From: Streptomyces zinciresistens K42
Lineage (GTDB): Bacteria > Actinomycetota > Actinomycetes > Streptomycetales > Streptomycetaceae
Direction of reading: 5' to 3'
Length of the DNA: 64,000 nt
Assembly (NCBI RefSeq): GCF_000225525.1
Contig: NZ_AGBF01000016.1
Coordinates: forward strand, 1-64,000
The position numbers and the translations under genes were made by a program. The notes under the pieces are model-generated. The model worked only from the letters and a program-made list of their open reading frames with translations. It was not told where the DNA came from and did no database searches. Position 1 is the stretch's first letter; every line of letters begins with the position of its first letter. Shown here piece after piece: positions 1 through 64,000 of the stretch.

Positions 1-1434
1 GGTGCCCCCGGCAGACGCGGCCGGGAGGACGGCATGGCTCTCCGGCGACACGGCCGGGGCGCCGGAGGGGGTGTCCGGAAGGACGACGGCGGGGTCACCG
101 GCGATGACGGTCCCCGGCAGGGCGCCGGCCGCGGCCTCCCGCGAAGCGCCCGCGCAGGCGCCGGCAGCGGCCTCGGCCGCGCTCCCGGCGGACACCTCGG
201 CGGACACCTCGGAGGCGACCTCGGAGGCGACGGCGTCCGGCGGCAGCCCCCGCATCAGCACGCCGTACCCGATCGCCGCGGCCGTCCCGACCACCGCGCA
301 CAGCGCCCACAGCCACGCCGCGCCGTACCGGTCGATGACGACTCCCGACATCAGCGGCGCCACCAGGGCCGCCACCGACCACGACAGCGTGTACACGCCC
401 TGGTAGCGGCCGCGCCCGTGGGCGGGGGACAGGCGTACGACCAGCCCGGTCTGGGTGGGCGCGTTCAGCATCTCGCCGAGCGTCCACACGCACACCGTCA
501 GCGCGAAGACGCCGACCGACCCGGCGAACGCGGTGAGCCCGAAGCCGTAGCCGGCGAGCAGCGCGGACACGACGAGGACGCGGCCGGTGTCCCGGCGTTC
601 GATGAACCGGGTGACCGGGATCTGCAGCGCGACGATCAGGAAGCCGTTGACGGCGATCGCGAGACCGTAGTCGGAGGCAGAGAACCCGGCCGCGCCCATC
701 GCCACGGGCAGTCCGACCGCGCCCTGCTGGAAGACCAGGGCGACCAGGAAGGACAGCCCGACCACGGTCATGAAGCGCCGGTCGCGCAGTACGGTGCCGA
801 TCCCGGTCTCGTCCGCGGCCCGTTCCTTCTCGGTGCGCTCGGGCCGCGACTCGGGCAGCTTCACGAACACCACGACCGCGCACACCGCCGTCATCCCGGC
901 CTCCACCAGGAACCCGGCGCGATAGCTGACCTCGGCGATGAAACCGGCCGCCATGGAGGAGACGGCGAAACCGAGGTTGATCGCCCAGTAGTTCAGGGAG
1001 AAGGCGCGCACCCGGTCCTCGGGCGGCACGATGTCGGCCATCATCGCCTGCACGGCCGGCCGGGAGGCGTTCGAGGCCGCGCCGACGGCGAAGGCGACGC
1101 CCGCGATGGCGGCGGGATGCTGCACGAACCCGAGCACCGCCACCGACACGGCGGTCGACGCCTGGGCCACGAGCAGGGTCGGACGCCGGCCGAGCCGGTC
1201 GGTCATGACCCCGGCCCCGATCGACGACACGACCCCGCCCAGTCCGTGGAGCGCGACGACCAGACCCACGTAGGAGGCGGAGTAGCCGCGGTCCAGGGTC
1301 AGATACAGGGCCATGAAGGTGGCCACGAACGCGCCGAGCCGGTTGACCAGCGTGCTCGTCCACAGCCACCAGAACTCGCGGGGCAGCCCGGAGACGGTTT
1401 CCCGGGTGGCGCGGCGCACGGCGGCGAGTGACAT
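1..1434 (-). CDS. MFS transporter, 3' end outside window
   Basis: Major facilitator superfamily membrane transporter. The ATG at 1434 begins [21 protein letters not shown]. Several hydrophobic membrane segments follow, with the cytoplasmic loop motif [10 protein letters not shown] after the second segment, as in drug/metabolite exporters. The frame stays open to the window edge. The last part visible is an Ala/Ser/Glu-rich tail (repeated SEV/SAEV) after the final membrane segment, so only the very C-terminus is missing. It is divergent from gpmA. Substrate cannot be inferred. Confidence 0.85.
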
Positions 1435-1606
1435 GGGGTCCCCCCGGAGACAGCCGGACACCGGCAGCGGATGTAAGCAGCCACGAAGGCATCAGCAACT
1501 TACGAACACGGTCCGCGGGAAGGCCACTCATTTAACAGATCACGTCAACTGTCCGGCTGATGGGCGGACCGTCTGGGGCCCGAAAGCGTGGATTACGCTC
1601 TGGGGC
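1435..1606. promoter_or_regulatory. Divergent promoter region, MFS / gpmA
   Basis: A 172-base gap separates the divergent MFS and gpmA starts and must contain both promoters. I could not assign convincing -10/-35 boxes. Confidence 0.4.
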
Positions 1607-2368
1607 ATGGCCGACGCACCGTACAAGCTGATCCTCCTCCGCCACGGCGAGAGCGAGTGGAACGCGAAGAACCTGTTCACCGGCTGGGTGGACGTCAACC
1701 TCAACGAGAAGGGCGAGAAGGAGGCGGTCCGCGGCGGCGAGCTGCTGAAGGACGCCGGCCTTCTCCCCGACGTGGTCCACACGTCCCTCCAGAAGCGCGC
1801 GATCCGCACGGCCCAGCTGGCGCTGGAGTCGGCCGACCGCCACTGGATCCCGGTCCACCGGTCGTGGCGCCTGAACGAGCGCCACTACGGCGCCCTCCAG
1901 GGCAAGGACAAGGCCCAGACGCTCGCCGAGTTCGGCGAGGAGCAGTTCATGCTGTGGCGCCGTTCCTACGACACCCCGCCGCCGCCGCTGGACCGCGACG
2001 CGGAGTACTCCCAGTTCGACGACGCGCGCTACGCCACGCTCCCCCCGGAGCTGCGCCCGCGGACGGAGTGCCTGAAGGACGTCGTCGTCCGGATGCTCCC
2101 GTACTGGTTCGACGCGATCGTCCCCGACCTGCTGACCGGCCGCACGGTCCTGGTCGCCGCCCACGGCAACAGCCTGCGCGCCCTGGTCAAGCACCTGGAC
2201 GGCATCTCGGACGCCGACATCGCCGGCCTGAACATCCCCACGGGCATCCCCCTCCACTACGACCTGGACGCCGACTTCACCCCCCTCACCCCCGGCGGCA
2301 CCTACCTCGACCCGACGGCGGCAGCGGCGGCGATCGAGGCGGTCAGGAACCAGGGCAAGAAGAAGTAG
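1607..2368 (+). CDS. gpmA: 2,3-bisphosphoglycerate-dependent phosphoglycerate mutase
   Basis: Interconverts 3- and 2-phosphoglycerate in glycolysis/gluconeogenesis through a phosphohistidine. The 253-residue product starts [19 protein letters not shown]; the LRHGE motif carries the catalytic His, and [15 protein letters not shown] holds the second active-site His. Length is typical of dPGM. The last codons (NQGKKK-stop) lie inside the 18-bp att core at 2350-2367, so integration of the downstream element swapped only the final codons and the terminator and kept the protein intact. Confidence 0.97.
2350..2367 (+). repeat. attL core of element 1 (gpmA 3' end)
   Basis: CCAGGGCAAGAAGAAGTA overlaps the end of gpmA. 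It is identical to 10510-10527 and matches 13325-13341 except for one missing G. Direct repeats at a gene 3' end beside a tyrosine integrase gene are the classic signature of site-specific integration. Confidence 0.88.
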
Positions 2369-2380
2369 GGTTTGTGATCA

Positions 2381-2420
2381 TGCCCCTGAGCTGCGCACAC
2401 GGCGCGGCTCAGGGGCATTT
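2381..2420 (+). terminator. Element-borne terminator replacing the gpmA terminator
   Basis: TGCCCCTGAGC (2381-2391) pairs with GCTCAGGGGCA (2407-2417), followed by TTT. A closely related hairpin follows the third att copy at 13354, which is presumably the original gpmA terminator. Confidence 0.8.
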
Positions 2421-2428
2421 TCATGCTC

Positions 2429-2448
2429 TGGAACCTCCCTGGAACCTC
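2429..2448 (+). repeat. Left candidate arm sites of element 1
   Basis: TGGAACCTC at 2429-2437 and again at 2440-2448, period 11. The same word is at 10394-10402 near the right end, with a degenerate copy 11 bp before it (10383). Spacing of one helical turn and location inside both att cores suggest arm-type integrase sites. Confidence 0.6.
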
Positions 2449-3682
2449 AGCCCGTGGGATCTTGCGGCCGGAGAACCTGCCCAATAGCCTTCCGGGCCCG
2501 CTCCCGGCTGCTCGGCATGAGGTGCGCGTACACCTTGAGAGTCAGGCCAGGGTCGGAGTGTCCGAGGTACTCAGCGAGGGCCTTGATGCTCTCCCCGGCG
2601 TCCAGGAGCACGGACGCGTAGAAGTGCCTGAGCGCGTGCATGCCATGCTCGCGAGCGGCGGCGTGCTCCCGGCTCTTGGCCTTCGGGATGACGCCCGCCT
2701 TCGCGAGAGCGGGCTTCCAGTGGTCCTCGTTCAGGGACGTGCGCCAGACGTGCCCGCCGTTGGGGCCCGTGAAGATGAGCCGCTTCGTCACGGGCTGGCC
2801 GTTGGCCCGCATCCACGGCAGGGTGATCTCTACCGGCGGGAACCGCTTGATGTGCTCCCTGAGCGCTTCGGCCACGGGATCGGGCAGCGGTACGTCACGG
2901 AGCTTGCCGCCCTTGGGCGGGGCGAACACGGCCTTGCTCAGGCTCAGCTTGAGTTGCTGCACCACGTGCAGGGTGCCGCTGTCGAAGTCGATGGAGTCGA
3001 CCGCAAGTCCGAGAATCTCGCCTTGCCGTAGACCGCAACCGGCGCCCAGGTCGACCATGGTCCGGAACCGTTCGACCATCGCGCCGCGCACGCCGAACAC
3101 GCGCTCCGGCTCCCACGGAACGACCCGACGCGCGCCAACGGCCGGCGGGGACACCGTGCGCGAGTTACAAGGGTTCTGGCGCAAGCATCCGTCCTCGACA
3201 GCTGCGGAGAGCACGGCACGGACGTTGGAGAAGATCACACGGGCGTACGCGCCGGACATGCCGGTCGCTTCGAGCTGCGTCACGAACTCGCGGATGTGAC
3301 TCGGCTGGAACGACCCGAGCCGACGCGACCCGATGCGAGGGAAGGCGTGGAGCTTGAGCTGAGACTCCATCGACGCCCGGGTGTTCGGGTCGCCGCTCTG
3401 GTTCGCGAGCCACTTCTCTGCGAACTCCTGAAACGTCGTGCGGGACGCGTCCGGGTCGATGAAGTCGCCGCGAGCCAAGTCCGCCTGCATGGTGCTCAGC
3501 CACTGTTCGGCGAGACGCTTCTGTCCGTCGGGGAAGGACTTGTTCTTCCGCTGGCCGTCGGGCGTGTGGTAGCGCGCCTGGTAGCGCATGCCCACGCCGT
3601 GACGGTCGGTCTTGACGCGGACGCTCTTGCCGTCGGCGTCGGTGGTGGTCTTGATCCATCGGTCGAAGATGTGGCCAGCCAT
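2447..3682 (-). CDS. int: Tyrosine site-specific integrase
   Basis: 411-residue phage-type tyrosine recombinase that should integrate/excise element 1 at the 3' end of gpmA. Catalytic residues are visible: R219 (GLRQGE), H349-x-x-R352 (HALRHF), H375 (YLGHSD) and Tyr385 (KVYAHL). An N-terminal arm-binding AP2-like segment (about 1-60) and a SAM-like core-binding domain (about 80-170) precede the catalytic domain. Start chosen at the ATG at 3682 because GAGGGA lies upstream at normal distance; a longer reading to 3793 lacks such a site. The stop codon is about 80 bp from the att core, the usual int-att arrangement. Confidence 0.95.
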   Translation of the reverse strand: MAGHIFDRWIKTTTDADGKSVRVKTDRHGVGMRYQARYHTPDGQRKNKSFPDGQKRLAEQWLSTMQADLARGDFIDPDASRTTFQEFAEKWLANQSGDPNTRASMESQLKLHAFPRIGSRRLGSFQPSHIREFVTQLEATGMSGAYARVIFSNVRAVLSAAVEDGCLRQNPCNSRTVSPPAVGARRVVPWEPERVFGVRGAMVERFRTMVDLGAGCGLRQGEILGLAVDSIDFDSGTLHVVQQLKLSLSKAVFAPPKGGKLRDVPLPDPVAEALREHIKRFPPVEITLPWMRANGQPVTKRLIFTGPNGGHVWRTSLNEDHWKPALAKAGVIPKAKSREHAAAREHGMHALRHFYASVLLDAGESIKALAEYLGHSDPGLTLKVYAHLMPSSRERARKAIGQVLRPQDPTG

Positions 3683-3807
3683 GGGGGCTGTGTCCCTCCT
3701 CGGTAGCAGGGCGGGGCGGGGTCCGGTGGGGGCCGTCCGGCCGGTTTTGGGGTGTGGGGTGCCGGGCCCGCTACTCGCTACGGGCCTGATCACTGGGGGT
3801 TTGGGGT

Positions 3808-3853
3808 GCTAGCGGGGTTGCTACCGGTAGCGGGTCGGGCTGCTACCGGTAGC
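3808..3853. repeat. Palindrome module 1 (22-bp spaced pair)
   Basis: GCTAGC at 3808, then perfect 12-bp palindromes GCTACCGGTAGC at 3820-3831 and 3842-3853, start to start 22 bp. The same architecture recurs at 4333 and 10317 with different palindrome cores. Lies about 125 bp upstream of int. Confidence 0.75.
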
Positions 3854-4332
3854 AGCGTTCGGGCGGGGTTCAGGGAGGCTGTGACACGGGGTCTCGGGTG
3901 GCTTCCTGAGGGGGTTTTCGGGGGTGGTGAGGTGGTGCCTCCCTGCCTCCCTGAGGGGGTGTCCGTGCTGGTCAGGCAGAGGGAGGCGGGTAAGGGAGGC
4001 GGTCAGGGAGTTCTCCCTGCCTCCCTGTGTCGGCGGGCGGTTCCTCCCTGCCGTTCACGGTGTCCGCCGGGCCCGGCGGGGAGGCTGAGGCAGGGGTCCC
4101 GGGGTGGCTTCCAGGAGCTGTTTTCGGGGCTTGCGAGTGGTGTCTCCCCGCCTCCCCAAAGTGCTGTTTGCGCTGATCAGCGCGGGGGAGACGGGGCGGG
4201 GAGCCGGTGGGGGAGTTCTCCCCGCCTCCCCCGTCCGGCGGGCGGTGCCTCCCCGCCGGGCGGGGCCGGTTTCGGGGTCGTCGGCGGGCGGGTCGCTTGC
4301 TGCTTCGCTGCTGATCAGTGCGGGTTGTGGTC

Positions 4333-4378
4333 GCTAGCGGGGTTGCTTGCGCAAGCGGCGGGGGTCGCTTGCGCAAGC
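4333..4378. repeat. Palindrome module 2 (22-bp spaced pair)
   Basis: GCTAGC at 4333, then GCTTGCGCAAGC at 4345-4356 and 4367-4378, again 22 bp apart and 12 bp after the GCTAGC. Abuts the 3' end of the xis-like gene. Confidence 0.75.
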
Positions 4379-4383
4379 AGGGC

Positions 4384-4623
4384 TCACGCGGCGTCTTCGA
4401 GGGCGGTCCGCTCCGCTTCCCATGCCTGTACGGCGGCGGGGTTGAAGCGGAGGTAGCGGCCGACGCGGAAGCCGGTCGGGCCGATGCGCTTGCGGCGCCA
4501 CTGGTAGACGGTTTCGACGCTCGGGAGGCTGAACATGGTGACCAGGTCTTCGGGGGTGAGATAGCGGTCGGGGAGGCCGCCGCGCAGGGTGGCGCGGGGG
4601 TCGGTCGGCTCAGGGCTGGCCAT
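4384..4623 (-). CDS. xis: Excisionase-like helix-turn-helix protein
   Basis: 79-residue protein starting MASPEPTDPRATLRGG at the ATG at 4623; GAGGAG lies about 11 bases upstream. The core YLTPEDLVTMFSLPSVETVY followed by QWRRKRIGPTGFRVGRYLRF is the AlpA/MerR-type winged-helix found in excisionases and recombination directionality factors. It lies between the ATPase and int genes on the same strand, the usual place for xis. Family assignment is firm; excisionase role is inferred from context, and a regulator is possible. Confidence 0.8.
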   Translation of the reverse strand: MASPEPTDPRATLRGGLPDRYLTPEDLVTMFSLPSVETVYQWRRKRIGPTGFRVGRYLRFNPAAVQAWEAERTALEDAA

Positions 4624-4702
4624 GGCGATGGTGACTCCTCGTGTCCGGGGTGCGATGCGTGGGAGTGGTGCCGGTCGCTGTCCTAGAGAGTTGGTGTGTC
4701 GC

Positions 4703-4813
4703 AGCGTCCGCAGCGACCCAGCGTCCACACGGCCGCATCGCGGCAGTTCAGAGGGGGTGGGGGTGCGGACGCTAGTGCGGACGCTGCGGACGCTGGACGG
4801 CTGTAGCGTCCGC
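4703..4813. repeat. GCGGACGCT repeat cluster, left
   Basis: Five copies of the 9-mer GCGGACGCT or its complement at 4703, 4765, 4777, 4786 and 4805, upstream of the xis-like gene. The AGCGTCCACACG...CAGNTCAGAG context recurs in the right cluster near 9777-9806. Likely operator or replication/recombination iterons of element 1; function unknown. Confidence 0.65.
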
Positions 4814-4872
4814 AGGTTCGACGTGTCCGGGCCTCTGTTGTGAGGCCCGGCCCGGCGGTGTCTCCGGCTCCG

Positions 4873-6501
4873 TCAGTACTGGTCAGGCGGGGTTTCAAGG
4901 TGCCCCGGCGGGGCCACCTCCGGCCACGGAGGGCGCTGTTCGGGTGCGGACGCTGTGTCGTCCTCGGGTGCCGCACGGGCCAGGGTGAGGAGCTTGTTCC
5001 GGTGCCGGTCGCGGCTACGTTGCGTGTCGTCCACGGTGATGCCGGTGGACCGGAGCAGCGGGGCGAGCCGTTTGACCCTGCCGCTCGCGCGGGTGGCGTC
5101 CTTGGGCCAGTTCGGCGGCCGGATGCCGCCGGGCAGGGGCAGGGCTTCCAGCAGCTGTGCGGCGGTGCCCTGCCAGATTCCCGCCTCGTCGACCAGGCGG
5201 CCGATGGCGACGGCGAACGGGTCGCCCTCCAACGCGTCGGTGGCCACGTTCTCCGAGGTCGCCAGGTAGTCGCCCAGGGTGTTCCAGCCCTGTGTCTGGT
5301 CAACCGCAGCGAGCACGCGGGCGAAGTCGGCCATGCGGGGCATGGACTCCAGCCGCACGGACGGCAGTACCGCGAGCACGCACGCCAGCACGTCGAACAG
5401 GGCCCCGAGGGCGGCTGGGCGGACGGCCGCGAACGTGGCGTCCAGCTCTTCCTCCGAGCGGCGCCGTTCGGCGTCGATGAGCTGCAAGTCGAGCATGAGG
5501 AGCCGTTCGGCGAGGTCCCCCGCGAGCGCCCCGGCGTCAATGGTGGTCATGGCGAGCACTCGCCGGAAGGTGAGGACCACCACGTCGTCATCGGTGTACA
5601 GGGCGCGGCTGACGACTCCGTCACCGGTGACCGCCTTGCACAGGGTGTCCGACAGCCACGGCTGGATGGTGCTGACGTTGTCCAGGCACAGCGCCCATGA
5701 GGAGAACGCCTGTGTGTTCCATTCCTGGGGGTCGCGGGGCTGGCTGCGCTTGGCGGCCGGGGACGGGTCGATGAGGTTGATGAACATCTGCGCCGCTTTG
5801 GACTTACCCGTGCCCTGCTCGCCCTTGCAGGTGAGGATCGGGTGCGGGATATCGGGAATCCAGGCAGCGACCAGCCACGCAACGAGCTGACGGAACGCCG
5901 ACACATCCATGTTCAGCAGGGAGTGGAGCTTGGCCAGCCCGTCTCCGTCCAGCACCGGGGAGGGCATGGGTGCCATGGCTCCGGAGCGGCGGAAGAGCAC
6001 CGGGGAGCGGTCAACGACGTTCCAGCCGGTGGGGGTGACTTCGACCGCGCGGCCGTCGGCGGTGCCGAGGTCGACCACGATGGCGCCGGCGGGGGCGCGC
6101 CCCACCCGCAGGTGCACGGCCACGGGGTCGGTGTCTTCGGCAATGCCTTCCATGACGGTCATGGCGTCGGCGAGCGCGGACTGTGAGGCGACCTCTCCGG
6201 GGTAGGTGTCCGCGAACCGGCGGGCGAGACGCTGGCGCAGTCCGGCCCGGCCGCGTAGGGGGAGTGCGAGGTTCGGGCCGTCGATGGCGACCGCGTAGGG
6301 GCGGCCGTCGGCGGACATGACGAACGTGTATTCCTCGCGTGCCATGGCCACGATCCGCGCGGCGATGGGCGGCGGCTTGCTGCTCTCGTCCGTGGTGTGG
6401 GCCGGTCGGCGGGCGGCCGGTTTGGCCGGGTCGACCACTGCCCGACTCTTGCCGGGGTGGGGGTGGCCGTTGACGGGTCGTTCGGATCGGGTGCTCGTCA
6501 C
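4873..6501 (-). CDS. P-loop ATPase of mobile element (phage/plasmid replicative type)
   Basis: 542-residue protein with a Walker A motif GEQGTGKS at about 227-234 and a probable Walker B ALCLDNVS near 270. It resembles the ATP-binding helicase/primase-associated proteins common in Streptomyces integrated elements. The N-terminal 200 residues have no motif I recognise. The GTG at 6501 overlaps the HNH stop by 4 bases (GTGA), which fixes the start and implies translational coupling. A replication role is inferred; no prim-pol partner is present in the element. Confidence 0.75.
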   Translation of the reverse strand: MTSTRSERPVNGHPHPGKSRAVVDPAKPAARRPAHTTDESSKPPPIAARIVAMAREEYTFVMSADGRPYAVAIDGPNLALPLRGRAGLRQRLARRFADTYPGEVASQSALADAMTVMEGIAEDTDPVAVHLRVGRAPAGAIVVDLGTADGRAVEVTPTGWNVVDRSPVLFRRSGAMAPMPSPVLDGDGLAKLHSLLNMDVSAFRQLVAWLVAAWIPDIPHPILTCKGEQGTGKSKAAQMFINLIDPSPAAKRSQPRDPQEWNTQAFSSWALCLDNVSTIQPWLSDTLCKAVTGDGVVSRALYTDDDVVVLTFRRVLAMTTIDAGALAGDLAERLLMLDLQLIDAERRRSEEELDATFAAVRPAALGALFDVLACVLAVLPSVRLESMPRMADFARVLAAVDQTQGWNTLGDYLATSENVATDALEGDPFAVAIGRLVDEAGIWQGTAAQLLEALPLPGGIRPPNWPKDATRASGRVKRLAPLLRSTGITVDDTQRSRDRHRNKLLTLARAAPEDDTASAPEQRPPWPEVAPPGHLETPPDQY

Positions 6502-7046
6502 GCGAACACCGCCTCTCCGGTCGGGCCCGCGCACACCCGCACGGGGTGGGGCGCGCGCAGGCAGTCGGGGCGGATCGACGGCCGGCGGTCGATCGTGCGG
6601 CAGGTCGGTCGGGCCCCGCGCACGGCGTTGTGACGCGGGGTGTGACGCGGCTCGTCACGCAGGTCAGGGGTAGACCGAGGGCCGATCGAGTCGGGCGACC
6701 ACACCGCCTCGTAGGCCGACTTGTTGGCGTGGGCGAGTCGGGCCAACAGGCGCCAGTCGATCAGGCCGACGGTCGGCCGACTCGGGTCGACCGACCGCAG
6801 CAGCACGAGCGCGAGCGACAGCGGGAAGCGGTCGGCCTTGGCGTTGTTGCACGACTCGCACGCCAGAACGAGGGCGGTGACCGTCCAGGTGCGCCACAGC
6901 GAGTAGGGCGCGACGTGATCGAGGGTGGCCTCCCGCAGGTTGGCGAACGGGCGGCGGCAGTAGGCGCAGCGCTGCTCGTGGCGGCGCGCGAGCTGTTCCT
7001 TACGCACGCGGCGCCGCCCCGAGTTCAGCTTGTGCTTGTGGCTCAT
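6498..7046 (-). CDS. HNH endonuclease
   Basis: 182 residues. The HNH fold is readable: zinc pairs CAYC (27-30) and CESC (63-66), LDHV with the catalytic His44, and NNAK after the second Cys pair. The basic N-terminus (KHKLNSGRRRVRKEQLARRH) would contact DNA. It overlaps the sigma gene by ATGA and the ATPase gene by GTGA, so it is the middle cistron of a coupled operon. In phages and satellites such nucleases act in packaging or replication; which applies here is unknown. Confidence 0.87.
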   Translation of the reverse strand: MSHKHKLNSGRRRVRKEQLARRHEQRCAYCRRPFANLREATLDHVAPYSLWRTWTVTALVLACESCNNAKADRFPLSLALVLLRSVDPSRPTVGLIDWRLLARLAHANKSAYEAVWSPDSIGPRSTPDLRDEPRHTPRHNAVRGARPTCRTIDRRPSIRPDCLRAPHPVRVCAGPTGEAVFA

Positions 7047-7891
7047 GCCGCCTGTCCCAGGGCGCCCACGGAGTTGGGGATGGTCCACGTGATCGGAGTG
7101 CCGGTCAGCCGGGCCCGCAGTTCGGTCACGGCCGCACGGTGAAGCTTCCCGACCTGGATCACGGACAGGCCCATGACGCGTGCGATCGCCTCGCGCGGCA
7201 GGTCGTCGAAGATGGTGAGCGCGATCACCTGGCGCTGCCGCTCCGGCATGGTGGCCAGTACGCGGTTCAGGTCGACCGTGAGCCGCACCGACTCTTCCGG
7301 CCGTGAGCGGTCGTCGCGCGCCGCCACGTCGGTGGTGAGGTCGTCGTAGCCCTCCGGCGTCGTCTCGCGCCAGCTCCGGGAGCCCTGCCGGTACAGGCCC
7401 AGCGTCCAACGCGCCTGCTGCGCCACGAACCCGTACAGCTTGTCTTCGGGCTTGGACGGGTCAATCTTGTGCAGCGTCTTGCCGAGTTCGATGAATGTGT
7501 CCTGCGCCAGGTCCTGCGCCAGCTCACGGTCATGCACCCGGTTCCACAGGAACTTGACGGTCCAGTCGTAGTAGCGGGCGTACAGCCGCCCCCACAGCTC
7601 CGAGTCGATCGGCGGGATGCTCCGGTCCGGCAGACCCAGCTCCGTGGCGGACTTGCCGAACACGGCGATCAGGACGTCCGCGTACCGGGCACGGGGGACG
7701 CTCTCCCCGCGCTCCCACTTGGCGATGTGCACGACCAGCGGCCGGTCAGCGCACGGCAGCTTGGCCTCCTGCGTCTTGGCCTCCACCCGCATCCGGTGGA
7801 TCAGCTCCGACACCTCCCACCCACGCTCCATGCGAGCGGTGTACAGGGCGGTGTGCTGCTGAGTGGACTGTTCCGCGATGGTTCCAGGCAT
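7043..7891 (-). CDS. XRE helix-turn-helix / ECF-like sigma factor fusion
   Basis: 282 residues. About 16-88 read as a Streptomyces-type XRE domain (YTARMERGW ... KWERGESVPRARYADVL..VFGKSATELGL). About 100-165 read as sigma region 2 (ARYYDWTVKFL...LAQDLAQDTFIELG). About 210-262 read as region 4 (LATMPERQRQVIAL...IARVMGLSVIQVGKLHRAAV). The ATG at 7891 is preferred because GAAGGGG lies about 10 bases upstream; a GTG at 7900 sits too close to it. First gene of the minus-strand operon, so it may drive the element's own promoters. The fusion of a repressor-type HTH to a sigma factor is unusual. Confidence 0.82.
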   Translation of the reverse strand: MPGTIAEQSTQQHTALYTARMERGWEVSELIHRMRVEAKTQEAKLPCADRPLVVHIAKWERGESVPRARYADVLIAVFGKSATELGLPDRSIPPIDSELWGRLYARYYDWTVKFLWNRVHDRELAQDLAQDTFIELGKTLHKIDPSKPEDKLYGFVAQQARWTLGLYRQGSRSWRETTPEGYDDLTTDVAARDDRSRPEESVRLTVDLNRVLATMPERQRQVIALTIFDDLPREAIARVMGLSVIQVGKLHRAAVTELRARLTGTPITWTIPNSVGALGQAA

Positions 7892-8052
7892 GATGGACAC
7901 ACCCCTTCGAGGGTCGGGGAGCGGCTGACTACTTGGCGGTGGGAGGCCGCTCCCTGTTCGACGCCCTGGCCTTTAACCAGGGCTTTTCGCGTTTCAGTGC
8001 GCGCCAGAAAGTGGTCTCCGATCGACCGATCCGACCGGCGGGCACATCCCTA

Positions 8053-8070
8053 AGGTTCCATAGGGAACCT
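8053..8070. promoter_or_regulatory. Operator palindrome upstream of the GntR gene
   Basis: AGGTTCC-ATAG-GGAACCT, framed by CCCTA and TAGGG words. It sits just before a -10-like TACAGT at 8085-8090 in the divergent sigma/gntR intergenic region, a position suited to autorepression by the GntR protein. Inferred from symmetry and location. Confidence 0.65.
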
Positions 8071-8126
8071 AGGGCGTCAAGGGGTACAGTAGGGATGTCG
8101 TCCACTGAGGTAAGGGAGCACGGGAG

Positions 8127-8888
8127 ATGTCGGATCAGGCCGACAATCGCGCGCCGTACGCGCAGATCGCCGCCCACTACACGGAGCTGATCACATCCGG
8201 CGAATTGGAGCCGGGGTCGCTTCTGCCGAGCATCAAGAACCTCGCGCAGGACTGGAAAGTCAGCACCGGGACCGCCGAAAAGGCATTGCGGAAGCTTCGT
8301 ACTGATGGGCTCGTCAGGGGGATTCACGGGATCGGGACAGAGGTGTTGGACCGTCCCTCTCCGATGTCTTCGGGATCACAACGGCAGGACCGAGGTCGCC
8401 GCAGCGGGTCGAGCTGGGGTTCCGGCGAACGGTCCGACTCCCACCAGGCCGCTGTGGTGTCGGCACCCGCAGACGTAGCGCGGGTACTGGACATCGAGCC
8501 CGGTTCGGACGTGATCAGGCGATGCCGTGTGTATCGCGACCGGCACGGAATCGTCGCGCACTCCACATCGTGGATCCCCGCCCGATACGGAAGGCTGATC
8601 CCGGAGTTGGTGAAGAGCGAGCGTCTGACCGGCGGCGGGACGTCGCTACAACTCATCACTCAGGCCACCGGCCGCCCGATCACTCACAGGATCGACACCG
8701 CGTCGGCGCGCCTGCTGACGCCTGAGGATGCGCGGCTCTTGGAACTGGACCCTGCGAAGCCGCCGGCCGAACCGGTGGTCGTGATGACGGCAAAGTTCGT
8801 CGACAGCGAGAGCAACATCGTGGAGTACGGCGTTGACCTCGGGGGCCCCGGCCGCACTTGGCGCACGGAATCGGAAGTCGCTCCGTGA
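8127..8888 (+). CDS. GntR-family (HutC-type) transcriptional regulator
   Basis: 253 residues. N-terminal winged helix: YAQIAAHYTELITSGELEPG, SLLPSIKNLAQDWKVSTGTA, EKALRKLRTDGLV. A linker about 75-110 is followed by a UTRA effector domain, where ITHRIDTASARLLTPEDARLL is typical. In actinomycete integrative elements related KorSA-type regulators repress excision and transfer genes; that role is inferred. It is divergent from the sigma operon and overlaps the kinase gene by GTGA. Confidence 0.9.
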   Translation: MSDQADNRAPYAQIAAHYTELITSGELEPGSLLPSIKNLAQDWKVSTGTAEKALRKLRTDGLVRGIHGIGTEVLDRPSPMSSGSQRQDRGRRSGSSWGSGERSDSHQAAVVSAPADVARVLDIEPGSDVIRRCRVYRDRHGIVAHSTSWIPARYGRLIPELVKSERLTGGGTSLQLITQATGRPITHRIDTASARLLTPEDARLLELDPAKPPAEPVVVMTAKFVDSESNIVEYGVDLGGPGRTWRTESEVAP

Positions 8889-9448
8889 CGGCCGCTGACA
8901 ACACGTCCGGGCCGTTCTGTGTCCTGATGGCAGGACTCCCCGGTTCAGGCAAGACGACACTTGCCCGTGCGCTCACGGCTCGCGGTTTCGTGCGGCTTTG
9001 CCCAGACGAAGAGATGTTCCGCCGACACGGCGTGTACGGAGTCGACTTTCCCCGAGGCATCTTTCCGACCCTCGAACGCCCTGTCCTCGAAGAGATCTCC
9101 GAGGAACTCCGCGAGCAACTTCGGGCCGGGCATGACGTGGTGGTCGATCACGGTTTCTGGACGCCCAACGACCGTGCTCGATGGCGTTCGATCGCGACCG
9201 ACGCGGGGGCAAGCACAGTGCTCGTCTACCTGGAGGCGAGTCACGAAGAACTGTGGGCCCGCGTGAGCGCTCGCAATGCGCAGCATGCGGCCGATCCGAA
9301 CTCGATCTACTTCGCCGAAAGCGACCTGACCCGCTACCGAACACGGTTCGTACCTCCGGAGCCGAACGAGCCACACATCGTCTACAGCGGCGACCCCGAT
9401 TCGGTACTGAAGGCGCTGGAAGAAGCCGCCCCTCAGGGCAAGAGATAG
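8885..9448 (+). CDS. Small P-loop (AAA_33/zeta-like) kinase
   Basis: 187 residues from GTG 8885, overlapping the GntR stop by 4 bases. Walker A is GLPGSGKTT; CPDEEMFRR and VVVDHGFW follow, as in small ATP-dependent kinases (AAA_33, zeta-toxin-like, polynucleotide kinase-like). The C-terminal region RNAQHAADPNSIYFAESDLTR resembles the lid of that group. Substrate unknown. Coupling to a GntR repressor allows a regulated toxin- or RNA-repair-like role, but no antitoxin partner was seen. Confidence 0.8.
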   Translation: MTAADNTSGPFCVLMAGLPGSGKTTLARALTARGFVRLCPDEEMFRRHGVYGVDFPRGIFPTLERPVLEEISEELREQLRAGHDVVVDHGFWTPNDRARWRSIATDAGASTVLVYLEASHEELWARVSARNAQHAADPNSIYFAESDLTRYRTRFVPPEPNEPHIVYSGDPDSVLKALEEAAPQGKR

Positions 9449-9559
9449 AAGGTGCGCCCTGCGGTCGCGCGACCTTTGGCAGCGAGCTGCGCTCGCGCGC
9501 GACGGCCGCCGTGTCGGGCCAGGCGCGCCGCGCTGTGCGGTCTGCCGCGAACAGGTTCA

Positions 9560-9600
9560 CAGCAAGAGGAGCACCCCCGGCCGTGGTGCTCCTCTTGCTG
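9560..9600 (+). terminator. Strong terminator after the kinase gene
   Basis: CAGCAAGAGGAGCAC (9560-9574) pairs perfectly with GTGCTCCTCTTGCTG (9586-9600). Confidence 0.85.
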
Positions 9601-9613
9601 TGTGCCACGGACC

Positions 9614-9647
9614 AAGAGACCACCCTGCCGCGCGGGGGTGGTCTCTT
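9614..9647. terminator. Second tandem hairpin terminator
   Basis: AAGAGACCACCC (9614-9625) pairs with GGGTGGTCTCTT (9636-9647), directly after the first hairpin. Confidence 0.75.
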
Positions 9648-9663
9648 CGCTGTTCCGGGGGCT

Positions 9664-9840
9664 AGCGTCCGCAACCGATCTCCCCCTAAGAGCCGCTTTG
9701 ACCTGCGGAAAGACGCTCTTAGTGGCGGAGCGTGTCCGGACGCTGCGGACGCTAGCGGACGCTAAACAGATTGTTTAGCGTCCACACGAACGGTGCAGGT
9801 CAGAGAGGGTGAGCGATGTCCGGCGGACGCTGCGGACGCT
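9664..9840. repeat. GCGGACGCT repeat cluster, right
   Basis: AGCGTCCGC at 9664-9672; CCGGACGCT at 9736; GCGGACGCT at 9745, 9755, 9823 and 9832, some with 9-10 bp period. The cluster surrounds the palindrome CTAAACA-GAT-TGTTTAG near 9762-9778. Same 9-mer as the left cluster at 4703-4813. Confidence 0.65.
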
Positions 9841-9992
9841 GTTCTCTCTAAACTCTCTAGTAAGAGGGGAAGAGCGCTCTTCAGTCGGGGGCGGATCGCG
9901 GCGTTCACGGCCCTCTCTCCCTCCTGAAGAGCGTTGGGGACCGGCGGGGAGCGGGAGAGGCCCGGCGGCCCCTGCCCACGTCTGCCGTCTGT

Positions 9993-10082
9993 CCCTTGGA
10001 AGGCCCCCAGGACGGCTTTTACCGGCGGGGCGGTCGGTCAGTCCCCCGAAGGTAAAAGCCGTTCTCAGGCGCCTTCCAAGGG
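9993..10082. repeat. Long two-tier cruciform in element 1
   Basis: Outer arms CCCTTGGAAGGC (9993-10004) and GCCTTCCAAGGG (10071-10082), inner arms ACGGCTTTTACC (10012-10023) and GGTAAAAGCCGT (10051-10062), all perfect. Too large for a simple terminator; candidate replication or transfer origin, or an RNA structure. Confidence 0.7.
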
Positions 10083-10316
10083 GCAGGCGCCCATGGGGCT
10101 CAACACCAGGTGACGGCTGGCGTGCGAGCGGAGCGAGCCCGAAGACGTGCGGCCGTAGGCCGCTCCTTCTCGCTCTTCCCCACGACGGTCCGGCGGCCGG
10201 GCACGGCCCGCTAGCGATCCGGCGGCCCCTGTCCAGAGGCGTCCAGCGGGCCGATTCCGAAGTCTGCCCAGGTGGGCCGCTAACCGCTAACATGCTGGTC
10301 ACCAGCGGTTTTGGCC

Positions 10317-10362
10317 GCTAGCGGGGTCGCTAACGCTAGCGACCCCTGCCGCTAGCGCTAGC
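10317..10362. repeat. Palindrome module 3 (22-bp spaced pair)
   Basis: GCTAGC at 10317, imperfect GCTAACGCTAGC at 10329-10340 and perfect GCTAGCGCTAGC at 10351-10362. Same 12- and 22-bp spacings as modules 1 and 2. Near the right end of element 1. Confidence 0.72.
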
Positions 10363-10382
10363 GGCTCTCCGGGGCCCCATGC

Positions 10383-10402
10383 CGGGACCTCTGTGGAACC
10401 TC
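10383..10402 (+). repeat. Right candidate arm sites of element 1
   Basis: TGGAACCTC at 10394-10402 and a degenerate CGGGACCTC 11 bp before it, about 108 bp inside the attM core. Confidence 0.55.
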
Positions 10403-10509
10403 CGACGACGACAGACAACGACCAATAACGACAGCCAACAACCGCTCAGCCGCAGGTCAGTTGGTGAGTGCACCCCTCTGACCAGGGCCGAAAACCGGGC
10501 CCGCCAGAC

Positions 10510-10527
10510 CCAGGGCAAGAAGAAGTA
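10510..10527 (+). repeat. attM core between elements 1 and 2
   Basis: CCAGGGCAAGAAGAAGTA, identical to 2350-2367, preceded by AGA as at the third copy. Marks the right end of element 1 and the left end of element 2. Confidence 0.87.
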
Positions 10528-10540
10528 AGCAGGACCGAAG

Positions 10541-10586
10541 AAGCCCCCCACCTGCGGGTTTTCCGCTTGCTGGGGGGCTTCTTGGT
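10541..10586 (+). terminator. Hairpin at the left end of element 2
   Basis: AAGAAGCCCCCCA pairs with TGGGGGGCTTCTT across a loop of about 20 bases. It sits where gpmA would need a terminator if element 2 were integrated alone. Confidence 0.75.
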
Positions 10587-10590
10587 GCGC

Positions 10591-10609
10591 TGGGCCGTGT
10601 GTGGGCCGT
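10591..10609 (+). repeat. Left candidate arm sites of element 2
   Basis: TGGGCCGT at 10591-10598 and 10602-10609, period 11. The same paired word recurs at the right end. Confidence 0.6.
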
Positions 10610-10926
10610 CAGGTGATCAGAAGGTGTCGACCATCCTGACTACGCCGCCAAGCGCGAAGCCGGCACAGCGTTCCCACGACCTAGCACGGACACACATCGG
10701 ACACTTGGGCCGCAGACCCGAACAGCACTTCCGTGGGAGATGCCGGGAGGCGGACCACCGCGAGGGTGCGCCCCCTTCACACTGGACCTGACAGCACAAT
10801 GCGGCCGGAGTCTTCATCGTCTATCGGCGCCCTCCCAATGACGCCAACTCCAAGCGTATTAGCCACACATGCATGAAGATGGATCACCCACAGCGTGTAT
10901 CGAGTGCTTAGGGTGAGGTGGGGCAG

Positions 10927-12315
10927 ATGGGGCGGGAGTCATATCTCCTGGAAGGGCGTCGGGTAACAGTCGGCGACCTGCTGGAGGCGCACTACCTCGA
11001 TGTAGGGGCCAAGCTGACGTTCGAACGACCCCGCAGAGGCGAGAAGCACCAGGCGGAGGTCGCGGCGGGTGGGAAGTTGCAGCTACCCGACGGCCAACTC
11101 TTTCGGTCTCCGTCGCGAGCTGCCATTGCAGCCGTCGGAGGAGGATCATTCGACGGCTGGCACGCGTGGGTGCTCGATGACGGCAAGACTCTGGATGACC
11201 TACGTCAGCGGCTACTCGACGAAGCCGCCGAGGAAGTCTCGAAAACACCAGACGAAGTGGAGGCCGGGAGCGAACTGTTCACCCCCGCCGAGCGGCACGA
11301 GCGGCTCAAACGCGCTCGCCAGTTGGCTGACGCGGGAAAACCGCTCACCCTTACTGTGCGCGAGATCGTCGGCTGGTGGGGCGCTATGCGACGCGGATAC
11401 CTGATCACCAAGCAGATCGATGCGGAGCTAGCCAACCACAGCCTCACTACCCTTCCAGACTTCGAGAAAGTGCACTTCGACTCGACGGTTCAACTGGTCA
11501 CTACTGCACAAGAGGAAGAGGACGGTACGGATGAGGTTGTACCGACAAGCGTCCTGGTCGCCGACACACCACCTCGCGACCTTGATGATGAAGACGAACC
11601 GGAGACAGGATTGACAGTTGGAAACCTTCCATCCGCGCTCTCCGAAGTCACCAGCGTCCCACCAGATGCAACATACGAGCAGGCAATTACACTGATGGTC
11701 ATAAATGACTATTCACAACTGCCTGTCATTAACGGCAGGAACGTTCGAGGTGCTGTCACATGGAAATCGATCGCTCGCGCCCGCCACGCCAAGCCTGACG
11801 CGACATTCTCCGATGCGATCATTACTGCGAGCGAAGTCTCCTACGACCATGACCTGATCGACATTTTGCCAGCTCTTGCAGATTCTGAGTTCGTTCTCGT
11901 CAGGGATCAAACGCAGAGAATCGCCGGGATCGTCACAGCCAGCGATGTAGCAGCCGCCTACGGTTCGCTTGCGAGCCCATTTTTCCTGGTTGGCGAGCTC
12001 GACCAACGCCTTCGCCGAGTCGTCATGCGCACATTCGAACTGTCCGACGTCCAACATACTTGCGACCCTCAAGGACAACGAGGTATCACTTCATTCGACG
12101 ACCTTTCGATCGGCGACTACCAGCGAGTCCTGGAAACTCCTGAGTTGTGGAATCAGCTCGGCTGGCCGCTCGATCGCAAGGTATTCGGGAAACGCTTGGG
12201 TGAAATTCGAATTATCAGGAACGACCTGATGCACTTCAACCCAGACCCCATCCCAGATGACGCCATTCAGAAGATTCGCAACATGATTGCCCTATTGCGC
12301 GAATACGGATCCTGA
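10927..12315 (+). CDS. RAMA-CBS-HEPN-like multidomain protein (candidate defence)
   Basis: 462 residues from ATG 10927, with GAGG 8 bases upstream. Residues 13-97 match the RAMA (restriction/adenine-methylase-associated) pattern: TVGDLLEAHYLDVGAKL, DGQLFRSPSRAAIAAVGGGS, DGWHAWVLDDGKTLDDLR. A winged-helix-like segment follows at 140-195 (LTVREIVGWWGAMRRGYLI...). An acidic linker about 196-228 precedes a CBS pair at about 235-348. The C-terminus, 352-460, is helical and HEPN/Swt1-like with an R-x4-H motif, RNDLMH, at 431-436. RAMA domains are predicted to sense DNA or its modification, CBS pairs bind adenine nucleotides, and HEPN domains are often RNases. The abortive-infection role is inference. 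Confidence 0.8.
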   Translation: MGRESYLLEGRRVTVGDLLEAHYLDVGAKLTFERPRRGEKHQAEVAAGGKLQLPDGQLFRSPSRAAIAAVGGGSFDGWHAWVLDDGKTLDDLRQRLLDEAAEEVSKTPDEVEAGSELFTPAERHERLKRARQLADAGKPLTLTVREIVGWWGAMRRGYLITKQIDAELANHSLTTLPDFEKVHFDSTVQLVTTAQEEEDGTDEVVPTSVLVADTPPRDLDDEDEPETGLTVGNLPSALSEVTSVPPDATYEQAITLMVINDYSQLPVINGRNVRGAVTWKSIARARHAKPDATFSDAIITASEVSYDHDLIDILPALADSEFVLVRDQTQRIAGIVTASDVAAAYGSLASPFFLVGELDQRLRRVVMRTFELSDVQHTCDPQGQRGITSFDDLSIGDYQRVLETPELWNQLGWPLDRKVFGKRLGEIRIIRNDLMHFNPDPIPDDAIQKIRNMIALLREYGS

Positions 12316-12634
12316 CCGGGGAAGCCCTCCACCCGCGTACACCGCGAGGTGGAGGGCTCTTTTCCTCGCTGGAGCCTCAGAAGCGTGATCGGGCCTTTTC
12401 AAAGGCGGCGACCACAGCCTTACATTAGTAGCTGCGCACTCAAGACCCCGACAGCAAGGTGCTCAGCATCCACGTCTGGCATCAACGAAGCCGGGCGCGG
12501 GCGCACATGGGCACCTCGCCCGATCGTGGTGACAGCGGAACCACACAGTCGCGTCGTACCCGCAGCTAGCTGTGAAAACGGCTGCCCTCGACCAGTAGCC
12601 TGCGGTGGTCAGCCGTTGCGCGACTGGAGGCTTC
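12316..12634. other. Gap between the two element 2 genes
   Basis: 319 bases. The first 50 hold the terminator. The rest shows no gene and should contain the GIY-YIG promoter. Confidence 0.5.
12323..12364 (+). terminator. Terminator after the RAMA-CBS-HEPN gene
   Basis: AGCCCTCCACC (12323-12333) pairs with GGTGGAGGGCT (12348-12358), followed by CTTTTCC. Confidence 0.87.
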
Positions 12635-13180
12635 GTGGAAACCACTTCACTCATCGATCCCGACCGGTTGTGGTCGGCGCATGAAGTCTTGCTGCGGCCG
12701 AGTCCTGTGCCAGCGGCGCCAGGAGTCTATGGGTGGCACTTCGAGCAGACACCCCATAAGGACATGCCAGCCGAGCGCCTCCTCTACGTCGGGATAGCCC
12801 CGCGGTACATGGCGAACCGGACCAGTACCCAGAACCTGCGCAAGCGCGTGCTCTATCACTACCGGGGCAATGCGGCCGGCTCGACGCTGCGGCTCACTCT
12901 GGGGTGTCTGCTCGGACTTGAACTACGCCGCGTGGGCAGCGGTAGGCGGATGACCTTTGGCAAGGCAGGCGAAGCCACCCTGAGCCAGTGGATGGCTGAC
13001 AACGCGCGAGTGTGCTGGATGGAGCAGGACAGACCGTGGGAGCTGGAGTCACAACTCATCTCCCGACTCGACCTCCCACTGAACCTCGACCAAAACCGCC
13101 ACAACGCGTATCACAGCCGTCTGAAGGAGCTGCGGGCCCAAGCACGCCAGCGAGCTCGCGACTTGCCCATCAGTACCTAG
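12635..13180 (+). CDS. GIY-YIG-like nuclease domain protein
   Basis: 181 residues from GTG 12635, with GGAGG 4 bases upstream. The GIY-YIG pattern is visible as GVYGWHF (30-36) and LLYVGIA (49-55). A basic LRKRVLYHYRGNA follows (68-80), then PWELESQLISRLDLPLNLDQN (134-154) with the expected Glu and Asn. Small stand-alone GIY-YIG proteins of this kind occur in phages and mobile islands. Its own terminator-separated unit follows the RAMA gene, so the two may act together or independently. Nuclease activity is inferred from motifs. Confidence 0.75.
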   Translation: METTSLIDPDRLWSAHEVLLRPSPVPAAPGVYGWHFEQTPHKDMPAERLLYVGIAPRYMANRTSTQNLRKRVLYHYRGNAAGSTLRLTLGCLLGLELRRVGSGRRMTFGKAGEATLSQWMADNARVCWMEQDRPWELESQLISRLDLPLNLDQNRHNAYHSRLKELRAQARQRARDLPIST

Positions 13181-13197
13181 ACCGACGGTTGTCTGTC

Positions 13198-13216
13198 TGG
13201 GCCGTCTCTGGGCCGT
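13198..13216 (+). repeat. Right candidate arm sites of element 2
   Basis: TGGGCCGT at 13198-13205 and 13209-13216, period 11, ending 109 bp before the attR core. Confidence 0.6.
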
Positions 13217-13324
13217 CCGAGGTTGCTCAACGGCACCCGATCACGACCAATGCCGACCACTCACCCGGAGTCGATCAGCGTCCCCAACTGCAAAAACCCT
13301 GGTCGGCGTGATATCCCGCAAGAC

Positions 13325-13341
13325 CCAGGCAAGAAGAAGTA
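13325..13341 (+). repeat. attR core of element 2
   Basis: CCAGG-CAAGAAGAAGTA: same core with one G missing on its left side. The sequence to its right is followed by a gpmA-type terminator, marking the return to the original chromosome. Confidence 0.85.
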
Positions 13342-13353
13342 GAACTCCCGATC

Positions 13354-13396
13354 ACGCCCCTGACCCGCGCACGCCGCGCACGTCAGGGGCGTTTTC
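13354..13396 (+). terminator. Displaced original gpmA terminator
   Basis: GCCCCTGAC pairs with GTCAGGGGC, followed by GTTTTC. The sequence parallels the element-borne hairpin at 2381-2420. Confidence 0.8.
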
Positions 13397-13476
13397 ACGG
13401 CCCGACGCGGCCCGACGCGGCCCAGCCCAGCCCAGCCCGGCCCGACGCGGCCCAGCCCGGCCCGACGTCGGCCGGC
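13397..13476. repeat. Degenerate 10-bp C/G-rich tandem repeat
   Basis: Units of CGGCCCGACG and CGGCCCAGCC alternate about eight times immediately after the terminator. Low-complexity; no function evident. Confidence 0.6.
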
Positions 13477-13601
13477 CTGCCCGCCGCGTCGGGCCGCCGG
13501 CCCCGGTTGTGGCCGGTTGCCCTGATGTCCGTCAGGACCGGTGGCGGGCGCGGCGCGGCATCCTCGCGAATCAAGAATTCGACTGGGGAGGAGCAAGGAC
13601 T

Positions 13602-14252
13602 GTGAGAAGGATCGTCGCCACTGCGGTCAGTCTGTTCAGTATCGCCATCAGTACGGTGCTGGCCGCGCCGTACGCGGCCGCCGCCGGGCCCGCCGTCAAG
13701 GCCGCGGACCTCGGCGTCACGGGCATCGGCCGCGGCACGTCGGTGCGCACCACGACCGACATGAAGCCGATTCCGGGGACCGACGCCCCCAACACCGGGC
13801 TCGCACGGCCCGGCGACAACGTCGCCGCGATCTGTTTCCTGAGGGACAACAACAACGTGGTGTGGGTACTCAGCCTCAACCGGAACGGGCGGGCCGGGCA
13901 GCAGTACCCCAACACCGCGGGATTCATCCGCGGGGACCAACTCACCCTCCCGGACGGGACGGTGATGGTCTCCTGTGACTACGTGTCGCAGTACCAGGCC
14001 CATCCCGCGGCCGGCATCGTGCAGGCCGACATGAAGCCGATTCCGGGGACCGACGCCCCGAACACCGGGCTCGCACGGGCGGGCGACACGCTGCGCGTCT
14101 ACTGCACCCTCAACGACAGCAACAACCGGCCCTGGCAACTGATGATCAACACCAACGGGCGGGCCGGCGCGCAGTACGCGAACACGGCCGGCTTCCTGCC
14201 GCTCGACGCCACGGCGGAACGGCCCCCCGCCCAGGACTGCGGCGCCACCTGA
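13602..14252 (+). CDS. Secreted protein with two SH3-like repeats
   Basis: 216 residues from GTG 13602; GGGGAGGAG lies upstream. A signal peptide (MRRIVATAVSLFSIAISTVL ending AAPYAAAA) is followed by two 90-residue repeats. Each starts DMKPIPGTDAPNTGLAR, passes a conserved Cys (AAICFLRDN, RVYCTLNDS) and ends NGRAGxQYxNTAGF. This resembles bacterial SH3-like cell-wall-binding modules, so an extracellular or wall-associated role is inferred. It stands alone just outside the mobile region, with its own downstream hairpin. Confidence 0.8.
   Translation: MRRIVATAVSLFSIAISTVLAAPYAAAAGPAVKAADLGVTGIGRGTSVRTTTDMKPIPGTDAPNTGLARPGDNVAAICFLRDNNNVVWVLSLNRNGRAGQQYPNTAGFIRGDQLTLPDGTVMVSCDYVSQYQAHPAAGIVQADMKPIPGTDAPNTGLARAGDTLRVYCTLNDSNNRPWQLMINTNGRAGAQYANTAGFLPLDATAERPPAQDCGAT
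13756..14078 (+). repeat. Near-identical 53-bp direct repeats inside the secreted protein gene
   Basis: Bases 13756-13808 and 14026-14078, 270 bp apart, are almost identical, while the rest of the two protein repeats has diverged. Suggests recent gene conversion or strong constraint on DMKPIPGTDAPNTGLAR. Confidence 0.8.
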
Positions 14253-14277
14253 TCCTCACGGCGCACCCCCGGGAGTC

Positions 14278-14311
14278 CGGCATCACCCTGCCCTGGGCGG
14301 GTGATGCCGTC
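14278..14311 (+). terminator. Hairpin terminator after the secreted protein
   Basis: CGGCATCACCC pairs with GGGTGATGCCG with a short bulge, 25 bases after the stop codon. Confidence 0.7.
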
Positions 14312-14399
14312 CACGGCGCGGCCGGACCGGGCCGGGGGCCGGGAAGGGGAACAGCCCGCCCCCGGCCGCGCTGGACGCCGCTGTTCGCCGCGGCTGGAC

Positions 14400-14437
14400 G
14401 CTGCTGTTCGCCGCCGCTGAAGACGGCGAACAGCAGC
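14400..14437. repeat. Perfect 14-bp inverted repeat upstream of the PP2C gene
   Basis: GCTGCTGTTCGCCG (14400-14413) and CGGCGAACAGCAGC (14424-14437). A second, partial copy of the left arm lies at 14380-14400. Role unknown: attenuator or operator. The rest of the 300-base gap (14253-14552) shows no gene. Confidence 0.65.
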
Positions 14438-14552
14438 ACACCGCGCAAACCCACCGCGCAATCCCCCTGACCGGCGCAGACCCGTCCCACGGCCGGTCCA
14501 GTGCGTGGACAGGCCGTAGCCAGCGGAAAGTGCCGATGGTAGAAATATCGAC

Positions 14553-17282
14553 ATGTCGGACAGACTCGACCGGTTCGGGCGATTCAGACGGATGTCGTGG
14601 CGCTCGCTGGTCGGCAGGAGTCCCCGCAGTGTCGCCGGTCAGGTGTTCGTGCTCCAGGTGGCTCTCGTCCTGCTGCTCGTGGTCAGTGCCGTCGTCGCCC
14701 TGATCCTCCAGTCGAGCCGGGACAACCAGGCCGAGGCCAAGCGCCGCTCGATCGCCGTGGCCCAGACGTTCGCCCACGCGCCCGGCGTCCGGGAGGCGCT
14801 GAAGTCCCCCGCACCCTCGAAGGTGCTCCAGCCGCTCACCGAGGCGGGCCGCAGGGCCGCCGGCGTCGACTTCATCGTCGTCATGGACACCAACGGCATC
14901 CGCTACACCCACCCCCTGCCGGACCGTATCGGCAAGCGCTTCGTCGGCACGATCGAGCCCTCGCTGGCGGGCAGGGTCTTCACCGAGAGCGTCCAGGGGC
15001 CGCTGGGCCGCGAGGTGCAGGCCACCGTCCCCATCGCCGGCCCCGACGGCAAGGTCACCGCCCTGGTCTCCGCCGGGCTGAAGGTCAACAGCGTCACCAG
15101 CCAGGTGAACCGGCAGCTGCCGATCATCCTGGGCGCCGGAGCCGGCGCGCTCGCGGTGTCGACCGCCGGCACGGCCCTCGTGAGCAGGAGGCTGCGGCGC
15201 CAGACCCACAGCCTGGCCGCGGACGAGATGAACCGCATGTACGAGCACCACGACGCGGTGCTGCACTCCGTGCGCGAGGGCGTGCTCATCGTCGACGACG
15301 GCCGCCTGCTGCTCGTCAACGACGAGGCCCGGCGGCTGCTGGAACTGTCCCCCGACGCCGAGGGCCGGCACGTCGGTGAACTGTCCGGCCTCGACCCCGA
15401 GACCGTGGACCTGCTCGTCTCCGGGCGGGAGACCAACGACGAGGTGCACTTCGCGGGGGACCGGCTGCTGGCGGTCAACCAGCGCCGCACCGACCAGGTC
15501 TCCGGCCCCCGCGGCACGGTGGTCACCCTCCGCGACACCACCGAACTCCAGGCCGTGTCCGGCCGGGCGGAGGTCGCCCGCGAACGGCTCAAGCTGCTGT
15601 ACGACGCCGGGCTGGGCGTCGGCACCACCCTCGACGTGATCCGCACCGCCGAGGAGCTGGCCCGGATCTCCGTCCCCCGCTTCGCCGACTTCGTCACCGT
15701 GGACCTCGCGGACGGCGTCCTGGAGGGCGAGGAGCCGGCCCGCACGGCGACCGACATGCGGCGCGTCGCCGCCCACGGCACCCGGGACGACCACCCCCTC
15801 TACGAGGTCGACCGGCTGATCGACTTCCTGCCCTCCACGCCCCAGGCACGCGGCTACGGCAGCGGCCGTTCCGAGCTGGTCACCGACCTGTCGGCGGCGA
15901 CCGGCTGGCAGGCGCAGGACCCGGAGCGCACCCGCGAGATCATCGACTACGGCATCCACTCCCTGATCGCCGCCCCGATCCGGGCCCGCGGCGCGGTGCT
16001 GGGCATGGTCAACTTCTGGCGGACCAAGCAGCACGACCCCTTCGACGGGGAGGAGCTGTCGCTGGCCGAGGAACTGGTGGCGAGGGCCGCGGTCAGCATC
16101 GACAACGCCCGCCGCTTCACCCGCGAGCACGCCATGGCGGTCACCCTCCAGCGCAGCCTGCTGCCCCGGGCGCTGCCCGAGCAGAGCGCGCTCGACGTCG
16201 GCTCCCGCTACATCCCCGCCCAGTCCGGCGTCAGCGGGGACTGGTTCGACGTACTCCCGCTGCCCGGCAGCCGGGTCGCGCTGGTCGTCGGCGACGTGGT
16301 CGGGCACGGACTGCACGCCGCCGCCACGATGGGCCGGCTGCGCACCGCGGTGCAGACCTTCGCCTCGCTCGACCTGCCGCCCGACGAACTGCTCAGCCAC
16401 CTGGACGATCTCGTCGGCCGCATCGACCAGGACGAGTCCCCCGCGGACGGCGACGCGCCGATCGTCGGCGCCACCTGCCTCTACGCGATCTACGACCCCG
16501 TCACGCGCCGCTGCACCATGGCCCGCGCGGGCCATCCGGCACCCGCCCTGGTCCGCCCGGACGGCGAGGTCCACTACCCCGACCTGCCCGGCGGGCCGCC
16601 GCTCGGCCTGGGCGGCATGCCGTTCCGCACGGCCGAGTTCGACCTCGCCGACGGCACCCAGCTCGTCCTGTACACCGACGGCCTGATCGAGGACCGCAGC
16701 CGTGACCTGGACGTGGGGCAGGAACTGCTGCGCCGCGCCCTGTCCGGCCGCCCCGACCGCTCGCCGGAGGACAGCTGCCGCGCGGTGGTGGAGACGCTGC
16801 TGCCCGCCGGCCCCAAGGACGACGTGGCCCTGCTCATCGCCCGTACCCGGGCCCTGCCGCCCGGCCAGGTCGCCTCCTGGGACGTGCCGTGCGATCCCTC
16901 GGCGGTGGCGGGGATGCGCGAGGCGGTCTCGGCCAGGCTCGGCGACTGGGGCCTGGCCGAGCTCGGCTTCGCCATGGAACTCGTCCTGAGCGAGCTCGTC
17001 ACCAACGCCATCCGCTACGGCTGCGAGCCGATCCGGGTCCGGCTGATCCTCGACCGCACGCTGATCTGCGAGGTCTCCGACGGCAGCAGCACCTCGCCGC
17101 ATCTGCGGTACGCCGCGACGACCGACGAGGGCGGGCGCGGACTGTTCCTGGTCGCGCAGATGACGGAGCGCTGGGGCACCCGGTACACCTCCCAGGGCAA
17201 GGTCATCTGGGCCGAGCAGGCCCTCCCGGAGCCCGCGGCCCCCTTCCCCGCCCCCGCGGCCCCGCCCGACGAGAGGCACTGA
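14553..17282 (+). CDS. Multidomain sensor PP2C (SpoIIE-type) phosphatase with anti-sigma kinase domain
   Basis: 909 residues. Transmembrane helix about 30-55, an extracytoplasmic CitA/DcuS-like sensor about 55-190, a second transmembrane helix about 190-210, PAS about 230-340, and GAF about 345-520. A SpoIIE/PP2C domain about 540-760 has GDWFDV, VVGDVVGHG and the terminal DDVALL motif. A C-terminal HATPase_c domain about 780-895 shows ELVTNAIRYG and GRGLFLVAQMTERWG. Such proteins dephosphorylate anti-anti-sigma factors and can also act as anti-sigma kinase; partners are not encoded nearby. Confidence 0.9.
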   Translation: MSDRLDRFGRFRRMSWRSLVGRSPRSVAGQVFVLQVALVLLLVVSAVVALILQSSRDNQAEAKRRSIAVAQTFAHAPGVREALKSPAPSKVLQPLTEAGRRAAGVDFIVVMDTNGIRYTHPLPDRIGKRFVGTIEPSLAGRVFTESVQGPLGREVQATVPIAGPDGKVTALVSAGLKVNSVTSQVNRQLPIILGAGAGALAVSTAGTALVSRRLRRQTHSLAADEMNRMYEHHDAVLHSVREGVLIVDDGRLLLVNDEARRLLELSPDAEGRHVGELSGLDPETVDLLVSGRETNDEVHFAGDRLLAVNQRRTDQVSGPRGTVVTLRDTTELQAVSGRAEVARERLKLLYDAGLGVGTTLDVIRTAEELARISVPRFADFVTVDLADGVLEGEEPARTATDMRRVAAHGTRDDHPLYEVDRLIDFLPSTPQARGYGSGRSELVTDLSAATGWQAQDPERTREIIDYGIHSLIAAPIRARGAVLGMVNFWRTKQHDPFDGEELSLAEELVARAAVSIDNARRFTREHAMAVTLQRSLLPRALPEQSALDVGSRYIPAQSGVSGDWFDVLPLPGSRVALVVGDVVGHGLHAAATMGRLRTAVQTFASLDLPPDELLSHLDDLVGRIDQDESPADGDAPIVGATCLYAIYDPVTRRCTMARAGHPAPALVRPDGEVHYPDLPGGPPLGLGGMPFRTAEFDLADGTQLVLYTDGLIEDRSRDLDVGQELLRRALSGRPDRSPEDSCRAVVETLLPAGPKDDVALLIARTRALPPGQVASWDVPCDPSAVAGMREAVSARLGDWGLAELGFAMELVLSELVTNAIRYGCEPIRVRLILDRTLICEVSDGSSTSPHLRYAATTDEGGRGLFLVAQMTERWGTRYTSQGKVIWAEQALPEPAAPFPAPAAPPDERH

Positions 17283-17299
17283 CGGACCCCGTACGGCGA

Positions 17300-17330
17300 A
17301 GGGCCCCGGCGGCAGCCGCCGGAGCCCCTC
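17300..17330. terminator. Hairpin between PP2C and the Cys-rich peptide gene
   Basis: An imperfect GGGCCCCGGCGGC / GCCGCCGGAGCCCC stem between convergent genes; probably bidirectional. Confidence 0.6.
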
Positions 17331-17378
17331 GTCGTCGTACGGCGTCCTACGCCGCGGTGCCACCCGTCTCCCGTGCCC

Positions 17379-17543
17379 TCAGCCGCACTGGCAGGGGCCT
17401 CCGGACTGGCACCCGCACCCGCAGCCCGAGCCGCAGCCGCACGCGCCGAAGAGCGGGAGGCTCCGGATGTCGGCGGGCTGCTCGGTCGGGCGTTCCCGGG
17501 TGGGGTCGGGCGTCGTGCCGGGGGTGCTGGGGGATTCGGCCAT
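17379..17543 (-). CDS. 54-residue Cys-rich peptide (metallothionein-like)
   Basis: ATG 17543 with GAGGAGGGACC directly upstream, a strong ribosome site. Encodes MAESPSTPGTTPDPTRERPT followed by EQPADIRSLPLFGACGCGSG and CGCGCQSGGPCQCG, then TGA. Eight cysteines fall in the last 22 residues in CGCG/CxC spacing, typical of metal-thiolate binding. The N-terminal half is polar and disordered. Lies between the convergent PP2C gene and phoU. Metal binding is inferred; no homologue is recognised with certainty. Confidence 0.75.
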   Translation of the reverse strand: MAESPSTPGTTPDPTRERPTEQPADIRSLPLFGACGCGSGCGCGCQSGGPCQCG

Positions 17544-17678
17544 GGTCCCTCCTCAGGGCTCGTGCCTGTGCCCATTCCATGCCCGTCCCGCCGGGCGCAT
17601 CAACGGCGCACCGGGGTTTTTTCCGCGCCCCCTGCGGAACCCGCCGTTCCGCTCCCGGGCCCGGTACCGCCCGGGGCC

Positions 17679-18380
17679 CTACGCCCCGTCGGCCCCCGGA
17701 ACCGCCTGGATCTCCGGCTGGAGGTCGGCCTGGAGCTCGTCCGCGTGCTCGCCGGTCACCAGGTAGACGACCCGCTTGGCCACGGCCACCGCGTGGTCGG
17801 CGTAGCGCTCGTAGTAGCGGCCGAGCAGCGTCACGTCGACCGCCGTCTCGATGCCGTGCTTCCAGCGCTCGTCCATGAGGTGCTGGAAGAGCGTGCGGTG
17901 CAGCAGGTCCATCGCGTCGTCGTCCTGCTCCAGCTGGAGCGCGAGGTCGACGTCCTTGGTGACGATCACCTCGGCCGCCTTCGCCATCAGCCGCTGGGCG
18001 AGCTGCCCCATCTCCAGGATGGTCGCGTGCAGGTCCTGCGGGATCGCCCGCTCCGGGTAGCGCAGCCGCGTGAGCTTGGCCACGTGCTGGGCCAGGTCGC
18101 CCGACCGCTCCAGGTCCGCCGACATGCGCAGCGAGGTGACGACGATCCGCAGGTCGGTCGCCACCGGCTGCTGGCGCGCCAGCAGGGCTATGGCACGGGC
18201 CTCCAGGTCGTGCTGGAGGTCGTCGACCTTCTGGTCGGCCTCGATCACGCTCTCGGCCAGCTTCAGGTCGGAGTCGAGGATCGCCGTCGTGGCGCGCCCG
18301 ATCGCCGAGCCGACCAGCCGGGCCATCTCCACCAGACCGTCGCCGATCGAATCCAGTTCCTCGTGGTACGCGTCCCGCAT
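17679..18380 (-). CDS. phoU: Phosphate signalling complex protein PhoU
   Basis: 233 residues, two three-helix PhoU repeats. Start MRDAYHEELDSIGDGLVEMA; metal-binding helices carry DLERSGDLAQHV and YYERYADHAVAVAKRV, the E/DxxxD signatures of PhoU. It dampens PhoR/PhoP signalling when phosphate is plentiful. Divergent from phoR across a PHO box, so probably PhoP-controlled. The acidic C-terminus (EHADELQADLQPEIQAVPG) is typical of actinobacterial PhoU. Confidence 0.95.
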   Translation of the reverse strand: MRDAYHEELDSIGDGLVEMARLVGSAIGRATTAILDSDLKLAESVIEADQKVDDLQHDLEARAIALLARQQPVATDLRIVVTSLRMSADLERSGDLAQHVAKLTRLRYPERAIPQDLHATILEMGQLAQRLMAKAAEVIVTKDVDLALQLEQDDDAMDLLHRTLFQHLMDERWKHGIETAVDVTLLGRYYERYADHAVAVAKRVVYLVTGEHADELQADLQPEIQAVPGADGA

Positions 18381-18757
18381 CAGGGTCCCTCTCTCAACGT
18401 CTGCCTCGTACGTCCGCCTCGGGTGTTCCGGGCCGGGCGCCGCCGCCGAGCCGGGCGGCGAACCGGTGGGACCCGCGGCGGCGCCACCGGTCCCACCGTC
18501 CTACAGTCGTGCACTCCGACACTCCGACAGTAGGACTGTCGCGAGAAATACGGTCCGACCGTCAGGTCATCGCCGGTGTGTCGGCCACGCCGAACGCCAT
18601 GGCCGGCCCGACGCTTCCACGATCCGGCTCCAACGCGTCCGTTTCCGCCACCCCGAATGAACCGGTACTGGCTCCAAGGTGAACTCTGGGCGACGAGTGT
18701 TCGAGGTCGCACTCCGACGGCTGTGGGCATGACCCGCGCCATGCCTAACCTGGTCGC
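18381..18757. promoter_or_regulatory. phoU / phoR divergent control region
   Basis: 377 bases between the divergent starts. Contains the PHO box at 18652-18684 and a hairpin-prone stretch (CCTACAGTCG...GACAGTAGGACTGTC) near 18500-18541. No gene. Confidence 0.65.
18652..18684 (-). promoter_or_regulatory. PHO box (PhoP binding site)
   Basis: On the minus strand three 11-base units run end to end: GTTCACCTTGG, AGCCAGTACCG, GTTCATTCGGG. The first and third match the Streptomyces PHO direct-repeat unit (GTTCAYYYRG-like). Lies about 75 bp upstream of phoR and 270 bp upstream of phoU. Confidence 0.78.
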
Positions 18758-20035
18758 ATGGACGTGAACGCGGCGGTCGCCGCAGCGGCAGCGATCGCCG
18801 GGGTGCTCACCGGTGTCATCGCCATGCTGGCGTTCCGCTGGAGCGAGCGCGACCTGAAACGCCCCACCCGCACCTCCCTGCACACCGAGGCCGCCCTGCC
18901 CCCGGGCGTGGACACGGTCCTGTCGGTGCTGCGCTCCTCCGCCGTCGTGCTCGACGAGGGGGACGCCGTGGTCAAGGCCAGCTCGGCGGCGTACGCCCTC
19001 GGACTGGTCCGCGGTGGCAAGCTCTCGGTCGAGCCCATGCTCCAGATGGCCCGCGACACCCGGCGCGACGGCGAGATACGGCAGGTCGAGCTGGACCTGC
19101 CCCGCCGCGGCACCGGGCGCGGCGAGGCGCTCGCCGTCTCCGCGCGGGTCGCGCCGCTCGGCTCCCGCCTCGTCCTCCTCCTCGTCGAGGACCTCACCGA
19201 GGCCCGGCGGATAGAGGCGGTGCGACGGGACTTCGTCGCCAACGTCAGCCATGAGCTCAAGACGCCGGTCGGCGCGCTCTCCCTGCTGTCCGAGGCCGTC
19301 ATGGACGCCTCCGACGACCCCGAGGCCGTCCAGCGCTTCGCGGGACGCATGCAGATCGAGGCGACCCGGCTGACCAACCTCGTCCAGGAACTGATCGACC
19401 TCTCCCGGGTGCAGAACGACGATCCGCTGGAGGACGCCGAGCCCGTCCGCGTGGACGAGCTCGTCGCCGAGGCCATGGACCGCTGCCGGCACGCCGCCGG
19501 CACCAAGCAGATCACCATGGCCTCGGGCGGCCCCGCCGACCTCAGCATGTGGGGCAACCGCGGCCAGCTCGCCGCCGCGCTCGGCAACCTCGTCGAGAAC
19601 GCCGTCAACTACTCGCCCGCCCGCACCCGCGTCGGCATCGCCGCCCGCCGGGTCACCGCACCGGGCGGGGACCACATCGAGATCGCCGTGACCGACCAGG
19701 GCATCGGCATCTCGGACAAGGACAAGGAGCGCATCTTCGAGCGCTTCTACCGCGTCGACCCGGCCCGTTCCCGTGCCACCGGTGGCACCGGCCTCGGTCT
19801 CGCGATCGTCAAGCACGTGGCCGCCTCGCACGGCGGGGAGGTCACGGTGTGGAGCTCCGAGGGGCAGGGCTCCACGTTCACGCTGCGGCTGCCGGAGGCG
19901 GGCGCCGCCCGCGACCGCGCCCAGCAGCCCTCCGGTCTCGACGGCGAGGCCGGCCACTCAGCCCCCACGCATTCCCGCACATCCCCCGAGTCAACCGCGT
20001 ACGAAACGCTTTCCGCCCCGGAGGTCCTTCCGTGA
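18758..20035 (+). CDS. phoR: Phosphate sensor histidine kinase PhoR
   Basis: 425 residues. One N-terminal membrane helix (about 5-25) is followed by a degenerate PAS-like region. The HisKA box is RRDFVANVSHELKTPVGALS with the phosphorylated His. N box NLVENAVNYSP, G1 VTDQGIGIS and G2 GGTGLGLAI are all intact. SenX3/PhoR-type kinase that phosphorylates PhoP under phosphate starvation. Overlaps phoP by GTGA, so the two are co-translated. Confidence 0.95.
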   Translation: MDVNAAVAAAAAIAGVLTGVIAMLAFRWSERDLKRPTRTSLHTEAALPPGVDTVLSVLRSSAVVLDEGDAVVKASSAAYALGLVRGGKLSVEPMLQMARDTRRDGEIRQVELDLPRRGTGRGEALAVSARVAPLGSRLVLLLVEDLTEARRIEAVRRDFVANVSHELKTPVGALSLLSEAVMDASDDPEAVQRFAGRMQIEATRLTNLVQELIDLSRVQNDDPLEDAEPVRVDELVAEAMDRCRHAAGTKQITMASGGPADLSMWGNRGQLAAALGNLVENAVNYSPARTRVGIAARRVTAPGGDHIEIAVTDQGIGISDKDKERIFERFYRVDPARSRATGGTGLGLAIVKHVAASHGGEVTVWSSEGQGSTFTLRLPEAGAARDRAQQPSGLDGEAGHSAPTHSRTSPESTAYETLSAPEVLP

Positions 20036-20712
20036 CCCGAGTGCTTGTCGTCGAGGACGAGGAGTCCTTCTCCGACGCCCTGTCGTACATGCTCCGCAAG
20101 GAGGGCTTCGAGGTCGCGGTGGCGACCACGGGCCCCGAGGGACTCGACGAGTTCGAGCGCAACGGCGCCGATCTCGTCCTCCTCGACCTGATGCTGCCCG
20201 GCCTGCCGGGCACCGAGGTGTGCCGCCAGCTGCGCGGCCGCTCGAACGTTCCGGTGATCATGGTCACCGCCAAGGACAGTGAGATCGACAAGGTCGTCGG
20301 CCTGGAGATAGGAGCCGACGACTACGTCACCAAGCCCTTCTCTTCGCGCGAGCTGGTCGCCCGTATCCGGGCCGTCCTGCGCCGCCGGGGCGAGCCGGAG
20401 GAGGTGACCCCGGCCGCTCTGGAGGCGGGCCCGGTCCGGATGGACGTCGACCGCCACGTGGTCACGGTCTCCGGGTCCAAGGTCGATCTGCCGCTGAAGG
20501 AGTTCGACCTGCTGGAGATGCTGCTGCGCAACGCCGGCCGCGTCCTGACCCGTATGCAGCTCATCGACCGGGTCTGGGGTGCCGACTACGTCGGTGACAC
20601 CAAGACCCTCGACGTCCACGTCAAGCGTCTGCGCGCCAAGATCGAGCCCGACCCCGGCGCGCCGAGGTACCTGGTGACGGTGCGCGGCCTCGGCTACAAG
20701 TTCGAGCCGTAG
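20032..20712 (+). CDS. phoP: Phosphate response regulator PhoP
   Basis: 226 residues from GTG 20032. Receiver domain with the acidic pocket EDEE, phosphoacceptor Asp in LVLLDLMLPG, Thr in VTAKDSE and Lys in VTKPF. An OmpR/PhoB winged helix at the C-terminus ends in YLVTVRGLGYKFEP. Master regulator of phosphate scavenging and of antibiotic production in Streptomyces. Start fixed by the 4-base overlap with phoR. Confidence 0.96.
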   Translation: MTRVLVVEDEESFSDALSYMLRKEGFEVAVATTGPEGLDEFERNGADLVLLDLMLPGLPGTEVCRQLRGRSNVPVIMVTAKDSEIDKVVGLEIGADDYVTKPFSSRELVARIRAVLRRRGEPEEVTPAALEAGPVRMDVDRHVVTVSGSKVDLPLKEFDLLEMLLRNAGRVLTRMQLIDRVWGADYVGDTKTLDVHVKRLRAKIEPDPGAPRYLVTVRGLGYKFEP

Positions 20713-20802
20713 AGCCGGCCGCGTCCGCACGCGACCCCCGCGCGCACGCAGCCGCGGGCACACGGGGCCGCCGCGTCCGCACGCAGCCGTGTCCGTACGA
20801 CG

Positions 20803-20847
20803 AGAAGGGCGGGGCCCCGGTCATCAGACCCGGGGCCCCGCCCTTCT
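20803..20847. terminator. Bidirectional terminator between phoP and lipoprotein gene
   Basis: An 18-bp perfect stem, AGAAGGGCGGGGCCCCGG with its complement, 8-10 base loop, between convergent genes. Confidence 0.9.
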
Positions 20848-20866
20848 CCTCGGCTGTCGCGGCCGT

Positions 20867-21616
20867 TCAGCGGCCCGCGGCGGACTGCGAGGCGCTGTCG
20901 GACGGGGTCACGCCCGTGCCGGTCCCGGCGGCGGTGCCGGCCGCCTCGCCGGTCCCGGTGCCCTCGCCGGTCCCCGCCTCGCCCGTCCCGGCTCCGCCCG
21001 TCGCCGCGGTGCCCGCGGAGGGCTCACCCGTCGGCGTGGTGCCGCTGCCCTCGGCCGTTCCCGGCGTGCCGCCGGGCTCGGCGCCCGCGCCCGGCACCGC
21101 GGGGATCTCGGTCGGGCCCCAGCCCTTGAAGTAGCTCTGGGCGGGTACGACGAACGCGCGCAGGCTCACGTCACCGGTCTTGCTGAAGGTGAAGGTGATC
21201 TTCTGCGCGTTGCCGTCCTGGATGGCCTCGCGGCTGCTGGGCAGCGACGCGGAGGCGTTGCCCTTGCCCCCGACGGTCAGCGAGCCGCCGGCCGGGATGG
21301 TCAGGCTCCCGCCCTTGGCCGCCTTGAGTTGGGCGGTCGCGCCGGTGGCGGCCACCTTGACGGCGTCCAGCGTCTGCGGAGTGCTGCCGTTGTTGAACAG
21401 CGTCGCGGCGATCGCGGCCGGGCCCGTGGACTCCTGGTCCGGCTGGGTGACCACGAGCGCGTTCTGGACCTTGATGTCGCCGACGCTGGTGGCGGCGTTG
21501 TCCGGCTTGACCTGGAGCGTCTGGGCGTTGTTTCCGGCGGCGCACGCGGCGAGCGAGGGGATCGAGAACGCGAGGGCGGCGGCGGCGAGTGCACCGCGTC
21601 GAATGCTGCTGCTCAC
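20867..21616 (-). CDS. DUF461-type lipoprotein
   Basis: 249 residues from GTG 21616 (MSSSIRRGALAAAALAFSIP); AAGGAG lies 11 bases upstream. The lipobox SLAACAAG places it on the outer membrane face. A beta-rich domain (about 25-165: LQVKPDNAATSVGDIKVQNA..., PQTLDAVKVAATG, SLTVGGKG) resembles PCuAC/DUF461 proteins linked to copper delivery. The C-terminal 80 residues are a Gly/Thr/Ala-rich tail (GTGEAGTGEGTGTGEAAGTA). Function in Streptomyces is not established; convergent with phoP. Confidence 0.75.
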   Translation of the reverse strand: MSSSIRRGALAAAALAFSIPSLAACAAGNNAQTLQVKPDNAATSVGDIKVQNALVVTQPDQESTGPAAIAATLFNNGSTPQTLDAVKVAATGATAQLKAAKGGSLTIPAGGSLTVGGKGNASASLPSSREAIQDGNAQKITFTFSKTGDVSLRAFVVPAQSYFKGWGPTEIPAVPGAGAEPGGTPGTAEGSGTTPTGEPSAGTAATGGAGTGEAGTGEGTGTGEAAGTAAGTGTGVTPSDSASQSAAGR

Positions 21617-22229
21617 GGCGGCGGCAACTCCTTGACTCGAACGGAGCGGGCGCATAAAGCCGCCCTAAGTGTCTGTCAGCGGCCTTAGGTTACCGAGCCG
21701 TTCCCGCCCGGCCGCACCCGACCCTCCCCTGGGCGGCGAAGTGGCGCCGAAGTCCCTCTTCCACCACCCGTCCCTTCACCCGCAAGCGACCCGCGCGTCA
21801 CATTGCCCGCGGACCCGTCCGCCATTCACATAAGTCCCTCACGGCCGCGGGCGCGAAATTTCCGCTGCGGAATGCGCGGACCTCCCGGAATTGATCACCG
21901 GCCGTACCGCCGACCGGGTCGTGATCAATTCCGGATTCGGCCGGCACCCTCCGCGGGGCATCGAACGGAGTAGCGGAAGTCGCACAGTTGGAACCGGACA
22001 TATGTGTACGTTCAGCCGTCGTGAGGGGGCTTCGGATGCGTGTAACGTGCGGGTTTCTCCCCGCCCGGACAGCCCCTCCCACCTGCGAATACCCGCTTCC
22101 GGTCGGCCTCCGCAGCACGTTCCGGTTGGAGTTGTCAAGCCCCGAGATATGCCCTGACCTGCGAAAACGTCATTCAGAAGACGCCGTATCCGTGTTACCC
22201 TGGATAGCCACGGAAGGGGTACCTGTCAC
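21617..22229. other. 0.6-kb region upstream of carD
   Basis: No gene supported. Contains a perfect 14-bp inverted repeat at 21885-21934 and the promoters of the lipoprotein and carD. Confidence 0.5.
21885..21934. repeat. 14-bp perfect inverted repeat upstream of carD
   Basis: CCGGAATTGATCAC (21885-21898) and GTGATCAATTCCGG (21921-21934) with a 22-base spacer. Too far from any stop codon to be an obvious terminator; operator or RNA hairpin possible. Confidence 0.6.
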
Positions 22230-22712
22230 ATGACGTTCAAGGTTGGCGACACCGTGGTCTATCCCCATCACGGGGCCGCGCTGATCGAGGCCATCGAAAC
22301 TCGCCAGATCAAAGGCGTGGACAAGACCTACTTGGTGCTGAAGGTCGCCCAGGGCGACCTGACGGTACGTGTGCCAGCGGACAATGCGGAGTTCGTCGGC
22401 GTGCGTGATGTGGTCGGTCAGGACGGGCTGGACCGGGTCTTCGAGGTGCTGCGCGCGCCGTACGCCGAGGAGCCCACGAACTGGTCGCGTCGCTACAAGG
22501 CAAATCTGGAGAAGCTCGCCTCCGGCGATGTCATCAAGGTCGCGGAAGTCGTGCGTGACCTGTGGCGTCGTGAGCGCGAGCGCGGACTCTCCGCCGGTGA
22601 GAAGCGCATGCTCGCCAAGGCCCGCCAGATCCTGGTGAGCGAGCTGGCTCTCGCGGAGAACACCAACGAGGACAAGGCCGAGGCCCTGCTCGACGAGGTG
22701 CTCGCCTCCTGA
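22230..22712 (+). CDS. carD: CarD-family RNA polymerase-binding regulator
   Basis: 160 residues. N-terminal Tudor-like RNAP-interacting domain ([20 protein letters not shown] ... [19 protein letters not shown]) and a C-terminal helical DNA-binding domain with the conserved Trp in [19 protein letters not shown]. CarD stabilises open complexes at housekeeping promoters. Full length, followed by ispD-ispF-cysS as is common in actinobacteria. Confidence 0.96.
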
Positions 22713-23023
22713 CGCGGTCCATCCGCCTCAGTTCAGCACAGCGCTGAGTGATTGAAAAAGTGCCGCGGTGCCCGATGACGCGATTGCTGTCGCCGGGCGC
22801 TGCGGCATGTTCGCTCCCAGACGCAGTTCGCCTGATCGTCCGTCTGATCTCGGGGGCGCCCCCGATACTGGACGTGCCGGGCCCCGGCTGACTCGACCGC
22901 TGTCACGGAAGGGTCGGTCGAGTCCCGCGCCCGGCACTCCCCGCGCTCTCGGCTCTGCTTGAGCAGGGGGTGCCCCCAGGGCCATACCCACCTAGCCCGA
23001 GCACACAAACCTGACAGGAACCG
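22713..23023. other. Gap between carD and ispD
   Basis: 311 bases, no gene. Holds the 16-bp palindrome TCGGGGGCGCCCCCGA at 22850-22865 and an inverted repeat GACTCGACC (22890-22898) / GGTCGAGTC (22916-22924), the latter a possible terminator or attenuator. Confidence 0.5.
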
Positions 23024-23800
23024 ATGTCCGACGATTCGCGTCCCACGCCCTCGGAAGCCAGTACCGGGGCCCCCGCCGGCACCCGTACGGCCGTCGTGAT
23101 CCCGGCCGCCGGACGGGGCGTACGCCTCGGTCCGGGCGCCCCCAAGGCGCTGCGCGCGCTGAACGGCACCCCCATGCTGATCCACGCCGTCCGCGCCATG
23201 GCCGCCTCCCGGTCCGTCTCCCTGGTCGTCGTCGTGGCCCCGCCCGACGGCGCCGCCGAGGTCAAGAGCCTGCTCGACGCGCACGCCCTGCCCGAGCGCA
23301 CCGACTTCCTGGTCGTCCCCGGCGGCGAGTCCCGCCAGGAGTCCGTACGCCTCGGCCTGGACGCCCTGCCGCCGGACCACGGCGTCGTCCTCGTGCACGA
23401 CGCCGCCCGCCCCCTCGTCCCCGTGGACACCGTGGACGCGGTCATCGAGGCCGTACGGGACGGAGCGCGGGCCGTCGTCCCCGCGCTGCCGCTCGCGGAC
23501 ACGGTCAAGGAGGTGGAGCCGGCCGCCGGCCCCGGCCTGCCCGAGCCGGTCGTGGCCACCCCGGAGCGCGCCCGGCTGCGGGCCGTGCAGACCCCGCAGG
23601 GCTTCGACCGCGCCACGCTGATCCGCGCGCACGAGGAGGTGACCGGGGACGTCACCGACGACGCGGGCATGGTCGAGCGGCTCGGCGTGGAAGTCGTGGC
23701 CGTCCCCGGCCACGAGGAGGCGTTCAAGGTCACCCGCCCGCTGGATCTGGTCCTCGCGGAGGCGGTCCTGGCCCGGCGGAGGCTCAACGATGGCTTCTGA
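23024..23800 (+). CDS. ispD: 2-C-methyl-D-erythritol 4-phosphate cytidylyltransferase
   Basis: 258 residues. Third step of the MEP isoprenoid pathway, making CDP-methylerythritol from MEP and CTP. Nucleotide-binding [17 protein letters not shown], then [24 protein letters not shown] and [11 protein letters not shown] are the family signatures. A 20-residue disordered N-terminal extension is usual in Streptomyces. Overlaps ispF by 11 bases. Confidence 0.95.
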
Positions 23801-24287
23801 GCGGACCGTTCCGCTGCCGCAGGTCGGCATCGGCACCGACATCCACGCCTTCGAGGAGGGCCGCGAGCTGTGGTGCGCGGGCCTGAAGTGGGAGGGGGAG
23901 GGGCCCGGCCTCGCCGGCCACTCCGACGCGGACGTCGTCGCCCACGCCGCCTGCAACGCCCTCTTCTCGGCGGCCGGCCTCGGCGACCTGGGGCAGCACT
24001 TCGGCACGGGACGTCCCGAGTGGTCGGGCGCCCCGGGCGCCGTCCTCCTCGCGGAGGCGGCCCGGATCGTGCGCGCGGCGGGCTTCCGGATCGGCAACGT
24101 CGCGGTCCAGGTCGTCGGCTCCCGGCCCAGGATCGGCAAGCGCCGCGACGAGGCGCAGAAGGTCCTCTCCGAGGCGGCGGGCGCACCCGTGTCGGTGTCG
24201 GGCGCGACCACGGACGGGCTCGGCTTCCCGGGCCGGGGCGAAGGGCTGATGGCGGTGGCCACGGCACTGGTGGTCCGGGAGGGCTGA
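23790..24287 (+). CDS. ispF: 2-C-methyl-D-erythritol 2,4-cyclodiphosphate synthase
   Basis: 165 residues. Forms MEcPP, the cyclic intermediate of the MEP pathway. Zinc/substrate motifs [29 protein letters not shown] and GLGDLGQHF are intact, and the C-terminus carries [16 protein letters not shown] 23790 lies inside the end of ispD, so the pair is translationally coupled and the two enzymes act close together in the pathway. Confidence 0.96.
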
Positions 24288-24374
24288 GGCACCGGCAGAC
24301 GATTTCCGCCCACCCCCGGACGGACTTGCCCGCAAGCGGCCGATCCACCACCCCCGGCCCACTACCCTGGTGTC

Positions 24375-25772
24375 GTGACCATTCGCCTGTACGACACCAG
24401 CGCCCGGCAGATCCGTGACTTCACCCCGCTCCGGCAGGGCCGCGTCTCGATCTACCTCTGCGGCGCCACCGTGCAGGCCGCCCCGCACATCGGGCACATC
24501 CGCTCCGGCCTCAACTTCGACATCATGCGCCGCTGGTTCGCGTACCGCGGCCACGACGTGACCTTCGTCAGGAACGTCACGGACATCGACGACAAGATCA
24601 TCACGAAGGCGGCCGGCCAGAACCGCCCGTGGTGGTCCATCGGTTACGAGAACGAGCGTGCCTTCACCGACGGCTACACCGCCCTCGGCTGCCTCCCGCC
24701 GACCTACGAGCCCCGCGCCACCGGCCATGTCACCGAGATGGTCGAGATGATGCGCGGGCTCATCGAGCGCGGGCACGCCTACGAGGCGGACGGCAGCGTC
24801 TACTTCGACGTCCGCTCCTGGCCCTCCTACCTGGAGCTGTCCCGGCAGGACCTCGACGAGATGCGCCAGCCCGCCGAGGACGGCATCTCCGGCAAGCGCG
24901 ACCCGCGCGACTTCGCGATGTGGAAGGCCGCCAAGCCCGGTGAACCGGACTGGGAGACGCCGTGGGGCCGCGGCCGTCCCGGCTGGCACCTGGAGTGCTC
25001 GGCGATGGCGCACAGGTACCTCGGCCCCGCCTTCGACATCCACGGCGGCGGCCTCGACCTGATCTTCCCCCACCACGAGAATGAGATCGCGCAGGCCAAG
25101 GCGTACGGCGACGACTTCGCCCGGTACTGGGTGCACAACGCCTGGGTCACCATGAGCGGCGAGAAGATGTCGAAGTCGCTCGGCAACAGCGTGCTCGTGT
25201 CCGAGATGGTCAAGCAGTGGCGCCCGATCGTCCTGCGCTACTACCTGGGCACCCCGCACTACCGCTCCACCATCGAGTACAGCGACGAGGCCCTGCGCGA
25301 GGCCGAGTCGGCGTTCGCGCGCATCGAGGGCTTCGTGCAGCGCGTGGTGGAGAAGGCGGGCCCCGTCGAGCCGTCCGCCGACGTGCCGCCCGCCTTCGCG
25401 GAGGCGATGGACGACGACCTCGGCGTCCCGCAGGCCCTCGCCGTCGTGCACACCACCGTCCGCCAGGGCAACAGCGCGCTGGCCGCCGACGACAAGGAAG
25501 CCGCCGTGGCCCGCCTCGCCGAGGTGCGGGCCATGCTCGGCGTCCTCGGCCTGGACCCCCTCGACGAGCACTGGGCGGGCGAGACCGACCGCGGCGAGGA
25601 TCTGCACGGCGTGGTCGACACCCTCGTACGCATGGTCCTGGACCAGCGGGAGGCCGCCCGCGCGCGCAAGGACTGGGTGACCGCGGACGCCATCCGCGAC
25701 CAGCTCAACCAGTCCGGGCTCGCCATCGAGGACGGCCCGCAGGGCCCGCGCTGGACCCTCGGCCCGCGCTGA
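24375..25772 (+). CDS. cysS: Cysteinyl-tRNA synthetase
   Basis: 465 residues, GTG start at 24375 ([20 protein letters not shown]). Class I synthetase: zinc ligand in [15 protein letters not shown] (with HIGH), WHLECSAM and the HHENEIAQ zinc motif, and KMSKSLGNS. Charges tRNA-Cys. The gene follows ispF after 88 bases and precedes rlmB, a conserved actinobacterial order. Confidence 0.96.
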
Positions 25773-25870
25773 CCGGGCAGCCGCCCGGGAAGATCGATTG
25801 TGCCGCCCGGCCCCGGGGGCGGCACACTTCATAGACGTACATTCGAACGCTCACGACAGACAGGTAGCTC

Positions 25871-26812
25871 ATGGCCGCGAACAACCGCCGCATGTCCGGC
25901 AAGAAGGGCGCGCAGGTCGGCAGTGGCGGCCAGCGGCGCCGGGGCCTGGAGGGCAAGGGGCCCACGCCTCCGGCCGAGATGCGCAAGGGGCACGCCAAGC
26001 AGCGCGCCGCCCAGGCGAAGACGCGTCGCGCACAGGGGCGTCCGCAGACCCCGCGGCGCGGCGGCAAGGGCACCTCCGAGCTCGTCGTCGGCCGCAACCC
26101 GGTCGTCGAGGCGCTGCGCGAGGGCGTCCCCGCGAGCACGCTCTACGTCCAGCAGTTCATCGACAACGACGAGCGGGTGCGCGAGGCGCTCCAGCTCGCG
26201 TCCGAGCGCGGCGGCATCAACCTCATGGAGGCCCCGCGCCCCGAGCTGGACCGCATGACCAACGGCCTCAACCACCAGGGCCTGGTCCTCCAGGTCCCGC
26301 CGTACGAGTACGCCCACCCCGAGGACCTGGCCGGCGCAGCCGCCGGCGCGGGCGAGGACCCGCTGATCGTCGCCCTCGACGGCGTGACGGACCCGCGCAA
26401 CCTGGGTGCCGTCGTCCGCTCGGTCTCCGCCTTCGGCGGCCACGGCGTCGTCGTGCCCGAACGCCGCGCCGCGGGCATGACGGCGGGCGCCTGGAAGACC
26501 TCCGCCGGGACCGCGGCCCGTACCCCGGTCGCCCGCGCCACGAACCTGACGCGCGCCCTGGAGGCGTACAAGAAGGCGGGGGTCGTGGTCGTCGGCCTCG
26601 CGGCCGACGGCGAGGCGGAACTCGGTGACGTGGCGGCCCTCGGCGGGCCGGTGGTCATCGTGGTCGGCAGCGAGGGCAAGGGCCTGTCCCGCCTGGTCGG
26701 CGAGACGTGCGACATCCGGGTCCGCATCCCGATGCCGGGCGGCGCGGAGTCGCTGAACGCCGGTGTGGCCGCGGGCATCGTGCTCTACGAGGCGGCTCGC
26801 CGACGCGTCTGA
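25871..26812 (+). CDS. rlmB: 23S rRNA (guanosine-2'-O-)-methyltransferase RlmB (TrmH family)
   Basis: 313 residues. A basic Lys/Arg-rich N-terminal tail (about 1-70) is followed by the L30e-like substrate domain ([20 protein letters not shown]) and a SPOUT methyltransferase domain with the knot motifs [26 protein letters not shown] and [15 protein letters not shown]. Expected to methylate G2251-equivalent of 23S rRNA with SAM. Confidence 0.93.
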
Positions 26813-26940
26813 ACAGACATGCGTGGCATCACCCGTGCGGGTTAATTCTGGTGACAGTGGTGCGACCTGCGCATCTTTGACGGGGTCCGGACAGATCGGA
26901 CCGGTCAAGGCAGTGTCCTAACCACACGTCACTCGGTTAG

Positions 26941-28560
26941 TTGAGTGTGGACACCAGAACACCCCGCACACCCACGGGGGACCGCTCGTCGGGATACGAC
27001 GACGCTCCCGCGCTGAGCATGGTGAAGGTGCCGAGCGATCCGGCGCAGATCATCGTCAATCACGCGAGCTTCCGCGTCCTGCTGGGCGCGTCGTCCGGGC
27101 GCACCGGATCCCCGCGGATCGCACGGCACTTGAGCGCCACCGAGGACACGGCCCGCGTCCCGCTCGTCGGCGCGGCCGGCAGGGCGGGCGCGGCCTCCCC
27201 CGCCCGCCGCCGGGTCTCCGTGTGGAACGGCACGTCCGCGCCGGACGACACCGGCGCCCACCGCCTCCTCCAGGCCGCGCGGGACGGCAGCGTCCGCCAC
27301 GGCGACGAGTCCGCCCCGGTCGGCACCCAGGTCATCCCCCGAGTCGACGACTACGACGACGAGTTGACCCGCACGGTCGAGACCCCGATCGTGGGCGCGC
27401 AGCGCAGGCACGAGTCCCTCGACACCAGGCTGCTGCCCAGCATGCGCTCGGTCGAGAGCGCGTACGACGAGGAGTTCACCTACCGCGCCGAGGACTTCCG
27501 GCGCGAGACGCCCGCGGAGACCGACGAGGACCCCGACGGCCCGCCCCGGCGCACCGGCGACGATCCCGCACGCCACGCGTACTACCCGGGCCGCCGGATG
27601 AACCTCGGCGTCGTCCTGCTCCCGCTGCGCGTCTTCCTCGGCTTCATCTCCATCTACGCCGGCATGGGCAAGCTGTGCGACCCCGTCTACTTCGACGGCG
27701 GCAAGCGCGGTTCGATGGTCACCTGGCTCAACACCCTGCACCCCCCGTGGGAAGTCGCCGAGCCCCTGCGCCAGTTCGCCCTCGCGCACCCGGTCGGCTC
27801 CGGCCTCGTGATCGCCTTCTTCCAGGTGATCGTGGGCGTCCTCACGGTCCTCGGCTGCTGGCAGCGGGTCGCCGCGATCGTCGGCGCGCTGCTGTCGGCC
27901 GCGCTCCTGGTCACCGTCAGCTGGAAGAGCGTCCCCGTCTACGACGCCCCCGACATCATCTACCTCGCCGCCTGGTCCCCGCTGATCATCGCGGGCGCCC
28001 CGGTCTACTCCATCGACGGTCGGCTGGCGGGCATGGCGTGGCGACGCCTCGGTCCGCGCTCCGACATCTGGGAGCTGCGCAGCTACGTCCTGCGCCGCGG
28101 CGCCCTGGTCTCGGCGATCGTGATCGGCCTGACCCTCCTCGTCGGTTCCGTGCTCGGCGGTGCCGTGCGCGACGCCGACCGCGTGGTCGTCCCCGGCCCC
28201 GGCGAGGCCCCGCGCAACGAACTGCCCGGCTCCCCCCTCCCCGACGAGCCCGAGACCCGCCAGAACACCCCGTCGGCCTCCAACTCGCCGACACAGGGCG
28301 CCACATCGGGCTCCGCCACCCCGTCCGGCCCCGCGAGCGCACCGGGCGCCACCCGCGACACGGGACGCACCGGCGCGGGCACACCGAGCCAGACACAGGG
28401 CACGGCCGGCCAGGCCCCGCCCCAGCAGTCCACCCCGGCCGACGAGGCCCCCAGCACCACCACAGGCCCCACCTCCGGAGGCCCGACCTCGGGCGGCGGC
28501 ACCACAGGCGGCGGCTCATCCCCGGACCAACCAGGTCTGGTAGGCGGCCTCCTGGGCTGA
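26941..28560 (+). CDS. DoxX-family membrane protein with long disordered flanks
   Basis: 539 residues if the TTG at 26941 is used (MSVDTRTPRTPTGDRS); GTG 26947 is an equal alternative and neither has a clear ribosome site. About 1-215 is charged and disordered. About 218-410 holds DoxX-type membrane helices (LPLRVFLGFISIYAGMGKLC, GLVIAFFQVIVGVLTVLGCW, AAIVGALLSAALLVTVSW). About 420-539 is Pro/Ser/Thr/Gly-rich. DoxX proteins are linked to redox and thiosulfate oxidation in some bacteria; the role here is unknown. Confidence 0.85.
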   Translation: MSVDTRTPRTPTGDRSSGYDDAPALSMVKVPSDPAQIIVNHASFRVLLGASSGRTGSPRIARHLSATEDTARVPLVGAAGRAGAASPARRRVSVWNGTSAPDDTGAHRLLQAARDGSVRHGDESAPVGTQVIPRVDDYDDELTRTVETPIVGAQRRHESLDTRLLPSMRSVESAYDEEFTYRAEDFRRETPAETDEDPDGPPRRTGDDPARHAYYPGRRMNLGVVLLPLRVFLGFISIYAGMGKLCDPVYFDGGKRGSMVTWLNTLHPPWEVAEPLRQFALAHPVGSGLVIAFFQVIVGVLTVLGCWQRVAAIVGALLSAALLVTVSWKSVPVYDAPDIIYLAAWSPLIIAGAPVYSIDGRLAGMAWRRLGPRSDIWELRSYVLRRGALVSAIVIGLTLLVGSVLGGAVRDADRVVVPGPGEAPRNELPGSPLPDEPETRQNTPSASNSPTQGATSGSATPSGPASAPGATRDTGRTGAGTPSQTQGTAGQAPPQQSTPADEAPSTTTGPTSGGPTSGGGTTGGGSSPDQPGLVGGLLG

Positions 28561-29031
28561 CGCCCCCCACCAAGATGGGCCCCGGAACCCTCCGGGGCCC
28601 ATCGCCGTGCAGCGCCGAACACGCGGAAGCCCGCGTACGGCTGGAAGGGCCGGCGCCGGGGGACGCGGACCCGGCAGCCGCGTACGGCGAGAAGACATCC
28701 GGCCGGGAGGCGCAGGCGCCCGCGTACGGCGAGGAGGGGCCGTGCCGGGGGGTGCCCGCCCGCAGCGTCCGGCGTCACAAGGGGCTGCACTCCCCGAGCC
28801 CACAGAACCGCCGGACCGAGGACGGACCCCCGGCACGGCCCCGCCCCGCCCCACAACGCACCGCACACGCGCCACAAGCCCCCACGTACCGGCACAGGCG
28901 CCGCAGGCACGGAGGCAGGGCGCCCGCAGGCAAGAGCCGCACAGCCGCCCGCCGGCAGAGCCGCACAGCGCCCACAGGCACAAGCCCGGCCGTAGAACCG
29001 CCCCTCAGCCCCTCAGCCCCTCAGCGCGTCC
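28561..29031. other. Gap between DoxX and nucleotidyltransferase genes
   Basis: 471 bases. After the terminator there are three CGCGTACGGC words (28634, 28680, 28730 regions) and a C/A-rich low-complexity stretch. No gene supported. Confidence 0.5.
28574..28603 (+). terminator. Terminator after the DoxX gene
   Basis: GATGGGCCCCGGA (28574-28586) pairs with TCCGGGGCCCATC (28591-28603). Confidence 0.85.
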
Positions 29032-29763
29032 TCAGCGCCCCTGGGCCCGCAGCTCCCTGGCGGCCTCGGTCAGATCCTTGGCCGTGTCGATGGCACGCCA
29101 ATAGGCGCCCTGCGGCAGCGGAAAGCCGGCAAGGCGCCGCTCACGGGCGAGATGGGGAAACGTGGTGCGCTCATGGTCCCCGCGCTCGGGCAGCAGCCCG
29201 GCGAACGCCGGTGAGAAGACGTAGACACCCGCGTTGATCTCGAACGTCGACGGGGGCGCCTCGATGAAGTCCGTGATGTGCCCGAAGCCGTCGGTCTTGA
29301 CCGCGCCCCAGGGAAGCCGCGGCCGCGCCAGCGCGAGCGTGGCGACGGCATCACGCTCCGCGTGGAAGTCCGCCATGTCCCGCAGCGAGAACCGGGTCCA
29401 GATGTCCCCGTTCGTGGCGTACCAGGCCCGGTCAGGGTGCGGCAGATGCGCGGCCGCGTACTTCAGGCCGCCGCCACGCCCCAGCGGCTCGGTCTCGACG
29501 ACCGTGGTCACCCGCACCGGAAGGTCGGCGCCCGCCAGCCAGTCCTGGAGCACCTCGGCGAGATGCCCGCAGCTGACCACGACGTCCGTCACACCCTCTT
29601 CGGCGAGCCAGACCAGCTGGTGGCCGATGATCGGCGTCCCCGTCCCGGGGATCTCGACCATCGGCTTCGGCCGGTCGTCGGTGTACGGGCGCAGCCGAGA
29701 CCCCTGGCCACCGGCCAGGATCACGGCTTGAACGGGGCGGGACGCGGCGTTCGGATCAGTCAT
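29032..29763 (-). CDS. Sugar-phosphate nucleotidyltransferase
   Basis: 243 residues of the RmlA/GlmU/ManC type. VILAGGQGSRLRPYTDDRPKP is the NTP-binding signature; MVEIPGTGTPIIGHQLVWLAEEG, WYATNGDIW and FEINAGVYVF continue the fold. No left-handed-helix acetyltransferase follows, so it is a single-domain enzyme making an NDP-sugar, possibly NDP-mannose or NDP-glucose. Substrate not determinable from sequence. Confidence 0.88.
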   Translation of the reverse strand: MTDPNAASRPVQAVILAGGQGSRLRPYTDDRPKPMVEIPGTGTPIIGHQLVWLAEEGVTDVVVSCGHLAEVLQDWLAGADLPVRVTTVVETEPLGRGGGLKYAAAHLPHPDRAWYATNGDIWTRFSLRDMADFHAERDAVATLALARPRLPWGAVKTDGFGHITDFIEAPPSTFEINAGVYVFSPAFAGLLPERGDHERTTFPHLARERRLAGFPLPQGAYWRAIDTAKDLTEAARELRAQGR

Positions 29764-29812
29764 GCCCGAACTGTACGCGGCGCCCCGTTCCGGGCGACGG
29801 GACCGCGGGCCG

Positions 29813-30271
29813 TCAGCTGTGCGCCGCCGCCACCCCCGTGGCGAAGGCGGTGTCGCAGACGGGCCGGGCGTACGACTGCGCGCGCGTCGGCCCGTAGATG
29901 CGCACCGCAGCGCGCCCCAGGGAGCGGGCGATCGACGCGCAGTGCCGCGCGAGCGAGGGACGCTCGTCGACCGCCTGCTGGAGCTCGGTCAGGGCGGCAC
30001 CCGGACTCTTCTCCTGGAGGTCGCTCAGCAGCTTGTCGCGCAGCACCTCCTGCGGCGCGCGCGGCGTCGGGTTCTTCGCGTCGCCCGCACCGGAGACCTC
30101 GGTCGCGGTGAGCACCGAGTCCGAGGATTTCCCCGACCAGTTGACCCGGGTGACCGCGAGCGTCCCGGAGAGCACCAGGACGACGGGCAGGACGAGGGCG
30201 AGCGTGCGGCCGAGCTGTCGGGCGGGGCCCCGGTGACCGCGTCGTGTCTGTTGGATGGTGGAGTGCTTCAC
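29813..30271 (-). CDS. Membrane-anchored conserved protein of unknown function
   Basis: 152 residues. An N-terminal basic stretch and one membrane helix (LALVLPVVLVLSGTLAVTRV, about 24-43) precede an extracytoplasmic helical domain. Two cysteines (RHCASIARSLG and ARPVCDTAF) could form a disulfide. No family recognised; it looks like a Streptomyces-conserved envelope protein. Confidence 0.7.
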   Translation of the reverse strand: MKHSTIQQTRRGHRGPARQLGRTLALVLPVVLVLSGTLAVTRVNWSGKSSDSVLTATEVSGAGDAKNPTPRAPQEVLRDKLLSDLQEKSPGAALTELQQAVDERPSLARHCASIARSLGRAAVRIYGPTRAQSYARPVCDTAFATGVAAAHS

Positions 30272-30411
30272 GCGAGTGAGGGTAGCGTTCAGTGCGGATA
30301 TGGCGACATTTAGTCACCGGTTCGGGGGACCTGCGACTCCCGGACCCCTCCGCGGCGTTGACGCACGCCGCTCGAAATGGCCCGGTATGCCGGGGTATTT
30401 GTCGACATCGA

Positions 30412-30445
30412 AAGAGGGCCCCGCAGCGCTCTGCGGGGCCCTCTT
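30412..30445. terminator. Terminator downstream of msiK
   Basis: AAGAGGGCCCCGCAG pairs with CTGCGGGGCCCTCTT across a 4-base loop. Confidence 0.88.
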
Positions 30446-30497
30446 CGTCAACGTGGGTGAATTACCCGGGTTTGTGCTGCCGCACGGCGGCCTCGGC

Positions 30498-31586
<1,089 letters not shown>

Positions 31587-31806
31587 GGTGAATGGGCCCC
31601 CTTCTACCGGCAGGAACGTGCCGGACGATCCGTTGTAGGAAGGTGGTTGGTTTAGTCCACATGAGCGGACTGGCTCTGGACGGTACCTGGCGTTCGCCTG
31701 TTCTGTCAGTACCCGGGGGCATGTGAACTTCGCGGAAATTTTCGACAGGCCCCCCTCGGAACGCGGGTACACTGCACGGGCGCGTGCGTGAGGACGAGCG
31801 CGTGCT

Positions 31807-31881
31807 GCCTCCTTAGCTCAGTTGGTCCAGAGCGGCTGTCTTGTAAACAGCAGGTCGTCGGTTCGAATCCGACAGGGGGCT
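31807..31881 (+). tRNA. tRNA-Thr (anticodon TGT)
   Basis: Acceptor GCCTCCT pairs with AGGGGGC (one G-T pair). The D loop contains AGCTCAGTTGGTCC, the anticodon stem GCTGT/ACAGC frames loop CTTGTAA with TGT at 31842-31844, and the T arm has GGTTCGAATCC. The CCA end is not encoded. Confidence 0.95.
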
Positions 31882-32101
31882 CCCCCAGCGGGGCGGTTGT
31901 CGTCGGACACCGCCCCGCCGCCGTTTTTCATTTCTTCGCCGAGCGTCCTTTCGAGCGACCTTCCCTTCACCTCCGTACGCCCCATGTCCCTTTCGGAACA
32001 CGGGACATGTGCCGGCATGGAATAGGTTCGCTACTGCTAGTGTTCACGCAGTCACTGTAGGCAATCAGCCTCATGTACATGTAATGAAATTCGAGGGTTC
32101 C

Positions 32102-32338
32102 ATGCGCAAGCTCCACCAGGTCATGATCGTCGCGGCCGCGGCCGGCGGCCTGTCCGCCATCGGCGCCGGCACCGGTGTCGCGTACGAGGGCGGTACGAGC
32201 GTGACCGACATGTACCGCCCCTACCAGGAGTGCAGCCCGCAGACGGTTGCCGCGACCGACGTCCCGGTCGCCGTGCTCGGTCTCTCCGAGACCTTCGACA
32301 CCACCTGCGGTCAGTTCAACAACGCCTTCACCGGCTGA
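32102..32338 (+). CDS. Small secreted protein, family A (RPYQECSPQ)
   Basis: 78 residues. Signal peptide MRKLHQVMIVAAAAGGLSAI ends near GAGTGVA. The short mature part has two Cys in the pattern YRPYQECSPQ...DVPVAVLGLSETFDTTCGQ. The same domain closes the larger protein at 35595-36092. GAGGG lies just before ATG 32102. Family not recognised; rodlin-like or chaplin-like surface roles are possible but no chaplin signature is seen. Confidence 0.78.
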   Translation: MRKLHQVMIVAAAAGGLSAIGAGTGVAYEGGTSVTDMYRPYQECSPQTVAATDVPVAVLGLSETFDTTCGQFNNAFTG

Positions 32339-32675
32339 CGTCGGCCGCGTAGTCGTGCGCGACGCCTTCCGCGGGCCCTTTCGGGGTCGTTCCCGAGGGG
32401 GCCCGCTCCTGTGCGGCCACCCGGAGCGCGGGATCGCCCCCGGCGTCCGCGGGCGTGCGCGCCGCCGCTGAACTCCGCTGATCCGACGGGCGGTTGGGCC
32501 CTCGCAGATCAGTCGCCCCAGGTCGGTCCTGCTTTTCGCCAGCGAAACGGCCCCCGACGTTCCCCTGTGTGTGGAACGGGCGCCAGGGCCTGTCTCTTCG
32601 ACACCCCCACGGCCCGGCGCGACCGGTTCGCGGTGCACTGCGTCCGGGCGCACCCCCACAAAGGAGACGCAAGAC
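32339..32675. other. Gap in the secreted protein cluster
   Basis: 337 bases. A GCGGGCCC...GGGCCCGC hairpin at about 32369-32405 is a likely terminator for the preceding gene. The rest should hold the next promoter; no gene seen. Confidence 0.5.
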
Positions 32676-33044
32676 ATGTTCAACGGGAAGAAGATCGCCG
32701 CCGCGGGTCTGCTCGGCGGCCTCGCCATGACCTGCATCGGCGTCGGCCAGGCCCACGCCGCGAACACGGCCGTCTGCGGCCTCGACGCCCAGGGCAACAT
32801 CATCTGCACCCAGCAGGTCACGGGCCAGACGCCCGAGGGCGACGGGTTCGTCCTGCGCCGGACGGTCAACTGCCAGCCGACGAAGCCGCTGACCCTGCCC
32901 ACCGCCGGTGTCCTGTCCAGCGGGCAGACCCGGATCGGCCCGGACATCACCTGTGCCGACATGAACAAGCAGGCGCCGGCGCCCAGCGCCCAGTCGGCCG
33001 ACCAGGACGAGAGCAGCCCGCTCATCTCGCGACTGCTGGGCTGA
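32676..33044 (+). CDS. Small secreted protein, family B (CxxxxxGxIIC)
   Basis: 122 residues; AAGGAG stands 9 bases before ATG 32676. Signal peptide MFNGKKIAAAGLLGGLAMTC ends AHA. Mature part: VCGLDAQGNIICTQQ, then FVLRRTVNCQPTKPLTLPT and TRIGPDITCADMN, four Cys in all. The same Cys pattern is in the product of 34037-34384, so these are paralogues. Tail is polar. Function unknown. Confidence 0.78.
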   Translation: MFNGKKIAAAGLLGGLAMTCIGVGQAHAANTAVCGLDAQGNIICTQQVTGQTPEGDGFVLRRTVNCQPTKPLTLPTAGVLSSGQTRIGPDITCADMNKQAPAPSAQSADQDESSPLISRLLG

Positions 33045-33062
33045 GCGCGGCGGAGAAATACG

Positions 33063-33100
33063 AAGGGCCGGACCGGGGCACCCCGGTCCGGCCCTTTTTT
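33063..33100 (+). terminator. Strong intrinsic terminator
   Basis: AAGGGCCGGACCGGGG pairs perfectly with CCCCGGTCCGGCCCTT over a 2-base loop and ends in T6. Confidence 0.95.
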
Positions 33101-33311
33101 CATATTTCCCGGCCGGTGCCCTCCGATAAGCAAACGGGTGACGATTTCCAGGCTCCCATGACCCGTTATCGGCGCCGCTCGTTTTCGTTTGCGGACAGCC
33201 ACAGCCGACACGGCGAAGACCCATAGATCCCTAATTGCTACAGATTGCGTGTATATGCTCACACTAAGTAGTCAAGTAAGGGCTTCGTGCCCTGGGAAGA
33301 AAGGGTTGAAC

Positions 33312-33752
33312 ATGCGCAGGATTCAGCGCGTCGCGGCCGTGGCCGCCGTGGTTGCCGGTCTGTCCGCCTTCGGTGTCGGTGCCGGTACGGCCTTCGCCGG
33401 CGAGGGCGACTGGAACGGCCAGGCCGTGACCGCGGTCGCCAACTCGACGGCCAACGCGGTGGGCACGTGGGGCGTTCCGTCCGACAAGGCCGCCGTCGCT
33501 CCGCAGGCCGCTCCGCAGGTCGCCCCCCAGGCGGCTCCGCAGGCGGTTCCGCAGATGGCTCCTGAGGCCGCGCCCCAGATGGCCCCCGAGGCCGCCCCGC
33601 AGATCGCTCCCGAGGCCGCCCCGCAGGCCGCCCCGCAGATGGCTCCCGAGGCTGCCCCGCAGGCCGCCCCGGAGGCTGCTCCGCAGATGGCTCCCGAGGC
33701 CGCCCCCCAGGCTGCCCCGGAGTCCGGCTACGGCGAGTACGTCGCTCAGTAA
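33312..33752 (+). CDS. Secreted APQ/APE-repeat protein
   Basis: 146 residues. Signal peptide MRRIQRVAAVAAVVAGLSAF resembles those of its neighbours. After a 40-residue lead the protein is an unbroken low-complexity array of AAPQ, VAPQ, MAPE and AAPE units (about 65-135) and ends GYGEYVAQ. Probably an extended, disordered wall- or matrix-associated chain. No enzyme motif. Ribosome site AAGGG upstream of ATG 33312. Confidence 0.75.
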   Translation: MRRIQRVAAVAAVVAGLSAFGVGAGTAFAGEGDWNGQAVTAVANSTANAVGTWGVPSDKAAVAPQAAPQVAPQAAPQAVPQMAPEAAPQMAPEAAPQIAPEAAPQAAPQMAPEAAPQAAPEAAPQMAPEAAPQAAPESGYGEYVAQ

Positions 33753-34036
33753 GGCAGCGCCGAGGGTTCGGTGCGCGAGTTTCAGGGCACCGCGGTCGTC
33801 GCTGTGACGGCCGGCCCCGCGGTTCCGCATCCCGGACCGCCGCGGGCCTCCCAGGCCGTCTCGCGAGGCGCATCGACATCCATCGGAAATTCATCAGCCG
33901 AAGCAGCCCGGACGCGCGGAACACCCCTCGGGGTGCGCGGCCGGGCTGCAGCGGTGCCGTCGTCGGACGATCCGAAACGCGTAAGGCGACGGGTTTCGTG
34001 TCCTGACCCTCCCCTACGCGAAAAGGAAAGCAGCAC
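33753..34036. other. Gap with terminator hairpin
   Basis: 284 bases. A long hairpin, GCAGCCCGG (33903-33911) with CCGGGCTGC (33941-33949) and paired inner CGCGC/GCGCG, probably terminates the APQ-repeat gene. No gene supported. Confidence 0.55.
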
Positions 34037-34384
34037 ATGAACGGTCGACAGAGGATGGCAACCGTCTCGGGGCTCGTCGGAGCCCTCGCGGTGATCTGCG
34101 GCGGTGCCGCGCCCGCGTACGCGGACGACACCAAGGGCGCCTGCACGATCTCCGACCAGGGCGACATCATCTGCGTCAAGAAGAGCGAGGTCGTGCGCAA
34201 GGACAAGGACGCCGGCTACGTGGTCCGCCAGAAGCAGGACTGCTCGACGACCGAGCGGCCCCGCTTCATCCTGCCGAACACGCAGGCGGCGAGCGACGGG
34301 AAGACCCAGTCCGGTCCGTCGGTGGAGTGCAACAACCGGGCCGAGCTGCCCAAGGGTGTGAAGCTCCCCAAGTTCAAGTTCTGA
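34037..34384 (+). CDS. Small secreted protein, family B
   Basis: 115 residues. Signal peptide MNGRQRMATVSGLVGALAVI ending APAYA. Mature part ACTISDQGDIICVKKSEVV, GYVVRQKQDCSTTERPRFIL and TQSGPSVECNN repeats the four-Cys pattern of 32676-33044. Basic tail KGVKLPKFKF. AAAGGAAAG precedes ATG 34037. Function unknown. Confidence 0.77.
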   Translation: MNGRQRMATVSGLVGALAVICGGAAPAYADDTKGACTISDQGDIICVKKSEVVRKDKDAGYVVRQKQDCSTTERPRFILPNTQAASDGKTQSGPSVECNNRAELPKGVKLPKFKF

Positions 34385-34388
34385 CGCA

Positions 34389-34442
34389 CGAACGGTGAAT
34401 GCCGGACCGGGTGACTGCTCCCGGTTCGGCATTCACCGTTTC
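34389..34442 (+). terminator. Terminator after family B gene
   Basis: CGAACGGTGAATGCCG pairs with CGGCATTCACCGTTTCG, with ACCGGG/CCCGGT continuing the stem. Confidence 0.87.
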
Positions 34443-34480
34443 GTGGCGCCGCGCGGGCCGGCCTCGACGGCCGCCGACGG

Positions 34481-34511
34481 CAGGTGCCCCGGCCGGGGGC
34501 CGGGGCACCTG
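34481..34511. terminator. Terminator for the minus-strand family C gene
   Basis: CAGGTGCCCCGGCC (34481-34494) pairs perfectly with GGCCGGGGCACCTG (34498-34511). Confidence 0.85.
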
Positions 34512-34530
34512 GGGGAGGGCTTCCCCTAGG

Positions 34531-34824
34531 TCACTTGCCGAAGGCGCTGTTGCTGCAGCCCATCGAGGAACCGAGGCCGGTCTCCTGCGAGCCCGGGTTG
34601 CCCTCGCCGTTCAGCAGGTTGCCGCCCAGGCCGTTGGCGATGCCGACCTGGCCCAGGATGTCGACGTTGGCGTCGTGCGAGCGGCAGTTGCTGCTCTGCA
34701 GAACGCTCAGGCTGCTGCCCGTCTGACCGTAGTCGCCCTCGCCGGCGGTCGCGGTGCCGGCGGTGAGGATTCCGACGCTCCCGAGAGCGGCGACCATGAC
34801 GGCGGCCTTGCGGAGCTTGTGCAT
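34531..34824 (-). CDS. Small secreted protein, family C (CRSHDxNxDxLG)
   Basis: 97 residues from ATG 34824; GGAG is 6 bases upstream. Signal peptide MHKLRKAAVMVAALGSVGIL ending TATA. Mature part SNCRSHDANVDILGQVGIAN, GLGGNLLNGEGNPGSQ and LGSSMGCSNSAFGK. Two close paralogues lie at 35078-35371 and 37413-37694, all with two Cys. Unknown function; possible spore or aerial-hypha surface component, inferred only from size and secretion. Confidence 0.78.
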   Translation of the reverse strand: MHKLRKAAVMVAALGSVGILTAGTATAGEGDYGQTGSSLSVLQSSNCRSHDANVDILGQVGIANGLGGNLLNGEGNPGSQETGLGSSMGCSNSAFGK

Positions 34825-35007
34825 GTTCATCTCCGGTGGAGTGGAGGGGTTTCGGTCCGTGGCGAACCGAGTTCGTACGGTTACAGAGGCTAATAGGAAA
34901 TATCCCTGAGCAATGGACGGCACGCCCGAATTCGGAAAAGTCTCACCGCGTTGGCCGATCTTTCGGAAATGGTGTGCCGGTGCGAGTGAATTCGGCGCAG
35001 AAAGAAG

Positions 35008-35040
35008 TCCCGGTGCCGAGCTCGCGGCTCGGCACCGGGA
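35008..35040. terminator. Terminator of the second family C gene
   Basis: TCCCGGTGCCGAG pairs with CTCGGCACCGGGA across CTCGCGG. Confidence 0.85.
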
Positions 35041-35077
35041 CTGAGTCCCGCTCAGGTCGGCTGTCCGACCGCCGGTC

Positions 35078-35371
35078 TCAGAAGGCGCTGTTGTTGCAGC
35101 CCATGGTCGAACCGAGGCTCGTGCTCTGCGCGCCCGGGTCGCCCTCGCCGTTGAGCGCGCTGCCCAGCAGGCCGTTGAGGACGCCGACCTGGCCGAGGAC
35201 GTCCAGGTTCAGGTCGTGCGACTTGCAGTTCGAGCTCTGCAGGACGCTGTACTTGTCGCCGCCCTTGCCGCCCTGGCCGCCGTCGCCGTGCGCGGTGGCC
35301 GTGCCGGCGCCCAGGAGGCCGACGGTGCCGATGGCGACGGCCACGACCGCGGCCTTGCGAAGCTTGTGCAT
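35078..35371 (-). CDS. Small secreted protein, family C
   Basis: 97 residues, ATG 35371 with GGAG 5 bases upstream and leader sequence almost identical to that of 34531-34824, showing tandem duplication. Signal peptide MHKLRKAAVVAVAIGTVGLL ending ATAH. Mature part has a Gly/Asp/Lys-rich lead, then SNCKSHDLNLDVLGQVGVLN, GLLGSALNGEGDPGAQ and MGCNNSAF. Confidence 0.78.
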   Translation of the reverse strand: MHKLRKAAVVAVAIGTVGLLGAGTATAHGDGGQGGKGGDKYSVLQSSNCKSHDLNLDVLGQVGVLNGLLGSALNGEGDPGAQSTSLGSTMGCNNSAF

Positions 35372-35594
35372 GTCATCTCCGGTGGAGTGAGGTGGGGTGC
35401 GATCCGTGAGAGATCGACTTCGTACAGTTACCGGAGATTAATAAGAAGTATCCAGATATGTCCCGTAGGCACGCCGAGATGTGCGGCCTCCTCGCGGAAG
35501 CACCCGGACGTCGCATCGCACCCGCTGATCCAGTGCTGTGACCAGCGCGGCCTTCGGCCCGCGGACCCGGCGAGGAGCGCGCGCCGCGCCGCCG

Positions 35595-36092
35595 CTAGCG
35601 CGTGGAGCGGGCGGTGGAGAGCGAGTTGGCCTGGCTGTTGGCCTGGCCGCAGTCGACGCCCTTGGTCTCGGCGGCGGCCAGGACGGCGACCGGCACGGCG
35701 GCGTTGAGCAGGCTCTGCGGGCTGCACTCCTGGTACGGGCGGAACAGGTTGGCCTGCTGGACCGGTCCCGAGGCCGCAGGGGCGGCGGCGGGCTGCTGGG
35801 ACAGCTGGGGGCTGAGCTTCGGGTTCAGCTGGGGGTTGACCTGCGGGCTGACGTCGGCGCCGCGCTGGGCCTGGGGGGCGGGCGCCTGCCGCTGTGTCCG
35901 CGGGACGTTGGAGGACTGCGCGGTCGCCTGCGCGTTGGTCCAGGAGGCGGCCTGGGCGTCCTGCTGCGGGGCGGCGGGTGCGCCGCCGCCGTATCCGGCG
36001 GGCATGTCTCCGGCGACGCTGGGGCCGGCTCCGATGGCCGACAGACCACTGGCTGCCGCTACGACGAGCGCGACCTGGTGAAGCTTGCGCAT
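35595..36092 (-). CDS. Secreted PQ-rich protein with family A domain
   Basis: 165 residues from ATG 36092. Signal peptide MRKLHQVALVVAAASGLSAI is nearly that of 32102-32338. The middle (about 25-110) is Pro/Gln/Ala-rich with SPQVNPQLNPKLSPQLSQQP, which resembles the C-terminal part of the protein at 36570-37340. The end is the family A domain: LFRPYQECSPQSLLNAAVPV, AVLAAAETKGVDCGQANSQA. A domain-shuffled member of the cluster. Confidence 0.77.
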   Translation of the reverse strand: MRKLHQVALVVAAASGLSAIGAGPSVAGDMPAGYGGGAPAAPQQDAQAASWTNAQATAQSSNVPRTQRQAPAPQAQRGADVSPQVNPQLNPKLSPQLSQQPAAAPAASGPVQQANLFRPYQECSPQSLLNAAVPVAVLAAAETKGVDCGQANSQANSLSTARSTR

Positions 36093-36569
36093 GGAAATCG
36101 GCCCTTCATTGACCTGTGCATGGAATGTGCGGAAATTCGGCTGCGACGGACGATCGCTCCGACCCTGTGCGGGCAACGAGATCGCGGCGGACGCGGTCAC
36201 GTGCCGCGCGGTCCCCTCACCCGTATGCCGCAGGGTGTAAATCATCAACGATGAGAAGTGCCCGATGAAACGGGGTTTTCCGCGGCTTTGAAAGTCCGCA
36301 GAACCTTTTATCGGACCGCGGCAATGGGGTGAACGGAATTAAGGATCCCGTGACCTGTGCGGGGGGAAGTCGTTGCCATCCGTGAGGGCAGTGATCGGAT
36401 GGCGGAGACGGGAAACGGGATCCGCTGCCGACTCCGGCGTGAAGTCCACATGACAGCTCAGGCATTACCCCTGTAAGGGCGCGGTACGAATATCAGACTG
36501 AGCGCACGCACGACTGCACTGAAATGCAACGGTTTTCCCCGTACAGGTAATGAAGGGCCGAGGGTTTCC
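36093..36569. promoter_or_regulatory. Divergent region between two PQ-rich genes
   Basis: 477 bases between divergent starts. No gene or clear operator found; A/T-richer than its surroundings, as expected for promoters. Confidence 0.45.
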
Positions 36570-37340
36570 ATGCGCAAGCTTCACAAGGCCGCGCTCGTCG
36601 TGGCGGCAGCAGGCGGTCTGACCGCCATCGGCGCCGGCGTGAGCGAGGCAGCCGAGTATCCCGCCGGGTACAGCGGCCCCGCCGCCCCGGCGCCCGCCCC
36701 CGGGTACCCGGCTCCGCAGTACCAGGCGCCGGCGCCCGCGCCGCAGTACCAGCAGGCCCCGCAGTACCAGGCTCCCGCGCCGGCCCCGCAGTACCAGCAG
36801 GCTCCGCAGTACCAGGCCCCGGCGCCCGCCCCGCAGTACCAGCAGGTCCCGCAGTACGCGCCCGCGCCGGCCCCCCAGTACCAGGCTCCTCCGCAGATGA
36901 CGGCGTCGGCCCGGTCCGCGGGGACCGCCCAGGCGAGCGTTCCGCAGTACCAGCAGGCGCCGCAGTACCAGGCCCCGGCGCCCGCCCCGCAGCAGCAGAG
37001 CGGCTACGCCTCCGCCTCCGCCACGTCCGGCGGCTTCGCGCAGGCATCCAACGCCCCGCAGGCCGCCCCCCAGGCGCCGCAGGTCGTGCCCCAGGTGACC
37101 CCGCAGGCCGCCCCCCAGGTCATGCCGCAGGTCGCGCCGCAGGTCTCCGCGCCGCAGGTCTTCAGCCCGGAGCCCGCGCCGCGTGTCGCGCCCCAGGTGA
37201 ACCCGCAGGTGAACCCCGAGGTGAACCCGCTGATCAACCCGCTGATCTCGCCGGCCAGCGCCCCGCAGGTGCCCGGCCTGGGGCTCGGGCAGGTCGCCGC
37301 GCCTCCGGTGGGCCAGCTCGGCCTGCCCCGGCTCGGCTGA
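36570..37340 (+). CDS. Secreted PQY-repeat protein
   Basis: 256 residues. Signal peptide MRKLHKAALVVAAAGGLTAI. Mature part is almost wholly low complexity: about 50-140 is an array of QYQAPAPAPQYQQAP units. After a Ser/Ala break, about 165-225 is APQ/VPQ/NPQ units, and the end is hydrophobic (VPGLGLGQVAAPPVGQLGLP). No Cys. Gln/Tyr-rich repeats of this kind can self-assemble; a matrix or surface-fibre role is a guess from composition. Confidence 0.77.
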   Translation: MRKLHKAALVVAAAGGLTAIGAGVSEAAEYPAGYSGPAAPAPAPGYPAPQYQAPAPAPQYQQAPQYQAPAPAPQYQQAPQYQAPAPAPQYQQVPQYAPAPAPQYQAPPQMTASARSAGTAQASVPQYQQAPQYQAPAPAPQQQSGYASASATSGGFAQASNAPQAAPQAPQVVPQVTPQAAPQVMPQVAPQVSAPQVFSPEPAPRVAPQVNPQVNPEVNPLINPLISPASAPQVPGLGLGQVAAPPVGQLGLPRLG

Positions 37341-37412
37341 GGCCGTCCGCGCGCTTCCGCGCCCGAGTCGATCCGCCGCACCCCCCCCAACAGCTCGACC
37401 AACGGAGAAGAA

Positions 37413-37694
37413 ATGCGCAAGCTCCACAAGGCCGCCCTCGTCGGCGCCGTCCTCGGCAGTGTCGGTTCCCTCGGCATGGGCACCGCCTTCGCCCACGGTG
37501 AGGCGGCGGCCCACGACGTCGACGTCACGCAGGGCATCGAGTGCCGTTCGCACGACATGAACATCGACGTCCTCGGCAACCTCGGCGCTCTCAACGGCGC
37601 CCTGGCCAACGCGCTCAACGGCGAGGGCTCGCCGGGCTCCCAGCCCAGCAACCTCGGCTCGGACATGGGCTGCAACAGCTCGGCGCTCAAGTAG
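37413..37694 (+). CDS. Small secreted protein, family C
   Basis: 93 residues; GGAG lies 7 bases before ATG 37413. Signal peptide MRKLHKAALVGAVLGSVGSL ending AFAH. Mature part IECRSHDMNIDVLGNLGALN, GALANALNGEGSPGSQ, MGCNSSALK. Third paralogue of the family, on the opposite strand to the other two. Confidence 0.78.
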   Translation: MRKLHKAALVGAVLGSVGSLGMGTAFAHGEAAAHDVDVTQGIECRSHDMNIDVLGNLGALNGALANALNGEGSPGSQPSNLGSDMGCNSSALK

Positions 37695-37876
37695 CCGCCC
37701 ACGGCGTTCCGTTCCACGCCCGCTCCGTCACGGGGCGGGCGTCGGACTGCCGTCCGGCCCCTCCGGGAGCGGGACGGACCGTGTGGCGACGCTCGGTCGA
37801 TGAGGCGTGACTCTACGTGTATGGTGATCTCGTCGGCTCACGAGGCTGGACGGAACGGACGGCGAGGAGTGGTCCC

Positions 37877-39187
37877 TTGGGCAAGTCGGCCTTGCTGAAG
37901 ATCCCCCGCAGCAGACTGTCCTACGCCGACGAGATGCTGCTGCTCAACGGCTGCCCCGGCGTCATCGCCCTCGCGGCGGTCTTCTCCGGCGAGCCGCCCG
38001 CGACGGACCTCGTGCGGGCGCGGGTCGCCGAGCGCTGGTCGGGCCTGGAGCGGCTGAGCCGCGTACTGGAGCGGCCCGCGAGCGGCCACGGTGCCGCGCG
38101 GCGGCTGCCGTTCGGCCCGCGCGCCGCCCGCTGGACCCTGCCCGGCCCGTTCGACGCCGCCGCCCATGTGTCCGTGGTCCGCGGCGGCCTCGACGACCTG
38201 CTGGCACGCAGTGTGGACCGGCCGCTTCCCGACGGGACGCCCCCCTGGCGGCTGTTCGTCGTCCCGGACGCCGGGCACGGCGGCGACTTCGCGCTGGTCC
38301 TCGTGGCACAGCACACGCTGCTGGACGGCCGTTCCCTCGCGACGCTGATGCGCCGGCTCACGGACGGCCCCGCCACCGCGCGGGAGTCCGCGCGGCCGGC
38401 CCCCGCGGTGCGCGGCGGGCTGCGCGAGGCGGGCCGGGAACTGCGGACGCTGACCGCCACCGGACAGTCCGTACCGCTGCGTTCGCCCGGCGAGGCGTGC
38501 GCGTCGGTACATGTGCGCGAACTCCCCGCGCGGACCGTCCGTTCCGCGCGGCGGCAACCCGCGGACGGCCGGGGGGCGACGCTCAACGAGCTGCTGGTGG
38601 GCGCCGTCGCAGGGGCGCTGCGCGCCGAGTTCGGGCCGGTGGAGCGGTGGCGCTCGCGGACCGAGCCCGTCTACACGGCCGTACCGTGCGATCTGCGCAC
38701 CGGCGCGAACACCGCGGAACTGGGCAACACCGTCACGGTCGTTCGGGTGCCGCTGCCCGTGGACGTGACGGGGCCCGTCGCCCGGCTGCGGGCCTGCCAG
38801 GCCGCGATGGCCACGGTCCCCGAGCGGGCCGCCGTCCACGCCGGTGTGCTGTTTCCCGCTGCAGAAGCGGTTCGCCGCACCGGGCCGTGGGTGACCCGGC
38901 TGCTCACCGACCGGGGCCGCCACACCTGTTTCTCGGCGACCGCGACCACGGCCATGAAGTGGCCCGGCGGAACAGGCGCCTTCGAGGGGCGCCCGCTGGT
39001 GCGCACGGTGGGACTGCCGCCGCTCCAGCGTCCGGGCACGGCCAGCTTCGCCCTGGCACAGGTGGGGGACGCGTTCACGCTCACCGTGGTGTGCCACCTG
39101 CGCCCGGACGACGCCGGACGGCTCGCCGACGCGGTCGTCACGGAGTTCGAGACATGGGCCCGCACGGCGACGCCGTCGGTTCCCTGA
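37877..39187 (+). CDS. WS/DGAT-like O-acyltransferase 1
   Basis: 436 residues if the TTG at 37877 is used; GAGGAG lies 7 bases upstream. A GTG at 37817 would add 20 residues. Acyl-CoA-dependent wax ester synthase/diacylglycerol acyltransferase fold, CoA-acyltransferase superfamily. The HHxxxDG active-site motif reads QHTLLDG (145-151): the second, catalytic His is kept but the first is Gln. Further signatures are GATLNELLVGAVAGALR, LGNTVTVVRVPLPVD and the C-terminal CHLRPDD. Heads a four-gene operon with ACP and ketosynthase. Confidence 0.83.
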   Translation: MGKSALLKIPRSRLSYADEMLLLNGCPGVIALAAVFSGEPPATDLVRARVAERWSGLERLSRVLERPASGHGAARRLPFGPRAARWTLPGPFDAAAHVSVVRGGLDDLLARSVDRPLPDGTPPWRLFVVPDAGHGGDFALVLVAQHTLLDGRSLATLMRRLTDGPATARESARPAPAVRGGLREAGRELRTLTATGQSVPLRSPGEACASVHVRELPARTVRSARRQPADGRGATLNELLVGAVAGALRAEFGPVERWRSRTEPVYTAVPCDLRTGANTAELGNTVTVVRVPLPVDVTGPVARLRACQAAMATVPERAAVHAGVLFPAAEAVRRTGPWVTRLLTDRGRHTCFSATATTAMKWPGGTGAFEGRPLVRTVGLPPLQRPGTASFALAQVGDAFTLTVVCHLRPDDAGRLADAVVTEFETWARTATPSVP

Positions 39188-39213
39188 CGGCACCACGAGA
39201 TGGAGGCAGTTGC

Positions 39214-39495
39214 ATGGAAGCGGAACACGGCGACGTATGGGAAGCGCTGCGCCCCCTGTGCGCGCAGGTGATGTCGGTGCCGGCGGAGGCGGTGGTGCCG
39301 CAGGCCCGGCTGGTCGCCGATCTCGGGGCGGACAGCCTGGACATCACCGAACTGGAGGCCGCGTCGGAGGAGTTGTTCGGCGTGGTCCTGCGGGGCACCG
39401 ACAAGACCCGGGTGTCCACCGTGGGTGATGTCGCCGACCTGATCGTGCGCCTGCGCGCCGGTGCTCCCGACGTCCCCAGCCCGCTCGTCCGGTGA
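39214..39495 (+). CDS. Acyl carrier protein
   Basis: 93 residues; GGAGG precedes ATG 39214. The phosphopantetheine site is DLGADSLDITELEAASEELF with Ser41. Four-helix ACP length. It overlaps the ketosynthase gene by 4 bases, so carrier and condensing enzyme are co-translated. Distinct from a primary-metabolism ACP by context. Confidence 0.93.
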   Translation: MEAEHGDVWEALRPLCAQVMSVPAEAVVPQARLVADLGADSLDITELEAASEELFGVVLRGTDKTRVSTVGDVADLIVRLRAGAPDVPSPLVR

Positions 39496-40712
39496 CCGGC
39501 CGGCACGCGGTCGCCGTCACCGGCCTGGGCGTTCGCTGCGCGGCCGGGGCCAGCCCCGAGGCGCTGTGGGAGAGCCTGCTGCACGGCCGTTCGGCGATCA
39601 CCGCGCACACCTTCGACGACGAGGGCGCCGTCGTCCACCCCGCCGCCCCGATGCGCGACTTCGACCCCGCCGGGTACCTGGCGCCCAAGGAGCTGCGGCG
39701 GGCGGACCGGTCGGTGCAGCTCGCCGTGTGCGCCGCCCTGGACGCGGCCGAGGACGCGGGCGGCCTCCAGGTCCCCGGCGCCCGGCGGGCGGTGGTCACC
39801 GGCACCGGCTACGGCGGCGTGATCAGCCAGGAGAACGGCATCGGGCACCCCGACGTGCTGTACGCGCCCCGGCTGATGAACAACGCCGGCGCGTACTGGA
39901 TCAGCAGCAGGCTCGGTGTCACCGGCCCGAGTCTGACGGTCTCCACCGCCTGCGCCTCCGGTACGCACGCGGTGGGCGAGGCGATGCAGATGATCCGCGC
40001 GGGCTGCGCCGACGTCGTCGTCGCCGGCGGCCACGACAGCCCGCTGACGGCGACGACCGCGCTGGCCTTCGGACGGGCCGGCGCGATGGTCACCGCCCGC
40101 GAGGACGCCGCGTACGCGTCCCGGCCCTTCGACGCCGCGCGGCGCGGGTTCGTGCTCGCCGAGGGCGCCGCCTTCCTGGTGCTGGAGCGGCTGGACCTGG
40201 CCCGCGCGCGCGGCGCCCGCATCCACGCGACGCTCACCGGCTACGGCCGCACCTCCGACGCCTTCCACCTCACGGCCCCCCATCCGGACGGGGCCGGTGC
40301 GCGGGCGTGCATGGAACAGGCGCTCGCGGACGCAGGGACCACCGCCGACGCCGTCACCCACGTCAACGCGCACGGCACCGGCACCGAGCTCAACGACCTG
40401 GCCGAGGCGCGCGCGATCACGGCGCTGTTCGGACCGGCCGGGGTGCCGGTGACCGCGCCCAAGGCGGTGACCGGGCACGGACTGGGGCTGGCGGGCGCGC
40501 TGGAGGCCGTCATCACCGCCCTGTCGGTACGCGAGGGGCTCGCGCCGCCGACGGCGCATCTGACCCGGCTCGACCCGCGCTGCGAGCTGGACGTGGTCAC
40601 GGGCGAGGCGCGCAAGATCTCCGACGGGCCGGTGCTCAGCAACAGCTTCGCCTTCGGAGGACACAACGCCTGTGTCGTCCTGGACTCACCGGACGCCCGG
40701 CCGGCCGGCTGA
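39492..40712 (+). CDS. Beta-ketoacyl-ACP synthase II-type condensing enzyme
   Basis: 406 residues, GTG 39492. Catalytic triad C154 (TVSTACASGTHA), H294 (VNAHGTGTELND) and H329 (AVTGHGLGLAG) is complete, so it should condense acyl chains on the adjacent ACP. FabF-like rather than FabH-like. No chain-length factor, ketoreductase or acyltransferase is next to it, so it either uses primary fatty acid enzymes or makes one condensation. Confidence 0.92.
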   Translation: MTGRHAVAVTGLGVRCAAGASPEALWESLLHGRSAITAHTFDDEGAVVHPAAPMRDFDPAGYLAPKELRRADRSVQLAVCAALDAAEDAGGLQVPGARRAVVTGTGYGGVISQENGIGHPDVLYAPRLMNNAGAYWISSRLGVTGPSLTVSTACASGTHAVGEAMQMIRAGCADVVVAGGHDSPLTATTALAFGRAGAMVTAREDAAYASRPFDAARRGFVLAEGAAFLVLERLDLARARGARIHATLTGYGRTSDAFHLTAPHPDGAGARACMEQALADAGTTADAVTHVNAHGTGTELNDLAEARAITALFGPAGVPVTAPKAVTGHGLGLAGALEAVITALSVREGLAPPTAHLTRLDPRCELDVVTGEARKISDGPVLSNSFAFGGHNACVVLDSPDARPAG

Positions 40713-40766
40713 GCGGCGGCGGGACGGGGCGGCAGGCGGGGATCTGGGAACGGAAGGCTGGGGAAG

Positions 40767-42035
40767 ATGAGGCTGACGGCCATCGAGGAAGGGCACCTGC
40801 GCAACGGGCTGCCGGGGACGATCGGCATCGCCGCGCTGTTCCCCGGCGGCGGAGCGCCGTTCGACCTGGCCCGTGTGCGGTCCCGGGTCCGGGAGCGATG
40901 GGGCGGCCTGGACCGGATGAGCCTCGTCCTCGCACCGCCCGCCGGGCCGGCCGCGCTGCGGGGGCACCGGTGGACGCCGCGGCCGTTCGACCCCGTCGCG
41001 CACGTCACCGCCACCGACCGGCCGCTGCACGCCCTGCTGGCCGACGGCGTCGCGCACGCGCTGCCCGACGACCGGCCCCTGTGGCGGCTGCTGGTGGCGC
41101 GCGACGCCACCGCGGCCGGTGAGTGCGCCGTCGTCCTGCTCGCCCACCACGCGCTGCTGGACGGCCGCTCCCTGGACACCCTCTTCCGGATGCTGATGGA
41201 CGACGCCGCGCCGCCGCGTCCGCCGTCACCGGCCGCTGCCGTGCCGCCCCGCCCGCCCGTCCGACTCGCCACCGTGGGACGCGAGCTGCGCCGCATCGGC
41301 GCCTCCGGCCGGCCGCTGCCCGCCTCCGCCGCCGGCGAGCGGCGGCCCTCGGTGGCGGTGGTGCCGCTGGACCCGCAGGTGATGCGGCAGGCCCGCAGAC
41401 AGCCGGCCGGCGGGCGCGGCGCCACCCTCAACGAGCTGCTGCTGAGCGCGTACGCCGGTGCCCTGCGCGCCTGCCACGGGCCGCTGTCCGCCTGGCCGGC
41501 CGCGGGCGCCCCGCTGTTCGCCACCGTGCCCGTCGATCTGCGCGAGCGCCGGGACGGGCAGCGACTCGGCAACGGCGTCACCGCGCTGCGCGTCCCGCTG
41601 CCGGTCGACCTCGACTCGCCGGTGGCGCGGCTGCGGGCCTGCCAGGAGGAGGTGGCCGGGTTCGAGCACCGCTGCGCCGCGCACCGGGCGATCCTCCCGC
41701 CGCTGCTCGCGACCGCGCGCCGGCTCCCGTGGCTGGCCGACGTGATGGCCCGGCGGCTGGCCCGCCCCGAGCTCACCACCAGCCTGTGCACGGCGTTCAA
41801 GTGGCGCGACGGCGCCGCCCGGCTGCACGGGCGCGGGCTGGCGCGGATCGTGCCGCTGCCGCAGCTCGCCCCGCCGGGCACGGCGAACCTGTGCCTGGTG
41901 CACTCGGCCGACACGTACACCCTCACCGTGGTGAGCCACCTGCGGCCCGCCGACGCGGAGTCGATCGGCGAGGCCGTCGCCGGGCAACTGGCGGAGCTGG
42001 CCGCGTGCGGGGCGCCGGCGGTGCGGGCGGGGTAG
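40767..42035 (+). CDS. WS/DGAT-like O-acyltransferase 2
   Basis: 422 residues. Full active-site motif HHALLDG at 127-133. Aligns along its length with the first acyltransferase of the cluster (GATLNELLLSAYAGALRACH, LGNGVTALRVPLPVDLDSPV, SHLRPAD), so they arose by duplication. Two acyltransferases flanking an ACP-KS pair suggests esterification of the KS product, possibly taking acyl groups directly from the ACP. Confidence 0.87.
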   Translation: MRLTAIEEGHLRNGLPGTIGIAALFPGGGAPFDLARVRSRVRERWGGLDRMSLVLAPPAGPAALRGHRWTPRPFDPVAHVTATDRPLHALLADGVAHALPDDRPLWRLLVARDATAAGECAVVLLAHHALLDGRSLDTLFRMLMDDAAPPRPPSPAAAVPPRPPVRLATVGRELRRIGASGRPLPASAAGERRPSVAVVPLDPQVMRQARRQPAGGRGATLNELLLSAYAGALRACHGPLSAWPAAGAPLFATVPVDLRERRDGQRLGNGVTALRVPLPVDLDSPVARLRACQEEVAGFEHRCAAHRAILPPLLATARRLPWLADVMARRLARPELTTSLCTAFKWRDGAARLHGRGLARIVPLPQLAPPGTANLCLVHSADTYTLTVVSHLRPADAESIGEAVAGQLAELAACGAPAVRAG

Positions 42036-42051
42036 GTGCGTTCCGCGGGAC

Positions 42052-42534
42052 TCAGCGGCGTTCGCCGCCGAGGGCCGTGAGGGACTCGTCCGTCAGCCGG
42101 TACACCGTCCACTCGTCCTGGGGACGGGCGCCGAGGGACTCGTAGAAGGCGATGGACGGGGTGTTCCAGTTCAGGACGGACCACTCCAGGCGCTGGTAGC
42201 CGCGGGCCACGCAGAGCCGGGCCAGCTCGGTGAGCAGGGCCTTGCCGTGGCCGGCGCCGCGGGCGGTGGGGCGGACGTAGAGGTCTTCGAGGTAGATGCC
42301 GTGGACCCCGCGCCAGGTCGAGAAGTTCAGGAACCACAGGGCGCAGCCGACGGTCTCGCCGCTGCGGTCGTCGACCGCGACATGGGCGTGGACCGCGGGG
42401 TGCTCGCCGAACAGGGCCTCGTGCAGCTGCCCGGGGGTCGCCCTGGCCTCCTCGACGGCCTTCTCGTACTCGGCGAGTTCGCGGATCAGGGCGTGCAGGT
42501 CGGGGACGTCGGCCGGGGTGGCGGTGCGAATCAT
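42052..42534 (-). CDS. GNAT-family N-acetyltransferase
   Basis: 160 residues. MIRTATPADVPDLHALIREL starts the fold; the acetyl-CoA loop region is LYVRPTARGAGHGKALLTELA, and WSVLNWNTPSIAFYESLGA is the C-terminal GNAT motif seen in diamine/spermidine-type acetyltransferases. Substrate unknown. Divergent from the oxidoreductase gene. Confidence 0.9.
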   Translation of the reverse strand: MIRTATPADVPDLHALIRELAEYEKAVEEARATPGQLHEALFGEHPAVHAHVAVDDRSGETVGCALWFLNFSTWRGVHGIYLEDLYVRPTARGAGHGKALLTELARLCVARGYQRLEWSVLNWNTPSIAFYESLGARPQDEWTVYRLTDESLTALGGERR

Positions 42535-42677
42535 GGTCGCGAGGGTAGGGCCTCGGCCGCGGGGGCGTCGTACGGCCGGGCAGGGCCTCGGCCGCGCGGG
42601 GGCGTCGTACGGGCGCCGATCACCTCGTGGGCCGTCCGGGGCTCCCGGAATCGGCGGCCGCGAACTACCGTCCTCGC

Positions 42678-44084
42678 ATGAGCGGATCGGTCAGCGGCAC
42701 GGTGAACGGCGGCATCTCCTTCTGGTACGCGGACGACGGCCTGCCCGCCGTGCGGGAGCCGCTGGGCGGCGACTCCGCGGCGGACGTGGTGATCGTCGGC
42801 GGCGGGTACACGGGACTGTGGACCGCGTACTACCTGAAGAAGGCGGCCCCCTTCCTGCGGATCACCGTGCTGGAGCGGCGGTTCTGCGGCTACGGCGCCT
42901 CCGGGCGCAACGGCGGCTGGCTCTACAACGGCGTCGCGGGCCGCGACCGGTACGCGAAGCTGCACGGCCGGGAGGCGGCCGTACGGCTTCAGCGGGCCAT
43001 GAACGACACCGTCGACGAGGTCATCCGCGTCGCGGACGAGGAGGGCTTCGACGCCGCCGTGCACAAGGGCGGGGTGCTGGAGGTCGCCCGGACCCCCGCG
43101 CAGTGGGCGCGGCTGAAGGACTTCCACGCGCACGAGCTGACGTTCGGGGAGAAGGACCGCGAACTGCTCGGCGCCCGGGAGACCGCCGAGCGCATCCGGG
43201 TGGCCGACGCGGTCGGGTCGACGTGGACGCCGCACGGCGCGCGGCTGCACCCGGTGAAGCTGGTCAAGGCCCTCGCGGCGGCCGTCGAGGCGCTGGGCGT
43301 GACGATCCACGAGCTGACACCGGTGACGGAGATCCGGCCCCAGCACGCGGTCACCCCGTACGGCACCGTGCGCGCGCCCTACGTGCTGCGCTGCACCGAG
43401 GGCTTCACGGCCGGGCTCAAGGGCCAGCGCCGGACCTGGCTGCCGATGAACTCGTCGATGATCGCCACCGAGCCGCTGACCGACGCGCAGTGGGCGTCGG
43501 TCGGCTGGGCGGGGCGCGAGACGCTGGGCGACATGGCGCACGCCTACATGTACGCGCAGCGCACCGCCGACGGGCGGATCGCGCTGGGCGGGCGCGGGGT
43601 GCCGTACCGCTACGGGTCGCGCACCGACAACGACGGGCGCACCCGGCCCGAGACGGTGGAGGCCCTGCGCGAGCTGCTGGTCGCGTTCTTCCCGGCGCTC
43701 GCCGGGGTGCGGGTCGAGCACGCCTGGTCCGGGGTGCTGGGCGTGCCGCGCGACTGGTGCGCGACGGTGACGCTGGACCGCTCGACAGGGCTCGGCTGGG
43801 CGGGCGGGTACGTCGGCTCGGGCGTCGCCACCGCCCATCTCGCCGCGCGCACGCTGCGGGACCTCGTACAGCTCGACTCCGGGCAGGGCGGGCGCACGGA
43901 ACTCACCGACCTGCCGTGGGCGGGGCACAAGGTGCGCAAGTGGGAGCCGGAGCCGCTGCGCTGGCTGGGGGTGCACGGGCTGTACGCCGCCTACCGGGCG
44001 GCGGACCGGCGCGAGCGCCGCACCAGCGGGGCCGGGTCCTCCCGGCTGGCCCGGATCGCGGACCGGGTCGCCGGGCGGCACTGA
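42678..44084 (+). CDS. FAD-dependent oxidoreductase (DAO family)
   Basis: 468 residues. FAD-binding VVIVGGGYTGLWTAYYL (about 35-51) then GYGASGRNGGWLYNG. The C-terminal GWAGGYVGSGVATAHLAARTL closes the FAD site. Resembles glycine/D-amino acid or gamma-glutamylputrescine oxidases. The start ATG 42678 is taken because upstream sequence lacks family similarity. Neighbouring GNAT could share an amine pathway, which is inference. Confidence 0.9.
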   Translation: MSGSVSGTVNGGISFWYADDGLPAVREPLGGDSAADVVIVGGGYTGLWTAYYLKKAAPFLRITVLERRFCGYGASGRNGGWLYNGVAGRDRYAKLHGREAAVRLQRAMNDTVDEVIRVADEEGFDAAVHKGGVLEVARTPAQWARLKDFHAHELTFGEKDRELLGARETAERIRVADAVGSTWTPHGARLHPVKLVKALAAAVEALGVTIHELTPVTEIRPQHAVTPYGTVRAPYVLRCTEGFTAGLKGQRRTWLPMNSSMIATEPLTDAQWASVGWAGRETLGDMAHAYMYAQRTADGRIALGGRGVPYRYGSRTDNDGRTRPETVEALRELLVAFFPALAGVRVEHAWSGVLGVPRDWCATVTLDRSTGLGWAGGYVGSGVATAHLAARTLRDLVQLDSGQGGRTELTDLPWAGHKVRKWEPEPLRWLGVHGLYAAYRAADRRERRTSGAGSSRLARIADRVAGRH

Positions 44085-44184
44085 GCGCCGGTGCCGGGCG
44101 CGGAGCGTGGACGGCCGGTGCCGCGACGGGCCCCTGCCGCGGGGCCCGGACCCCGGTGCCGGGCCGGGCGCCCGCGGGCAGGGC

Positions 44185-45681
44185 TCAGACCGCGCGTTCC
44201 GCGAGCTGCTCCTGGTGCGGTGTCCCGTGCCGGGGTGCCTTCGCCGTCACCATCAGGGCCGCGACCACACCGGCCAGCAGCATGATGGCGGCGGCCCACC
44301 AGATCGCGACGGTGTAGCCGTGCACGATCCCCTGCTTGGTCACCAGCTCCCGCTGCGCGGGGTCGGTGAGGTGGGCGGCGATCCAGGCCGTGCTGCTGGT
44401 CGTGGCGATCGTGTTGAGCAGGGCCGTACCGATGGAACCGCCCACCTGCTGGGCGGTGTTGACGGTCGCCGAGGTCACTCCGGAGTCCTGCGGGGCCACG
44501 CCCGCCGTCGCCGTCGCGAACACCGGCATGAAGATCAGGCCCATGCCGAGGCCGAGCAGGATCAGCGCGGGCAGGATGTCGCCGGAGTACGAGGAGTCCA
44601 CGGTCAGCCGGGTCAGCAGCACCATGCCGACCGCCGCGAGCAGGGCGCCCGGGGCCATCAGCAGGCGGGGGGCCACCCGGTTCATGAGGCGAGCGGCGAT
44701 CTGGGTGGAGCCGATGATGATCGCGGCCGTCAGGGGCAGGAAGGCGAGCCCGGTCAGCACCGGCGAGTAGTCGAGGATGACCTGGAGGTAGTAGGTCAGG
44801 AACAGGAACAGGCCGAACATCCCGATGACGGCCAGGGCCATGGTCAGGAAGCAGCCGGCCCGGCTGCGGTCCTTGACGATGTGCAGCGGCAGCAGCGGCA
44901 CGGGTGCCCTGGTCTGCCACCACACGAACGCGGTGAGCAGGGCGATGCCGCCCGCGAAGAGGCCGAGCACCAGGGGGTCGGTCCAGCCGCGCGGTTCGGC
45001 CTCGGCGAATCCGTAGACGAGGGCGACCAGGCCGCCGCAGCCGAGCACCGCGCCCGGCACGTCCAGGCGGGCGCCCTCGTGGGTGGGGCTGTCGTGCAGC
45101 AGGGCGAGCGCGCCTATCACGGCGATCACCGCGATCGGGACGTTGACGTACAGGCACCAGCGCCAGTCCAGGTACTCGGTGAGCAGACCGCCGACGATGA
45201 ACCCGATCGCGCTGCCGCTGCCGGCCAGGGCGCCGTAGATGCCGAACGCCTTGCCGCGCTCCTTGGGGTCGCTGAACGTCGTCGTCAGCAGGGACAGCGC
45301 GGACGGGGCGAGGACGGCGGCGAAGACGCCCTGGAGGGCGCGGGCGCCGAAGAGCATGCCGGCCGTGGTGGCGGCGCCGCCCAGCGCGGAGGCGGCGGCG
45401 AAGCCGACGAGGCCGATGACGAAGGTGCGTTTGCGGCCGACGAGGTCGGCGATCCGGCCGCCGAGCAGCAGCAGCCCGCCGAACGCCAGCGTGTAGGCGG
45501 TGATCACCCACTGCCGGTTGCCGTCGGAGATGCCCAGGTCCTCCTGGGCCGAGGGGAGTGCGATGTTCACGATGGTCGCGTCGAGGACGACCATCAGCTG
45601 CGCGAGGGCGATGACCACGAGTCCCCACCAGCGGCGGGGATCTGCTTCCCGGGCTGATTCACCCGTTCGGGTGACTGTCAT
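44185..45681 (-). CDS. DHA2-family MFS drug exporter (14 TM)
   Basis: 498 residues, ATG 45681 (MTVTRTGESAREADPRRWWG). Motif D1 LDATIVNIALPSAQEDL in the first helix, GGRIADLVGRKRTF after the second, GALAGSGSAIGFIVGGLL in helix 5. EmrB/QacA-type proton-coupled multidrug exporter with 14 expected membrane helices. Soluble tail KAPRHGTPHQEQLAERAV. Confidence 0.93.
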   Translation of the reverse strand: MTVTRTGESAREADPRRWWGLVVIALAQLMVVLDATIVNIALPSAQEDLGISDGNRQWVITAYTLAFGGLLLLGGRIADLVGRKRTFVIGLVGFAAASALGGAATTAGMLFGARALQGVFAAVLAPSALSLLTTTFSDPKERGKAFGIYGALAGSGSAIGFIVGGLLTEYLDWRWCLYVNVPIAVIAVIGALALLHDSPTHEGARLDVPGAVLGCGGLVALVYGFAEAEPRGWTDPLVLGLFAGGIALLTAFVWWQTRAPVPLLPLHIVKDRSRAGCFLTMALAVIGMFGLFLFLTYYLQVILDYSPVLTGLAFLPLTAAIIIGSTQIAARLMNRVAPRLLMAPGALLAAVGMVLLTRLTVDSSYSGDILPALILLGLGMGLIFMPVFATATAGVAPQDSGVTSATVNTAQQVGGSIGTALLNTIATTSSTAWIAAHLTDPAQRELVTKQGIVHGYTVAIWWAAAIMLLAGVVAALMVTAKAPRHGTPHQEQLAERAV

Positions 45682-45828
45682 CTCGCCAGAAGACCATGGT
45701 TCGGGTCGCGTCGCATCTGGGGCGGACCGGTCCGCCGGGCGGGGCGGCGGCCGGCGGGGCCGGCGGGACGCGCCGCACGGCCGGGCTCGGGCGGGGGGAC
45801 TGTCAGTGCCGGGGTGCAGCATGGGGGC

Positions 45829-46524
45829 ATGGTGAGGAGAGCGACGGGTGCGGGCGGCGGACCGGGCAGGGGAGCGGTGCGGGCCGCGCGGCGGCCCGGG
45901 GTGCGGCTGCCGCCGCTGGACCCCTTCGGCGGCGGCGTCCTGGAACCGGACGGGGACTACGACGGGCTGGAGTTCGGCGAGGAGGATCTGAGCGGTCAGG
46001 ACGGCGGGGGCGCGCGGTTCATGGACTGCGCGCTCAGGGGCTGCGTCCTGGACGAGACGAGGCTGCGGCACGCCCGTTTCCTCGACTCGGTGCTCACGGC
46101 ACCCCGGGGGGTGGGCACCGATCTCGCCGAGGCGACCCTGCGGGACGTGGAGCTGACCGACGCCCGGCTGGGCGGGGTGCAGCTGCACGGCGCGGTGCTG
46201 GAGCGGGTGGTGATCCGGGGCGGCAAGATCGACTACCTGAATCTGCGCACGGCACGGCTCCGGGACGTCGTCTTCGAGGGGTGCGTCCTGGTCGAGCCGG
46301 ACTTCGGGGGCGCCCGGCTGGAGCGGGTGGAGTTCGCCGACTGCGCGGTCAGGGGGGCGGACCTGACGGGGGCGAGCCTGACCGACGTCGATCTGCGGGG
46401 CGCGGCCCAGCTGGAGATCGTACGGGGGCTGGACCGGCTGGCGGGCGCGGTGATCAGCGCGGCCCAACTGCTCGACCTGGCCCCGGTGCTGGCGGCGCAG
46501 TGGGGGATTCGCGTGGAGGGGTGA
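45829..46524 (+). CDS. Pentapeptide-repeat protein
   Basis: 231 residues from ATG 45829 (GTG 45814 would add five). After a basic 40-residue lead, A(D/N)LxG-type pentapeptides run from about 50 to 195: LEFGEEDLSGQDGGGARFMD, LRGCVLDETRLRHARFLDSV, LTDARLGGVQLHGAVLERVV. This folds as a right-handed quadrilateral helix. Some members protect DNA gyrase, but the group is functionally diverse. Confidence 0.88.
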   Translation: MVRRATGAGGGPGRGAVRAARRPGVRLPPLDPFGGGVLEPDGDYDGLEFGEEDLSGQDGGGARFMDCALRGCVLDETRLRHARFLDSVLTAPRGVGTDLAEATLRDVELTDARLGGVQLHGAVLERVVIRGGKIDYLNLRTARLRDVVFEGCVLVEPDFGGARLERVEFADCAVRGADLTGASLTDVDLRGAAQLEIVRGLDRLAGAVISAAQLLDLAPVLAAQWGIRVEG

Positions 46525-46607
46525 CGAGGGAGGGCGGAGGGGAGGGGGAGGCAGGACAAGGAAGGAGAAGGAAGGAGAAGAAAGGGGGAGGGGAGGGTCC
46601 GGGTGGG

Positions 46608-47117
46608 TCAGCGGGTGCGGGGGAAGCGGGCCTGGAGGGTCCAGACGGCCGGGTTCTCGCCCAGGTCCTCGTGCAGGTCGATCAGGTCGGCGAGCAGGTC
46701 GTGCAGGAAGTCGCGGGCCTCGCGGCGCAGGGCGGAGTGGGAGAAGGACAGCGGGGGCTCCTCGGCGGGCATCCAGTCCGCCTCGATGTCCACCCAGCCG
46801 AAGCGGCGCTCGAAGAGCATGCGGTCGGTGGACTCGGTGAAGTCCAGTTCGGCGTGCTGGGGGCGGGCGGCCCGGGAGCCGGCCGGGTCGCGGTCCAGTC
46901 GTTCGGCGATGTCGCACAGGGCCCAGGCGAAGTCGAGCACCGGCACCCATCCCCAGGCTGTGGACAGTTCGCGGTCCGCCTCGGTGTCGGCGAGGTAGAC
47001 GTCGCCGCAGAACAGGTCGTGGCGCAGGGCGCGGACGTCCGCGCGGCGGTAGTCCGTCTGCGGGGGGTCCGGGAAGCGGTTGGAGAGGGCGTAGCCGATG
47101 TCGAGCACGCTGGGCAT
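46608..47117 (-). CDS. Conserved protein of unknown function
   Basis: 169 residues, acidic, no signal peptide or membrane segment. Contains WGWVPVLDFAWALCDIAERL and FGWVDIEADW, Trp-rich blocks suggestive of an immunity/SUKH-like or Streptomyces-specific small domain, but I do not recognise the family. Divergent from the M1 peptidase gene with 34 bases between starts. Confidence 0.65.
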   Translation of the reverse strand: MPSVLDIGYALSNRFPDPPQTDYRRADVRALRHDLFCGDVYLADTEADRELSTAWGWVPVLDFAWALCDIAERLDRDPAGSRAARPQHAELDFTESTDRMLFERRFGWVDIEADWMPAEEPPLSFSHSALRREARDFLHDLLADLIDLHEDLGENPAVWTLQARFPRTR

Positions 47118-47151
47118 GGTGTCACGCGGCCCCGCTCATAGGATCACTGAC

Positions 47152-48609
47152 GTGTTCCGTCGCGCATCCGCCGTCCCGTCCCGCGGCCCGGTCCCGCGGA
47201 CCCCGCCGGCCGTACGGGGCCTGCGGGCCGCGCTCGGCGTGCTGCTCGTCCTCGGGCCGGCGGCCTGCGGCGGTGTCGACGGCACCCCCGGCGGTTCCGG
47301 CCTGCGCGACCCGTACTTCCCCCGGGCCGGCAACGGCGGCTACGACGTCGTCCGCTACGCCCTGGACCTCTCCTACGACCCCGCCGGCCGCCGGCTGTCC
47401 GGCACGGCCGCGATCACCGCGCGGGCGCTCAAGGACCTGTCCGCCTTCGACCTCGACCTCAGGGGGATGGACGTCGAGCAGGTCGTCGTCGACGGGCGCC
47501 GGGCCCGCTTCAGCCGCAGCGGCCAGGAACTCGTCGTACGCCCGCGCGACGAGCCGGGCCGGGGCCGGACGTTCCGGGTGACCGTCCGCTACTCCGGCGT
47601 CCCGGAGACGATCACCGACCCCGACGGCTCGAAGGAGGGCTGGCTCCCGGCCGGCGACGGGGTCCTGGCGCTCGGGGAGCCGGTCGGTTCCATGGCGTGG
47701 TTCCCCGGCAACCACCACCCGTCCGACAAGGCGTCGTACGACATCGCCGTGACCGTGCCGCGGGGGCTCCAGGTCGTCTCCAACGGCGAGTTGGCCGAGC
47801 GGGCCACGGTGCGGGACGGCCGGGTGCGCTTCCGCTGGCGGACGGCGGAGCCGATGGCCACCTACCTGGCCACCCTCGCCGTCGGCGACTACGCCGTGAG
47901 CCGCTCCACCGTCACCACGAAGGAGGGCGGTGAACTGCCCGTGTACTCCGCCGTGGCCCCCTCCCAGTCCGGCCCCGGCCGCCGGGCGCTGGCCCGGCTG
48001 CCCGAGGTCGTGCGGTGGGGGGAGGAGAACTTCGGGCCCTACCCCTTCGCCTCCACCGGTGCGATCGTCGCCGACGAGGGCGTCTCCGGCTACGCCCTGG
48101 AGACCCAGAACCGGCCCGTCTTCCCCGGCGCCCCCGGCACCGGACTGCTCGTCCACGAACTGGCGCACCAGTGGTTCGGCAACTCCGTGACGCCCGGGAG
48201 CTGGCGGGACATGTGGCTCAACGAGGGGTTCGCGACCTACGCCGAGTGGCTGTGGGAGGAGGACCGCGGCGGCGACAGCGCCCAGGAGACCTTCCGGGCC
48301 GTGTACGACCGCGGCGACGAGGAGGACGAGGACCTCTGGTCCTTCCCGCCCGCCGAGCCGTCCGGCGCCGGGACCCTCTCGGGCGCGCCCGTCTACCAGC
48401 GCGGCGCGATGGTCCTCCACCAGATCCGCCGGACGGTCGGCGACGACGCCTTCCGCGGCATCCTCCGCGGCTGGGCGGCGGCCCGCCGCCACGGCAACGC
48501 GACCACCGCCGACTTCACGGCGTACGTGGAGAAGCACGCCCCGCGCGAGGACTTCAGCGAGATCTGGCGCGTCTGGCTCTACGGCGACGGCAAGCCGGGC
48601 AAGCCGTGA
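47152..48609 (+). CDS. M1-family zinc metallopeptidase lipoprotein
   Basis: 485 residues from GTG 47152. Lipoprotein signal with lipobox GPAACGG, so membrane-anchored outside. N-terminal aminopeptidase-N-like beta domain, then the zinc site HELAHQWFGN with the downstream Glu in WLNEGFATYAEW. VSGYALETQNRPVF corresponds to the GxMEN region but lacks the canonical GAMEN sequence. Likely an extracellular aminopeptidase of the M1 clan. Confidence 0.92.
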   Translation: MFRRASAVPSRGPVPRTPPAVRGLRAALGVLLVLGPAACGGVDGTPGGSGLRDPYFPRAGNGGYDVVRYALDLSYDPAGRRLSGTAAITARALKDLSAFDLDLRGMDVEQVVVDGRRARFSRSGQELVVRPRDEPGRGRTFRVTVRYSGVPETITDPDGSKEGWLPAGDGVLALGEPVGSMAWFPGNHHPSDKASYDIAVTVPRGLQVVSNGELAERATVRDGRVRFRWRTAEPMATYLATLAVGDYAVSRSTVTTKEGGELPVYSAVAPSQSGPGRRALARLPEVVRWGEENFGPYPFASTGAIVADEGVSGYALETQNRPVFPGAPGTGLLVHELAHQWFGNSVTPGSWRDMWLNEGFATYAEWLWEEDRGGDSAQETFRAVYDRGDEEDEDLWSFPPAEPSGAGTLSGAPVYQRGAMVLHQIRRTVGDDAFRGILRGWAAARRHGNATTADFTAYVEKHAPREDFSEIWRVWLYGDGKPGKP

Positions 48610-48930
48610 ACCCCGGGGGCGCCCCGCCCTGACCCGCCCCGACCCGCCCCACCCCGACCCGTACCGGCCCGCCCCACCCCCGGCCCGACCCGTACCGGCC
48701 CGACCCGTACCGCCCTGCCTCGCCCCGGCCCGCCCCGTACCGCCCCGACCCGCACCGACCCGGCCCGGCGCCGGATGGGCTGCGGCGCCGGTCCCGCGCT
48801 GCCCGCGCACGCCTGGCCGGGGGCCGGGCCCGCTCCCGGCCACGCGCTGCCCGCCGCGCCGCCTCTCGGTACCGGTGCGCCCGCCCCGGGGCACCCCCGC
48901 ATCGTCCGCCCCGCCAAGGCCGGCGTCGGT
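48610..48930. repeat. Degenerate GACCCGTACCGGCCC-type repeat tract
   Basis: 321 bases between convergent genes. From about 48628 to 48770 it is built of GACCCGCCCC, GACCCGTACC and CCGTACCGCC units in irregular tandem. No gene seen. Confidence 0.65.
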
Positions 48931-49899
48931 TCAGGCGTCCTCGTCCGGGTCCCGCTCGGCCAGCAGGCGGGCCAGGTCCGGGGGCCACAACGGCTCCGGG
49001 GCGTCGGCCAGTTCGGTGCGGGGCCACCAGCGCCAGGTGAGGATGCCGTCGGCGGCGTGGGCCGCGGCGAGCCCGTCGCCGGTCGGCTCGCGGTGCGGAC
49101 CGTGGGCGAGGTAGACGTGCTCGTGCTGGCGCACCGGCGTGCCCGTGTGGGTGAAGTCGTGCTCCCAGGTGCACAGCAGGGGGCCCGGTTCCAGGTCCGT
49201 CCAGCCGGTCTCCTCGCGCAGTTCGCGCAGGGCGCCCTCGCGGGGGGTCTCCTGCGCCTCCAGCCCTCCGCCGGGCGGCGCCCAGTGGACGCCGACCTCG
49301 GAGTTGTCGTAGCGGAACAGGAACACCGAGCCCTCGGGGTCCAGCACGACCACCCGGGCGGCGTGGCGTGGGGTGCGCGGCACCGGGGTCAGCGGCTTGC
49401 GCAGGACGGTGCAGGGGCGGTCGCGCTCGCGGTCCCTGCCGTGGCCGATCGTCTCGTAGCCGAGAGCGGTCCAGAAGGCGAGCGCGGCGGGGTCGGTGTC
49501 GAGGACCGCGAGGCGCACCGCTGCGCGGCCCTCGGCGCGGAACCGCTCCTCCACCAGGGCGGCCAGCCGTCTGCCGTGGCCCTGGCCCTGTGCGGCGGCG
49601 TCGATCATCAGCAGCCCGATCCAGGGGTCGGGGTCGGACGGCTCCGGGTGGCGGCCCAGGGTGATGACGACGCCGATCAGCCGTCCCGCGCTGCGTGCGA
49701 GCAGGACGTCCGCCTCCGGCTGCGCCAGTTCGCCGGCCAGTGCGGCCGCCACCTGCTCCGGCCGGACGTCGTCCGGGTCCGGGAAGTCGCCGCTGAGGGC
49801 GTGGAAGTCCCGGTGGGAGGCGTACAGGGCGGTGAGCTCGGTGAGCAGCGGGGCCGGGATGCCGTGGTCGGGGCTGCGGGGGAGGGGGTCGAGGATCAC
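48931..49899 (-). CDS. GNAT-Nudix fusion protein
   Basis: 322 residues. N-terminal half (about 15-165) is a GNAT acetyltransferase (WIGLLMIDAAAQGQGHGRRL, DPAALAFWTALGYETIGHGR). C-terminal half (about 180-310) is a Nudix hydrolase with the box GGGLEAQETPREGALRELRE-ETG matching Gx5Ex7REUxEExG. The pair in one chain suggests linked handling of a nucleotide-activated or amine substrate; substrates unknown. Confidence 0.9.
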   Translation of the reverse strand: MILDPLPRSPDHGIPAPLLTELTALYASHRDFHALSGDFPDPDDVRPEQVAAALAGELAQPEADVLLARSAGRLIGVVITLGRHPEPSDPDPWIGLLMIDAAAQGQGHGRRLAALVEERFRAEGRAAVRLAVLDTDPAALAFWTALGYETIGHGRDRERDRPCTVLRKPLTPVPRTPRHAARVVVLDPEGSVFLFRYDNSEVGVHWAPPGGGLEAQETPREGALRELREETGWTDLEPGPLLCTWEHDFTHTGTPVRQHEHVYLAHGPHREPTGDGLAAAHAADGILTWRWWPRTELADAPEPLWPPDLARLLAERDPDEDA

Positions 49900-50029
49900 A
49901 CCGGCAAACCTATCGAACGGCGGCCCGAACAGCCGGGTGAGCCGCCGGGGCGGATCGATCCGGGCCGGGGCACGCCGGAGGCCCCCGGCCGCAGCCTGCG
50001 CTGCCGGGGGCTCCAGGAGGCGGTGGGCG

Positions 50030-50605
50030 TCAGACGTTGACGCCGAAGTCCTGGGCGATGCCGACCAGGCCCGAGGCGTAGCCCTGGCCGACGGCGCGGA
50101 ACTTCCACTCGGCGCCGTTGCGGTAGAGCTCGCCGAAGACCATGGCCGTCTCGGTGGCCGCGTCCTCCGACAGGTCGTAGCGCGCGATCTCGGCGCCGCC
50201 GGCCTGGTTCACGATGCGGATGTAGGCGTTGCGGACCTGGCCGAAGTTCTGCGTGCGCGACTCGGCGTCGTAGATCGAGACCGGGAAGACGATCTTGTCG
50301 ATGTCGGCCGGGAGACCCGCCAGGTTGACGTTGATCGACTCGTCGTCGCCCTCGCCCTCACCCGTGCGGTTGTCGCCGGTGTGGACGATCGTGCTGTCCG
50401 GGGTCTGCTTGTTGTTGAAGAAGACGAAGTGGGCGTCCGAGTAGACCCTGCCCTGGTTGTTGACCGCGATCGCCGAGGCGTCGAGGTCGAAGTCCGTGCC
50501 GGTGGTGGTGCGGACGTCCCAGCCGAGGCCCACGGTGACGGCGGTCAGGCCCGGAGCCTCCTTGGTGAGCGAGACGTTGCCACCCTTGGACAGGCTTACA
50601 GCCAT
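50030..50605 (-). CDS. terD: TerD-family calcium-binding stress protein
   Basis: 191 residues. [40 protein letters not shown] and [20 protein letters not shown] are the TerD/CABP signatures; the acidic loops bind calcium. Streptomyces carry several such genes affecting differentiation and tellurite/stress resistance. Ends [14 protein letters not shown], the normal family end. Not in a ter operon here. Confidence 0.94.
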
Positions 50606-50775
50606 TGTTGGGAGTCCCTTCCCTCGTTGCGGTACGGCTAGAAGCTACAGCTACCCCTATGAACGCGGAGAGGGGTGCCACAGGTTCCAGGTGTCTTTAC
50701 TTTCTTTACCAAAGAGCACCCGTAGGCCGCACCCGGGCGATATTCGCGTGACGTGGACCGGACAGGCGGGGGACC

Positions 50776-51213
50776 ATGGACGGCATGTCCGGTCCGTATG
50801 TCGTGCGCGGCTCCGTCTCCCTGCCCGAGGCCGAGCTCATGTGGCGTTTCTCCAGGTCGAGCGGTCCGGGCGGCCAGCACGTCAACACCACGGACTCGCA
50901 GGTCGAGCTGCGGTTCGACCTGGCGGCGACCGAGGCGCTGCCCGAGGTGTGGAAGCGCCGGGCGCTGGAGCGGCTCGCCGGCCGCCTGGCCGACGGCGTG
51001 ATCGCCGTGCGCGCCTCCGAGCACCGCTCCCAGTGGCGCAACCGGGAGACCGCCGCGGTCCGGCTGGCCGCGCTCCTGGCCGAGGCGACCGCGCCGCCGC
51101 CCAGGCCGCGCCGGGCGACCCGCGTCCCGCGCGGGATCAACGAGCGGCGGCTGAGGGAGAAGAAGCAGCGCTCGCAGACCAAGCGGGGGCGCTCGGGCCG
51201 GGACTGGGGCTGA
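50776..51213 (+). CDS. arfB: Alternative ribosome-rescue factor / peptidyl-tRNA hydrolase ArfB
   Basis: 145 residues. Release-factor-like domain with the catalytic SSGPGGQHVNTTDSQVEL (GGQ) and a long basic C-terminal tail (RRLREKKQRSQTKRGRSGRD) that enters the mRNA channel of stalled ribosomes. Lacks the codon-recognition domain of RF1/RF2, as expected for ArfB/YaeJ. ATG 50776 or 50785 may be used. Confidence 0.93.
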   Translation: MDGMSGPYVVRGSVSLPEAELMWRFSRSSGPGGQHVNTTDSQVELRFDLAATEALPEVWKRRALERLAGRLADGVIAVRASEHRSQWRNRETAAVRLAALLAEATAPPPRPRRATRVPRGINERRLREKKQRSQTKRGRSGRDWG

Positions 51214-51221
51214 CCGGCCCC

Positions 51222-51371
51222 GCCCCCTCCTCGCGCCCGGCGCCCTCTCCGCCGCGCCCCGGCGTGAACTCCGGCGCCCGCCGCCCCCTCCTCGCGCCCG
51301 GCGCCCTCTCCGCCGCGCCCCGGCGTGAACTCCGGCGCCCGCCGCCCCCTCCTCGCGCCCGGCGCCCTCTC
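51222..51371. repeat. 61-bp tandem repeat, about 2.5 copies
   Basis: Copies start at 51222, 51283 and 51344 (partial) with virtually no mismatches. The unit contains CCCCCTCCTCGCGCCC and GGCGTGAACTCCGG. Lies between the convergent arfB and flavin reductase genes; the copy number is probably variable between strains. Confidence 0.9.
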
Positions 51372-51404
51372 CCGTGCGTGCGGGAGCCCCACCCGCGGGC
51401 GTAC

Positions 51405-52004
51405 TCACCTCAGATGCCGGTAACGCCCCCGGAAATACGTCAGCGGCCCGCCCTCCGCGCTCGGCAGCGAGGCGGCCAGGACGCGGCCGATCACCAGGGT
51501 GTGGTCGCCCGCCGCCACCCGCCGCTCGGTACGGCACTCCAGCGTCGCGAGGGCGCCGCCCACCAGCGGGGCGCCGCTCTCGGTCCCGCGCGTGTAGGGG
51601 ATGTCGGCGAACAGCAGCCGGTCGCTGAGGCGGCCCTTCATGGCGAAGCGGCCCGCGATGTGCCGCTGGCTCTCGGCGAGGACCGACACCGCCCACAGCG
51701 GCTGCTCGTCGAGGAGGTCGTCCATGCGCGAGCCCTCCCGCAGGCTGACCAGCACCAACGGCGGGTCCAGCGACACCGACACGAACGCCGTGGCCGTCAT
51801 GCCGACGTCCTCGCCGGCGGGGGCGTGCGGGTCGTCGGGGTCCAGCGGCGGCTCCAGCGCGGTCACCAGGACCACACCGGCGGCCAGCCGCGACATCGCG
51901 GCACGGAACTCGTCGTTGCTCACCCCCTCAGCATGCCGGGCACCGCCGAGGGAGGCGGGGAGGACGGCGGTCACGGGCGCAGCGGGGGAGGAAGACTTCG
52001 GCAC
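51405..52004 (-). CDS. Flavin reductase (FMN-binding split barrel)
   Basis: 199 residues from GTG 52004; a GTG at 51923 (MSNDEFRAAMSRLAAGVVLV) is an alternative and matches the family start better. Signatures: GMTATAFVSVSLDPPLVLVS, SVLAESQRHIAGRFAMKGR, GALATLECRTERRVAAGDHT. Supplies reduced flavin to a two-component monooxygenase; none is adjacent. Confidence 0.88.
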   Translation of the reverse strand: MPKSSSPAAPVTAVLPASLGGARHAEGVSNDEFRAAMSRLAAGVVLVTALEPPLDPDDPHAPAGEDVGMTATAFVSVSLDPPLVLVSLREGSRMDDLLDEQPLWAVSVLAESQRHIAGRFAMKGRLSDRLLFADIPYTRGTESGAPLVGGALATLECRTERRVAAGDHTLVIGRVLAASLPSAEGGPLTYFRGRYRHLR

Positions 52005-52330
52005 GCCGGAAACGCTAATCTCCCTCCCGCGCGCGGCACATCGGGCCTGCGCCCGAGAACGGACCTAGGACTCGCGACGTACCGTGGCCCGGAGGGCGGG
52101 CGGTTTCTCCACGCGAGCCGCACGGTCGCGTTCGGTAAAAGCACAGGAAAAACGCAGAAAAGTCGCTCAATTGCTCATGTTTTGCTGTGACTTGAGTCAC
52201 AAGAGCCAATAATTGTTGACCCTGTGTACCGAGTGGGCAGCGCGCTGTGATTCAGTGGCGTAGACCCAGCAAGGACGATACGCCGAAGAGAACCCTTGAT
52301 TCGCTGTGAGGTCTCGGGGGGAGGGCGAGC
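52005..52330. promoter_or_regulatory. Upstream region of the diguanylate cyclase gene
   Basis: 326 bases, no gene. Contains an A/T-rich stretch around 52140-52185, the palindrome TGTGACT-TG-AGTCACA at 52186-52201 and a -10-like region beyond it. Confidence 0.5.
52186..52201. promoter_or_regulatory. Palindromic operator upstream of the GGDEF gene
   Basis: TGTGACT-TG-AGTCACA, 7-bp arms. Resembles Crp-type (TGTGA-N6-TCACA) symmetry; does not fit the BldD consensus well. Confidence 0.6.
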
Positions 52331-53986
52331 ATGGAGACCGAGTCGGAGCCCTACGTCCGCCTTGCGACCCTGCGGCAACTCCACCAGGTCATGGCCGACA
52401 TGAACACGGCCCGAAGCCTGGCGGACACACTCCAGAACGTCGCCGACGGCGTCGTCGACGGCCTCGGCTACGAACTCGCGTGCGTCAACTTCGTGCGCCC
52501 CGACGGCGATCTCGTCGTCGCCGCCTTCGCCGGCAACCCCGCCGCCGAGGCCCTGATCACCGGCCGCGTCGGCTCCCGGGACTCCTGGGACCGCCGGCTG
52601 AACATGGGCGAGCGCTGGGGCGACCTGGTGTTCATACCCCACACCGAGGGCTGGATCCTCGACGACGACGACGTCCCGCAGTGGTACACCGACGGTCCCG
52701 CCCCCCGCTTCGAGGACGAGTGGCACCCCTCCGACCGCCTCTTCGCGCCGATGTACACACCCGGCGGGAAGGGCGGCGCGTGCGGTGAGCTGATCGGCGT
52801 CCTGTCCGTGGACCGCCCGCGCAACGGCCGGCTGCCGGGCGCCTGGGGCCGCGAGGCGCTCCAGATGTACGCCTTCCAGGCGGCGATCGCCATCAGCAAC
52901 GCACGTCTACGCGCGAATATGCAGCGGGCACTGGTCCGCCTGGAGCGCGACCAGCAGGCCCTGCGCGCCAGCGAGGAGAGCTTCCGGCAGGCGTTCGAGT
53001 ACGCCCCCTCCGGCATGGCCATCGCCGAGATGGGCGGCGACCAGCACGGCCGCATCCTGCGCACCAACGACGCCCTGTGCCGCCTGCTGGGCCGTCCCGC
53101 CTCCGCGATGCGCCGCTACGCCTTCTCCGACCTCGTCCACCCCGAGGACATCGGCACCCTGCTGCGGACCTCGGCCGAGGGCGGCCGCGCCGAGCTGCGG
53201 CTCGGGCGCCGCGACGGCACCCACGTCTGGGTGTCGCTGCGCAACAGCGTGGTCGCGGACGCCGCCGACGGGCCCCGCTTCCTGCTGACCCACGTCGAGG
53301 ACATAGAGGACCGCAAGCGCCGCGAGTTCCACCTCGCCCACCGCGCCTCGCACGACTCGCTCACCGGCCTGCCGAACTCCGCGGAGCTGCGCGCGCGGCT
53401 GTCCTCCCGGCTGTGCCGGCGCCCCACGCCCGCCGGGGCCCTGGAGTCCATGGACACGGCCTACGGCCACCCCGCCGTCTTCGACGCCAACGGGCACGGC
53501 TTCGACTTCCCCGGCTCCCCCTCCCCCGACGGCTTCGACCACCACGTGCACACGGTCGCACCGGAGGAGGCCGGGCGGGACGACGGCGCCAAGGGGCTCG
53601 CGGTGCTCTTCTGCGACCTCGACGGCTTCAAGTCGATCAACGACCGCTTCGGGCACAACGCGGGTGACGCGGTGCTCATCGAGGTCGCGCGGCGGCTGAC
53701 CCGGGGCGTGCGCGACGGGGACACCGTGGCGCGGCTCGGCGGCGACGAGTTCGTGATCCTCGCGGACGGGCTCGGCCGGGCCGACGCCCAGGACCTCGCG
53801 GTCCGGCTGCGCAACGAGATCATCCAGCCCATCAGCGCCGAGGGGCGCGGCGTGCGCGTGGGCGCCAGTTTCGGCATCGGATGGGCACATTGCGGAATGA
53901 CCGCGGACGAAGTGTTGAAGTCCGCTGACGAGCGGATGTACGTAGAGAAACGATCTCGTCCCAAACAGCACAGACGAGCTGGATGA
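52331..53986 (+). CDS. cdgB: GAF-PAS-GGDEF diguanylate cyclase (CdgB-like)
   Basis: 551 residues. GAF about 20-190, short coiled coil about 195-215, PAS/PAC about 215-330 (SFRQAFEYAPSGMAIAEMGG), then GGDEF about 335-545. Active site GGDEF is intact. An inhibitory I-site RDGD stands five residues before it, so product inhibition is likely. No EAL domain. About 65 residues are inserted between DSLTGLPN and FCDLDGFKSIND. Makes c-di-GMP, which controls BldD and development; cdgB symbol is by architecture. Confidence 0.87.
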   Translation: METESEPYVRLATLRQLHQVMADMNTARSLADTLQNVADGVVDGLGYELACVNFVRPDGDLVVAAFAGNPAAEALITGRVGSRDSWDRRLNMGERWGDLVFIPHTEGWILDDDDVPQWYTDGPAPRFEDEWHPSDRLFAPMYTPGGKGGACGELIGVLSVDRPRNGRLPGAWGREALQMYAFQAAIAISNARLRANMQRALVRLERDQQALRASEESFRQAFEYAPSGMAIAEMGGDQHGRILRTNDALCRLLGRPASAMRRYAFSDLVHPEDIGTLLRTSAEGGRAELRLGRRDGTHVWVSLRNSVVADAADGPRFLLTHVEDIEDRKRREFHLAHRASHDSLTGLPNSAELRARLSSRLCRRPTPAGALESMDTAYGHPAVFDANGHGFDFPGSPSPDGFDHHVHTVAPEEAGRDDGAKGLAVLFCDLDGFKSINDRFGHNAGDAVLIEVARRLTRGVRDGDTVARLGGDEFVILADGLGRADAQDLAVRLRNEIIQPISAEGRGVRVGASFGIGWAHCGMTADEVLKSADERMYVEKRSRPKQHRRAG

Positions 53987-54103
53987 AGTCCAGGTCAGCG
54001 AGCTGATGCGGTGTGAGTCACCCGTTTGGGTCCGCCGGAGCGGGTAGGCTCGCCCTTCTGACCCCATGCATCGAAGCCCGCACCTGGTGAGGAGTACCAA
54101 GGG

Positions 54104-55042
54104 ATGACGTCCGGCAACAACGGCGGCACCACGCCCGAGGACGACGACCCGTTCGGCTACCTCTACGCCGACGGGCAGGCCAACGGCGCCCAGCCCCCGT
54201 CCGGGGGCTACGGCTACCCGAACACCGTCAACCGGGTGCGTACGGTCGGCCAGCGGCAGTACGGCCAGCAGCAGGCCGCCCCGCCCGGCATACCGCAGCA
54301 GCCGGGTGCCCACGGCCAGTCCGGCGCCCATTACGCCGCCCCCGAGACGCTGCCCGGCGGCGCCCCCACGACCCACGTGTCCTACAGCTCCGGCTCCGGC
54401 TCCGGCGGCGGACGCGGCCGCGGGCCCAACACCAAGGGCCTGCTGATCGGCGCCATCGCCGTGGTCGCGGCGGTCGTCATCGGCATCAGCGTGGCCATGC
54501 TGGGCGGCGAGGACAACACGGGCGGCTCCGGCGACCAGGCCAAGACGACCCCGACGCAGTCCGAGGCCGCCCCGTCCAAGCCCACGCAGGGCGGCGGCGC
54601 CGAGACGGAGGCCGAGCTGCCGAAGGCGGACGCCAAGACGCTGGCCCTCGGCGGCAGCGCCGCGGCCGCGTCCGACGTCAAGGGCGCCCGCTCCGACGGC
54701 GGCGTCTACGTGGGCGGCCTCAACCAGGCAGGCTCCTCGCTCACCTGGTCCATGAACGGCATCCCCAAGAGCGGCAAGTACACCGTCTACGTCGGCTACA
54801 GCGTGCCCGGCAAGGACATGAACGCCACGCTCACCGTCAACGGCACCGCGTCCACCACCCCGGTCGGCCTGAAGAACTGGGCGAACGCCCCGGAGGGCGA
54901 CTTCGAGAAGGGCTGGACGAAGACCTACAACTGGATCCAGCTCAACAAGGGCACCAACACCGTCAAGGTCTCCTGCGAGCAGGGCAACCAGTGCGACGCC
55001 CTCATCGACCAGGTGTGGCTGGTCAAGGGCTGGGTCAAGTAG
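54104..55042 (+). CDS. Membrane-anchored protein with CBM35-like C-terminal domain
   Basis: 312 residues. The first about 105 are cytoplasmic, Gly/Gln/Pro-rich and disordered. One membrane helix (GLLIGAIAVVAAVVIGISVA) is followed by a Thr/Ser/Pro linker. The C-terminal beta-sandwich (about 180-312: DGGVYVGGLNQAGSSLTWSM, GKYTVYVGYSVPG, TYNWIQLNKGTNTVKVSCEQ) resembles carbohydrate-binding modules of the CBM6/35 type. Probably displays a glycan-binding domain outside the cell. Confidence 0.78.
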   Translation: MTSGNNGGTTPEDDDPFGYLYADGQANGAQPPSGGYGYPNTVNRVRTVGQRQYGQQQAAPPGIPQQPGAHGQSGAHYAAPETLPGGAPTTHVSYSSGSGSGGGRGRGPNTKGLLIGAIAVVAAVVIGISVAMLGGEDNTGGSGDQAKTTPTQSEAAPSKPTQGGGAETEAELPKADAKTLALGGSAAAASDVKGARSDGGVYVGGLNQAGSSLTWSMNGIPKSGKYTVYVGYSVPGKDMNATLTVNGTASTTPVGLKNWANAPEGDFEKGWTKTYNWIQLNKGTNTVKVSCEQGNQCDALIDQVWLVKGWVK

Positions 55043-55051
55043 GCCCCGCGC

Positions 55052-55981
55052 TCAGGCCGCGGTGGCCTCGGCGGTCACCGAGGTCCGGGTCAGCAGGTCC
55101 TCGTACGTCCCGCGGTCGAACTCGCCCGCCGCCGGTGCCAGGACGCTCGCCGCGCTCAGGGCCGTCGCACGGGCCAGGCGCTCGGGCCACGGCAGGCCCT
55201 CGACCAGGGCCGACAGCAGTCCCGCCACGGCCGCGTCGCCGGCGCCCGTCGGATTGCCGTGCAGCCGGGTCGGCGGCGCCGCCCGCCAGCGCCCCTCGGG
55301 GGTCTCGGCGAGCACCCCCGCCTCGCCCAGGGAGGCCACCACGGACCGGGCGCCGCGCCCGCGGGCGTCCCGCACCGCGCGCGACGGCTCGTGGGAGCCG
55401 GTGAGTTCGGCCAGCTCGGCGGCGTTGGGCTTGATGACGTCCGGGCGGGCGGCGACCCCCCGGCGCAGCGCCTCCCCGCCGGTGTCCAGGAGCACCGGCA
55501 CCCCCGCCGTCCGCGCGGCGCGCACCAGGCCGGCGTACGCCCCCACCGGCACCCCCGGCGGGAGGCTGCCGCACAGGGCCACGGCCGACGCCGACGCGAG
55601 CAGATCCTCGTACGCCCCCCGGAAGGCGGACCACTCGGCGTGCGTGACCGTCGGGCCGGGCTCGTTGAGCTGGGTGGTGTCACCGGTGCGCTCGTCGACC
55701 ACGGCGACGGTGCGCCGGGTCGGGCCGCCGACGGGGACCAGGGCGTCCCGCACCCCGGGGGCGAGGGCGAGCAGTTCGCGGACCACCCCGCCGGTCGCGC
55801 CGCCGGTGAATCCGGTGACGGTCACCCGGTGGCCGAGGGCCGTCAGTACCCGGGCGACGTTCAGGCCCTTGCCGCCGGGGCGTTCGGTCACCTCGGAGAC
55901 GCGGTGCGTGGTGTGCGGGCGCAACGACCGGACCCGGTAGGTGAGGTCGAGAGCGGTGTTCAGCGTGACCGTGAGGATCAC
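55052..55981 (-). CDS. PfkB-family 1-phosphofructokinase-like hexose kinase
   Basis: 309 residues, GTG start 55981. MILTVTLNTALDLTYRV and RPGGKGLNVARVLTALG form the substrate/ATP site start; GNPTGAGDAAVAGLLSALVE is the PfkB signature 2 with the catalytic Asp. Closest to FruK/LacC (1-phosphofructokinase or tagatose-6-phosphate kinase). It lies 142 bases upstream of nagA on the other side of its stop, so may act in the same amino-sugar region, for example after deamination. Confidence 0.87.
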   Translation of the reverse strand: MILTVTLNTALDLTYRVRSLRPHTTHRVSEVTERPGGKGLNVARVLTALGHRVTVTGFTGGATGGVVRELLALAPGVRDALVPVGGPTRRTVAVVDERTGDTTQLNEPGPTVTHAEWSAFRGAYEDLLASASAVALCGSLPPGVPVGAYAGLVRAARTAGVPVLLDTGGEALRRGVAARPDVIKPNAAELAELTGSHEPSRAVRDARGRGARSVVASLGEAGVLAETPEGRWRAAPPTRLHGNPTGAGDAAVAGLLSALVEGLPWPERLARATALSAASVLAPAAGEFDRGTYEDLLTRTSVTAEATAA

Positions 55982-56123
55982 CGGCGCCCACCTCCCCCGA
56001 AGAAACCCGCCCTGTGCGTGCCGTCCGTCCGCCGGGAGCCCCGCGCGGGTTCCCGATCATGCCGAAAGAGCGGCGGCCGGCCCAGTGTCCCAGGACGACC
56101 GCCGCCCCCAACAGGCGGACACA

Positions 56124-57335
56124 TCAGCCCAGTTGCGGCTCAATCACCCATTCACCGCGGCGCATGACGCCCTTGAGGTCGAAGTCGGCGTCGAAAATCA
56201 CCAGGTCGGCGTCCTTGCCGGGCTCCAGGGAGCCGATGCGGTCGTAGCGGCCGAGGAGCTTGGCCGGGTTCGCCGACAGGGCCGCCACCGCGTCCTGGAC
56301 CGGGAGCCGGTCGACGGTCACCGCGCGCTTGAAGGCGCGGTCCAGGGTGAGGGTCGAGCCGGCGATCGAGCCGCCCTCGACGAGCCGGGCCACGCCGTCG
56401 GCGACCTCCACCTCCAGCGGGCCGAGCATGTAGCGCCCGTCGCCGAAGCCGGCCGCGTCCATGGCGTCCGTGATGAAGGCGACCCGGTCCGGGCCCGCGT
56501 GCCGGAAGGCCAGCTCCAGGGCCGCCGGGTGCAGATGCGTGCCGTCGTTGATCAGCTCGACGGTCACCCGCTCGTCCTCCAGCAGCGCCGCGATCGGGCC
56601 GGGCTCGCGGTGGCCGAGGGGCGGCATGGCGTTGAAGAGGTGCGTGGCGACCGTGGCGCCGGCGTCGATCGCCTGCACCGTCTGCTCGTAGCTGGCGTCC
56701 GTGTGGCCGACGGCCGCGATCACGCCGCGGTCCGCGAGCATCCGCACCGAGTCGATGCCGCCGGGCAGTTCGGTGGCGAGGGTGACCATGGCGGCGTGGC
56801 CGCGGGCCGCGTCGACCAGCGCGCGCACGTCCCGCGGGTCGGGGTCGCGCAGCAGCTCCTCGGAGTGCGCGCCCTTGCGGCAGGGGGAGATGAACGGCCC
56901 CTCGAAGTGGATGCCCGCGATGTCGCCCTGCTCGGCCAGCTCCGAGAGCAGCCCCGCGCGCCGGGTGAGGAAGTCCATGTCGCCGGTGACGGTGGAGGCG
57001 ACCAGGGTGGTCGTGCCGTGCAGGCGGTGGGTGCGGATGCCCTTCAGGACCTCCTCGACGGTGCCGGAGGTGAAGGAGGCGCCGCCGCCGCCGTGGTTGT
57101 GGAGGTCGACGAAGCCCGGCACCACGTAGTGGCCGCTCAGGTCGACGACCGCGGCGTTCTCCGGGACGACGGCCGCGATCGTGGCGCCGTCGACCAGCAC
57201 CCGGCCCCCGGTACGGGTCCCCGACGGCAGGACCACGTCGGCGCCGGACAGGACGAGGGGCACCTTGTCCGCGGCGGGCTGCGGATGCGTCGTGGCGGGT
57301 CGCGCAGTTCCCCGCGCCTCTAGCGCGTTCGCCAT
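56124..57335 (-). CDS. nagA: N-acetylglucosamine-6-phosphate deacetylase
   Basis: 403 residues. Metal-dependent amidohydrolase: GFVDLHNHGGGG, HFEGPFISPCRKGAH, VGHTDASYEQ, THLFNAMPPLGHREPG and TDAMDAAG hold the metal and substrate ligands. Removes acetate from GlcNAc-6-P. ATG 57335 overlaps the kinase stop codon by one base (TGATG), so both are co-translated. DasR-like sites lie upstream of the kinase. Confidence 0.95.
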   Translation of the reverse strand: MANALEARGTARPATTHPQPAADKVPLVLSGADVVLPSGTRTGGRVLVDGATIAAVVPENAAVVDLSGHYVVPGFVDLHNHGGGGASFTSGTVEEVLKGIRTHRLHGTTTLVASTVTGDMDFLTRRAGLLSELAEQGDIAGIHFEGPFISPCRKGAHSEELLRDPDPRDVRALVDAARGHAAMVTLATELPGGIDSVRMLADRGVIAAVGHTDASYEQTVQAIDAGATVATHLFNAMPPLGHREPGPIAALLEDERVTVELINDGTHLHPAALELAFRHAGPDRVAFITDAMDAAGFGDGRYMLGPLEVEVADGVARLVEGGSIAGSTLTLDRAFKRAVTVDRLPVQDAVAALSANPAKLLGRYDRIGSLEPGKDADLVIFDADFDLKGVMRRGEWVIEPQLG

Positions 57336-58306
57336 CAGGGGGTTACCTCCGTACGGTCGGTGTGGTCGAGGAGATCCCAGGCCAGGAGGCCGGCACCCAG
57401 GCATCCGGCGGTGTCGCCCAGGGCCGCGGGGACGAGGGACGGCAGCTTCTGGAAGGTGACGCGTGCGCGGACGGCGTCCCGCAGTGGTGCGAACAGGACT
57501 TCCCCCGCCTCGGCCAGCCCGCCACCGATGATCAGGGTGCGCGGGTCCAGCAGGGTGAGCGCGGTGACCAGGCCGTCGGCGAGGGCGTCCACCGCGCCCT
57601 GCCAGATCCGTACGGCGTTCGGGTCACCGGACGCGACGGCCTTCGCGCAGTCGGCCGCGTCCGCCTTCGGATCCCCGCAGGCGGCGGCCCACGCCTCGCT
57701 CACCGCGGCGGCGGAGGCGTACCGCTCCAGGCAGCCGTGCTGTCCGCAGGGGCAGGCGGACCCGCCGGGCCGGACGACGACGTGGCCGATCTCGCCCGCG
57801 AAGCCGTGCGCGCCCGCCTCCACCCGGCCGTCGATGCCGATGGCCCCGGCGATCCCGGTGCCGAGCGGCACGAACAGGAAGCGGTCGGCGCCCTGTCCGG
57901 CGCCGACGCGGCCCTCGGCGAGCCCGCCGGTGCGCACGTCGTGGCCGAGGGCGACGGGCACGCCGCCGAGCCGCTCGGCGAGCAGCCGCCGCAGCGGTAC
58001 GTCCCGCCAGCCGAGGTTGGCCGCGTAGGCGGCGACGCCGTGCTTCTCGTCGACGATCCCGGGGACGGCGACTCCCGCGGCCACCGCGCTCTCGCCGAAC
58101 AGCTTCTCGCCCCGCGCGCGCAGTTCGGCGGCGAAGTCGAGGATGCCGGCGACGACCGCGTCCGGTCCGCGCTCGCGCCCTGTGGGGCGGCGGGCCTGGT
58201 GGAGCAGCTCGCCGCCCGCCCCCGCCAGGGCGGCCTTCATCCCGGTGCCGCCCACATCGAGGGCGATGACGTGTCTCACGGAGGACAGTGTGTCGTGCGT
58301 ACCCAT
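57335..58306 (-). CDS. nagK: ROK-family N-acetylglucosamine/glucose kinase
   Basis: 323 residues from ATG 58306 (MGTHDTLSSVRHVIALDVGG). ATP site ALDVGGTGMKAAL; ROK zinc motif CPCGQHGCLERYAS; GTGIAGAI. Glucose or GlcNAc kinase of the ROK family. Position directly before nagA and under paired DasR-like sites makes GlcNAc the likely substrate; the symbol rests on that context. Confidence 0.88.
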   Translation of the reverse strand: MGTHDTLSSVRHVIALDVGGTGMKAALAGAGGELLHQARRPTGRERGPDAVVAGILDFAAELRARGEKLFGESAVAAGVAVPGIVDEKHGVAAYAANLGWRDVPLRRLLAERLGGVPVALGHDVRTGGLAEGRVGAGQGADRFLFVPLGTGIAGAIGIDGRVEAGAHGFAGEIGHVVVRPGGSACPCGQHGCLERYASAAAVSEAWAAACGDPKADAADCAKAVASGDPNAVRIWQGAVDALADGLVTALTLLDPRTLIIGGGLAEAGEVLFAPLRDAVRARVTFQKLPSLVPAALGDTAGCLGAGLLAWDLLDHTDRTEVTP

Positions 58307-58307
58307 G

Positions 58308-58341
58308 AGAGGTCTAGTCCACTTACGTGGTGTAGACCTAT
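58308..58341. promoter_or_regulatory. Two DasR-responsive (dre) sites in divergent promoter
   Basis: AGAGGTCTAGTCCACT (58308-58323) differs from AGTGGTCTAGACCACT at 2 of 16 positions. CGTGGTGTAGACCTAT (58326-58341) is a second, weaker copy. Together they form an inverted pair between nagK and the sugar-binding protein gene, overlapping both translation starts. Confidence 0.8.
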
Positions 58342-58350
58342 GGGAGCAAT

Positions 58351-59676
58351 ATGTATGACGAATCAAAATCTTCGAACACGGGTGTGGGGCGGTTCTGCGT
58401 GCAGCGGCGTAGTCGTAGGCGTACGGGAGCGATCGCGGCGGTGACCGCGCTGGGCCTGGCGGCGGTCCTCGCCGGCTGCGGAGGCTCCGGCGGCCCGGAC
58501 GGCGTCACGCTGAGGATGGTGGCCGCGGACTACGGCGACGGCGCGGCCGGCAGTTCCCGCGCCTACTGGGAGCGCCTGGTCAGGGCGTTCGAGGCGAAGA
58601 ACCCCGGCGTGCGCGTCGACGTCTCGGTGTACTCGTGGAACGACGTCGACGCCAAGGTCAGGGAGATGGTCGACGCCGGCAACCCGCCGGACGTCGCCCA
58701 GATCGGCGCGTACGCCGACTACGCCGCGAAGGGCCTGCTCTACCGGGCCGACGAACTGCTCTCCATCCCCGTCCAGGCCGACATCGTCGCGCAGCTCGCC
58801 GAGGCGGGGCAGGTCGACAGCGTGCAGTACGGCATCCCGTTCGCCTCCTCCACGCGCCTGCTCTTCTACAACAAGAGCCTCTTCGCGAAGGCCGGGCTCG
58901 ACGCGCCCACCACCTGGCAGGAACTGGCCTCCGCCGCGCAGGCGCTCCGGGCGCGGGGCGTGAAGTACCCCTACGCCCTGCCGCTCGGCCCCGAGGAGGC
59001 CCAGGCCGAGACCATGCAGTGGCTGCTCAGCGGCGGGGGCGGCTACACCGACCCGCAGCTCGGCACCTACAGCATCGACTCCGCCGCGAACGTCACCACC
59101 CTGAACTGGCTCAAGAACGACCTCGTCGGCAAGGGGCTCACCGGTCCCGTGGCGCCCGGCAGGCTCAACCGCGCCGACGCGTTCGCCGCCTTCGCCGACG
59201 GCGAGGTCGGCATGCTCAACGGCCATCCCGCACTGATGCAGCCGGCCCGGAAGAAGGGCGTGAGGTTCGGCATGGTGCCCATGCCCGGCGCCGACGGCCC
59301 CGCCGAGATGTCGATGGGCGTGGCCGACTGGATGATGGCCTTCAAGCAGAACGGCAACGCCGAGCAGGCCGGGACGTTCCTCGACTTCGTCTACTCAGAG
59401 CGCAACGTCCTGGAGTTCTCCCGGAGGTACGACCTGCTGCCCGTCACCACCTCCGCCTCCGGCGTGATGGCCGCCGCGCGGCGGGACGCCGACCTGAAGC
59501 CCTTCCTGGAGCAGCTGCCGGCCTCCGAGCTCTACCCCGCCGGCCGCACCTCCTGGGCCTCGATCAGCGCCGACGTCAAGAAGCGCGTCGGCGCGGCGGT
59601 CGCGCCGGGCGGCAACCCGGCGGCCGTCCTGGGCGGGCTCCAGGCCGCGGCGACCCGGGTGGAGAACGCCGGGTAG
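58351..59676 (+). CDS. ABC sugar-binding lipoprotein, no permease nearby
   Basis: 441 residues. ATG 58351 with GGGAG upstream. Lipobox VLAGCGGSG after a basic leader. Solute-binding domain of the type I carbohydrate family (MVAADYGDGAAGSSRAYWER, NPPDVAQIGAYADYAAKGLL, YGIPFASSTRLLFYNKSLF). No transporter permease genes follow, so it may feed a distant permease energised by MsiK. The dre sites suggest a GlcNAc or chitobiose-type ligand. Confidence 0.88.
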   Translation: MYDESKSSNTGVGRFCVQRRSRRRTGAIAAVTALGLAAVLAGCGGSGGPDGVTLRMVAADYGDGAAGSSRAYWERLVRAFEAKNPGVRVDVSVYSWNDVDAKVREMVDAGNPPDVAQIGAYADYAAKGLLYRADELLSIPVQADIVAQLAEAGQVDSVQYGIPFASSTRLLFYNKSLFAKAGLDAPTTWQELASAAQALRARGVKYPYALPLGPEEAQAETMQWLLSGGGGYTDPQLGTYSIDSAANVTTLNWLKNDLVGKGLTGPVAPGRLNRADAFAAFADGEVGMLNGHPALMQPARKKGVRFGMVPMPGADGPAEMSMGVADWMMAFKQNGNAEQAGTFLDFVYSERNVLEFSRRYDLLPVTTSASGVMAAARRDADLKPFLEQLPASELYPAGRTSWASISADVKKRVGAAVAPGGNPAAVLGGLQAAATRVENAG

Positions 59677-59712
59677 CCGCCGCTGTCGGCGGCGGGCGCT
59701 ACGGTGCGGGTC

Positions 59713-59958
59713 ATGGACCAGCACCAGCCCGCCCCCGCCCTCACCGACCGCGAGCGGGACGTCCTCGCCCTGGAGCGCCGGGGCTTCACGGGCCCCGGCG
59801 CCAAGGAGCGGGCGGTCCGCGAGGAGCTGGGCCTGGCGCCCGTGCGCTACTACCAGCTGCTGAACGCCCTGCTGGACGACCCGCGGGCGCTGGCCCACGA
59901 CCCGGTCACGGTGAACCGGCTGCGCCGGGTGCGCGAGGCGCGGCGGGCGGAGCGCTGA
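59713..59958 (+). CDS. DUF3263-family small protein
   Basis: 81 residues from ATG 59713 (GTG 59704 possible). LTDRERDVLALERRGFTGPG, AKERAVREELGLAPVRYYQL and LNALLDDPRALAHDPVTVNR match the actinobacterial DUF3263 pattern, predicted to be a helix-turn-helix fold. Short intergenic spacing on both sides. Function unknown; DNA binding is inferred from the fold. Confidence 0.83.
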   Translation: MDQHQPAPALTDRERDVLALERRGFTGPGAKERAVREELGLAPVRYYQLLNALLDDPRALAHDPVTVNRLRRVREARRAER

Positions 59959-59998
59959 GCGAGGGGTAGGCCCCGGCCGCGCTGGATAGGGTCGTCGT

Positions 59999-60898
59999 AT
60001 GGCCAGTCACCAGGACCTGACCGACTCCGCCCCCGAACCCCGCTCCGGCCCGGACCCGTCCCCGGACGCCCTGCCGGACCCCGTCACCGGCCCCGGCCGC
60101 GACGGGCTCGCCGCTATCCTCGCCCGGCCCGGCCGCGCGGTGATCGCGCTGGACTTCGACGGCACGCTCGCACCGATCGTGCCGGACCCCGAGCAGGCGC
60201 GGGCCCACCCCGGGGCGCTCGCCGCGCTCGCCGCGCTGGCACCGAAGGCGGCCGCCGTCGCCGTGATCACCGGCCGCCCGGCCGCCGTCGCCGTGCGCCA
60301 CGGCGGATTCGCCGGCGCCCCGGGCCTGGACCACCTCGTCGTGCTCGGGCACTACGGCGCCGAGCGCTGGGACGCCGCCCGCGACGAGGTCACCGCGCCC
60401 GATCCGCACCCCGGCGTCGACGCCGTGCGCGCCGCGCTGCCCGGCGTCCTCGCGGCCGCGGGCCCCGCCGCGGCCGGCAGCCGGACCGAGGACAAGGGCC
60501 ACGCCGTCGCCGTCCACACCCGCCGCGCGGCCGACCCCCAGGGCGCCTTCGACGCCCTGCGCGGCCCGCTCACCGGCCTCGCGGGCGCCCACGGACTCGT
60601 CGTCGAACCCGGCCGGATGGTCCTCGAACTGCGCCCGCCCGGCATGGACAAGGGCGTCGCCCTCACCGCCCTCGTCCGCGACCTGGGCGCCGAGTCCGTC
60701 CTCTACGCCGGTGACGACCTCGGCGACCTGCCCGCCTACGCCGCCGTCGACGGCCTGCGCTCCGAGGGCGTCCCCGGCCTGCTGGTGTGCAGCGCCAGCG
60801 AGGAGGTCACCGCCCTGTCGGAGCGGGCGGACATCGTGGTGGACGGCCCGCAGGGCGTCGTGCGCCTGCTGCGCGCACTCGCCGCTCAGGCGGGCTGA
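59999..60898 (+). CDS. otsB: Trehalose-6-phosphate phosphatase
   Basis: 299 residues. HAD-superfamily motif I ALDFDGTLAPIV (nucleophile Asp), ITGRPAA motif II, and GDDLGDLPAYAAV for metal binding. Removes phosphate from trehalose-6-P made by OtsA. It converges with otsA and their 3' ends overlap by 13 bases, an odd arrangement for sequential enzymes. Confidence 0.93.
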   Translation: MASHQDLTDSAPEPRSGPDPSPDALPDPVTGPGRDGLAAILARPGRAVIALDFDGTLAPIVPDPEQARAHPGALAALAALAPKAAAVAVITGRPAAVAVRHGGFAGAPGLDHLVVLGHYGAERWDAARDEVTAPDPHPGVDAVRAALPGVLAAAGPAAAGSRTEDKGHAVAVHTRRAADPQGAFDALRGPLTGLAGAHGLVVEPGRMVLELRPPGMDKGVALTALVRDLGAESVLYAGDDLGDLPAYAAVDGLRSEGVPGLLVCSASEEVTALSERADIVVDGPQGVVRLLRALAAQAG

Positions 60899-62328
60899 CC
60901 CGCCGGGCCCTCCTCCAGGGCGTGCAGCTGGTCCAGGAACCACCGGGCCGGGGGGAGGGCCGTGGCCGCGGCCACCAGCCGCTTGGCACGGTCCGCCCGC
61001 TCCGCCGGGCCCATCGACAGGGCCTCGTGCAGCGCGTGGGCCGTGCCGACGACGTCGTACGGGTTGACGGCGATCGCGTCCTCGCCCAGCTCCTCGAAGG
61101 CGCCCGCCTCCCGGGACAGCACCAGGGCGCACCCCTCGTCCGAGACGACCGGCACCTCCTTCGCGACCAGGTTCATACCGTCGCGGATCGGGTTGACCAG
61201 GGCCACGTCCGCCAGCCGGTACGCGGCGAGCGAGCGCGCGAAGTCGTCCTTCACATGCAGTACGACGGGCCGCCAACCGGGCGTGCCGAAGGCGGAGTTG
61301 ATCTCCTCGGCGACCCGCCGCACCTCGGCCGTGTAGTCCCGGTACACGGCCAGGTCCTGCCGTGAGGGGTAGGCGAAGGCCACGTGCACCACGCGCTCGC
61401 GCCACTCGGGGTGGTCCTCCAGGAGCTGCCGGTAGGACAGCAGGCCGCGCACGATGTTCTTCGACAGCTCGGTCCGGTCGACCCGGACCACCGTCCTGCG
61501 GGCCGTGCCGTCCGGGGCGCTGCCGATCTCCTCCCGCAGCGCCGCCATCCGCTCCTCCACGTCCGGCTCGTGCGCCCGCGCCCGCAGGAAGTCCGCGTCC
61601 GCGCCCAGCCCGTGCACACCGATCCGCGTGGCCCCGGGCCCCCCGGCGAACCCGTCGCGGCACGCCTCGAAGGCGTCCGCCCAGCGCCGGGTCAGGAAGC
61701 CCAGCCGGTCCGCGCCGAGCATCCCGCGCAGCACCTGCCCCGCGATGTCGTCCGGCAGCATCCGGAAGTACTCGGCGGGCGCCCACGGGGTGTGCGAGAA
61801 GTGGCCGATCCGCAGGTCGGGGCGCAGCTCGCGGAGCATCCCCGGCACCAGCGTCAGGTGGTAGTCCTGCACCAGCACGGCCGCCCCCGGCGCCGCCTGC
61901 CGCGCCAGCGCCTCCGCGAAGGCCCGGTTGTAGGTCTCGTACGACGCCCACCGGCGCCGGAACTCCGCGTCGAAGACGGGCTCCAGCGGTGTCTGGTAGA
62001 GCATGTGGTGGACGAACCACAGCACCGAGTTGGCGATGCCGTTGTAGGCGTCCGCGTGCACGTCGGCCGGGATGTCCAGCATCAGCACGCCGTCCTCGCC
62101 GGCGCCCCGCCGCACGGCCTCCCGGTCCCCGTCGGACAGCGCGGAGCACACCCACAGCGCGCCCGCGTCCGGCCCGATCGCCGACAGACCGGAGACGACC
62201 CCGCCGCCGCCCCTCTTCGAGCGCAGCGAGCCGTCCTCGCCCACCTCGTACGACACCGGACCGCGGTTGGAGGCGACCAGGACCCTGGCACCGCCCTGCG
62301 CGCTCGGCGCACCCTGCGTGGAAGCCAT
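60886..62328 (-). CDS. otsA: Trehalose-6-phosphate synthase
   Basis: 480 residues from ATG 62328 (MASTQGAPSAQGGARVLVAS). GT20 family: NRGPVSY, VLVQDYHLTLVPGMLRE, FSHTPWAPAEYFRMLP, and near the end NPIRDGMNLVAKEVP form the UDP-glucose and glucose-6-P sites. First step of trehalose synthesis. Transcription converges on otsB. Confidence 0.95.
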   Translation of the reverse strand: MASTQGAPSAQGGARVLVASNRGPVSYEVGEDGSLRSKRGGGGVVSGLSAIGPDAGALWVCSALSDGDREAVRRGAGEDGVLMLDIPADVHADAYNGIANSVLWFVHHMLYQTPLEPVFDAEFRRRWASYETYNRAFAEALARQAAPGAAVLVQDYHLTLVPGMLRELRPDLRIGHFSHTPWAPAEYFRMLPDDIAGQVLRGMLGADRLGFLTRRWADAFEACRDGFAGGPGATRIGVHGLGADADFLRARAHEPDVEERMAALREEIGSAPDGTARRTVVRVDRTELSKNIVRGLLSYRQLLEDHPEWRERVVHVAFAYPSRQDLAVYRDYTAEVRRVAEEINSAFGTPGWRPVVLHVKDDFARSLAAYRLADVALVNPIRDGMNLVAKEVPVVSDEGCALVLSREAGAFEELGEDAIAVNPYDVVGTAHALHEALSMGPAERADRAKRLVAAATALPPARWFLDQLHALEEGPAGQPA

Positions 62329-62423
62329 AAGCCTCAACCTAGCCCGGCGCGGAAACGCTCAAACGTGCGGTTCCGCTCAGTGGGGGGACCGTGCACGGCC
62401 TGTGTACGGCCGGTTTCCGGCGT

Positions 62424-63368
62424 TTACGCGACCTCGCGCGCCGCGTACTCGGCGATCTCCGCCATCGGCGGCCGCTCCTCGGTGTCCACGGAGTACGTCC
62501 GTGGCTCGAAACCGTCCCGGCCCCGCTCGAACTGGGTCAGCGAGGGCCGTACGAGATGCCCGCGCGCCAGCCTCAGCTGCGCCGTGCGGTAGATAGCGGC
62601 GGACATCCGGCCGAGCGCCTGCCCGTCCTGGTGGCGGTGCTTGCGCACGCCCACGTCCACCTGCGCGAGCGCGTCCAGGCCCACCAGGTGCAGGGCGTCG
62701 ATCAGCATGCCGAGCTCGACGCCGTACCCCACCGGGAACGGCAGCCGCTCCAGCAGCGACCGGCGCGCCGCGTACTCGCCGCCCAGCGGCTGCACGAAAC
62801 CGGCCAGCTGCGGCCAGTGCATGTTCAGCAGCGGGCGCGCCATCAGCTCGGTGACCCGGCCGCCCTGGCCCGCCGCATTGCCGAGCGGACGGTCGTACAT
62901 CGCCTTGACCAGGTCGACGCCGGGGTCGGTGAGCAGCGGGCCGACGATCCCGGTGACGAAGTCGGAGGAGAACTCCCGCAGGTCGGCGTCGACGAAGCAG
63001 ACGATGTCGCCGCCCGTGACGAACAGCGAGCGCCACAGCACCTCGCCCTTGCCGGGCACGGCCGGCAGCCGCGGCAGGATCGCGTCGCGGTGCACCACGC
63101 GCGCGCCCGCCGCCGCGGCGACCTCGGAGGTGCGGTCGGTGGAGCCGGAGTCCACGACGACGATCTCGTCGACCAGCGGGACCTGGAGCACCAGGTCGTG
63201 CCGGATGACCGAGACGATCTCGCCGACCGTCTCCTCCTCGTCGAGCGCGGGCAGCACGACGGAGACCGACTGGCCCGTGCGCTGCTTTGCGGCCAGGATC
63301 TGGTGGAGCGGACGGTCGGCCACCGACCAGGAGCGGTCGGTCAGCCAGCGTTCGACTTCTTCCAGCAC
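62424..63368 (-). CDS. gpgS: Glucosyl-3-phosphoglycerate synthase
   Basis: 314 residues, GTG start. GT81/GT2 fold: VSVVLPALDEEETVGEIVSV, EIVVVDSGSTDRTSEVA, VCFVDADLREFSSDFV, and the region HWPQLAGFVQPLGGEYAARR with the acceptor-site residues of GpgS. Makes glucosyl-3-phosphoglycerate, precursor of glucosylglycerate and methylglucose lipopolysaccharide. Next to otsA, so a compatible-solute locus. Confidence 0.88.
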   Translation of the reverse strand: MLEEVERWLTDRSWSVADRPLHQILAAKQRTGQSVSVVLPALDEEETVGEIVSVIRHDLVLQVPLVDEIVVVDSGSTDRTSEVAAAAGARVVHRDAILPRLPAVPGKGEVLWRSLFVTGGDIVCFVDADLREFSSDFVTGIVGPLLTDPGVDLVKAMYDRPLGNAAGQGGRVTELMARPLLNMHWPQLAGFVQPLGGEYAARRSLLERLPFPVGYGVELGMLIDALHLVGLDALAQVDVGVRKHRHQDGQALGRMSAAIYRTAQLRLARGHLVRPSLTQFERGRDGFEPRTYSVDTEERPPMAEIAEYAAREVA

Positions 63369-63528
63369 GGTGGGCGGCTCCTCGCTGTCGGGACACGGTC
63401 GGGACGGTGTGTGATCCGTCTCGCGGTGCGGACGGCTATCTCAACTGTCCTGGCCTTCGGTTACAGTCTTGAACAACGCCGGTGACCATCGCATGTCCGG
63501 GTCGGCCGTCGCCAACAACCGAATACCG

Positions 63529-63679
63529 CTCATCCAGAGGGGCAGAGGGACACGGCCCGTTGAAGCCCCGGCAACCCTCCAGCCGGTCTCGTAGATCAGT
63601 GTTGATCATTCCGCGAGGCTCCCGGCTAGGGAAGGTGCCAAATCCGTCTCACGGCGAGATGCGTCGTGAGGAAGATGAG
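63529..63679 (+). promoter_or_regulatory. SAM-I (S-box) riboswitch upstream of thrC
   Basis: Conserved core CCAGAGGGGCAGAGGGAC then GAAGCCCCGGCAACC, followed by GGAAGGTGCCAAATCC. P1 pairs CTCATC (63529-63534) with GATGAG (63674-63679). The 3' strand of P1 abuts GAGGAG before thrC, pointing to control of translation initiation. Confidence 0.9.
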
Positions 63680-63699
63680 GAGAAAGGGCCTCGCCTCAC

Positions 63700-64000
63700 A
63701 TGGCTGCGCAGACTGTTGCAAGCACCACCGGATCCACCGTCGACCTCGGACCCGCCGCGGCGCTCTCCTGCCGCGAGTGCGGCCACCGGGTCCCCCTCGG
63801 CCCGCTCTTCGCGTGCGAGGAGTGTTTCGGCCCGCTGGAGATCGCCTACGACTTCTCGGCCTACGACACCGAGGAACTCCGCAAGCGGATCGAGGCGGGC
63901 CCCGCGAACATCTGGCGCTACGCGCCGCTGCTGCCCGTCCCCGCCGACGTGGCCGGCAAGCCGAACCTCAACCCCGGCTGGACCAAGCTCGTCCAGGCCG
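63700..64000 (+). CDS. thrC: Threonine synthase, 5' part
   Basis: ATG 63700 begins MAAQTVASTTGSTVDLGPAA. The N-terminal zinc-ribbon-like CRECGHRVPLGPLFACEECF is typical of actinobacterial ThrC; the pyridoxal-phosphate region lies beyond the window edge. Makes threonine from phosphohomoserine. The upstream S-box suggests it responds to SAM, balancing threonine and methionine branches. Confidence 0.88.
   Translation, partial: MAAQTVASTTGSTVDLGPAAALSCRECGHRVPLGPLFACEECFGPLEIAYDFSAYDTEELRKRIEAGPANIWRYAPLLPVPADVAGKPNLNPGWTKLVQA

Follow-up and report, generated by a model that had tools for sequence, protein, structure and literature searches.

Chaplins (ChpA-H, PF03777) are known for their amyloid assembly and surface activity, and rodlins (RdlA/RdlB, NF041022) are needed for the paired rodlets on the chaplin layer. 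The ornament of the spore surface, which may be smooth, spiny, hairy, or warty, is among the classical characters in Streptomyces taxonomy and has long served to distinguish species. Chaplins are described in an excerpt of the published text as small secreted proteins of the aerial and spore surface, with several members per genome (PMC4255298). The nine-gene cluster analyzed here is located at positions 32102–37694 of the window, i.e., the whole stretch of 64,000 nucleotides from Streptomyces zinciresistens K42. It resembles both systems in encoding small proteins of the secreted type; like the chaplins these are multiple, LAxTG chaplins adjoin the cluster at a number of loci, and rodlins are found near it at two. 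The cluster differs from the chaplins by the lack of PF03777 and of profile similarity, by its proline/glutamine (P/Q) arrays, and by forming a nine-gene unit limited to ~12% of the Streptomyces genomes, and from the rodlins by the lack of NF041022 matches and profile similarity and by a negative association with their presence. Taken as a whole, the cluster is moderately favored to represent the secreted structural kit of an ornamented spore sheath in a subset of Streptomyces.

All nine open reading frames (ORFs) were confirmed at the positions given in the original prediction. On the forward strand, A1 (32102..32338; 78 aa) consists of a leader and a family A domain (YRPYQECSPQ...C), B1 (32676..33044; 122 aa) carries its own leader type and a family B mature part with four Cys, Q1 (33312..33752; 146 aa) combines the leader MRRIQR with an A/P/Q/E repeat array (33490..33719, forward strand; units of 12, 36, and 48 bp according to Tandem Repeats Finder), and B2 (34037..34384; 115 aa) belongs to family B. 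The following three genes are encoded on the reverse strand: C1 (34531..34824; 97 aa), with the leader MHKLRK and a family C mature part (CxSHDxN...NGxG...GC), the family C gene C2 (35078..35371; 97 aa), and A2 (35595..36092; 165 aa), in which a leader and a P/Q-rich region are joined, as had been predicted, to a family A domain (35622..35756, reverse strand). The last two genes lie on the forward strand. Q2 (36570..37340; 256 aa) encodes a leader and a long P/Q/Y repeat protein, with a tandem array of 45-bp and 90-bp units at 36710..36884 (forward strand) and a second P/Q array in its region at 37054–37152 (both Tandem Repeats Finder), and C3 (37413..37694; 93 aa) consists of the leader MRKLHK and a family C mature part. 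The proposed division into three Cys families was confirmed, and the P/Q arrays were verified by Tandem Repeats Finder. A tRNA-Thr(TGT) gene (31807..31883, forward strand) adjoins the cluster and serves as a locational landmark in this lineage, outside the system itself.

Secretion-type leaders were recognized by eye from the translations. A1, A2, Q2, and C3 start with MRKLH, C1 and C2 with MHKLRK, and Q1 with MRRIQR; together these represent one leader type shared by seven of the nine proteins, as originally stated, and B1 (MFNGKK) and B2 (MNGRQR) have a separate type of their own. The similarity within the common type exceeds chance at the DNA level: bases −30 to +75 of A1, A2, and Q2 are 76–85% identical (z-scores of 12–17), and none of the 200 controls obtained by shuffling of 3-base blocks reached this similarity. 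The leaders of B1 and B2 match one another as well (z = 6.0). The mature part of A1 matched neither that of A2 (z = 1.4) nor that of Q2 (z = −0.5). The mature parts of A2 and Q2 are alike (z = 4.7), which counts against pure leader sharing but is expected of two P/Q-rich proteins. With A1 as query, a search of its own 8.2 Mb genome retrieved A1, A2, and only the leader of Q2 (E ≤ 1e-3). These comparisons of leaders and mature parts confirmed the modular, shuffled architecture and, as judged from the sequences, indicate that leaders are exchanged between protein families at the DNA level. The cluster can accordingly be described as nine conserved proteins with putative secretion leaders that are composed of interchangeable leader modules, the Cys modules A, B, and C, and P/Q arrays.

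None of the nine proteins had a match near the cut-off in Pfam or NCBIfam. This includes PF03777, which was not matched at E ≤ 10, and NF041022 (0 of 9 proteins), which was identified as the rodlin model with an RdlA sequence. Profile searches of the PDB with families A, B, and C were empty, except for one chain at E = 1 for B, and AlphaFold models of C2 and B2 were of low confidence (mean pLDDT of 51 and 53, respectively). Membership in a characterized enzyme family, which would speak against a surface system, was not indicated by Pfam, NCBIfam, or PDB profiles. No clear kinship was obtained when A, B, and C were compared by hhalign with own chaplins (E = 0.46–0.98) or with rodlins (E = 0.29–0.88). 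A rodlin kinship suspected by eye, from the C...C spacing and the resemblance of “RPYQEC” to “NKPC”, was thus not upheld by profile comparison. A remote tie between the cluster proteins and the rodlins may nevertheless exist, since the comparison of rodlins with chaplins was equally blank (E = 0.61) and a divergent C-like protein at locus L215 weakly matched the rodlin HMM, leader included (E = 3e-4). Alignments revealed strong conservation of the regions upstream of the cluster genes, in which no known sporulation sigma factor consensus was convincing by eye.

In the family search across Streptomyces suggested in the original prediction, 49 of 392 genomes (~12%, or about one in eight) were found to encode the A domain, and 47 of these contain two copies. 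Among 394 genomes of Actinomycetes the domain occurred in eight, all of them Streptomyces, and it was not found beyond this genus among the 137 genera sampled. A1 and strong B2 matches were present in the identical 22 of 150 genomes. Of the carriers searched for family C, 10 of 10 contained it, and weak matches were obtained in 3 of 51 other genomes. Further C paralogues are present elsewhere in the genome of the window, outside the cluster. The exact order A1 B1 Q1 B2 C C A2 Q2 C was observed at 40 of the 67 loci with A1, which include several genomes represented twice. The flanks of the cluster vary between lineages, with tRNA-Thr within the examined flanks at 13 of 51 loci among the matches listed; these 51 species-named loci stem from 49 assemblies, and unlisted species may still carry the cluster. 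Carriers are scattered on the rpoB tree, with at least 16 state changes. The designation of the system as fast-evolving is appropriate for the P/Q arrays, but not for the A domain and the gene order, because the family A core FRPYQECSPQ is near invariant among the aligned A domains and the order is conserved. Clustered small Cys proteins of the secreted type with paralogues could also be antimicrobial or signaling peptides of a bacteriocin-like or contact system. This is highly improbable given that gene order and domains are conserved instead of diversifying, that informal inspection of the ORF list revealed no modification, immunity, or transport genes between the nine ORFs, and that Pfam and NCBIfam matches are lacking.

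A chaplin with an LAxTG motif was located within 2 kb of the cluster at 18 of 51 loci among the matches listed, and at 7 of 20 loci in a second set that has some genomes in common with the first, compared with ~1% expected by chance under the assumption of eight chaplin genes per 9 Mb. The motif was present in all 25 chaplins linked to the cluster. This linkage recurs in two clades that lie far apart on the cluster tree, and a chaplin lies inside the rearranged clusters of S. chattanoogensis, S. piniterrae, and S. natalensis. At loci L085 and L122, rodlins and further chaplins are found at a distance of 1.7–3.5 kb. In the genome of the window no chaplin is encoded on the contig of the cluster. 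On the basis of the sequence comparisons, a structural role of the cluster proteins at the aerial or spore surface is very probable. If the proteins instead served the vegetative mycelium, as secreted components of a matrix or biofilm or in adhesion, the P/Q-rich arrays and variable copy number would be in keeping, and the C paralogues outside the cluster would fit too; this alternative appears improbable in view of the LAxTG-chaplin linkage and the restriction of matches to Streptomyces among the 137 sampled genera.

Rodlins were detected (E ≤ 1e-3) in 105 of 128 non-carriers and in 6 of 22 carriers, one of which is S. echinatus, so that 16 carrier genomes are without rodlins (Fisher p = 7e-7). 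After phylogenetic control this negative association was marginal: among 11 independent pairs, cluster and rodlins opposed each other in 6.5 and went together in 1.1 (median p = 0.125); inclusion of the type II clusters described below gave 12 pairs (7.4 versus 1.0, p = 0.07). The results on neighboring rodlins and chaplins rest on an HMM built from correctly oriented sequences. As a comparative statement, the prediction of a surface system that resembles chaplins and rodlins yet differs from both is supported by the lack of clear kinship, the LAxTG-chaplin linkage, and the negative rodlin association, the last being marginal after phylogenetic control. The linkage and the anti-correlation would also be sufficiently explained by general sheath proteins of aerial hyphae that replace the rodlins in patterning chaplin fibrils and providing a hydrophobic surface, form no spines or hairs, and are linked to ornament as a by-product of clade membership. 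This explanation is rather unlikely, and the six carriers that kept their rodlins speak against it.

A link to spore ornament was absent from the original prediction and is proposed by the present analysis. According to excerpts of species descriptions, the carriers S. echinatus, S. cellostaticus, and S. spinosisporus and a carrier strain of S. noursei have spiny spores, those of S. glaucescens are hairy, and S. piniterrae and S. chattanoogensis are spiny, with smooth spores in their relative S. lydicus. All seven carriers for which a spore description was found are thus spiny or hairy, but this sample is biased because most phenotype searches contained the word “spiny”. Within excerpted sources that include a carrier, six of six carriers were ornamented versus four of nine other species, a weak contrast (one-sided p = 0.04) that omits S. 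noursei, whose text offers no contrast, and the recently described, spiny S. naphthomycinicus and S. sediminimaris. Spine-type epithets are borne by 5 of 30 named carrier species among the matches listed (echinatus, spinosus, spinosisporus, albospinus, and echinoruber), a post hoc enrichment with p = 8e-6 to 8e-5 for 13–20 spine names among 1195 taxa. This enrichment argues against sheath proteins unrelated to ornament, as does the scatter of carriers over the rpoB tree while the seven described ones, albeit a biased sample, are ornamented. According to excerpted sources, spiny or hairy spores also occur in species outside the matches listed (S. griseoflavus, S. viridosporus, S. asenjonii, S. 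clavifer, S. coeruleorubidus, S. triticiradicis, and S. tamarix), and the cluster may well not be required for every spore ornament. No gene for spore ornament was named in the titles and abstract openings of the CC-licensed PMC papers listed by literature searches. That the cluster proteins form the spines or hairs themselves is slightly favored. They would be exported via Sec during aerial growth, owe their stability to disulfide bonds, and assemble jointly with wall-anchored chaplins within the outer sheath. Of these proteins, those with P/Q arrays (Q1, Q2, and A2) would provide an extended scaffold, to be capped or decorated by the A, B, and C proteins, with spore spines or hairs as end product.

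Strong matches to a second kind of cluster (type II, C'-B'; L209–L213 and L370), for which we know of no published name, were obtained in 6 of 150 genomes. These clusters share a related leader and C-like and B-like genes with the present one, but differ from it in having no A-domain match. In all six genomes examined they are located next to a chaplin, and all six are rodlin-negative; C-like tandem genes (type III) also occur in rodlin-less genomes. Both observations would likewise be accommodated by general sheath proteins. In the ornament reading, which in its broadest form we advance tentatively, the nine-gene cluster would be the genetic determinant of spore spines and hairs in many Streptomyces, a modular system in which three protein families, all of them new, assemble together with P/Q scaffold proteins on wall-anchored chaplins. 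It would have been shuffled by exchange of leader modules and domain fusion, change its chromosomal location as one unit, and tend to replace rodlins, with the type II and type III sets as its equivalents in further lineages that lack rodlins and have other surfaces. If true, this discrete unit would open the ornament trait to direct tests, by deleting or transferring it in harmless strains from soil, reveal sheath building material other than chaplins and rodlins, and provide a bacterial case of protein architecture built from shuffled secreted modules. An A/P/Q-rich protein of the secreted type is also encoded near the type II cluster at L209.

Each of the nine open reading frames of the original prediction (window positions 32102-37694, in the order A1, B1, Q1, B2, C1, C2, A2, Q2, C3) was found, and one leader type is common to seven of the nine proteins, B1 and B2 having leaders of another type. 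Family A has the near-invariant core (F/Y)RPYQECSPQ plus a second cysteine, family B four invariant cysteines, and family C the motifs CxSHDxN and NGxG with two invariant cysteines. The DNA of A1, A2, and Q2 between bases -30 and +75 is 76-85% identical (z 12-17), while on the DNA level the mature part of A1 matches neither that of A2 (z 1.4) nor that of Q2 (z -0.5), and thus 5' modules have been exchanged between mature parts. The mature parts of A2 and Q2, both P/Q-rich, are alike (z 4.7). Fusions of an array with a cysteine module are of two kinds, namely A2 and the Q1 counterpart in S. noursei and S. piniterrae, where a P/Q array is fused to a C domain. AlphaFold models of B2 and C2 were uninformative, as they might be for proteins that fold only upon assembly. 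Three extra C-family genes (C475, C476, and C511) lie outside the cluster in the genome of S. zinciresistens K42.

Pfam searches at E<=10 yielded no match for eight of the nine proteins and four weak matches for Q1, all far below the cut-off, and NCBIfam contained no match near the cut-off. PDB searches with the profiles of A, B, and C were empty except for one chain matched by B at E 1. Profile-profile comparisons of the three families with rodlins and with the chaplins of their own genome gave E 0.29 to 0.98 (rodlins compared with chaplins: 0.61). B and C matched each other weakly (E 0.00096, probability 8.9), but no conclusion is drawn from this. Judged by these comparisons, the cluster proteins do not appear to belong to a known family. 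Against a clean separation from rodlins counts the divergent C-like protein of locus L215, which matches the rodlin HMM at E 3e-4 with its leader included. L215 contains the gene of a P/Q protein that ends in an A-like domain, together with a single C-like gene and a single B-like gene, and so resembles a minimal form of the cluster.

Single-query searches of 150 Streptomyces genomes detected A1 and strong B2 matches in the same 22 genomes, hereafter carriers, and five further weak matches to B2. An A-domain profile was positive in 49 of 392 Streptomyces genomes, with exactly two A domains in 47 of these, and in 8 of 394 Actinomycetes genomes from 137 genera, all eight being Streptomyces. In a sample of 61 genomes, the C profile was found in 10/10 carriers (3 to 11 copies each), with three weak matches among non-carriers. 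Cluster presence requires at least 16 changes on a quick, single-gene rpoB tree of the 150 genomes. The 71 loci compared comprise the 51 species-named loci listed (49 assemblies by title) and 20 others, several of which come from genomes already among the 51. A1 is present in 67 of the 71, and the order A1+ B1+ Q1+ B2+ C- C- A2- Q2+ C+ is exact in 40 of these 67; rearranged versions occur in S. noursei, S. natalensis, S. chattanoogensis, S. albospinus, and S. piniterrae, and a few loci are split or interrupted by contig ends. The flanks vary among lineages; within the fetched flanks, tRNA-Thr is found at 13 of the 51 species-named loci listed, in 12 cases with an msiK-like gene. These conserved, modular secreted-type proteins are distributed patchily as one unit, and since the cluster occupies different places yet remains largely whole, selection likely acts on it as such.

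In part of the lineages, chaplins that carry a sorting motif are genomic neighbors of the cluster. The distance from a cluster gene to a chaplin is at most 2 kb in 18 of the 51 species-named loci listed and in 7 of the 20 others (genomes overlap), as compared to about 1% of loci expected by chance if 8 chaplin genes per 9 Mb are assumed. All 25 linked chaplins contain an LAxTG motif and one or two chaplin domains. The linked loci belong to two clades that lie far apart on the cluster tree (five label changes) and have different chaplins; the linkage is therefore either old or arose more than once. Two loci (L085, L122) have rodlins and more chaplins at 1.7 to 3.5 kb. The genome of S. zinciresistens K42 encodes seven chaplin domains, all on contigs other than that of the cluster, and a rodlin search found none in this genome although chaplins are present.

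Related sets (type II), in which secreted-type proteins resembling C and B carry a related leader and a chaplin is nearby, were found in five genomes (L209-L213) and later in a sixth (L370), all of them rodlin-less Streptomyces. A profile of the C-like proteins matched 6/150 genomes at E<1e-30, all six rodlin-negative, and the rodlin-positive genome G145 at E 1e-17. At E<=1e-3 it matched 38/150 genomes, including the 22 carriers; 26 of these 38 are rodlin-negative vs. 13 of the remaining 112. Tandem weakly C-like secreted-type genes with MNKLKK-type leaders in two rodlin-negative genomes (L367, L368) are possibly a third cluster type.

Rodlins (E<=1e-3) were detected in 6/22 carriers vs. 105/128 non-carriers (p 7e-7, kinship ignored). 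The negative direction holds, but only marginally, in 11 phylogenetically independent pairs (6.5 pairs against vs. 1.1 with; median p 0.125, range 0.04-0.45). With the six type II genomes added to the carriers, the counts are 6/28 vs. 105/122 (p 6e-11, uncorrected), and independent pairs give 7.4 against vs. 1.0 with (p 0.07). Genome G137, which has carrier G090 among its nearest rpoB neighbors, contains rodlins and gave no A, B, or C-like matches. There is good comparative support for the predicted surface system akin to, but distinct from, chaplins and rodlins, namely from the profile comparisons, chaplin linkage, and rodlin anti-association (the last marginal after phylogenetic control).

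Spore ornament is the likeliest, although not a proven, product of the cluster. The proteins would be exported during aerial growth, form disulfides, and co-assemble in a sheath with the P/Q proteins as putative scaffold, spines or hairs being the end product. The idea arose from species epithets, as the at least 30 species-named carriers include S. echinatus, S. echinoruber, S. spinosus, S. spinosisporus, and S. albospinus. Prefix look-ups gave at least 14 spine- or hair-like epithets in the genus (1195 taxa below it); the 5/30 among carriers listed correspond to p 8e-6 to 8e-5 if 13 to 20 such names are assumed, in a post hoc test with non-independent related species. According to excerpted descriptions, the carriers S. 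echinatus and S. cellostaticus are spiny, S. corchorusii smooth, and S. musisoli rough (same table, PMC11061393); the carrier S. glaucescens is hairy, S. griseoflavus spiny, S. althioticus spiny or warty, and S. thinghirensis smooth (PMC5307326); the carrier S. spinosisporus is spiny and S. fumigatiscleroticus smooth (PMC12166134); the carriers S. piniterrae and S. chattanoogensis are spiny and S. lydicus smooth (PMC7232196); S. kronopolitis is smooth and S. endophytica rugose (PMC10111032); and an S. noursei strain other than the sequenced one is spiny (PMC12417419). In these excerpts all seven described carriers are ornamented, a sample biased by seeking descriptions through the word "spiny". 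Excerpted sources with both a carrier and other species give 6/6 carriers vs. 4/9 others (one-sided p 0.04), leaving out the spiny S. naphthomycinicus and S. sediminimaris. S. cyaneus, S. curacoi, S. regalis, S. alanosinicus, S. violascens, and S. flaveolus are ornamented too. Outside the at least 51 carrier loci listed, source excerpts describe as spiny or hairy S. viridosporus and S. asenjonii (PMC5559561), S. clavifer (PMC5913384), S. coeruleorubidus (PMC11767837), S. triticiradicis (PMC7023189), and S. tamarix (PMC10702757), and also outside is the spiny S. griseoflavus, reportedly without rodlins (excerpt of PMC4255298). One spiny species with two carriers among its nearest relatives has smooth early-stage and spiny mature spores in the excerpted description (PMC12166134), consistent with a coat deposited late.

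Next to the cluster (37868-42035) are genes for a ketosynthase and a WS/DGAT-like acyltransferase, an arrangement conserved in the lineage with the msiK link and at a small number of other loci. In many loci, a conserved inverted repeat (GATCT...AGATC) precedes the start codons of C1, C2, and C3 by a short distance, and GTAACTGTACGAAGTCGATCT is conserved 5' of C1/C2. In an alignment of 12 sequences, the region 5' of the linked chaplin contains the palindrome TATACCCCTAGGGGGTAT, which resembles a CsoR copper-repressor site. A promoter-like block 5' of A1, TCGCTACTGCTAGTGTTC, is conserved across species (47 loci aligned) and partly common to Q1.
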